28,356 nt of DNA from positions 1-28,356 of IMG/VR virus record IMGVR_UViG_3300038701_001201, one strand, 5' to 3'. The DNA is from a virus. Each line of letters starts with the position of its first letter. Within the stretch, counting starts at the first letter, position 1. The translations under genes and the position numbers were made by a program. The notes under the pieces are model-generated. The model ran no database searches, was not told the origin of the DNA, and saw only the letters and a list, made by a program, of their open reading frames with translations. Positions 1 to 28,356 of the stretch are shown here, piece after piece.

Positions 1-797
1 GAGGCGTCGCCAATAGATTGCGTTGCTAACAACAAGCCCAATCCATACTTTCGACCCTGCTTAGCTATCCGCATGATAGCAGCCTTTGCGCTAGTGTTGC
101 GAATTGGGGGGCAATACGGGGCGATTTCGTCAAGGTACAGTAGGCACTGTAACCTATCGCTAGCGTTGTCGGCGCAGTACGCGAACAATTTCCCCGCAAC
201 ACTGGAAACGACGCTAGCCTGTTGCGCTAGCTCCAATTCAGCAGTGTGTATAACTACGCTCTTGCCCTTTGTGATATACTTAGCGGGGTCGAAGGCAACA
301 CCCTTCACTAGCTCTTCACTGCTCCCTATCAATAGGCCATTCAGTAGCCTAGCTAGCGTTTCACTCTTGCCCTTTGTGCATAGTTTCGGGTTGTGCATAT
401 CGCTTAGATACTCGCATAATTCGTTTATATTTGTCGGCTGGAATTCCTGTATATAGTCAGTCAATACTGCTAGTGACTGCGGGCATGAGATACCCACTAA
501 TGACAGGCATTGCCTAGCTAGTGTCTCGGGTTCCGAGAAGAAGTCTAGCAGGTTCAATTGGTCGACACCCGCGACACCCAAGCCTGCCGTCATATATTCG
601 ACTCTAGGAGCGACACCTAGTCGCCCCGTTGTGTTGTCACCAATGCCAAGCCCACACAAATCCCCCTGATTATCCAACGCCACAACGGTAACGCCCCGAA
701 AAATACACTCTTCTGCTATGCCCTTGGTTAGTACCGTTTTGCCGGAACCGCTAGCGCCAATCGCTAGCGCATGTCGCGTAAGGTTGTTTATGGGCAT
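1..797 (-). CDS. HerA/FtsK-type DNA-translocating ATPase (C-terminus cut by window edge)
   Basis: The frame is open from the ATG at 797 to base 1, so the gene is partial (265 complete codons visible). Seen: a Walker A motif GASGSGKT at residues 14-21, a short strand with LDNQGD about 25 residues later, a Walker B-like LLYLDEIAP near residue 220, and the motif GRKYGLGLLLATQ near the visible end. The pair LDE(I/A) plus R(K/H)YG...ATQ is typical of HerA, VirB4/TraG and FtsK hexameric DNA pumps (family knowledge). The Walker A is almost at the N-terminus, so the HAS-barrel of classical HerA is absent. It overlaps the end of the upstream gene by 10 bases, so the two are probably co-translated. Leucine is mostly CTA and CTAG is very frequent, unlike the structural genes. 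A role in packaging, segregation or DNA processing is inference. Confidence 0.8.
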   Translation of the reverse strand, partial: MPINNLTRHALAIGASGSGKTVLTKGIAEECIFRGVTVVALDNQGDLCGLGIGDNTTGRLGVAPRVEYMTAGLGVAGVDQLNLLDFFSEPETLARQCLSLVGISCPQSLAVLTDYIQEFQPTNINELCEYLSDMHNPKLCTKGKSETLARLLNGLLIGSSEELVKGVAFDPAKYITKGKSVVIHTAELELAQQASVVSSVAGKLFAYCADNASDRLQCLLYLDEIAPYCPPIRNTSAKAAIMRIAKQGRKYGLGLLLATQSIGDA

Positions 798-1228
798 CGG
801 GCGCTTCCCACTTTTTGCGCCACCGCCACAGCTTCACCGAGGGACTTATTCCAACGCCTGCACAAGTCTAGCAGGTTTGCGGCAATCCCGCGCCGGTAGG
901 CGCCGTGTGGTTCAAGCTCTACGACGTGCCGATGACGCCAGTTATAGGTATTGTGTTCGGTGGCGTCCGTCAGCTTATGGGCGTTGCTTCCGAATCCTTG
1001 ACCATCGGCGGCCCGGGTGTAGCGAATCTGTAAACCCAATTCGTTGCACAATTGGTTTAGCCTTGTTTGTGTCGTGACCGTCTGGTATCCAGCGTCCGTT
1101 AGCGTGACGCTGCTACCGTCTACCGCGATATAGGCGAGTGTTGACCCGTGTAGACTCATAACGACGGACACGCCATCGTACCAAAGTGAAGTGTTGTTTT
1201 TGCTTATTGTGCGTACTTGACGTGCCAT
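788..1228 (-). CDS. Hypothetical protein, third gene of the left operon
   Basis: 146 residues starting MARQVRTISK. The ATG at 1228 is preceded by a strong AGGAGG site about 7 bases upstream. I do not recognise a family. The N-terminal half looks like a beta-rich segment (SLWYDGVSVVMSLHGSTLAY and then alternating V/T strands), and the C-terminal third is helical and basic with several His and Arg. Only two bases separate the start from the upstream gene, and the end overlaps the ATPase start, so it belongs to the same transcript and is probably coupled to the ATPase. A partner or substrate-recognition role for the ATPase is possible but is only inference from position. Confidence 0.7.
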   Translation of the reverse strand: MARQVRTISKNNTSLWYDGVSVVMSLHGSTLAYIAVDGSSVTLTDAGYQTVTTQTRLNQLCNELGLQIRYTRAADGQGFGSNAHKLTDATEHNTYNWRHRHVVELEPHGAYRRGIAANLLDLCRRWNKSLGEAVAVAQKVGSARCP

Positions 1229-1230
1229 TG

Positions 1231-1614
1231 TTACGCCTCCTGTTTAGTGTTATAGAATTGTTGCGCGGCTGAAACTCCGCAAACGAATTGTGTATCTAAT
1301 ACGCTTATCGCATACTCTTTTTGACGATAATTCCACGCGACCGCCGACAACTCGCGAATGACGCTATCTAGCGCACTGGCTGGAATCGTCGCAATCCATA
1401 CTCGCGTTAATTCTTCACCATCGGTCACAGCGTCGCGCCCGTGGCCCATGCCACGGACGAGCACCTCCGCGCTATTGTCGGCGAGCATCTTATCAACGTC
1501 ACCGAGCATCGCAACATTAGCATCCGCGCCCATAAACGCCCCAATAGGTGCCGCGCAATTCTTGCGCGGGGGTAATCCGTAATTCCCCCCGAAGGCGATA
1601 TAGTAAGCTCTCAT
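1231..1614 (-). CDS. Hypothetical protein, second gene of the left operon
   Basis: 127 residues starting MRAYYIAFGGNYGLPPRK. I chose the ATG at 1614 over the longer open frame because AAGGAGATAAC lies just upstream, and the extra N-terminal residues overlap the previous gene. I recognise no family. It has glycine-rich turns in the first third and a Trp/Tyr-containing C-terminal half (VWIATIPAS, VAWNYRQKEYAI). It lies between two other unknown genes on one strand, with spacing consistent with a single transcript from the promoter at 2181-2208. Confidence 0.65.
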   Translation of the reverse strand: MRAYYIAFGGNYGLPPRKNCAAPIGAFMGADANVAMLGDVDKMLADNSAEVLVRGMGHGRDAVTDGEELTRVWIATIPASALDSVIRELSAVAWNYRQKEYAISVLDTQFVCGVSAAQQFYNTKQEA

Positions 1615-1642
1615 TGTTATCGTTATCTCCTTTTTTTGTTTT

Positions 1643-2143
1643 TTATGCGCGGACAAGATCGCCCGTCGCGTTTTCGATAGCATCGACGATGCAGCCGTGG
1701 CCGCAAACAAAATCGTAGGCGTTGGCTTTTTCAGCGGCCTTTTTGATCGCCCATTCGACAAAGCCGACTGTCAAGCCTTGTTCGATTTTCGACTTGGAAA
1801 TGAACACGCGAAGGCGCTGGCGATCGCGGCGATTCATAAAGCAGTCGTGGATGTCGAACCCAGCGCATTTGTCGTTTTCCCAATCGGATTCGATTTTACC
1901 AAGGACGATCTTCTTCCGTGCCTGATCTTCTTTGACTTCGCGGGTGAATTGGGCGCGTTCGTCGACCGCTTTTTTGTAAACGCGGTCGGAGACTTCGACC
2001 TTCGCGCCGACTTCCTTCGCGCCTTTGACGCTGCGGTTCTGCACCCAGAACTTGAAGCCGTCGGCCGTCTCGACTTGGAAGGCTTTCGCCTCGCCTGTTT
2101 TGCGTTGGATCTTGGTTCCGGCTTTTGTGATGGTGACTCGCAT
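1643..2143 (-). CDS. Hypothetical basic protein, first gene of the left operon
   Basis: 166 residues starting MRVTITKAGTKIQRKTGE. The ATG at 2143 has CAGGAGAAAGTC directly before it, so I prefer it to an upstream in-frame start at 2182 that falls in the predicted promoter -10 region. The protein begins with a short beta-rich segment (residues 1-55) containing FKFWVQNRSVKGAKEVG, which could be a small barrel. A charged, mainly helical remainder with three Cys (CAGFDIHDC, CGHGC) follows. No family is recognised. It is the first gene after the promoter at 2181-2208. Nucleic-acid binding is possible from its charge but not shown. Confidence 0.7.
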   Translation of the reverse strand: MRVTITKAGTKIQRKTGEAKAFQVETADGFKFWVQNRSVKGAKEVGAKVEVSDRVYKKAVDERAQFTREVKEDQARKKIVLGKIESDWENDKCAGFDIHDCFMNRRDRQRLRVFISKSKIEQGLTVGFVEWAIKKAAEKANAYDFVCGHGCIVDAIENATGDLVRA

Positions 2144-2180
2144 GACTTTCTCCTGGGTTAGCGTTTTCTTTCTCGTCCAC

Positions 2181-2208
2181 AATATACAGCTAAAACGGAC
2201 ACGGTCAA
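2181..2208 (-). promoter_or_regulatory. Sigma-70-like promoter of the left operon
   Basis: Read on the minus strand: -35 TTGACC (2208-2203), a 16-base spacer, and -10 TATATT (2186-2181). A start near 2174 would leave a leader of about 30 bases before the ATG at 2143. It sits just downstream of the terminator at 2230-2257, so the left operon looks transcriptionally insulated from the replication operon. Confidence 0.65.
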
Positions 2209-2229
2209 GAACCGATTGGAGAAAATTGC

Positions 2230-2257
2230 AAAAAAAAAAACGCGGACCAGCCGCGTT
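2230..2257 (-). terminator. Rho-independent terminator
   Basis: Read on the minus strand, a 7-bp stem (AACGCGG / CCGCGTT, 2257-2251 with 2245-2239) closes a 5-base loop and runs into eleven T. The other strand also has a T-rich flank (TTATTTTTCC), so it could work weakly in both directions. It would end transcripts arriving from the promoter at 2457-2485 and any read-through from the replication operon. Confidence 0.8.
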
Positions 2258-2360
2258 ATTTTTCCTTCCTTATTATAGGAGTAGCCCAGCGGTATTCCGA
2301 TGATCTTGCCAGCGCCGCGCAAGAGCAGGTCCAGCATCCGGAACGTGGTGTCCAGAACAT
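2256..2360 (-). CDS. Possible 34-residue microprotein
   Basis: ATG at 2360 with GGAG four bases upstream, ending at a TAA inside the terminator stem. The product (MFWTPRSGCWTCSCAALARS...) has three Cys and three Trp and no recognisable motif. A second frame over the same DNA, from an ATG at 2337 to about 2159, has more coding-like third positions at first (MLDLLLRGAGKIIGIPLGYS) but no Shine-Dalgarno, and it runs through the terminator. Either could be a gene remnant. Low confidence for both. Confidence 0.2.
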   Translation of the reverse strand: MFWTPRSGCWTCSCAALARSSEYRWATPIIRKEK

Positions 2361-2456
2361 TGTGCTCCGGTTACAAAATTAGGGCTGGATTGTAATTGCA
2401 TCGGCTCCATTCCGTGATACAATGCCCCGCTTATATATTGGCGTTATGGGTTGCGG

Positions 2457-2485
2457 ATTGTACCCGATGCGCGCGCCTGTGTCAA
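2457..2485 (-). promoter_or_regulatory. Sigma-70-like promoter in the control region
   Basis: Read on the minus strand: -35 TTGACA (2485-2480), a 17-base spacer, -10 TACAAT (2462-2457). This is close to consensus in sequence and spacing. Its -35 side abuts a TTACAAAAT repeat (2486-2494), and the Fur-box-like palindromes lie 45 to 180 bases upstream. Confidence 0.7.
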
Positions 2486-2528
2486 TTACAAAATCGGCCC
2501 ACGTTTATAATAACGCCCCTATGCATCG

Positions 2529-2545
2529 TTGAGAATGAGTCTCAA
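2529..2545. promoter_or_regulatory. Fur-box-like palindrome, copy 1
   Basis: Perfect inverted repeat TTGAGA-ATGAG-TCTCAA. The core TGAGAATGAGTCTCA fits the 7-1-7 layout and the GAGAATNATTCTC-like sequence of Fur (ferric uptake regulator) operators in many bacteria. Assignment to Fur is inference; another dimeric repressor is possible. Confidence 0.45.
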
Positions 2546-2564
2546 TAGCAGCCGACTCCGCACA

Positions 2565-2600
2565 ATATGACAATCCGCACAATCTTACAAAGTGTCATAT
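2565..2600. repeat. 8-bp inverted repeat with nested direct repeats
   Basis: ATATGACA (2565-2572) and TGTCATAT (2593-2600) are perfect inverted copies 20 bases apart. TCCGCACAAT occurs at 2557-2566 and again at 2574-2583, overlapping the left arm and filling the spacer. This could be an operator or an iteron-like site. Confidence 0.4.
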
Positions 2601-2629
2601 CGAAAATGCGACAAATCTCACATCTCGGG

Positions 2630-2668
2630 TGAGACTCGATCTCAATTGAGAATGAGTCTCAGTCTCAT
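2630..2668. promoter_or_regulatory. Overlapping Fur-box-like palindromes, copies 2 and 3
   Basis: TGAGACT-C-GATCTCA (2630-2644) is followed at once by TTGAGAATGAGTCTCA (2646-2661) and a further AGTCTCA half-site (2661-2667). The second element repeats 16 of the 17 bases of the palindrome at 2529-2545. Overlapping tandem sites are typical of cooperative Fur-like operators. They lie between the end of the replication operon and the promoter at 2457-2485. Confidence 0.4.
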
Positions 2669-2715
2669 TTTCGGAGGATTGAAAATGTTTTTCAAAATCG
2701 TAATCATTCCCAGCC

Positions 2716-2901
2716 CTAATTATTTGGCAGCGCCACAATACCCCTGATGAGCCTCGACATGGCCCAGAGTGGGCCGCTGGCAATCCATCTGCATACATTC
2801 ACTGCGTCCTCCTGATATTCCAGACCCCCCCCCTGTCCAAAATTGGCTAGAAGAGGGGGGGGGTAGGCATCCTCGTCTTCGTCGGCTTCACCGTCCCACA
2901 C
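2716..2901 (-). CDS. Small acidic hypothetical protein (GTG start)
   Basis: 61 residues, VWDGEADEDEDAYPPPLLAN..., from a GTG at 2901 that lacks a clear Shine-Dalgarno. Codon positions look coding-like through most of the frame. Its middle is encoded by a run of nine C and a run of nine G on the plus strand (PPP and GGG in the protein), so a sequencing or slippage error could change the frame. No family recognised. It is the last possible gene of the replication operon. Confidence 0.4.
   Translation of the reverse strand: MWDGEADEDEDAYPPPLLANFGQGGGLEYQEDAVNVCRWIASGPLWAMSRLIRGIVALPNN
2824..2864. repeat. Perfect 11-bp inverted repeat of homopolymer runs
   Basis: A, nine C, T (2824-2834) and A, nine G, T (2854-2864) are exact inverted copies around a 19-base loop. 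The all-GC stem would be very stable in RNA or single-stranded DNA, and both arms are prone to slippage. Confidence 0.7.
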
Positions 2902-2915
2902 CTAGAAATTATAGC

Positions 2916-3179
2916 TCATTGTCCAACCTCCCATCCGTTCGGTTTCATGACGTGTTCGATAAACTCCTCGGGCTTCATGTGGACATCCATGCACCATGTC
3001 CCCGAGAACTTGAGCGTCCACCAGTTGCCCCACTTGCACCACAGCTCGACATGAGTGGCCCGTAGCGGCCAATCGCTCGACCTAGGCCATACCCAGCCAT
3101 CGTCGTGCCACAGAATGCCATTATACTCGCCCCAGCCCGGGTCGTCAAGTGAGGGGCGCGGGGGTACCGGGGCTACCAT
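2916..3179 (-). CDS. Small Trp-rich hypothetical protein
   Basis: 87 residues from the ATG at 3179 (MVAPVPPRPSLDDPGWG), chosen over a start at 3227 because GGGAGGTCTC directly precedes it and it overlaps the upstream gene by only 7 bases. It has about ten Trp in 87 residues (for example HDDGWVWPRSSDW, KWGNWWTLKFSGTW) and looks like a compact beta-rich fold. No family recognised. It belongs to the distal part of the replication operon. Confidence 0.65.
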   Translation of the reverse strand: MVAPVPPRPSLDDPGWGEYNGILWHDDGWVWPRSSDWPLRATHVELWCKWGNWWTLKFSGTWCMDVHMKPEEFIEHVMKPNGWEVGQ

Positions 3180-3454
3180 GAGACCTCCCAATTCGAGTGA
3201 GGCGGCTTGGTGGGGTCGAACGGCCAACCCTTACCACTAGCGCGTTCGTAGACCTCGAAACCCTCCCCCACGAGCTTATCGTAAAGCCCGGGTGTCATTA
3301 TATCCCGATAGCACGCCAGGTCGAGCTCGCGCTTGCCGCTCTCGGCCAAATACGCCGCTCGGTCCGCAATCGAATCGAACCGCCTCTGTGTGTCCTTGTG
3401 GGCGTTCATTTGGGCCTGGTTGCACAGAACGTCCGCTAGCCTCGTCTTCACCAC
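3173..3454 (-). CDS. Small hypothetical protein (GTG start)
   Basis: 93 residues beginning at GTG 3454, seven bases after AGGAGG and overlapping the end of the RusA-like gene. The N-terminal two thirds is helical and charged (TQRRFDSIADRAAYLAESGKRELDLA), followed by GLYDKLVGEGFEVYERA, which resembles a strand-helix end. I recognise no family. The tight overlap suggests translation coupled to the resolvase gene upstream. Confidence 0.65.
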   Translation of the reverse strand: MVKTRLADVLCNQAQMNAHKDTQRRFDSIADRAAYLAESGKRELDLACYRDIMTPGLYDKLVGEGFEVYERASGKGWPFDPTKPPHSNWEVSW

Positions 3455-4008
3455 GTCACTTCCTCCTGTGTTTCGATATAGATTTCCAAAAAGTCCTCAT
3501 CATCCCAGACCTTCGCGGCCTGTAGACGCCAAACATGCCCGTCTCCACCAATCGCATCAGGGTCCCTGCCACCGCCCCTAGCCTTCTTGGTCGGGTAGAA
3601 ACCGTCCATGATAGCCCCGGCCATGTTGTCCACGTCAAGCCGCTGGTTATTATGCGGCGTGCCCCGACAGGCCTTCTTGCGCTTCTTGGGCCAGTGTTTA
3701 GGCATCTTGACGTGCGCCACGACATACATGCTCGTGGGCTTAGCCTGGATGTCCATCAGGTGCGCCACATCCTCAACTTCGGCCTGGAACTCCTTTATCC
3801 AGTTGGTGTAGGGCGTGGGCATGTACGCCCGCATCGTCCTGCTGTTGAACCGGGGCCGGGCCTTCGACTTGGGCTTGATGTTGATTCTGACGGCCTTCTT
3901 TTTATCCCACGGGCGGAAGATACGGTCTGTCCACCGCTTACGGAGCCTCTTCACCTCCATAATGAGCGTCTCATTGGCGCTATGGAGTAGCTGTGTGTCG
4001 CTATCCAT
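3448..4008 (-). CDS. rusA: RusA-like Holliday-junction resolvase
   Basis: 186 residues. RusA proteins are dimeric endonucleases that cut four-way junctions using conserved Asp residues. Seen: KPKSKARPRF near residues 46-54 followed by Y and W (the usual N-terminal signature), the motif RLDVDNMAGAIMDG at 123-136 with D125, D127 and D135, and a late GGDGHVWRLQAAKVW with D156 and K166. These match the RusA pattern PDxDN..K...D and DD..V....K. An extra N-terminal helix of about 35 residues precedes the domain. GGGAGGAAG precedes the ATG at 4008. It fits with the Sak4-like ATPase and SSB as a recombination set. Confidence 0.8.
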   Translation of the reverse strand: MDSDTQLLHSANETLIMEVKRLRKRWTDRIFRPWDKKKAVRINIKPKSKARPRFNSRTMRAYMPTPYTNWIKEFQAEVEDVAHLMDIQAKPTSMYVVAHVKMPKHWPKKRKKACRGTPHNNQRLDVDNMAGAIMDGFYPTKKARGGGRDPDAIGGDGHVWRLQAAKVWDDEDFLEIYIETQEEVTW

Positions 4009-4516
4009 TAGCTTCCTCCCTCTCGGCGCGTCGGATCAGCGTGCGGACGGTTCCGACATGGCACCCATAATCGGCTGCAATAGCCTTCTGGTACTCCCCA
4101 TTGCGCCACCTACTAAGCATGTCGTGCCGCAGGTGCGCCACGCGGTTGCCCGTACGCCGATTAGGGGGTGCGTCACACTCCCTTACATAGAATCCGCACC
4201 GGAAATTATAAACATACCCCAGCCTCTCCATCAGACGTTCAACACTCCGCTTCGACGTATGGCCGGTCCGGGCCATAATGTCAGTCGCCGACATCCCAGT
4301 CCAGTCGGTCTCTGCCCACCGCGCCCGTTTAGCCTCCCTCTCGCGCTTGGCAATAACGACCGCCTCGACATCGGCTAGGTCCACCCATTTATTGCGCCCC
4401 TCAGTGCGGAGTATCGGCAGCTCGCCACGATTCACGCAATTTCTAAGGAAGTTCCCCGTGGTGCCGAAAAACTCAGCCGCCTTAGTAATTAGCATTATGT
4501 CGTTAGGGTGGGTCAT
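4001..4516 (-). CDS. Putative DNA-binding protein with two helix-turn-helix segments
   Basis: 171 residues. The N-terminal part (ITKAAEFFGTTGNFLRNCVNRGELP followed by W-V-D) resembles the excisionase/MerR-type winged helix in which recognition helix, wing and DVEAV helix follow each other. The C-terminal part (YQKAIAADYGCHVGTVRTLIRRAE) is a second HTH of the resolvase/Hin type. Between them lies a third possible HTH (SATDIMARTGHTSKRSVERLMERLG). It may bind phage DNA as a regulator or as a small-terminase-like protein. The ATG overlaps the end of the MazG-like gene by 4 bases. Confidence 0.6.
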   Translation of the reverse strand: MTHPNDIMLITKAAEFFGTTGNFLRNCVNRGELPILRTEGRNKWVDLADVEAVVIAKREREAKRARWAETDWTGMSATDIMARTGHTSKRSVERLMERLGYVYNFRCGFYVRECDAPPNRRTGNRVAHLRHDMLSRWRNGEYQKAIAADYGCHVGTVRTLIRRAEREEANG

Positions 4517-5124
4517 TTCTGCGCCTCAGCAATCAAGCCCTGGCGCACCAATACGTCCACGATGTTCGGTGGCTGCCACCCGGTCGGCTTCAACACCTTG
4601 CCGTCATCGCGCTCCAAGCCCGGCTGCTTCTCCATGTTGGTCCGGTGAACCTCGCGCCACACACCACGCAGGTCGATGCCGTAGGTGATAGCTGTGCCTA
4701 GCGCGACGTAAATCAAGTCCGCCAAGCCGTCAGCAATCCCGGGCATATCGTCGTCCTTGATCGCCGCGATGGTTTCGTCCAGCTCCTCACGCATCAGGTC
4801 GATGCGTAGTTGAGCCTTATCGTGGTTCAGGTGCGGCCCGGCAGTCTCCGGCATCTGCCCCATCTTCCGGTGGAAGGTCCGCACGTCGGCGTACATATCC
4901 TGGTCGTTGTGGCGCGGCTTGAGGTGTACCCCGTGGTGCTTGTGGGCATCCTCAAAGTGGCGCACATCAAAGTCGAAACGCTCCTGTAGCTCGAACAGTG
5001 GCGGTGCTGGCTCCTCGTGCCCACCAGGGCCGATGAGGACGTTGTCCTCGGTGTCCAGCGCCCAGCCATCGGGCGACATACGCTTGCGAATGTCCTTACG
5101 CTTGATTGGTCGAATGTTGCTCAT
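4513..5124 (-). CDS. MazG-like nucleotide pyrophosphohydrolase with an N-terminal extension
   Basis: 203 residues. The C-terminal 120 residues match the all-alpha NTP-pyrophosphatase pattern: FHRKMGQ near 84-90, MREELDET at 111-118 with the metal-binding EE..E, ADGLADLIYVALG at 131-143 with the DxxxD pair, and a later VHRTNMEK. The family hydrolyses (d)NTPs or (p)ppGpp-like nucleotides to monophosphates. The first 80 residues are charged and His-rich (ERFDFDVRHFEDAHKHHGVHLK) and are not part of the usual domain. Phages carry MazG-like enzymes to tune nucleotide pools or starvation signals. The substrate is not known here. Confidence 0.75.
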   Translation of the reverse strand: MSNIRPIKRKDIRKRMSPDGWALDTEDNVLIGPGGHEEPAPPLFELQERFDFDVRHFEDAHKHHGVHLKPRHNDQDMYADVRTFHRKMGQMPETAGPHLNHDKAQLRIDLMREELDETIAAIKDDDMPGIADGLADLIYVALGTAITYGIDLRGVWREVHRTNMEKQPGLERDDGKVLKPTGWQPPNIVDVLVRQGLIAEAQK

Positions 5125-5314
5125 CTGTCGTCTCCAGTAGTTGATTTAGGCGCTCTCTGAGAGCTTGCATATCATGGTAGTCCAGAATTAGGCCACCGTG
5201 GCCCGCTGGTCGTGTTATCGTGAACTGGCCACTGGGCATCATCTCAACCCGTAGCGGCTGACGGTCTGGGTGGAGCGGGCTTCTATCAAGCTCCGCGTCA
5301 CACGCGCTAGTCAT
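5096..5314 (-). CDS. Small hypothetical protein
   Basis: 72 residues, with AGGAGCC about 6 bases before the ATG at 5314. It overlaps both neighbours slightly. The middle is beta-rich (LRVEMMPSGQFTITRPAGHGGLILDYHD) and the end is a helix (MQALRERLNQLLETTDEQ). This beta-strands-plus-helix layout is seen in several small phage proteins, but I cannot assign a family. Confidence 0.6.
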   Translation of the reverse strand: MTSACDAELDRSPLHPDRQPLRVEMMPSGQFTITRPAGHGGLILDYHDMQALRERLNQLLETTDEQHSTNQA

Positions 5315-5585
5315 TGGTCGGCTCCTTTGGCTTCACGCCATAGAACTCGTGCAGCTTGTTCACGATGAACTGGGCTTCGGTGGCGGATTCGACGTAGAAC
5401 ACGTCGGGCCCGGGCATCTCGATTCGCACCGATGGTGGGGTGGAACCCACTTCCGCCGACACTCTCATGGACACAACCCCGTCTTCGACCAGCTCCTCGG
5501 AGAAGTCCTCCTGGATACCCGCATACACCTCCGACGCCTGATGCACCCTGTCCCGGGCCTGAACCAACTCTTCACGCTTACTCAT
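5307..5585 (-). CDS. Small hypothetical protein
   Basis: 92 residues from the ATG at 5585 (MSKREELVQARDRVHQ), chosen over 5615 because GGGAGGTG sits correctly upstream. An N-terminal charged helix of about 30 residues is followed by a beta-rich segment (VSMRVSAEVGSTPPSVRIEMPGP) and a C-terminal helix. The order and size resemble the neighbouring 72-residue protein (5096-5314), so the two may be distant paralogues. No family recognised. Confidence 0.6.
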   Translation of the reverse strand: MSKREELVQARDRVHQASEVYAGIQEDFSEELVEDGVVSMRVSAEVGSTPPSVRIEMPGPDVFYVESATEAQFIVNKLHEFYGVKPKEPTND

Positions 5586-5886
5586 CGTGCACCTCCCTAA
5601 ATAATTCCCTCGCAATGTAGACCCAATTCACGCCATCGAGCCCGTATGCAAGAATGTCAACCTTCATGGCCTTCGGTAGGCTGCCGGTCATTCCGCCCGA
5701 CATCACGAAGCTCATAACCCTGAGACTATCGTGTGGCTCCTCACCTGTCAAGCCATAAATCATTTTATTTTTACGGCCCTCCTGGCGACAGTCACGCCAG
5801 TATCTACCGCCCGTCCGAAGGTGGTCTAGAATCGCCATCGTTTTTTCGGTGTTGTTGGGAACGTAGTTGTTCGATGTATTCGCCAT
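5578..5886 (-). CDS. Small hypothetical protein overlapping the HNH gene
   Basis: 102 residues from the ATG at 5886, with GGGGAG about ten bases upstream. It overlaps the end of the HNH gene by 83 bases in another frame. If the start were the Met at 5838 the overlap would shrink to 35 bases, but that Met has no Shine-Dalgarno. The sequence has a basic helical start (HLRTGGRYWRDCRQEGRKNK) and a C-terminal AYGLDGVNWVYIARELFREV helix. No family recognised. Confidence 0.6.
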   Translation of the reverse strand: MANTSNNYVPNNTEKTMAILDHLRTGGRYWRDCRQEGRKNKMIYGLTGEEPHDSLRVMSFVMSGGMTGSLPKAMKVDILAYGLDGVNWVYIARELFREVHDE

Positions 5887-6109
5887 AGCAGAGACTCCCC
5901 TTATCGTTGTTGCACTTGGCACAGGCCAGTACGAGGTTGTAGATGTTATTCCTCCCGCCCCTGGAAACTGGCGTCAGGTGGTCTAGTGTAGCTTGGTGCT
6001 TGTGCATCTTCTTGCGGCAGTAGTGGCATTTCATAGGCCACTCGTTATTCGATATACGGGCGACCATGTCCCGGCGCTCCCTCCGGTTCATGCGCTTCCG
6101 CTTACCCAT
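5804..6109 (-). CDS. HNH endonuclease
   Basis: 101 residues from the ATG at 6109. Seen: a basic N-terminus, a CHYC zinc knuckle at 28-31, the catalytic LDHLTPVSRGG (D43-H44), NNIYNL with N58, and CAKCNNDKG at 63-71. This is the complete HNH pattern of small metal-dependent DNA nucleases such as those near terminase or replication genes in many phages. The start overlaps the helicase end by 8 bases. It may nick DNA for packaging or recombination, or be a free-standing homing-type nuclease; its place inside the replication operon favours a genuine phage function. Confidence 0.8.
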   Translation of the reverse strand: MGKRKRMNRRERRDMVARISNNEWPMKCHYCRKKMHKHQATLDHLTPVSRGGRNNIYNLVLACAKCNNDKGSLCYGEYIEQLRSQQHRKNDGDSRPPSDGR

Positions 6110-7424
6110 CCCCGACCTCCTCAAACAGGACATACTGCTTACGAAAGCGGAATGGTATGGTGCCCGTTGGCCCGCCACGGTTCTTGAGGACAATCCAGTC
6201 GATAGTGTCCTCGTTGCTGCCCTGGTCCTTGCGGTGCAGAGCGATAACCTGGTCCGCATCTTGTTCGATGTCGCCGGACTCCCGCATGTCGTGCAGACGT
6301 GGGGGCCTGTTGTCATGCTCACTGGCCCGGTTAAGCTGGGTCAGTGCTATGACGGGTGCGTCAATCTCACGAGCGAGCGCCTTGAGCCGGTGGCACACAT
6401 CGGCCACTTCAAGCTGCCGGGTCTCCCCGCGCAGGTGTGAGCGCACTAGGCCGATGTAGTCAACAATGACTAGACCGACACCGCACCGACGCTTCATGCG
6501 TAGCGCCTTGGCGCATATCTGCTTGATTGATAGGCTGGGCGAATCGTCAATGAAGAATTGTTCCTGAATCATCTGATCTTCGACACGTCGGGCGACTTCG
6601 GCCTGGCCCGCCGGTAGCTCATTGTTGGCATACATCCGGCCATTCACTTCGCCCCGGAGCGACACCATGCGAGTGACCACTTCCTCTGCCGTCATCTCTA
6701 GTGTGAATAGGAGGGGTCTCTTATCAACACAACGAGTCATTATATTCACGGCGGCGGCTGACTTGCCGACCGCTGGGCGGGCACCGAGGACGATAAGCTG
6801 CCCGCCGGTCCAACCACCCGTATGGTAGTCTAGGTTACTCCACCCTGTCAGGATGGTCTCGCCACGGCCCTTCTTGATTTTCTCCCGGGTGGCTAGCACG
6901 GCGTCGGCGGCTAATGTCATGCCGTCGTTGGTCACGTCCTTGTCTAAGACACTGTTGACCGAATCGCCGACCGAGTAGGCTACCTCTGAGGGCTCGACCC
7001 CCATGTCGTGAGCTTGCTCATAGGCATCCCGTGCGACATCCCGTAGCCCCCGGCGCGTGGCCAGGTCCTTGACGATGGCGACGTGACCGGCCATCCCATA
7101 GTTGTCGGGGACGTTATGGGTGATGTCCGCCAAGAGCTTCTTGATACGCTCGGGACCTCCAAGCGTGTCGAGCGGCACCAACCTGCCAACCTCGTCCGTT
7201 GTTGTCACCCAATCGGGCTGCTCCCCCTTGGCGTTCTGTGAGACGATGGCCCTGTAGACGACACCGTGCAGGTGGTTCGAGAAATCTTCCGGTTTGAGTT
7301 GCGCCGAGACATCCTGGATGTCCTCCGGGTCGCATAGGAAGAGACCTCCCAGTATCATCTGCTCCGAGTCTTCGTTGTTTAGGCTAACCGCCGCTGCGCT
7401 CAATCCGCTTCCGCTCCCTGTCAT
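6102..7424 (-). CDS. dnaB: Replicative DnaB-type helicase
   Basis: 440 residues, close to the usual DnaB length. The N-terminal domain (NEDSEQMILGGLFL...DFSNHLHGVVYRAI) matches the DnaB N-domain. The RecA-like domain has Walker A GARPAVGKS at 214-222, Walker B VIVDYIGLV near 310, and the DMRESGDIEQDADQVIAL segment near 390 that is diagnostic for DnaB. This enzyme unwinds DNA 5' to 3' at the fork. It overlaps the zinc-ribbon gene upstream and the HNH gene downstream. No primase is visible in the window, so priming is done by a host or distant phage enzyme. Confidence 0.93.
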   Translation of the reverse strand: MTGSGSGLSAAAVSLNNEDSEQMILGGLFLCDPEDIQDVSAQLKPEDFSNHLHGVVYRAIVSQNAKGEQPDWVTTTDEVGRLVPLDTLGGPERIKKLLADITHNVPDNYGMAGHVAIVKDLATRRGLRDVARDAYEQAHDMGVEPSEVAYSVGDSVNSVLDKDVTNDGMTLAADAVLATREKIKKGRGETILTGWSNLDYHTGGWTGGQLIVLGARPAVGKSAAAVNIMTRCVDKRPLLFTLEMTAEEVVTRMVSLRGEVNGRMYANNELPAGQAEVARRVEDQMIQEQFFIDDSPSLSIKQICAKALRMKRRCGVGLVIVDYIGLVRSHLRGETRQLEVADVCHRLKALAREIDAPVIALTQLNRASEHDNRPPRLHDMRESGDIEQDADQVIALHRKDQGSNEDTIDWIVLKNRGGPTGTIPFRFRKQYVLFEEVGDG

Positions 7425-7554
7425 AAGCCCTCTTGCAGTCTCGGCACCAGCCGTAGTAGTTCCCAGCCCGCCTCCCCGACTTGATAATCAAGGTGGTTAG
7501 CGGGGTCTTCTCGACCCCGCACTTCGGGCACGTCTCAGCTTTAGGCCTAGGCAT
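7384..7554 (-). CDS. Small zinc-ribbon protein
   Basis: 56 residues. Cys pairs CPKC (9-12) and CRDC (37-40) form a probable zinc ribbon, followed by a strongly basic tail (KRAYDRERKRIERSGG). The ATG shares bases with the stop of the SSB-like gene, and its end overlaps the helicase start by 41 bases. Small zinc ribbons in phage replication operons may act as nuclease or recombination accessories. The function here is not known. Confidence 0.75.
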   Translation of the reverse strand: MPRPKAETCPKCGVEKTPLTTLIIKSGRRAGNYYGWCRDCKRAYDRERKRIERSGG

Positions 7555-8174
7555 TAGAACGGTGGCTGGAAGTCGTTGCTAGAGGCTGGCGCAGAACTCG
7601 TTGCTGGGGACGCCGCGAGCGGAGAATCGTCCGCCAGAGGGGCCGCATCATTGAACCAGTAGCTGTGGTACTCCTTGCCGCTCTTCTTGTTCGTGTCGGT
7701 GCCACGGTGGCTAATCTTCACGTTGCAAGTCTTACCGGCCAGCACCGCTGGGTCGAACGGTTGCGGCAGGGGTGTGAGCTGCCCGCTCTCCACCTTGAGC
7801 TTTTGAGCGTCAGAAGCTGTCTGGAGGTCCACGAAACCCACGGCCTCAGCCAGCCGCTTGAGCTTCGCGAGCTCCTTGGCGACCGCCTCGTCGTTGGAGT
7901 TGCCCTTGTTGTTGAACTCCTTCGGGTAGCCAAGCCACAACTCCAGCTTAAAGTAGCGGCTCTTGTGCTCGCCCGAGAGGACTTGGGCATCGACCTTGAC
8001 GATGGTGAACTGGCCGTTGTTCCGGGGTTCGCCCGAGCCATAGTCTGGCTTACCTGCGAACTTGTCCGTCTCCACCTTATTGATTTTCACTGGGTACTCG
8101 CCGGTCGGAAGCGGACCGTAGCTCATCACTTCCTTGACGCCATCCTTGGCGTCCACGTTGCTCAGATCAAACAC
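7554..8174 (-). CDS. DUF669-like single-strand DNA-binding protein candidate
   Basis: 206 residues. The body has the DUF669-like pattern: LPTGEYPVKINKVE, then FTIVKVDAQVLSGEHKSRYFKLELWLG, a helical EAVAKELAKLKRLAEAVG, and NVKISHRGT...SGKEYHSYWF. A low-complexity Ala/Ser/Pro linker leads to the C-terminal SSNDFQPPF, which resembles the acidic-aromatic tip by which SSB proteins recruit partners. DUF669 proteins often sit beside Sak4-like ATPases, as here, where the two genes touch (stop and start share a base). SSB-like role is inference from family and context. Confidence 0.75.
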   Translation of the reverse strand: MFDLSNVDAKDGVKEVMSYGPLPTGEYPVKINKVETDKFAGKPDYGSGEPRNNGQFTIVKVDAQVLSGEHKSRYFKLELWLGYPKEFNNKGNSNDEAVAKELAKLKRLAEAVGFVDLQTASDAQKLKVESGQLTPLPQPFDPAVLAGKTCNVKISHRGTDTNKKSGKEYHSYWFNDAAPLADDSPLAASPATSSAPASSNDFQPPF

Positions 8175-8938
8175 TATTTAGTCTCCTTTTTCTTGCTGCC
8201 AGTCTTGGCATTGCGAATCTTATCAATGATGGCCTGTAGGTCGGGCTTCTCCCACATATCCAGTGCGCCAGAACGGTCCTTGCAGACGTAACGCGGGTCA
8301 ACGTCCATCGACGTTTGCAGGGCCCTGGTCGTCTCAAAGGTGCCATCGTCCTTGACCTTCTTCTTGTAGCGGAAGGCGAGCACCTCGTCGAACGGCTGGT
8401 CCAGCTTGCCACGCCACTTGCCACCGATGAAGGCTGGGCGGTACATCACGCGCCCCTCTTCCTCTACTTCGTCCGCATGGGTGATAAGGATAATCGTGCC
8501 CGGCTGCCTGGAAATGTGGTTGAAGAACTTGAACGTCATGTCGCCCAAGTCGCCCCACGCCGCACGCCCGTCGCTGCCGTGGTACTTGTGCAGCTCCAGA
8601 ATGGCGAGCTGGCTCAAGTCGTCAACCCCGTCAATTACGATGGCATCGTATGGATTGTCGCTGGCTTGCGCCTGGGCGATGAAGGCGGCGACAGCGTGGA
8701 GGCTGGTCTGCCCCGCAACGGCCTCGGCCTCCGTCACGCCCGGCACCGGTAGACAATGGAAGTCCCTGTCACGCAGCGATAGCTGGCCCGGGTCAACGGC
8801 GACGTACAGCAGCTTGTCGTCTGATGACACCCTGAGCGTCTTCGCCAGGCTTGTCTTGCCGACACCCGGGTCGCCATAGATGAGGAAGCTGGTGGACCGT
8901 GCCGCAGCGTTCCGTGTGGTTGTTAGTTCTAGTGCCAT
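8174..8938 (-). CDS. Sak4-like RecA-fold ATPase (recombinase)
   Basis: 254 residues. Seen: LIYGDPGVGKTSLAKTL with Walker A at 22-30, VAVDPGQLSL, Walker B-like YDAIVIDGVDDLSQL near 97-111, and IILITHADE near 148 as the following strand with a polar sensor. This is the AAA_24/Sak4 layout of phage single-strand annealing or strand-exchange ATPases (family knowledge). The protein ends in a lysine-rich tail. It directly precedes the SSB-like gene and is in one operon with the RusA-like resolvase, a coherent recombination set. Confidence 0.82.
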   Translation of the reverse strand: MALELTTTRNAAARSTSFLIYGDPGVGKTSLAKTLRVSSDDKLLYVAVDPGQLSLRDRDFHCLPVPGVTEAEAVAGQTSLHAVAAFIAQAQASDNPYDAIVIDGVDDLSQLAILELHKYHGSDGRAAWGDLGDMTFKFFNHISRQPGTIILITHADEVEEEGRVMYRPAFIGGKWRGKLDQPFDEVLAFRYKKKVKDDGTFETTRALQTSMDVDPRYVCKDRSGALDMWEKPDLQAIIDKIRNAKTGSKKKETK

Positions 8939-9078
8939 AAGATAAGACCTCCGATTCCAATGGACTGCAATGTGATGCCCAGTGGGGCCAATTTAGCAGA
9001 CTTCATCCAGACTGATACGAGTATCAACGTGCCACCACCTAGTCCAAGGATAGCCAGCACTCCCGGGAGCCAGCTCAT
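8929..9078 (-). CDS. Small membrane protein, 49 residues
   Basis: MSWLPGVLAILGLGGG... One hydrophobic segment (residues 4-24), a short basic turn (MKSAK), and a second hydrophobic stretch to the C-terminus. The ATG at 9078 overlaps the previous stop by four bases (ATGA), and its own stop overlaps the start of the Sak4-like gene. GGGGGTGG upstream can serve as Shine-Dalgarno. Two membrane segments in under 50 residues is holin-like in form, but nothing else supports that. Confidence 0.65.
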   Translation of the reverse strand: MSWLPGVLAILGLGGGTLILVSVWMKSAKLAPLGITLQSIGIGGLILWH

Positions 9079-9230
9079 TCCACCCCCTTCTTAGCTACCC
9101 GAACGGCCAGCAGAAACCCGGCGCTCGACATGATGATGAGGCCGAGGTGCGAGATGCCCTCGAAGCCCCGCGCGAATCCTGTCACGCTTAGCAACAGGCC
9201 CAGTAGATACAACGGTACATATACAATCAT
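9075..9230 (-). CDS. Small membrane protein, 51 residues
   Basis: MIVYVPLYLLGLLLSVTGF... Two predicted membrane helices (about 3-18 and 27-43) around a short loop, ending in a basic AVRVAKKGVE. The ATG at 9230 follows the previous gene in a TAATG overlap, with GAGGAGGACG upstream. No family recognised. It is one of two adjacent, coupled two-helix microproteins; they may form a membrane complex. Confidence 0.65.
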   Translation of the reverse strand: MIVYVPLYLLGLLLSVTGFARGFEGISHLGLIIMSSAGFLLAVRVAKKGVE

Positions 9231-9394
9231 TACTCGTCCTCCTCGTTATTTGGTTTGATTAGCTTCCAGCCGAACCTCTCGGCCATAGCCTCGGTCCACT
9301 CTTCGACAATGGGGGTTGCAGAAAGGAGAAAATCCCCCGGCTCTCCAGTTACCAGAAAGAAAACGGCCCCGTAGTCAGCGAAAACGTCCTGCAT
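9230..9394 (-). CDS. Small acidic hypothetical protein, 54 residues
   Basis: MQDVFADYGAVFFLVTGEPG... The middle contains EEWTEAMAERFGWKLIKP, resembling a small alpha/beta protein. The start lies inside the end of the preceding gene (overlap 46 bases) and the stop overlaps the next start. No strong Shine-Dalgarno is visible, so re-initiation after the upstream gene is likely. No family recognised. Confidence 0.6.
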   Translation of the reverse strand: MQDVFADYGAVFFLVTGEPGDFLLSATPIVEEWTEAMAERFGWKLIKPNNEEDE

Positions 9395-9564
9395 AGCATA
9401 GCGACGCTGATTCTGCCACGCTTGAGCATCACCAACCCGAGCTCCCTCGCGTTCCCCACGGGGTCGTCGAGAAGCTGAATGAGTTCTAGCTCTAACTCCT
9501 TGTCAATCAGATTTAGCTCTGCCTCGCGTGTGGCGCACGCACTCACCACCGTCTTCATGTCCAT
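9349..9564 (-). CDS. Small helical hypothetical protein, 71 residues
   Basis: MDMKTVVSACATREAELNLI... from the ATG at 9564 with GGGAGGTGAAG just upstream. The middle is a strongly charged helix (EAELNLIDKELELELIQLLDD). It is the first protein gene after the RNA cluster, 21 bases after the tRNA-Arg. I recognise no family. Confidence 0.6.
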   Translation of the reverse strand: MDMKTVVSACATREAELNLIDKELELELIQLLDDPVGNARELGLVMLKRGRISVAMLCRTFSLTTGPFSFW

Positions 9565-9584
9565 CACTTCACCTCCCTGTATTT

Positions 9585-9661
9585 TGGCTGGCCCGGTAGG
9601 ATTCGAACCTACAGCCTCCCGGTTCGTAGCCGGATGCTCTATCCAGTTGAGCTACGGGCCA
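9585..9661 (-). tRNA. tRNA-Arg(ACG)
   Basis: A full cloverleaf of 77 nt: acceptor TGGCCCG/CGGGCCA, D-arm with GCTC...GAGC, anticodon loop CTACGAA (anticodon ACG), T-arm GTAGG-TTCGAAT-CCTAC, discriminator G and an encoded CCA. It decodes CGU/CGC/CGA after A34 modification. It is the last RNA of the cluster and lies 7 bases after the tmRNA-like element. Confidence 0.93.
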
Positions 9662-9668
9662 GCATATT

Positions 9669-9752
9669 TGGTGGACCCGGCAGGAGTCGAACCTGCGTGC
9701 CGCACCTGCTCACTGGAAGCTCTACGGTGCGGTCGAAACCATTCACGGGCCC
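9669..9752 (-). ncRNA. Minimal tmRNA-like RNA (tRNA-like domain only)
   Basis: 84 nt. Acceptor GGGCCCG pairs with CGGGTCC and includes a G3-U70 pair, the alanine identity element; then comes A73 and an encoded CCA. There is no D-stem: the segment after the acceptor is TGAATGGTTTCGAC, the conserved 5' D-analogue of tmRNA. A perfect 7-bp helix (CCGCACC/GGTGCGG) corresponding to tmRNA helix 2 closes directly on a 19-base loop, so the tag frame and pseudoknots are missing. The T-arm is GCAGG-TTCGACT-CCTGC. A normal tRNA fold fails because there is no anticodon arm with a 7-base loop. Known parallels are the message-less tmRNAs of jakobid mitochondria. Charging by host alanyl-tRNA synthetase is expected but inferred. 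Confidence 0.75.
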
Positions 9753-9826
9753 TAGTTGCCAAGTTGCACCCACAGCGGATTCCGCCGCTGCTCTAAGCGC
9801 CGTGCCAGCGCAGCCGTTTGTCTCTC

Positions 9827-9946
9827 CAGAGCGCATCAAGGGAATCGAACCCCTCTCCCTTCACACCAGTCCTCGGCTAACGAGTCGGAATCGAACCGAC
9901 ACTATCCTCCGCACAGTCTTTGACACCACCCCGTGCGATTCTTGCG
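9827..9946 (-). other. Structured RNA segment with two T-arm-like hairpins (tRNA-like remnant or unusual tRNA)
   Basis: Downstream of the promoter at 9953-9981. Two 5-bp hairpins with tRNA-type loops TTCGATT are seen: GTCGG...CCGAC (9900-9884) and AGGGG...CCCTT (9854-9838). Further stems are CGCAC/GTGCG (inside 9934-9907) and CTCG/CGAG (9883-9869 region). GAACGCA just after the promoter can pair with TGCGCTC at the end, with one mismatch. Read this way it is one long tRNA-Ser-like molecule with anticodon CGA, but U37 and two extra bases before the acceptor are abnormal. It may also be two degraded tRNA 3' ends. Confidence 0.3.
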
Positions 9947-9952
9947 TTCACC

Positions 9953-9981
9953 ACTATAACCCCCGTCGCAATCATTGTCAA
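9953..9981 (-). promoter_or_regulatory. Sigma-70-like promoter of the RNA cluster and replication operon
   Basis: Read on the minus strand: -35 TTGACA (9981-9976), a 17-base spacer, -10 TATAGT (9958-9953). This is nearly ideal. A start near 9946 leads into the RNA cluster, and no terminator is seen between the tRNA-Arg and the protein genes, so it probably drives both. Confidence 0.8.
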
Positions 9982-10003
9982 GAGAAAAAATAGGATTATT
10001 TGC

Positions 10004-10037
10004 AAAAAAAAGCAAGCCCCTGGTTAGCAGGGGCTTG
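10004..10037 (-). terminator. Rho-independent terminator of the late operon
   Basis: On the minus strand a perfect 10-bp stem (CAAGCCCCTG / CAGGGGCTTG) with loop CTAAC is followed by GC and eight T. It separates the structural operon from the promoter at 9953-9981. Confidence 0.9.
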
Positions 10038-10103
10038 GCCTCACCGGCGAAACGGCGAGGGGGGGGTCTACGATTCACCAGACTGGCTTGTAGTGGATCG
10101 ATG

Positions 10104-11159
10104 CTACCTCCGACTTTTTGCTGGCTTGCGCCGGTCGTCAAGTCGGAGCAAACAGTCCGAGATGACGCCGTAGGTCTTGTTGAAGAACTGTAGGCGTTGG
10201 GCAGCGAAGCCCTGACACGCTAGCTCTTCCATCGCGAACCCGTTGTCGCTCTCCGTGGTTCCGTTTTGGAAGCACTCCACGTCATTGATGGTGCGACTGC
10301 TTGGTGTGTGGAAGTGCCCATGATAGGTGTAGTCGAACGGCTCGCCGAGACACTGGACCCAGCCAGTCACCTTTTTATAGAACCCGTGGCCGTGGATACC
10401 GGTGCTACCGCGAACCTGGTGGCCGTGGAATACCAGGCAGCGCCAGCCCTCAATGTCCACCACGCGATACCAGTCCTGGTCCACAATGTCGAACTCCACC
10501 CGCTTCGCCAGCTTAGGGGACCCTTCGTACAGCAGCCCCTTGGTGACGCGGGCCACTACGGTGTCCCAATTGGTGTTGGGGTCGGCGGCTGTGCCACGGG
10601 GTGCTGCGCGACCGTGGTTGCCAGCCACCCATACGGTGCGGACCTTACGGAAGGCCCCAGCGGCGAGGGCGATAGCCTCCGCGAAAATCTCGGGTGCCAC
10701 GACGGTAGCCTGTTGGCCGAGTGACATCTCAAGCTCGAATGGCTGATGGGGGAAGATGAACTCACCCTCAATCAGGTCGCCACCGAAGAAGATGACAAGC
10801 TCGTCAATCTTTGCGCCATTGCGTCGGACGTTGGTAATTTCGATGGACTTCTCAACGGCCTGGATGACACGCTCGCGGCACGTCTTAGCATCGTAGCTCT
10901 CGGTGAGCTTGCCGATTTGGGTGTCGCTCAAGTGGAGCATCGCCGTTTCGCGGTCGCCACGCCCCTGCGATGATACGCTAGGGGTCTTGACCTTGAACTT
11001 GTGTGGATTCGCCCTGATATGGGCCAGCGTGACTTCGGTGAGCTCCAGAGTCCGGTGCTTGGCCTTGCGTAGCTTACGGGATAGAACCCCGTTCGCTTTG
11101 CGTAGCTGGTTGACCTGCTCCGCCAGCTCCGTCACGTCTTCTTCTCGGCGCTTACCCAT
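10104..11159 (-). CDS. Calcineurin-like metallophosphoesterase
   Basis: 351 residues. All five family motifs are present: LSDTQIG (77-83), GGDLIEG (126-132), GNHGR (180-184), HGH (245-247) and GHFH (281-284); they bind two metal ions and cut phosphoesters, in phages often DNA or RNA ends. The first 50 residues form a charged coiled coil (ELAEQVNQLRKANGVLSRKLRK) that may dimerise the enzyme or bind a partner. It overlaps the lipoprotein gene by 8 bases and is the last gene before the terminator, so it is expressed late with virion genes, not with the replication operon. Substrate unknown. Confidence 0.85.
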   Translation of the reverse strand: MGKRREEDVTELAEQVNQLRKANGVLSRKLRKAKHRTLELTEVTLAHIRANPHKFKVKTPSVSSQGRGDRETAMLHLSDTQIGKLTESYDAKTCRERVIQAVEKSIEITNVRRNGAKIDELVIFFGGDLIEGEFIFPHQPFELEMSLGQQATVVAPEIFAEAIALAAGAFRKVRTVWVAGNHGRAAPRGTAADPNTNWDTVVARVTKGLLYEGSPKLAKRVEFDIVDQDWYRVVDIEGWRCLVFHGHQVRGSTGIHGHGFYKKVTGWVQCLGEPFDYTYHGHFHTPSSRTINDVECFQNGTTESDNGFAMEELACQGFAAQRLQFFNKTYGVISDCLLRLDDRRKPAKSRR

Positions 11160-11748
11160 TGCGCTTCACCGCATCGGCTGCTGCCTTCTCCAGGAGCTTC
11201 TGGCGCTCGGAGTCGCTGAAATCACCCGTCACGATACGGACCACCTCCTTGAGATACTCGGGGTCCTTGACCTTGGAGCCGAGCTTCTTGACGGTCTCGT
11301 TCAGGTCGCCGTCATTCGCCTTCAATTCCTCAATCATCTTGACGAGCTCAGAGGTCAGCAGTTCCTTAGTGCCGCCGAGCTTGAACTTCTTACGCCCACG
11401 GGCCGCTGCGTAGCCGCCAGTCAGCAGGGACAGTAGGCCACCACCTAGTGCGCCCCAAGGGCCAAGGGTGCTGATAAGCCCTTTAGCGGACTTCACGGTT
11501 GCCGACTCGTCGCCACTGTAGGCCAGCTCATACTCGCGGCCCGGGACGCGCTCAGACTCAAGTACCACGACGACCTCACCATTCTCCTTAGCGGATTCGG
11601 GGAGGGCCTCTGTGGCCTCTAGGTCAACGTAGAGCTGCTCGCCGGTCTCGATATCCACCATCGGGTCCAGCAGCAAGCTATCGAGTGCCCTACACCCTGT
11701 CATGAATAGTGTCGCGCTGACTAGCAGCGCCAGTAGAAACTTCTTCAT
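11152..11748 (-). CDS. Lipoprotein with internal membrane-active segment
   Basis: 198 residues. MKKFLLALLVSATLFMTGC is a signal peptide with lipobox and Cys19. After an acidic periplasmic part (residues 25-85) there is a Gly/Leu-rich hydrophobic stretch (GLISTLGPWGALGGGLLSLL, about 92-115), then a basic GRKKFK and a helical, charged C-terminus. AAGGAGG precedes the ATG. With the adjacent membrane-anchored coiled-coil protein it could be an outer-membrane spanin partner or another envelope factor; size and the extra hydrophobic stretch are larger than usual o-spanins. Outer-membrane location is inferred. Confidence 0.7.
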   Translation of the reverse strand: MKKFLLALLVSATLFMTGCRALDSLLLDPMVDIETGEQLYVDLEATEALPESAKENGEVVVVLESERVPGREYELAYSGDESATVKSAKGLISTLGPWGALGGGLLSLLTGGYAAARGRKKFKLGGTKELLTSELVKMIEELKANDGDLNETVKKLGSKVKDPEYLKEVVRIVTGDFSDSERQKLLEKAAADAVKRNG

Positions 11749-11767
11749 CTCTGCCTCCTTGCAGGTC

Positions 11768-11783
11768 GGGGCGAAAGCGCCCC
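11768..11783. repeat. 6-bp GC-rich hairpin between the two envelope genes
   Basis: GGGGCG-AAAG-CGCCCC, lying 20 to 35 bases before the lipoprotein start on the transcript. There is no T run, so it is not a terminator. It could protect or process the message. Confidence 0.4.
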
Positions 11784-11825
11784 TTGATTTCTTCGATATC
11801 GTCGTGATTACGGCCTATTCCGGCG

Positions 11826-12257
11826 CTATTTGTCTTTTAGTTCCAGCAACTGTTTTTCAATCCGCTGAATGTCCGATTTCATATCGGTCAGCATGGGCCC
11901 ACGTTTGTCAATTTCGCGTTCCAACGCCCGCACCAGCTTCAACAATTCGCGGATGTCCTCAGTGTGGGTTTCCAGTGTAACATCCCGCACCGTCCCACGC
12001 TCCCGCGACAACGCAAACTTGGCTTCCAACTCTTTGGCCTGTTGCTCAAATTGTTGTTCCAACTTTTCGTCTAGTTTTTCCTCGCTAATCCCAAAGACAC
12101 CTTGGCCAGCGGCCCCGCCGCCAAACATGCCAAGGCCGGCCAGTGCCAACAGGATCAGTGAACGGTATGGCTCTGGAATGGATTTCATTATTGGTTCCTT
12201 AGCTGGCAAGCTGTCTTTTTGCTCGGGTGTCAATTTGTCTGTTGGTATTTCTGCCAT
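11826..12257 (-). CDS. Membrane-anchored coiled-coil protein (holin- or spanin-like candidate)
   Basis: 143 residues from the ATG at 12257. One membrane helix (about 32-54, LILLALAGLGMFGGG) is followed by a long heptad-like helix (EEKLDEKLEQQFEQQAKELE and ELLKLVRALEREID...IEKQLLELKDK). This is the form of an inner-membrane spanin or a structural anchor. An i-spanin would be expected next to a lipoprotein gene, which is what follows. No endolysin is nearby, so lysis is only a hypothesis. Confidence 0.65.
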   Translation of the reverse strand: MAEIPTDKLTPEQKDSLPAKEPIMKSIPEPYRSLILLALAGLGMFGGGAAGQGVFGISEEKLDEKLEQQFEQQAKELEAKFALSRERGTVRDVTLETHTEDIRELLKLVRALEREIDKRGPMLTDMKSDIQRIEKQLLELKDK

Positions 12258-12343
12258 AGTGTTTCTCTTTTCTTCGCCGCAGCAAGCGTGACCGGAATAC
12301 CGACCTTCGCGACGATTGCTGCTGTATTTTTCGAGTCGGTCAT
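12230..12343 (-). CDS. 37-residue small protein
   Basis: MTDSKNTAAIVAKVGIPVTL... with a perfect TAAGGAGGCTAAAT before the ATG at 12343. A mildly hydrophobic segment (TAAIVAKVGIPVTLAAA) ends in KKRETLWQKYQQTN. The last 28 bases overlap the next gene in a different frame. No family recognised; an amphipathic membrane peptide is possible. Confidence 0.6.
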   Translation of the reverse strand: MTDSKNTAAIVAKVGIPVTLAAAKKRETLWQKYQQTN

Positions 12344-12354
12344 ATTTAGCCTCC

Positions 12355-13329
12355 TTATGCCGCGACGTAATCCGCGCCCGCGTAATTACCTGACCGCACC
12401 GTGAAGTCCACGTCACGGGTATACGCCTCGTTGTTCGCGAAAAGCACCATCTTGGCGTTACTCGCACAATGCGCGTCGGTGGTCGTGTTCACAAAATATG
12501 CTGAGTCCACCGACGATGAGCTATTACCACCAGGCAGGTTGGTCGCGCTGTCCGCTGCATTGTAATCGCCGGTCGCCCCCGATGGCGGGGTGCAGTTGTA
12601 CCAGATGCAGCCGTTGTATTCGACGGCCATTCCGGCTCCGCGCCCGCCCATCGAACCCGATGCACCAGTTTTCAGTATGGTGCAGTTTTCAAAGAGCATC
12701 GAGGATGTCGCCTTAGCAAAGTTGCCATACCACAATACGCTTCCGGTGATGTATAGGATGCTATTGTAAAACTTGACGTGGGTGTTGTCGTCTCCCATCG
12801 TTAAGCCATAGCTGCCGGTTTGGACATACGTGCATGAGTAGAACGTGAGCGTTTCGTTTCCGCCACCGGTGTATTCGCCGCCTCCCGCGCCCACCAGCGT
12901 CAAGCCCGTGCCTGTCCAGCTATTCATGCGGCCTTGCGACCATCCAGTGATGGCGACGTCGCTCGCGCCCGACGTGGTTGTGGTTCCCGTCGTCCATAGA
13001 CTCGTTGACGCGCACAAATGGAAGCCCGTTTGTGTGCCCGCTCCGCCGGTGCAGGCGTAACTGCCCGCCTTCGTGAACACAATAGCCACTGTTGATTGGT
13101 CGCCAGAGCCGAGTGCGGACAATGCCGCCGCCAGCGTGGAGTATCGCGCAGAAGGTGCGCCGGTGTAAACTGTCTCGCCCTGACCGAACTCCACCTCGTC
13201 TGCCGCCGCACCGCCGTCTGAGTTCACCTCAAGGACGGTGCCCGACCACGGCGTAGAACCACCGCCACCGCCGGAACCGCCGCGACGCTTGGACCGAACG
13301 CGATTTCTATTGCGTGAACTGGCGTACAT
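12355..13329 (-). CDS. Putative beta-helix virion spike protein
   Basis: 324 residues. A basic N-terminus (SSRNRNRVRSKRR) and a Gly/Ser linker precede a body rich in Gly, Ser, Thr and Asn with recurring short strands (VKFYNSILYITGSVLWYG, MLFENCTILKTGASGSMG, VEYNGCIWYNCT). This is the pattern of right-handed parallel beta-helix domains used in tail spikes and surface proteins. The start overlaps the stop of the upstream gene (TAATG). It follows the fibre genes, which supports a virion role. Enzyme activity on polysaccharide is possible but no active site is identified. Confidence 0.55.
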   Translation of the reverse strand: MYASSRNRNRVRSKRRGGSGGGGGSTPWSGTVLEVNSDGGAAADEVEFGQGETVYTGAPSARYSTLAAALSALGSGDQSTVAIVFTKAGSYACTGGAGTQTGFHLCASTSLWTTGTTTTSGASDVAITGWSQGRMNSWTGTGLTLVGAGGGEYTGGGNETLTFYSCTYVQTGSYGLTMGDDNTHVKFYNSILYITGSVLWYGNFAKATSSMLFENCTILKTGASGSMGGRGAGMAVEYNGCIWYNCTPPSGATGDYNAADSATNLPGGNSSSSVDSAYFVNTTTDAHCASNAKMVLFANNEAYTRDVDFTVRSGNYAGADYVAA

Positions 13330-13694
13330 TAGGAATCGTCCGTACTGGTGGTCAAGCTGGTCGGCAGGTCTTCGCCGCCAGCGAATACGATAGTCAGCTT
13401 GCCGATGGCCGTGGAGCCGTCAGAGTGGCTGATGTTGATGTACCAGCCGGGTACACACTCGGTGAGACCCTGGCCCGCCGAGCTAGCCGGGACCGGAATG
13501 TGGCGCTCGTTAGTCTCGATGTCGAAGTCCTTGGCTGCGGCCATGTCGTAGACAATAGCCTCGGCGTTGCCCTTGATGTCCATGTAGTGTGCGCCAGCGG
13601 GGATAAGCACCTGGCCGTTGTCATTGGCGAGGGTGATCGTGTACCCGTGGTGAGTACGGCAGACCTCAGCGCCTTGTTTGAATGGTGTTCCCAT
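13329..13694 (-). CDS. Small hypothetical virion-region protein
   Basis: 121 residues from the ATG at 13694 with AGGAGATAAT upstream. Entirely beta-rich (GYTITLANDNGQVLIPAGAHYMD, VPGWYINISHSDGS, LTIVFAGGEDLP), with a Ser/Thr-rich tail. It resembles a small jelly-roll or Ig-like accessory protein. It lies between a 33-residue gene and the beta-helix protein. No family recognised. Confidence 0.6.
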   Translation of the reverse strand: MGTPFKQGAEVCRTHHGYTITLANDNGQVLIPAGAHYMDIKGNAEAIVYDMAAAKDFDIETNERHIPVPASSAGQGLTECVPGWYINISHSDGSTAIGKLTIVFAGGEDLPTSLTTSTDDS

Positions 13695-13708
13695 ATTATC
13701 TCCTGTGG

Positions 13709-13810
13709 TTAGTCCCTAATTTTCCCAATGCCCCCATCACTCAAGCTGCCAGAATGAATGGTGGTTGGGTGCATGCTAATCACTTGCAAAAAGCCAAAGT
13801 TGAATCCCAT
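13709..13810 (-). CDS. 33-residue small protein
   Basis: MGFNFGFLQVISMHPTTIHS... from the ATG at 13810 with TAGGAGTTAATA upstream. It fills most of the space between the fibre gene and the 121-residue protein. The sequence has an aromatic start and a Gly-rich end, and I cannot assign it. Confidence 0.5.
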   Translation of the reverse strand: MGFNFGFLQVISMHPTTIHSGSLSDGGIGKIRD

Positions 13811-13819
13811 TATTAACTC

Positions 13820-15379
13820 CTAAACCGGTCCGTGAATCTTGCCGGAGGTCATCTGCCAATGATATTGATCGACGTAAGGCTCAATGGGTGAGAGCGCAGC
13901 GTTTACGCCGGTCACGTTCAAGGCCACGTTGTTCCCGCTTGGGCTTCCGAAGTCCGCCGTCGCGGCACCAATCCCAGCGAAATCTTGTCGGTCAAGCACC
14001 GTCAACGTGGTGCCGATTTTCGTGACGGTTCCACCGACGCGCCGATAAGCTGCGCGTACATTGAATGCACACCCGTTGCCAGTCGTTTGGTCTGAGTGTT
14101 CACTACCTGCGTCCACCCGCCCGATGATCGTCGCCTCAATGGTGTAAGTGCCGTCGCTCGCCATGCTGAACGTGTGTAGCGTTCCGGTTTCTGCCGTGGT
14201 GCCGCTCTCCGCGATAGTATCTAATTCGTTCTGGTACTCGCGATAGATAATGACGCCGTTGGTCTTGACCTCACGAACCAGAGCGCCAGCCGTCGCTTGT
14301 GCAATCGAAAGCGATTCCACGTTCGTTACGTTGTCCGAGTCGTCAACCGTGATGCCGCTGCCCTGCACGCCGGTACCGCTATCACCTCGCACCAAACGAT
14401 TATCCGCAACTGCCGCACCGCCGCTTGGTGTGCCCCACGACAGGACGCCCGAGCCGTTGGTGGTCAATACCTGGTTAGCAGAACCATCCGAGTTGGGGAA
14501 GAGCATATTATTGATTTTTAGGGATGCCTTATTGTCGTCCGCGCCGGTCGAGTCAGTGAACTGTAGGCGCAGGTTCCCGGTATTCGGGTCCCGCTTGAAG
14601 TAAGCGCCGTTGCCTGGCCGCTGCGTCGTCGGCAGCCATTCACCAAATGACAGAATGTTCCCGTAAGGGTTCCCAACGCCAGTCGTGCCGCTAAGGATTA
14701 GGAATGAAGACTCAGAATAGGTCGAGCCGCTCGGGTGGCGGCCAGTGATATGCCGGTCAACCAAACCGCCCGGTGCGAATACTAGGCTGCCCGGACCGCG
14801 ACCTGGGACCAATAGGCGGATAGCGCCCTTGGTGTCAGTCTTGATGACGGGCTGAAAGTTGTAGGTTGGGCTAGCCCCCTCTTCGGCAGAGTCGTACACA
14901 GCGAGCGGGAACAGCCCTGCAACGAGCGGCTCCTTTAGCTGGTCACGGAAATTGCGACGGTACTTGCCCTCATAGCTATCAGCGGGCGGCTCCGCCATCG
15001 CAGGGCCGCACTCGCGTTCACTTGGGGGGATGTCGTCAGGGTAGGGGCTTCGCGGGTCGCTGTTGGGTCCCTTCTGGTTCGGGCTGGGGACGCCGGGCGC
15101 GGGAGCGGTCTCGCCCTGTGCGGGTGGGGTGGAGCCTGTGGTGGGGGGTGTCGGACTCCCGGTTGTGGGAGGCGGTGATGGAGGGGCCGGTTGTCCGCCA
15201 CTCCCCGTATCAATATGGCCCGGCTCGTAGACGCCAGGGTATGCGCCTGGGGTCCAAACGCCAAGGTAGCGACCAGTCGCGCCATCCCACGAACGGTACG
15301 GCGTACAGTGGACCTTGCCGTCGGATGAACTCCGCCAGCACCAAGCGCCACCATCTGGATTCGGTCCCCTGTTAGGCAT
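13820..15379 (-). CDS. Tail fibre protein with proline-rich linker
   Basis: 519 residues. An N-terminal Trp/Cys-rich part (WCWRSSSDGKVHC, residues 12-24, then WDGATGRYLGVWTPG) is followed by a Pro/Thr/Ser-rich linker (about 60-120). The middle has NNMLFPNSDGSANQVLTTNG and NGSGVLSWG, a motif common in phage tail fibres before trimeric stalks, then beta-rich segments and a C-terminal receptor-type domain. Probable role: attachment of the tail tip to a host surface structure (inference). It lies between two other tail genes and is read in the same direction. Confidence 0.65.
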   Translation of the reverse strand: MPNRGPNPDGGAWCWRSSSDGKVHCTPYRSWDGATGRYLGVWTPGAYPGVYEPGHIDTGSGGQPAPPSPPPTTGSPTPPTTGSTPPAQGETAPAPGVPSPNQKGPNSDPRSPYPDDIPPSERECGPAMAEPPADSYEGKYRRNFRDQLKEPLVAGLFPLAVYDSAEEGASPTYNFQPVIKTDTKGAIRLLVPGRGPGSLVFAPGGLVDRHITGRHPSGSTYSESSFLILSGTTGVGNPYGNILSFGEWLPTTQRPGNGAYFKRDPNTGNLRLQFTDSTGADDNKASLKINNMLFPNSDGSANQVLTTNGSGVLSWGTPSGGAAVADNRLVRGDSGTGVQGSGITVDDSDNVTNVESLSIAQATAGALVREVKTNGVIIYREYQNELDTIAESGTTAETGTLHTFSMASDGTYTIEATIIGRVDAGSEHSDQTTGNGCAFNVRAAYRRVGGTVTKIGTTLTVLDRQDFAGIGAATADFGSPSGNNVALNVTGVNAALSPIEPYVDQYHWQMTSGKIHGPV

Positions 15380-15388
15380 ATCTTGTGA

Positions 15389-16627
15389 TTATGGCCGAAT
15401 GAATACCGGCCTCCCTTGAGTGGTCATTATACCAGACTTCGGCTGAAATGTCAAGCCATTATTTTGGATATTGGAGTGCGTAATCGTCACCCCGTCCCAA
15501 CCCATATTCCCATCCTCTAGTGCGCCGTAAACCTCGGATTCACCCACGCACATCGGCGGCTCTGCAAAGTGAGACCACGTTTCCCATCGCCACTGGCCCT
15601 TGCGCGTCCCACAGGGGCCTGGGATGTCCACGTCCTTGTCGAACCGCTGCTCAACTATGACGGGGAACGGGCCACGGGTTGGTGGAATGTACGGCTGGAA
15701 CACAAACTCCTGTGTCCCCCACCACTCATCCGGGCGGCTAGGTGGTCCGTGATAGGCGTCCGTGCTAATGCCACCGGCCACGAGGTGTCGCGCATCACTT
15801 GTCACGCCAATGAGGAACTTGTCGGCGGCGGGAACAAGGGGGCCATTCCGCTCGTAGCTGAATAGCGCGTCCTCTTTCGCGAACGTCACCGGGAGCCAGC
15901 CGGTGTGGTCGCCCGTTGACCTCGTCCCGTTCAAGTAGATGGCGTAGCCACCGTTAGCGTCGGGTTTGGGTGGTTTCACAGCGTACTTGCTACTCGGCGG
16001 CTGGACACCGACACAGTGCGCCGACATGCTACCGCGAACGCGAAAGATACTATGCAGGCCCGCGTGGCGGACTTGGTCTAGGTTCCCTTGCGGGTCCATG
16101 TCGAAGACGTGGCGAGAGTATTCGGGTGGGGTGGGGCTCTCGTGGTCGGCCACTAAAGGGCCACCGCTTGTGAATGCAAACGGGTGCCGTGTGCCGTGTC
16201 CGGTCGATGCTACGACCATCGCTGGCACACCACCTGGCACCCGTGAACCTCCGTAGCTTGCTAGTGTTTCACTGATGTCATCACGGGGTTCAAAATCGTC
16301 GTCGGCGGCTGACGTGTTATCTTTGAGCGGCAGCCAAGACTTCTTGCTCATGTTGACGCCGTAGTTACCGATAGCAACGAAGGCGTCCGAGTAGGACCCG
16401 ACAACCCCACGGGGTGCGTTTTTGGATGGGTCGTGCCGCCAGTATAGTGAGTTGGCAACGTCCCCCGGAGAGCGCATCCCCCAATCCTCGGACCCAAAGA
16501 CATCCTCCTCGGTGGTTTTACCAAACTGCATAACGAGACGGCCACGTAGCTTCTTGGGAATCGACTTGTCGATGTCTACGGCGCGGATGCCATCGTCACC
16601 CATATCGCGTGGGGTAAAGTTACTCAT
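15389..16627 (-). CDS. Tail-tip or fibre-associated protein, unknown family
   Basis: 412 residues. The protein is rich in Gly, Pro, Trp and His with many short beta segments (WRWETWSHFAEPP, GGYAIYLNGTRSTGDHTGW), typical of virion surface proteins. The start overlaps the tail-hub candidate by 8 bases. No domain is recognised. Its place between the hub candidate and the fibre gene suggests a tail-tip component. Confidence 0.5.
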   Translation of the reverse strand: MSNFTPRDMGDDGIRAVDIDKSIPKKLRGRLVMQFGKTTEEDVFGSEDWGMRSPGDVANSLYWRHDPSKNAPRGVVGSYSDAFVAIGNYGVNMSKKSWLPLKDNTSAADDDFEPRDDISETLASYGGSRVPGGVPAMVVASTGHGTRHPFAFTSGGPLVADHESPTPPEYSRHVFDMDPQGNLDQVRHAGLHSIFRVRGSMSAHCVGVQPPSSKYAVKPPKPDANGGYAIYLNGTRSTGDHTGWLPVTFAKEDALFSYERNGPLVPAADKFLIGVTSDARHLVAGGISTDAYHGPPSRPDEWWGTQEFVFQPYIPPTRGPFPVIVEQRFDKDVDIPGPCGTRKGQWRWETWSHFAEPPMCVGESEVYGALEDGNMGWDGVTITHSNIQNNGLTFQPKSGIMTTQGRPVFIRP

Positions 16628-18674
16628 TGCTCGTCTCCGCTATGATTCGAGGTTTGCCTTCGAGGTCTAAGTCGCGGGTGTCCTCAATGCGGGCATTCGG
16701 GTGAATGATATGCTCGGTCGTCACGGACCACTGAGCGTCGCCGCCAATCACCAACCTAACCTCAGCAATATCACACCCAGCAGGTACGTTCCGAAAGGCG
16801 TCCAGGCCCGCGCACACCGTAGCCCCAGCAATCCTGGATTCAAAACTTCGCTTGAAGAACGCTTGCAAGCGCCGGGCCTCCTCCCTAAGTTTGGGGCCAT
16901 TCAGAAGCTCAGTCGGCGGCGGTGCGGCCTCTCCCGCCAGCGCCGCTGCCACAAGCCTGTCATTGTCCATCCCGAACGCGGCGTGCATTGCCTCTGAGCG
17001 TGTTTCAATCAGGTCGATTTCGCCATCGGAAAACACTGGCAAGTCTATGTGGTATGAACGTGGAATGTCATTCTTGGCGGTCGGGCCAGTGTAGGTGCCA
17101 TTGTATATTACATACATCTTGAAATTGCCATCAATTTCGGCGCGAGGTTTGAGAAACTCGATTTCCTCATCCTTCAATACTTTGAATACGTCGCCGTAGT
17201 TCAGGGGCTCCTTGAACATAAACGGGTACACCCCCTTGACCTCCTCGGAGGGCGAACTATTAGGGGATAACCCGACGAGAAGGTCGCCACCATTATTGAT
17301 AAGCGTCGCCTTGAAGGGGGCGGGAATCATCGCCCCATTGAGGGCCAGCGCATTGTCCATTGGGTAATTTTCTGAGAACCGCCCGGAGAGGGGGTTCCCA
17401 TTAGACCCCTGTTCAAAGGACGCGAAGCGCAAATCTTCGGCGTAGTCCATAAACACGGCAGACGACGCCCCCATAGGTGCCCCTGTGTCGCGGTCAAGGC
17501 GGCCAATCCTCATATTTGAAATGGCGCGTTCACTGAAATCCCTAACACAGCGAAACCAGTAGTGATAGAACTGTTTGAAACGCTGGCTGTACCATCGTTT
17601 CTTGAGAATCTCCCTAGGGGAGTCAATATACTCGCGGTTCTTATTCTTGCTGGGGACGGCGATTTCCTTCTTGAACCAACGCTTCCGCGCCTCGGCGAGA
17701 GTCAAGCCGACCTCACCAAGAGCGTCGCCGATATAGGTCAGTTCTGAAATGTTGTTCAGGTCGTCCGGGTCGTATAACGGCATGACATTTTCGAGCCTGA
17801 ACCCATCCACATTCACGGTTGAGCCCGACGATGTAACGCCCTCATCAACCGGAGCGTCGTAAAACAACGCGCCTTCATGACGACGCTCGAAATGCACCCG
17901 GATTTTTTTCGGACGAACCCAGCGCAGTTCCGGTGCGGAAGCGCCGCCAGACACAATACCACGTTCCACCAGTGACTTGAGGCGCGAGTCCTCCCCCGGG
18001 ACTCCCTTCCCCGTTTTAGCGACGACATTCACCATGCCGTCGATTGTGGGAACGAGTGTGAGGTCCGTTACGTTCAGCAACGCCCCCAGCACCTCGTCCG
18101 GGGACGCGGCAAAGAACCCGCCCGAGCGCACGTTCCCAAGGTTGTCTGGGAGGGTCTCAAAAATTGCGGCCCTGGAAGCCCGCCACTCGGAAATGGGCTT
18201 GACATTGTACCCGAATCGGGTCATCGCGTCGTGGAGTGCTTGCCCGACGCTCCAAAGCTGTCCGCCCTGGCGCAGTGACATCGAATCATAGTCACCGTTA
18301 GACCACCTCAGGTTGTAACTCTTTGTTAGAGCTTTATACCTCGGCAGGAAGCGCGGGTCGGCAAAAGAGACCAGATACATCGCGGGGTTTTTGTGGTCTC
18401 GGCGAACCTCGCTAACACGCCACCCGTTGATTGACAACGTGTCCCTTTTCGAGTACCCGTCTATCTTAGAACTCTCGACATTGATTGTCACACCGTCGCC
18501 CTTTAGTCCTAGCCACGACTTGTCCTCTGTCGCCAACGCGAACTCGTATGGGGCAATCCCGAGGGTGAATCGGATTTCAACCCTATGCACAAAGGCAAAG
18601 TCCAGCTCCCTGCCGGATTCGTGCCGGACAGTGAGGCTGTTTGGGTGGATTGTTTTAGGGTCGATTGTCGGCAT
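16620..18674 (-). CDS. Tail-hub/baseplate-like structural protein
   Basis: 684 residues. The N-terminus (VEIRFTLGIAPYEFALA... then strands with SINGWRVSEVRRD) resembles the beta-barrel start of tail-hub proteins. The middle has a Trp/Tyr/Arg-rich segment (KKRWYSQRFKQFYHYWFRC). I infer a hub or distal-tail protein from size, position after the tape-measure candidate and the following 548-residue protein, and this fold-like pattern. No catalytic motif is visible. The gene starts with ATG overlapping the upstream stop (TAATG). Confidence 0.5.
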   Translation of the reverse strand: MPTIDPKTIHPNSLTVRHESGRELDFAFVHRVEIRFTLGIAPYEFALATEDKSWLGLKGDGVTINVESSKIDGYSKRDTLSINGWRVSEVRRDHKNPAMYLVSFADPRFLPRYKALTKSYNLRWSNGDYDSMSLRQGGQLWSVGQALHDAMTRFGYNVKPISEWRASRAAIFETLPDNLGNVRSGGFFAASPDEVLGALLNVTDLTLVPTIDGMVNVVAKTGKGVPGEDSRLKSLVERGIVSGGASAPELRWVRPKKIRVHFERRHEGALFYDAPVDEGVTSSGSTVNVDGFRLENVMPLYDPDDLNNISELTYIGDALGEVGLTLAEARKRWFKKEIAVPSKNKNREYIDSPREILKKRWYSQRFKQFYHYWFRCVRDFSERAISNMRIGRLDRDTGAPMGASSAVFMDYAEDLRFASFEQGSNGNPLSGRFSENYPMDNALALNGAMIPAPFKATLINNGGDLLVGLSPNSSPSEEVKGVYPFMFKEPLNYGDVFKVLKDEEIEFLKPRAEIDGNFKMYVIYNGTYTGPTAKNDIPRSYHIDLPVFSDGEIDLIETRSEAMHAAFGMDNDRLVAAALAGEAAPPPTELLNGPKLREEARRLQAFFKRSFESRIAGATVCAGLDAFRNVPAGCDIAEVRLVIGGDAQWSVTTEHIIHPNARIEDTRDLDLEGKPRIIAETSNE

Positions 18675-20320
18675 TATGGTGTGAACGTAATCTTGTTACC
18701 CTTTTGTATAACCTTGCCAGCACCGCCGGAGAATGGGTATGTCAATGTCCAACGGGCCTCAACATTTGTCGTGTAAATAAGCTGGCCGTCCTGGTCCGTG
18801 TCGAACGATTCCGAATAGGTGAAATCATCCTCTATCCACACCCCACCACCTCGGCGGTTCGGCGGGTTTCGCAGTAAGGTGCGGGGCTCGACGCGCCCGA
18901 GACCGATACGCTCGGCGACAAAAGACGCCACAATGGAACGGTCTCGCGGACCGCGCTGAAGAATATCGCCCTTCTTGGCGCTGTAAGCCGAGTATTTGGA
19001 TATTTCCTTGACCCCCATAGTGTCATTGTACCCAATAACCTTATCGAAGTCCCCCAAATACAGTGCGGAAAAAACTATAGTGTTACTCAAGTAGTCCAGC
19101 ACTGGCCTCGTCGATAACAGATAGAGACTCCCGAAGCCGGTTTTATTAGAAATAATCGCCCTGAGTTCAGGGTCAACCAGCTCCCACCATTCGTATAAAG
19201 TTTTCTCTGACAGTGACCCAACCGTGATGGGGATTTTCCCCTCAACGCGGACCTCTGTGAACCTACCACCAAACCGCTCGTTGAATCGCTCGACGGGGGC
19301 CAACGAGATGTTGATGGTAGCGCCACGGGTGATGTCGGCACCAGAGGCCAACTCAAGTGTTGGTAGTTCATCATCCTGTTCGCGTGCCGTGAGGATGAAC
19401 TCAACAAAGGTGCCAGAGGAATCCTGAGCGGTGAGATTCTCCCGTGCTAACACGCGCTTGGTTGTAGGGTCACGCGAACCGTCGCTCGCGGTCTGGAGGT
19501 AGTCCGTGAGGATGGTGCTACGGGCGGCCTGGTAGTTTTCTTCACCACGGATGAAGTCGTCAATAGTGAGCGTGGCCGAGGCGGGGGTTTCAGAGAGGGT
19601 GAAGGGGGCGTCTGTTACGATTTCGCTGGTCGTCACAAGGTGTGTGATGCTTTTGATGATGTGGATGCCATTGTAGTTCGTGGTGCCAGACACGTTGATT
19701 CGCCGACCCTCCTCGTAGTCCGGCACCGCTGGGGGGACCCCCGTGATGGTGAACTTCGCACTACCAGAATCATCAGAGATGGTGGTGAGTGGGAATGGGC
19801 CAAAAGCCGCCTCGTCAATCGTTGGCTGGAACGCGCCCGTAACCATAATTGTCACACCGCCCGACTCCGAGTATTCTTCTGACACGGTAAAACGGTTGAC
19901 CTGCCCCTCAAACTCAACACCGCCGGGCGACGCGCCGGAGCCACCGGGCACGGCCGTCAGATTCTTTGGCGCACCAACAGCCATGTAACAAACCAGCCGG
20001 TGGCCGGTGTCCTGGTCGTTCGGGAGCGAGGTGATGTTCACAACGGTGTCCTCATGAACCCCATCGCCCGGGTACCAGTCGATTAGGCTGTTGGCAGCTG
20101 CGGTGTTTAGTGTCGCTTTCACACGGGCGCTGAACCCTTCAAAGTCAGAGAGGGTGCTATTCAACCGCGTTTGCAGTTCCTCGTTGGTGTCTCCGAAAAT
20201 CAAAAAGGTACACTCAAAAACATCAAGCGTGGCCTCACCCTGCACCTGGCGCTTGAATTGATTTACAATCCTGCGCCAAGAACCGTTGTCAAGCTCGGTG
20301 TTATTGACTGTCACCTGCAT
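18674..20320 (-). CDS. Large tail protein, unknown family
   Basis: 548 residues, beginning MQVTVNNTELDNGSWRRIV. The N-terminal 120 residues have a beta/alpha arrangement with a VFECTFLIFGDTNEELQTRL segment like distal-tail or neck proteins. The rest is repeated beta-rich domains (FTITGVPPAVPDYEEGRRINVS, ATLTIDDFI, EFILTAREQDDEL). It is read directly after the tape-measure candidate with a TAATG overlap, which is the usual place of the distal-tail protein. Function inferred from order. Confidence 0.5.
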   Translation of the reverse strand: MQVTVNNTELDNGSWRRIVNQFKRQVQGEATLDVFECTFLIFGDTNEELQTRLNSTLSDFEGFSARVKATLNTAAANSLIDWYPGDGVHEDTVVNITSLPNDQDTGHRLVCYMAVGAPKNLTAVPGGSGASPGGVEFEGQVNRFTVSEEYSESGGVTIMVTGAFQPTIDEAAFGPFPLTTISDDSGSAKFTITGVPPAVPDYEEGRRINVSGTTNYNGIHIIKSITHLVTTSEIVTDAPFTLSETPASATLTIDDFIRGEENYQAARSTILTDYLQTASDGSRDPTTKRVLARENLTAQDSSGTFVEFILTAREQDDELPTLELASGADITRGATINISLAPVERFNERFGGRFTEVRVEGKIPITVGSLSEKTLYEWWELVDPELRAIISNKTGFGSLYLLSTRPVLDYLSNTIVFSALYLGDFDKVIGYNDTMGVKEISKYSAYSAKKGDILQRGPRDRSIVASFVAERIGLGRVEPRTLLRNPPNRRGGGVWIEDDFTYSESFDTDQDGQLIYTTNVEARWTLTYPFSGGAGKVIQKGNKITFTP

Positions 20321-21411
20321 TATTTCACAAACCCTTTCAAACTACTCCACTTCACCTTATCATTCTCCTCTATCGCCCGCTGGAATGCGGCGTCCAATGA
20401 GGGGCCAAAGACCGCATTGCGAATAGCTTTATAACTACCGAACCCCATCATGTAGAGTGTGTCAATGTTGTTATCTTGAAAGTTTCTGATGGCGTTTATC
20501 TTTTCGATTTCCTGTTGGACGGCCAGGCCGCGTGCTTCGGCGCGACGACGACGAGCCTGGACAATGCGCCCGATGGTGCCCCCACCATTCAGCAGGAAGT
20601 TTACCTCATCAAGCCCGGTAGAAATCTGCTCTATCTGTGGGTCAATAATGGGGTCAGCCAAACCCAGGGTGTAGGCGCTGCCCATGCTTAGCCCCAGGGT
20701 TGAAATCGCTCCCGACACTTGGGCTAACCCCCACAGCGTACCGGCAACGGTCTGGCCGAGCGCACCCTTAGCACTCAAGAACCGCTTTGGAACCCACTCC
20801 CGAATAAAATACTCCGCCCTGCTTTGGTGCCCGCCAACCCTGTGTCGCTGCTGGATGAACTCGTCATTGAAAGACCCAAAGGTCTCCCCCACCTTGGCTG
20901 CGGCGTACAGTGGTAGCGCCGTTCTGCCAAGAGTCAGCATCAGGTTGCGCCCGCTGCCAAGTGCGCGTACTCGATACTCAACGGCTCTGATTTTACTTGA
21001 GGACAACTCGATACCAGGCACGGTACTGCGCCCGAACCCTTCCTGACTGAAGATGGCCCCAATTAGACCCAACTTCCCACCCTCCTTATTCCCTAGACCG
21101 GACTGCGATAAACCGCGAAGGCGGCTTTTGGAATCAGGGTTTGTGGGGACGCTGGGCTTGAGTGAATCGTTTGTAAACACCCCCTCGGCGGCGGTTGATG
21201 TTTTGTTTGTCGCACCACCACGCTGGCGGGCCTTACGCACGCCACTCCGACGGGTCCCACCGCGCCTCGTCGCAGCTTCGCGGGCAATCTCCGCCTCCAA
21301 CTGTTGGACCCGACGGCGCAGAGACTCGATACTCTCAGACTGCTCGTTGACCGCATCCACGACAACCGAGTCGGCCTGTAGGTTCACGTTTACGTTATCT
21401 TCGGCGGGCAT
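20320..21411 (-). CDS. Short tape-measure protein candidate
   Basis: 363 residues. N-terminal coiled coil (IESLRRRVQQLEAEIAREAA, residues 28-48), a basic Gly/Arg-rich stretch (TRRGGTRRSGVRKARQRGG), a hydrophobic central part (about 155-265: LMLTLGRTALPLYAAAKVGE, LWGLAQVSGAISTLG) and a helical C-terminus. Order (tube and terminator upstream, distal-tail proteins downstream) and the coiled-coil plus hydrophobic layout fit a tape measure, the rod that sets tail length. At this size the tail would be short. No frameshifted chaperone gene is visible before it. This is inference from order and layout. Confidence 0.45.
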   Translation of the reverse strand: MPAEDNVNVNLQADSVVVDAVNEQSESIESLRRRVQQLEAEIAREAATRRGGTRRSGVRKARQRGGATNKTSTAAEGVFTNDSLKPSVPTNPDSKSRLRGLSQSGLGNKEGGKLGLIGAIFSQEGFGRSTVPGIELSSSKIRAVEYRVRALGSGRNLMLTLGRTALPLYAAAKVGETFGSFNDEFIQQRHRVGGHQSRAEYFIREWVPKRFLSAKGALGQTVAGTLWGLAQVSGAISTLGLSMGSAYTLGLADPIIDPQIEQISTGLDEVNFLLNGGGTIGRIVQARRRRAEARGLAVQQEIEKINAIRNFQDNNIDTLYMMGFGSYKAIRNAVFGPSLDAAFQRAIEENDKVKWSSLKGFVK

Positions 21412-21854
21412 TATGCCTTCTCAATGGTATACTGGAACGTGAGCGTTTTATACACAAACATGGTGTGCTCATCCAGAACTTCGACCTGGGCGTCAGTGTC
21501 GGCGACCATGAAGATTTCACTGTCGCTGCGCGTGTGTTCGAGAGCGTCTTGCACCAGGTCGCATTTCTTCAAGACTTGCTCCAAACTGCGAACCCCGAAA
21601 TCGCTGCGAACGATGTTGTCCATAACCGTGACAAGCATCCTGCGAGTCCAGAGCTTGCCGTTCAAGTTATCAAGCTGGCCACCACCATCGGTAACGAACG
21701 CGGCGGGCCAACGGGCGGTCCCCTCCATTAGCATGTCAATATCAATGATGGGGACGAGTAGGACTCGGTTGAAAGCGTCCGAGCCGCCGTCCTGGATGGC
21801 CGCGATATCATCACGCTTAGCGTCGAGGAATGTGTGTACGTCGGTCGTTGCCAC
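21411..21854 (-). CDS. Tail terminator-like protein
   Basis: 147 residues. The sequence has the alpha/beta form of minor-tail/terminator proteins: a first helix (VHTFLDAKRDDIAAIQDGG), strands (RVLLVPIID, LWTRRMLVTVMDNI), then DAQVEVLDEHTMFVYKTLTFQYTIEKA as final strands. These proteins cap the tail tube and join it to the head. It lies between the tail-tube candidate and the tape-measure candidate. Confidence 0.5.
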   Translation of the reverse strand: MATTDVHTFLDAKRDDIAAIQDGGSDAFNRVLLVPIIDIDMLMEGTARWPAAFVTDGGGQLDNLNGKLWTRRMLVTVMDNIVRSDFGVRSLEQVLKKCDLVQDALEHTRSDSEIFMVADTDAQVEVLDEHTMFVYKTLTFQYTIEKA

Positions 21855-22429
21855 TAATCTTCACCTCCCCCGCCACCAAGGTCAGGGAACTCTGCGGAGT
21901 CGCCATACAGCGCCGGAGTCCCGAGGGTCTCGTCATAAAGCGCGACAATGATAATCTGCTTTTCTTCCTGGTGCTTCTTGCTACGGCTCCAGAGTTCTTC
22001 GCCAAGGTCAACAACGGCACAGGCTGGTAGGTATAGCGCCGGGCGGTCGCTGGCTAGGGTGTCATCCCGAATCATCAATGGGAATAACTCGGTGGAGTCG
22101 TAGAAGTGCCCCAACTTGTAGTCACTCAGCCCGAAGTGGTAATTCTGCACGGCACCGGATGCCTGGTGCTTTTGAGACCAGATGCTAAGGGTGTCCGCGT
22201 TGTAGTCGCTAAGAACCATAGCCAGTTCAATATGCTCCCCACTGCTGGAGCCAAAGACGGGCGTTGAGCCCGTGGTCTGTTTCGACCACAGCTCAACATC
22301 GCGGACAATACGGGACTGTGTTGGCTCTGTCGTGACTTTGCCCAAGTTCGTGCCACCAACATAAGCGCCGACTCCGGTCATGTCGAAGACGCTACCGCTG
22401 ATTGACAATGTTCCTTCTGTTAGTGGCAT
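21854..22429 (-). CDS. Tail tube-like protein
   Basis: 191 residues. Beta-rich start (EGTLSISGSVFDMTGVGAYVGG), strands VELWSKQTTGS and IELAMVLSDYNADTL, HYPHFGL-like aromatic turns, a charged KKHQEEKQIIIVALYDE, and a Gly/Glu C-terminal tail. Size, composition and place after the tail-completion gene suggest the major tail-tube subunit. Alternatives include another neck protein. Confidence 0.45.
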   Translation of the reverse strand: MPLTEGTLSISGSVFDMTGVGAYVGGTNLGKVTTEPTQSRIVRDVELWSKQTTGSTPVFGSSSGEHIELAMVLSDYNADTLSIWSQKHQASGAVQNYHFGLSDYKLGHFYDSTELFPLMIRDDTLASDRPALYLPACAVVDLGEELWSRSKKHQEEKQIIIVALYDETLGTPALYGDSAEFPDLGGGGGED

Positions 22430-22432
22430 ACT

Positions 22433-22915
22433 CTACCTAAACGACGCGATAACCGCCCGAATCTGCTGGGCCACCCAACCCACATCCTCGGACGTAATGT
22501 CCAGCGGCGGGCGGGACGGTATCTTCGCACCCGTCATGTGATGGGTCCACCCGTTAGGGTCTTGGTGGATATTTGCATAGGGTGCCGAAGTCTTCACGCC
22601 AATGCGGTAAGTGAATGACGTGGGGCCCTGACGTTGGGTGGCCGCGAAAGAGCGGGTGGTTAGTCCCATCAACCCCGTGCGGACGAGAATGTTGGGCGGG
22701 AACCTGCGCTTCTTCTTGTAAGCAACCGTGCTCGGTGCCAGCGGTGCCCACGCTTCCCCACCGTGATTCTGGTGCCCGCCAACTCGGTACGCTTCGCGGT
22801 GGTCGGTGCCAACCTTCGTGAGAATCCGTGGGAATGTCGTGGAGCGAAGCTCGAAAACAACTCGGTCGAGCATTGCGGGTGCCGACAAGATTTTGCCAGA
22901 CTTCACAATGGCCAC
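22433..22915 (-). CDS. Mu-G-like virion morphogenesis (tail completion) protein
   Basis: 160 residues. The body follows the pattern WAPLAPSTVAYKKKRR, ILVRTGLMGLTTRSF, YRIGVKTSAPYANIHQ and KIPSRPPLDIT (W.PL...T, G.L..S, YA.IHQ.G, IP.RP), which is that of the phage virion morphogenesis family related to Mu gpG and the HK97 gp10 group. These proteins complete the neck-tail junction. It directly follows the connector candidate, with the start next to that gene's stop. Confidence 0.75.
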   Translation of the reverse strand: MAIVKSGKILSAPAMLDRVVFELRSTTFPRILTKVGTDHREAYRVGGHQNHGGEAWAPLAPSTVAYKKKRRFPPNILVRTGLMGLTTRSFAATQRQGPTSFTYRIGVKTSAPYANIHQDPNGWTHHMTGAKIPSRPPLDITSEDVGWVAQQIRAVIASFR

Positions 22916-23323
22916 TTATTCCTCCCAGGTTGAGTGTGGGAAACGAGAGTTGATGTCGTCGGGGTCGGGGGTGTCGAGTACGGGCGCGGAGTTCTTTTGG
23001 CGGCGGGCGCGTGCGGTGTCGCGCATTTCTTGGCGCAGGTCACGCCAAGCCGCCTGACCCTGCTCCGATTGCCTGAGACCAAGCTGAACATTATACTTGA
23101 GGAGTGCCGTGCGGACACCAAAATCCACCGCCTGTAGGTCGTCACCATCAATAGACTCGCCCAAAACCTCTTTGACGTTCGCAGCCGCGAGCGCCGCTAC
23201 GCGGTCGGTGCGAGTGGTGTCCTCTGCCGTATCGTCATCACGCTGATTGCTCATGTCAATCAGGTTTTCAGACGCGACGATAGCCCGAAGGTCGGCGGCA
23301 ATTTGGTCCTCAAGTGTTGCCAT
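22916..23323 (-). CDS. Head-tail connector candidate
   Basis: 135 residues, helical throughout (LEDQIAADLRAIVASENLI, RVAALAAANVKEVLGESI, WRDLRQEMRDTARARRQK), with an acidic middle and a proline-rich end. The size and place between capsid genes and the tail-completion gene resemble the DUF1320 or Mu gp36-type connectors that sit under the portal. Family assignment is tentative. Confidence 0.45.
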   Translation of the reverse strand: MATLEDQIAADLRAIVASENLIDMSNQRDDDTAEDTTRTDRVAALAAANVKEVLGESIDGDDLQAVDFGVRTALLKYNVQLGLRQSEQGQAAWRDLRQEMRDTARARRQKNSAPVLDTPDPDDINSRFPHSTWEE

Positions 23324-23580
23324 TATTCACCCTCCTTGACGGCCTCAAGTGTTACACCCTTCTCGGCCTTATACTCTTCCTCAAGTGCCGCAATGCGCGA
23401 TTGAAGGTCCGCACTCATACTCGCAGCGTTCGCCAGACTGGGCAACTCTTGCTTCATGTGCAGAACCGCGTTACCCACCTCAAACGCCTGGCCGATGCTT
23501 TCAAAGGCCCCGCGCTGAGTGGCCAGGTCCAACGCGGCCACAATCGTATTGAAAGACTTTTGCAACGCTTCCGTATCCAT
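23323..23580 (-). CDS. Small coiled-coil head-region protein
   Basis: 85 residues from the ATG at 23580 (MDTEALQKSFNTIVAALDLA) preceded by AAGGAGTCGAG. It is almost wholly helical with heptad-like stretches and an acidic end. It overlaps the connector candidate by one base (TAATG form). No family recognised; it may be an assembly helper or minor neck protein. Confidence 0.55.
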   Translation of the reverse strand: MDTEALQKSFNTIVAALDLATQRGAFESIGQAFEVGNAVLHMKQELPSLANAASMSADLQSRIAALEEEYKAEKGVTLEAVKEGE

Positions 23581-23599
23581 CCTCGACTCCTTACTGTGT

Positions 23600-24931
23600 T
23601 TATGGGTCCACCCAGTCCACTGCCGTGCTATCATGTGTCGCATAGGCACCGAACACTCGGTTCCAGAATCGCTGTACCTTGCCAGCGTCGGTGCTCGTCA
23701 CCGTGTTCACGAACTCGTCATTATAGCGGAACGGAACCGGTCCGGCAATTATAGCAAATGCCCGCCCACTGTCAAATAATTTCATGGGGGTCAGCACCAC
23801 CTCATCGACCAATACGTCGTCGCCAGCGAGACTGTCAACCTCAAGCTCGACGCGCAGGTTCACGCCAGCGCGGTCGGGGGCGATAAACGCCGCCGTCGCC
23901 GATTGGAGGGAGGTGCTAATGGTAATACTGGCTTCGGCGTGGGTTGACGAATCATCAATAATACGGAGCTTCACCGTGCCAGCGGAGACGCTCGGGTCGC
24001 CGTCGGCTAGCAAGCGAACGGCGTAGGGCGCGTGTGGAACTAGGCCCGTCAGTTCCTGAGTCAGAGTAGCATCGCCCGCGAACCGAAGCGACTGCGACCC
24101 CGCAATAGGGTTGCTTGTCTCCGCCGTAATATCGCCCGGGGTGCCCGTCGAAATGGTCCAGCCCGAAATCTTGGTGCTGGACGACGACGCGCCGAAAGTT
24201 TGTTCAAACCCGCCGTTGAGTAGCAGGTTCTCAGAAGTGGAATTACCGGAAGCCACAGTGATTTCGTCGCCCGTGGTCACGATTGGCGTGGCCGGATTCA
24301 GCGCGTTCGCGCCAGAGCCGTTGAATGGGGTCTGGTACGTTCCACCAGAATCGCCCGTGCCAACCTCCTCCCAAGCATTACCCTCTGCGCTCTCGCCCGT
24401 GACCAGGAACCTCTCATTGCCCGCACTAATGCCAGACTCGGTAGCATCATGAACACACCGCAGGGTCACGGCCTCGATGTGTGCAATGTCGGCGGTCTGG
24501 CCGGATGGGTCAAGGTCGTACACGAGCATCGTGCCCGTGCCCACGTTAGAGCCATCGGGCGTCGCCGTGGTCTTGCCAGAGAAGCCGCGAGTTTCAACGG
24601 CCTCCGAATCAGCAATCAACTTCTCATTGAAGTATTCGAGGTTGGTTTGCTGGTCATTCAGATTTGGGGAGCCAGCGTACCGCCCCAGGGACTTCGACAG
24701 CGGCAACGCTAGGGAGTTGATGGACTGCGCGAGGGAGTTCATCGAGTCGAGGACCGTACGGGCAGCGTCCAGCAGTTCGCTATCTTCGGCCTCATTGTCA
24801 CCAGCCTCAATAGCAGTCAGCAGGGCTTGGCAGTCCGTACTAAAGTCACCAGCGCCGAAAGCGTTGATTGTGTCAAACAAATCAACGGCTGCTTGGACCA
24901 AAGAAATTGTTTGGGATTTATTTTTAGCCAT
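23600..24931 (-). CDS. Large virion protein with a carbohydrate-binding-like domain
   Basis: 443 residues. The N-terminal 90 residues are helical (SLVQAAVDLFDTINAFGAG...). A Gly/Asp/Thr-rich region follows (about 100-230). Residues about 233-390 resemble a CBM4/9-like jelly roll: NLLLNGGFEQ, ISGWTISTGTPGD, GSQSLRFAGDATLTQELTGL, PYAVRLLADGDPS, VDEVVLTPM. The order NGGFE...W...SL..L.Q.L..L.P...Y.V is common to these modules. It is encoded after the capsid terminator and before the neck genes, an unusual place for a sugar-binding module. It could decorate the head or neck and help the virion attach to host or environmental polysaccharides. Host binding is inference. Confidence 0.6.
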   Translation of the reverse strand: MAKNKSQTISLVQAAVDLFDTINAFGAGDFSTDCQALLTAIEAGDNEAEDSELLDAARTVLDSMNSLAQSINSLALPLSKSLGRYAGSPNLNDQQTNLEYFNEKLIADSEAVETRGFSGKTTATPDGSNVGTGTMLVYDLDPSGQTADIAHIEAVTLRCVHDATESGISAGNERFLVTGESAEGNAWEEVGTGDSGGTYQTPFNGSGANALNPATPIVTTGDEITVASGNSTSENLLLNGGFEQTFGASSSSTKISGWTISTGTPGDITAETSNPIAGSQSLRFAGDATLTQELTGLVPHAPYAVRLLADGDPSVSAGTVKLRIIDDSSTHAEASITISTSLQSATAAFIAPDRAGVNLRVELEVDSLAGDDVLVDEVVLTPMKLFDSGRAFAIIAGPVPFRYNDEFVNTVTSTDAGKVQRFWNRVFGAYATHDSTAVDWVDP

Positions 24932-24951
24932 TGACTATACCTTGTGCAAGA

Positions 24952-24977
24952 AAAAGGGCCGGGCCATGCCCGACCCC
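24952..24977 (-). terminator. Rho-independent terminator after the capsid gene
   Basis: On the minus strand a 9-bp stem GGGTCGGGC/GCCCGGCCC with a 3-base loop is followed by TTTTTCTT. It lies between the major capsid gene and the 443-residue virion protein. A partial terminator here would raise capsid output over downstream genes. Confidence 0.8.
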
Positions 24978-25003
24978 TTAGTGGGCGTATCCTGGGTTGG
25001 TGC

Positions 25004-25972
25004 TTACTGGTTGAGGCCAGTCAAGCGATGCCCAGCGGCAGCGTAGACAACCTTGACATCGTACTCATTGCGAGCACGCATCACGTCGCCACGGATGGAT
25101 TCGTCACGGTATTTCTCAAGAGACATGCTCTCGTCAACACCAGCGCCATCGCCAAGGTACTCAAAGATGCGGACAGCGGTGACTTCGCGGAAGTCGCCTG
25201 TCTTCGCGGTCTTGAGCAACACGGCCTCGTCAACGTCCCAGATGTCGGACAAGGAGGCCGCTTGGCCCTCTGCCGCACCGTTTGTCACCATGTCGGCCAC
25301 AAGGATGCGGTCGATGCCGACGGCCTTGGCCATGATGTCGGCGGTGGCGGATAGGGAGCGGATGTTCGGGTCTTGACCCCAATACTTGATGAGGTTCTGG
25401 ATGCCCGTGTTGCGGAGCATTGCACGCCACTTCGGCCAGCTCACGACCATCGTGTCTGGCGCGGTGCCGATTCGACCACGGACGGTTTCAACGGCCCCGT
25501 TGACATCACCGATGATGTCGGCGGAGATAGTGCTCCAGTTGGCGCTCACGCCCGTGGTCGTGCTCACGCCAGCCTTGACAGCGGCAGCGACAGCAGACTC
25601 CAAGCCTTCCAAGACCTTGTGTTGTAGGCGTGCGGCAACAATCTGGTCGTGGTCGAAGTAGTCGGCGTACAGGGCACGCTCGCGGTCGTCGATTGGCTCT
25701 TCCAGACCGAACTCTTCGGTCGCGAATGTCGCCGTCTCGAACTTGAGTTCCGTACGGTTGTACGGAGCACCCGGGGCGCGTTTCAGGTCCGCTTGCTTGA
25801 GGATTTGCTCAATCGGCAGAATCCCGTAGCTACCGCTCGAACGAGCGACACGGACGAAGGGAGAGAGTTGACCGGCAATAAAACCACGGCGTCCGGCAAG
25901 AATCGGGAACTCCTCAAGAGTCGCCGCCAGCTCGGGCATTTGGGTCACACCAGTCGTCGATGGGGTGGGCAT
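25004..25972 (-). CDS. Major capsid protein (HK97 fold)
   Basis: 322 residues with AAGGATAAG before the ATG at 25972. The chain starts with a helical arm, then FVRVARSSGSYGILPIEQIL, a long basic/charged region, RALYADYFDHDQIVAARLQH (spine helix), WPKWRAMLRNTGIQNLIKYWG and MVTNGAAEGQAASLSDIWD, and a C-terminal segment with VKVVYAAAGHRLTGL. This pattern and the place after protease and decoration genes fit the HK97-fold capsid protein. It follows the decoration gene by 13 bases in the same transcript. No other capsid candidate exists in the window. Confidence 0.85.
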   Translation of the reverse strand: MPTPSTTGVTQMPELAATLEEFPILAGRRGFIAGQLSPFVRVARSSGSYGILPIEQILKQADLKRAPGAPYNRTELKFETATFATEEFGLEEPIDDRERALYADYFDHDQIVAARLQHKVLEGLESAVAAAVKAGVSTTTGVSANWSTISADIIGDVNGAVETVRGRIGTAPDTMVVSWPKWRAMLRNTGIQNLIKYWGQDPNIRSLSATADIMAKAVGIDRILVADMVTNGAAEGQAASLSDIWDVDEAVLLKTAKTGDFREVTAVRIFEYLGDGAGVDESMSLEKYRDESIRGDVMRARNEYDVKVVYAAAGHRLTGLNQ

Positions 25973-25985
25973 TTCTTATCCTTTT

Positions 25986-26342
25986 CTAGTTCAACAGAAC
26001 TTCAACGATGTCGCCAGCCGCGCCAGCTTGCAGGGTACGGCCCAGTGCCGTGCCACCAGTCGCGTCGTCACACTTGCCGTCATTCTTGGGGTAGACGACA
26101 GCGTTTACGGCCAGGGCCGCAGCGGACGCTTCGATTTTCACAGTCCCGCCAGCGTTCAACAGGCGGACAGTTACCTTCTCACCAGCCGCAGCCGAGCGAG
26201 TCGTGACACCGATTTGGTCGGTATCGTCATTGTCGGCGTATAAAACATTGCCGGCGGTGCTGTGCAGCTTGACCACGCGGTGCGCGGCTAGAGCCTCGTA
26301 GGCGATGAAGGTCTTGAACATGTTTTGGGTTTCAGAAGCCAC
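25986..26342 (-). CDS. DUF2190-like head decoration protein
   Basis: 118 residues from a GTG at 26342, with AAGGAGTAAAGC upstream. The repeated beta segments (AHRVVKLHSTAGNVLYADN, DQIGVTTRSAAAGEKVTVRL, AGGTVKIEASAAALAVNAVVYP, TALGRTLQAGAAGDIVEVLL) form the pattern of DUF2190 proteins, which trimerise on the capsid surface. It lies between the protease/scaffold gene and the capsid gene, the usual order in Mu-like heads. Confidence 0.82.
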   Translation of the reverse strand: MASETQNMFKTFIAYEALAAHRVVKLHSTAGNVLYADNDDTDQIGVTTRSAAAGEKVTVRLLNAGGTVKIEASAAALAVNAVVYPKNDGKCDDATGGTALGRTLQAGAAGDIVEVLLN

Positions 26343-26345
26343 GCT

Positions 26346-26660
26346 TTACTCCTTTTTCTCGAAAAGTTCAGGGTTGCGCTCACGGACCAACTTGGTCGCT
26401 TGCATATGGTTTACGTTCTCCTCTTCCTTGATCTTGCGGATGTGCATTTTGATTAGCGCGGGGGCGGACAGCTTGCCCCTCTCGCCAGTCGGCATGTCAT
26501 CATCTTTGGCCGAGTGAGAAGCCTTGAGGGTCGCGACGGTTTCCGCCAGGTCCTCTTCGGTCTCGACAGATTCGAGAACCTCTTGTTTGAATGAGACGCC
26601 CGCCTTGAGCAGGTCGTTCTCTGCGCGGAGTCGCGCCACTTCCATGCTTGTATTGCTCAT
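26346..26660 (-). CDS. Possible internally started scaffold protein
   Basis: In frame with the protease gene, ATG at 26660 gives a 104-residue protein (MSNTSMEVARLRAENDLLKA...). GAGG lies about 8 bases upstream. It starts at the end of the acidic linker and covers exactly the helical scaffold part. In lambda and related phages the scaffold (Nu3) starts inside the protease gene in the same way. Expression is inference. Confidence 0.4.
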   Translation of the reverse strand: MSNTSMEVARLRAENDLLKAGVSFKQEVLESVETEEDLAETVATLKASHSAKDDDMPTGERGKLSAPALIKMHIRKIKEEENVNHMQATKLVRERNPELFEKKE

Positions 26661-27497
26661 TTTAGCATCCTCATCTTCTTTCTCTTCTTCTTTCTCTTCT
26701 TCGCCCTCACCTTCAGGGTCGGACTTTGACTTTGCGCCGTCCTGTTTATCAGAACTTGCATCGGGCTTGTTCTGAGACTCATCCTGAGACTCATTCTCAT
26801 CTTTGTCGTCTTTTGCAGTTTGCTTGGGCGGACCCTTCCCTTCGTCTTCGCCGGAACCATCCTCGCCCTCGGGCTTCATCTCTTCGTCCTTAGGTTTTGC
26901 CTGGAGGTTCATTACGGCCTCTTCGAGTACGGCGACCCGGTTGAAAAGTTCCGGCAGTCCCACAACTTCAATCTGCATGCCATCCATGCCCATCTCCTGT
27001 ACGGCGAGCTTCACTGGCTCGGCCCTCACACTGTGCATCGCCGCCAGAGCTTCGGTTAGCTCCGTCGGCTGGAAATCTGCCTTCTCAATGTCAAACTCGC
27101 CCTCTTCGCCCATCGTGGTCGCAACGGACCAGAGGGCGGGGTTGTTCTTGTCGGGGAAGAACTCGGCACTAAGGCCGGGGATTTCCCCTCGCCGGAACTG
27201 GCTCTGGGCGTCCGGGTTTGTGATGAGGATGTCCCCCATCAGCCAGCCGTGTTCGACGCGAAGGCCAACCACCTTGCCAATGACCGGGGCCTCTTTGTCC
27301 CGCTTGTTGTGACCCATCGTGAAACGGGGCATCTTGCCACGCTTCTTGTTCTGCTCAAAGATTGAAACCATGCGCTCCATCATGTCGATGGTCACGCCGT
27401 GAGGCACGTCCGGTCGCACATCATCGTGCATAACGCCCATAATCTGGACGTTGCTGACCAAGAGGCCGTTCTCGGTTTCGGTGACTTTCATGTCCAT
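26346..27497 (-). CDS. Capsid maturation protease fused to scaffold (Mu I-like)
   Basis: 383 residues from the ATG at 27497; a TTG six bases upstream is less likely. The N-terminal 150 residues resemble phage I-like proteases: MPRFTMGHNKRDKEAPVIGKV (H63) and PGLSAEFFPD (S110) provide a probable His-Ser catalytic pair of the herpesvirus-like fold. The middle (about 200-290) is very acidic and Lys/Glu/Asp/Gln-rich, and the end is helical with coiled-coil character, as for a scaffold domain. An internal start at 26660 could make scaffold alone. The protease would cut scaffold and capsid arm during head maturation. Confidence 0.8.
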   Translation of the reverse strand: MDMKVTETENGLLVSNVQIMGVMHDDVRPDVPHGVTIDMMERMVSIFEQNKKRGKMPRFTMGHNKRDKEAPVIGKVVGLRVEHGWLMGDILITNPDAQSQFRRGEIPGLSAEFFPDKNNPALWSVATTMGEEGEFDIEKADFQPTELTEALAAMHSVRAEPVKLAVQEMGMDGMQIEVVGLPELFNRVAVLEEAVMNLQAKPKDEEMKPEGEDGSGEDEGKGPPKQTAKDDKDENESQDESQNKPDASSDKQDGAKSKSDPEGEGEEEKEEEKEDEDAKMSNTSMEVARLRAENDLLKAGVSFKQEVLESVETEEDLAETVATLKASHSAKDDDMPTGERGKLSAPALIKMHIRKIKEEENVNHMQATKLVRERNPELFEKKE

Positions 27498-27518
27498 TTT
27501 CAACTTAGCTCGCGGGAA

Positions 27519-27564
27519 AGGTTGGGGTAGGAATGGGCCGGGAAGCCCGCATCTGCCCCAACCT
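27519..27564. repeat. 9-bp hairpin in the head-operon leader
   Basis: AGGTTGGGG (27519-27527) and CCCCAACCT (27556-27564) are perfect inverted copies. The 28-base loop holds a smaller stem (GGGC/GCCC). On the transcript it lies just after the promoter at 27584-27611 and ends about 20 bases before the protease ATG. No T run follows, so it is not a terminator. Confidence 0.6.
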
Positions 27565-27583
27565 GGGGGCGAGGTGTGTAGCC

Positions 27584-27611
27584 ATTATACAAAAATCGTG
27601 CAAAGTGTCAA
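27584..27611 (-). promoter_or_regulatory. Sigma-70-like promoter of the head operon
   Basis: Read on the minus strand: -35 TTGACA (27611-27606), a 16-base spacer, -10 TATAAT (27589-27584); both hexamers match the consensus exactly. A start near 27577 would give a leader of about 80 bases with the hairpin at 27519-27564. It lies between the portal and protease genes. Confidence 0.85.
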
Positions 27612-27625
27612 GGGGTATTCTCAAA

Positions 27626-28356
27626 TTATTTTCCGTTTCGCAAATCTTCATCCGGGTCCTGCGCCCGGCTCTCTTCGGTCGGAACGGTGTCGTCGTCCTC
27701 CGCCGGGCGGTCAGGTCGGAAGGGTGCGCCATCTTCGGTGGTCGCGGGCAGAAGCATCGGCTGGGCCGTTGGGGGTTGTGGCGGGCCATCGGACTTCTTG
27801 GTGCCGAAGTCGAAAATCTCCGGTGCGTCGCTTGGCGCTTCTGTCCCCAGGATTTCGTAAACAAAATCAGCCGTCAACGGAACCCCGAGTTGCATGATCT
27901 GCACAACCTCGGCGACCGATGCGTTATGCATCTTGGTGCCCGTGCGGAGTTCGATGTACGGTGCGCGACCGCCCTTGAACCCAAAGTCTTCGCCAAGCGC
28001 CGTAAAGTGGTTCAGGTTATTGCGGACGTAGAACGGGAGTAGGTCACGGGTTAGAGCTTCGGACAGTTGGCGGGCCAGGCTCAAGGCGCTCGTGTTAAGC
28101 TGCTTCTCCGCGTTCTTGGTCGAGCCGGAGGGGCCCGAGTCCGACGTGTCGGAGGTCATGTTCTCGCCCAAAATCAGCTTGTGACAACGAGCCTCAAGCT
28201 GCTTGCGGTACTCGCCCAAGAACTTCCATGTTGCGCCCGAGGGTTCGAGCAGCTTGAAGATGTCGTCAGATGACATCACCATCTGCTGGCGAGCATTCGC
28301 TTGCTTGATTTTGTCGCCCGCCGATGCGAACGTGCTCTGCACGATGTCAGGTTGCC
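27626..28356 (-). CDS. Mu-like portal protein (DUF935 family), 5' end outside the window
   Basis: The frame is open to the window edge, so only the last 242 residues are visible. Seen: ARQQMVMSSDD, YRKQLEARCHKLILGENMTSD followed by a GPSGSTKNAEKQ segment, SLARQLSEALTRDLLPFYVRNNLNHF, a beta-rich GRAPYIELRTGTK, and AEVVQIMQLGVPLTADFVYEILGTEAPSDAPEIF before an acidic, Pro-rich C-terminus. The order LILG.....S..............L...L....N.........D...L...G.........LG.P is that of DUF935/Mu gp29 portals. Portal dodecamers form the DNA channel of the head. It ends just before the strong head-operon promoter. Confidence 0.82.
   Translation of the reverse strand, partial: QPDIVQSTFASAGDKIKQANARQQMVMSSDDIFKLLEPSGATWKFLGEYRKQLEARCHKLILGENMTSDTSDSGPSGSTKNAEKQLNTSALSLARQLSEALTRDLLPFYVRNNLNHFTALGEDFGFKGGRAPYIELRTGTKMHNASVAEVVQIMQLGVPLTADFVYEILGTEAPSDAPEIFDFGTKKSDGPPQPPTAQPMLLPATTEDGAPFRPDRPAEDDDTVPTEESRAQDPDEDLRNGK

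Follow-up and report, generated by a model that had tools for sequence, protein, structure and literature searches.

A phage tmRNA that consists of little more than the tRNA-like domain, and a widespread viral family of such RNAs

Can a phage gene of 84 nt encode a tmRNA that has been cut down to its tRNA-like domain (TLD)? This question is raised by a locus on the minus strand (9669..9752, 5′ end at 9752) of a virus record in IMG/VR (28,356 bases), which was analyzed as a whole and is called the window in the following. An earlier note, made from the letters of the sequence, had proposed exactly this identity. Since the match to the tmRNA model RF00023 lies above its cut-off and the independent family model R1 finds the same RNA, we conclude that the window RNA is almost certainly a phage-encoded tmRNA reduced to its TLD (a mini-tmRNA), of the type of mycobacteriophage DS6A, as far as its sequence can tell.

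On the minus strand, the RNA has the order GGGCCCG-UGAAUGGU-UUCGA-CCGCACC-(19 nt)-GGUGCGG-CAC-GCAGG-UUCGACU-CCUGC-CGGGUCC-A-CCA. The 5′ strand of the acceptor stem (GGGCCCG, 9746..9752) holds G3 of the G3-U70 pair and forms 7/7 pairs with 9673-9679, while its 3′ strand (CGGGUCC with U70), A73 and the encoded CCA occupy 9669..9679; the alanine identity elements G3-U70 and A73 are therefore both present in the sequence. The acceptor is followed by a D-loop-like region without a D-stem, UGAAUGGUUUCGAC (9732..9745), which carries the equivalents of the SmpB-contacting residues U17, C18 and G19 (contacts from PMC8363625). The stemless D-region itself reads UGGUUUCGAC, and after the linker UGAAUGGU the motif UUCGAC overlaps the start of helix 2. 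This helix consists of seven perfect pairs between CCGCACC (9726..9732) and GGUGCGG (9700..9706), supported by the sequence, the fold and covariation across the family, and it is closed by a loop of 19 nt, GUAGAGCUUCCAGUGAGCA (9707..9725), within which a predicted inner hairpin of 3 bp may form. A CAC linker comes next (9697..9699), whose A is, according to family conservation and PMC8363625, the equivalent of A334, which sits in the Trp122 pocket of SmpB. The T-arm GCAGG-UUCGACU-CCUGC (9680..9696) is evident in the sequence and, like the 3′ part of the acceptor, in the Rfam alignment. All the features that the earlier note had listed are thus found in the sequence, namely the tmRNA 5′ signature lacking a D-stem, the perfect helix-2 equivalent closed by a 19-base loop, the T-arm with TTCGACT, G3-U70, A73 and an encoded CCA within 84 nt in total. 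Further, it had claimed the loss of the tag frame and of all pseudoknots, which holds: there is no tag reading frame, with neither a resume nor a stop codon, helix 2 encloses 19 nt only, and in the RF00023 alignment 17 nt replace 308 model positions, leaving no PK1-PK4 pseudoknots.

The match to RF00023 spans the whole RNA and all of the model (positions 1-374; 50.6 bits against a gathering cut-off of 47, E 2.4e-17). Model R1 was built from 22 other phage sequences, leaving out the window RNA, and finds the latter with 58.4 bits (E 1.3e-12, E-values of this model being rough); in the same search tRNAs scored <25 bits and canonical tmRNA pieces at most 33 bits. The result which the earlier note would have taken as a refutation, a better score for a cloverleaf, did not arise, because the tmRNA match was retained as best in the tRNA/tmRNA clan competition of Rfam and ARAGORN, applied to the window, called neither a tRNA nor a tmRNA at 9752-9669, but only the neighboring tRNA-Arg. 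The D-stem and the anticodon arm of the RF00005 cloverleaf are absent. The model of two-piece tmRNA, RF04321, gave a weak match below the cut-off (19.8 bits versus 47) which runs into the tRNA, and a permuted or two-piece tmRNA is ruled out, as the 5′ part stands before the 3′ part within the 84 nt. The structure filter described below found 0 matches in 300 randomized windows and 0 in 45.6 Mb of randomized locus DNA. The folding energy as such is only modestly unusual (z = −2.1). Single-sequence energy folding is a poor guide in this family, some members of which misfold in silico.

A true tRNA adjoins the locus, as had been noticed before: tRNA-Arg(acg) is encoded 7 nt downstream on the minus strand (9585..9661; ARAGORN; Rfam tRNA 66.8 bits), and both RNAs are probably cotranscribed. 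The earlier note had also placed the RNA right after a strong promoter. A sigma-70-like sequence, TTGACA-17 nt-TATAGT with 11/12 matches, does exist on the minus strand (9953..9981; 1 found in the consensus scan versus 0.2 expected), but it is located about 200 nt upstream of the 5′ end of the RNA and not directly before it. Between this promoter and the TLD RNA, two more T-arm-like sequences were observed on the minus strand (window 9841-9851 and 9887-9897), GGTTCGATTCC within AGGGG/CCCTT and GTCGG/CCGAC stems, where 0.02 are expected by chance. ARAGORN and Rfam recognized no tRNA at these two sites, which may represent decayed or unusual tRNA-like RNAs on the TLD transcript. An intrinsic-terminator-like hairpin with a T run (10013..10037, minus strand), weak alone as 0.9 are expected by chance in the consensus scan, would part the TLD transcript from the upstream exonuclease gene. 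Genes of the window include those for a DnaB helicase, Sak4, RusA, a MazG-like protein and the major head protein; no integrase match was obtained among the ten window proteins scanned per library.

Relatives of the window RNA were collected by pattern scans of IMG/VR viral contigs combined with a structure filter, which required at least 6/7 pairs in the acceptor, a complete T-stem (5/5), the motif UUCGAC, three or more helix-2 pairs and GGG at the 5′ end. At least 229 viral contigs carry a TLD-only RNA according to these scans, which demand UUCGAC and a GGUUCR T-loop and therefore miss variants. Counting all loci, including those of the window, genomes and phages, there are at least 238 places, at least 168 unique sequences and at least 121 clusters at 85% identity. 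Since only 21 of the 55 loci in a later complete scan had already been seen in earlier ones, a rough guess for the total in IMG/VR is about 400 TLD-only RNAs or more. Scanning about 85,000 species of bacteria and archaea yielded 35 raw matches, six of which pass the filter. With at least 229 viral contigs versus six loci among about 85,000 species, one of them near a terminase gene, this RNA type is strongly virus-associated. The latter locus is on a contig filed under Sinomicrobium, with the terminase gene on the same 8-kb stretch. The genome of a bacterial isolate, Cellulosimicrobium cellulans MP1 (L319, NZ_JAFGYF010000003.1), also has a TLD-only RNA; glycosyltransferase genes belonging to phage moron families are close by, and the region is a possible prophage or island.

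A first broad pattern returned many ordinary tRNA neighborhoods, which were taken out by the structure filter, and a single-TLD BLAST against phages mostly picked up tRNA T-arms and tmRNAs that were either full or permuted. Most of the candidates examined (L326, L327, L328, L330, L332, L334 and L335) proved to be permuted or full tmRNAs. As a side observation, Rfam recognizes a Pistol ribozyme at 1342-1398 of Gordonia phage GMA2 (L335, KR063281; 56.8 bits), with tRNA genes on either side.

The RNA is also encoded by cultured phages. Unannotated copies were detected inside the tRNA clusters of the Streptomyces phages LuckySocke (OR725497, 17977-18057, 57.1 bits) and pSt2308 (PV588686, 33356-33436, 61.0 bits), and a third cultured Streptomyces phage, Riptide (PV654398), has a degenerate copy (53.6 bits with R1). 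ARAGORN calls a tmRNA at 3 of 171 family places and none for the window copy; consequently, annotation pipelines usually miss TLD-only RNAs.

The earlier note had named conservation in relatives as a check. Searches with the exonuclease or the major capsid protein found no relatives of the window phage among the viral contigs searched, Sak4 led to distant relatives only (mostly 21-33% identical), in which no TLD was found, and searches of phage records with the capsid and exonuclease proteins gave two distant matches each. As the window phage is without close sequenced relatives, conservation was tested across distant phages only. Here, helix 2 covaries across unrelated phages. Its pairs 2-7 are retained in 80-97% of 98 clusters, compared to 36-43% when slid, and positions 2-7 show 46-66 double changes per pair in these 98 clusters. 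Because MAFFT misplaces the acceptor or helix 2 when linker lengths are mixed, the covariation analysis and the model were based on sequences of equal length; in this alignment (A3, 22 sequences) the covariation score is 0.647, compared to 0.155 for shuffled and at most 0.134 for slid sequences. The helix-2 figures are somewhat inflated, as the filter itself asked for a few successive pairs in this helix. A further 11 sequences, failing at four contiguous pairs, have a helix-2-like pairing with an interruption. Pairing of acceptor, T-stem and helix as such is not independent evidence, since the filter selected for it. U70 and A73 were not selected for, and both are present in 238/238 filtered places listed; likewise, scans which did not require an A at the A334 equivalent gave unique sequences that all have it (65/65).

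Two layouts occur in the family. In the minimal one (60-67 nt), a small loop sits directly on helix 2, often as a stable tetraloop: UUCG (L223, L407, L420), CUCG (L394 group, L411) or a GNRA cap (L222, L430, L315, L428), with GCAA, GCGA and GAGA among the latter. In the larger one, helix 2 is topped by a conserved apical element, AARRCC-N4-GG-A, with an asymmetric internal loop. The window RNA has the size of the larger layout, but its loop, GUAGAGCUUCCAGUGAGCA, lacks the AARRCC-N4-GG-A motif. Moreover, it carries CAC before the T-arm, where most relatives have GAC, and it shares 66% identity with its best match among the 171 loci of the family set. For these three reasons, the window RNA is an outlier.

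Of the 171 family places, 25 are at most 150 nt from a tRNA, in each case on the same strand. A constant gene neighbor was sought but none was found, the commonest one being present in 10 of 98 clusters. In L125 and its relatives, the TLD RNA is placed between genes resembling those for a prohead protease and a major capsid protein, 121 nt from the latter; with gene roles judged by sequence, this looks like a position in a head-gene operon. One virus of 123.6 kb (L023/G003, IMGVR_UViG_3300025362_000004) encodes both a full tmRNA (77588-77979, 94.2 bits) and a TLD-only RNA (46486-46567, 65.1 bits), a natural pair for testing a possible regulation of the full tmRNA by the short RNA. SmpB was detected in 0/50 carrier records, while the same search was positive in 10/10 bacterial controls; therefore, any SmpB acting with these RNAs must be derived from the host. 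A tyrosine integrase is encoded in 6/50 carrier records, in one case at a distance of about 1 kb from the RNA, thus an origin from attachment sites is not general.

What could such an RNA do? The globular domain of SmpB stands in for the missing anticodon arm of the TLD (PMC3929946). U17, G19 and A334 of the TLD contact SmpB, the G19C exchange prevents its binding, and AlaRS reads the G-U at the third pair (PMC8363625); the SmpB-contact positions and this G-U pair are all retained in the window RNA. A TLD-only RNA of the DS6A type strongly inhibits tmRNA in E. coli, whether chargeable or not, perhaps through titration of SmpB (PMC4131195). Since the contact positions are kept and such an RNA is inhibitory, a decoy appears to be the best reading. 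The TLD RNA would be transcribed from the promoter at 9981-9953 together with tRNA-Arg, trimmed in the manner of a tRNA and alanylated by the AlaRS of the host. Host SmpB and EF-Tu would then bind it, the decoy would keep SmpB occupied, and it might possibly also enter stalled ribosomes without offering them a reading frame, so that infection would weaken host trans-translation, both the tagging and the decay of nonstop products. The alanine charging, the binding of SmpB or EF-Tu and the block of trans-translation suggested in the earlier note agree with the DS6A precedent and the conserved determinants. Taking the whole statement together, that an alanylated decoy ties up the SmpB (and EF-Tu) of the host and dampens trans-translation, we believe it slightly more than we doubt it. 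The decoy reading depends on a single published example, DS6A; this, the outlier status of the window copy and a conservation test limited to distant phages were counted against it.

Its main rival is rescue without a message, in which alanyl-TLD and SmpB would enter stalled ribosomes, take over the nascent chain and either free the ribosome or add untemplated alanines, leaving no tag. If true, ribosome turnover would be kept and truncated proteins of the phage would be spared proteolysis. Polyalanine was synthesized in vitro by SmpB and a TLD fragment free of mRNA (Shimizu and Ueda, 2006, as reported in PMC3929946), mitochondrial tmRNAs without a tag frame nevertheless co-occur with SmpB (PMC11915505), and growth of lambda-immP22 requires ribosome rescue, not tagging (PMC2862035). 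Further, the alanine identity is universal in filtered members, suggesting that charging matters; a pure SmpB sponge could do without this identity. On the other hand, there is no obvious release step where a stop codon is missing, and the published TLD-only RNA inhibited tmRNA independent of its chargeability (PMC4131195). Rescue without a message is, in our view, unlikely but to be taken seriously. That the alanylated TLD joins host SmpB on stalled ribosomes and, beyond soaking it up, actively reprograms rescue in many phages, by untemplated alanine or untagged release, with AARRCC-N4-GG-A of the larger layout as a second binding site, seems doubtful to us. The RNA might instead be aimed mainly at AlaRS or EF-Tu rather than SmpB, as a decoy or as an alanine-specific tRNA-like regulator. 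This would fit G3-U70 and A73, which are universal in the filtered set, and the binding of EF-Tu to acceptor and T-arm; however, the SmpB-contacting D-region and the A334 equivalent are conserved as well (PMC8363625), and a tRNA-Ala or a minihelix would suffice for such a role, with no need of helix 2. We judge it improbable.

A decaying remnant, be it a phage tmRNA with a deleted interior, the attP-like trace of an integration event or an artefact of the assembly, would recall the ssrA fragments known in prophages (PMC9004378), interior deletions of tmRNA in some older metagenome assemblies (PMC11915505) and the Riptide copy, which appears degenerate. Decay is difficult to reconcile with covariation, a common apical motif and stable tetraloop caps in unrelated phages, or with the unannotated copies in the finished genomes of pSt2308 and LuckySocke. 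Moreover, both the 5′ and the 3′ half are retained, unlike in an attachment-site remnant of ssrA, which keeps the 3′ end only and lies beside an integrase, a gene present in just 6 of the 50 carriers and not among the window proteins scanned. A remnant is thus very improbable, and for the family as a whole this explanation is largely refuted. Finally, an aberrant tRNA-Ala without D- and anticodon arms might be suspected, as the RNA adjoins a true tRNA and phages have odd tRNAs, but the clan competition is won by tmRNA, ARAGORN sees no tRNA, and UGGUUUCGAC followed by helix 2 is a tmRNA signature. This reading is disfavored and hardly credible.

Trans-translation is a near-universal bacterial quality control, and many phages may disturb the way in which bacteria free stuck ribosomes. 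At least 229 viral contigs, at least 121 clusters and covarying helices turn the curiosity of a single phage into a recurrent type of phage gene. The idea that phages antagonize or reprogram ribosome rescue becomes testable in LuckySocke and pSt2308, both of which are natural carriers.

Compared to standard tmRNA (RF00023), the window RNA shares the G3-U70 acceptor, A73, CCA, the stemless UGGUUUCGAC, the base of helix 2 and the T-arm, but it comprises about 84 nt with a small-loop helix 2 instead of about 360 nt with tag frame and pseudoknots. Full-length tmRNAs, known from 402 phages among 18,146 (PMC9004378), are likewise phage-encoded and often found among tRNAs, e.g., in Melnitz, Streptomyces phage Daubenski and mycobacteriophage Tonenili; in contrast to the window RNA, they carry a tag frame. 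Message-less forms of tmRNA are known from mitochondria and Mallomonadaceae plastids (about 65 bp). They too have lost the mRNA-like domain, but they are organellar and belong to another lineage, and the mitochondrial ones are usually permuted (PMC11915505). In the TLD that was crystallized with SmpB (2CZJ, PMC3929946), a shortened helix 2 ends in a UUCG cap; L223, L407 and L420 have such a cap naturally, whereas the crystallized RNA is a man-made fragment and the window RNA has a loop of 19 nt. The 2025 tmRNA database holds 79 bacteriophage sequences and, in all, nine forms termed “standard, no CDS” (PMC11915505), and in the literature available as open-licence full texts we found no paper describing widespread phage TLD-only RNAs. 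The earlier note knew of no described phage version reduced in this way, which is wrong: a TLD-only tmRNA of mycobacteriophage DS6A has been published (Mao et al., 2009; PMC4131195, PMC11915505). Going by that published description, both RNAs are phage-encoded and consist of the TLD and little else, but DS6A is another phage and a single published case, while the window RNA is one of a large and diverse set. A phage TLD-only RNA as such is already known from DS6A, although this kind of RNA had hardly any members until now; what is new here is how broad the family is, its division into two layouts, its apical motif and its presence in cultured phages.
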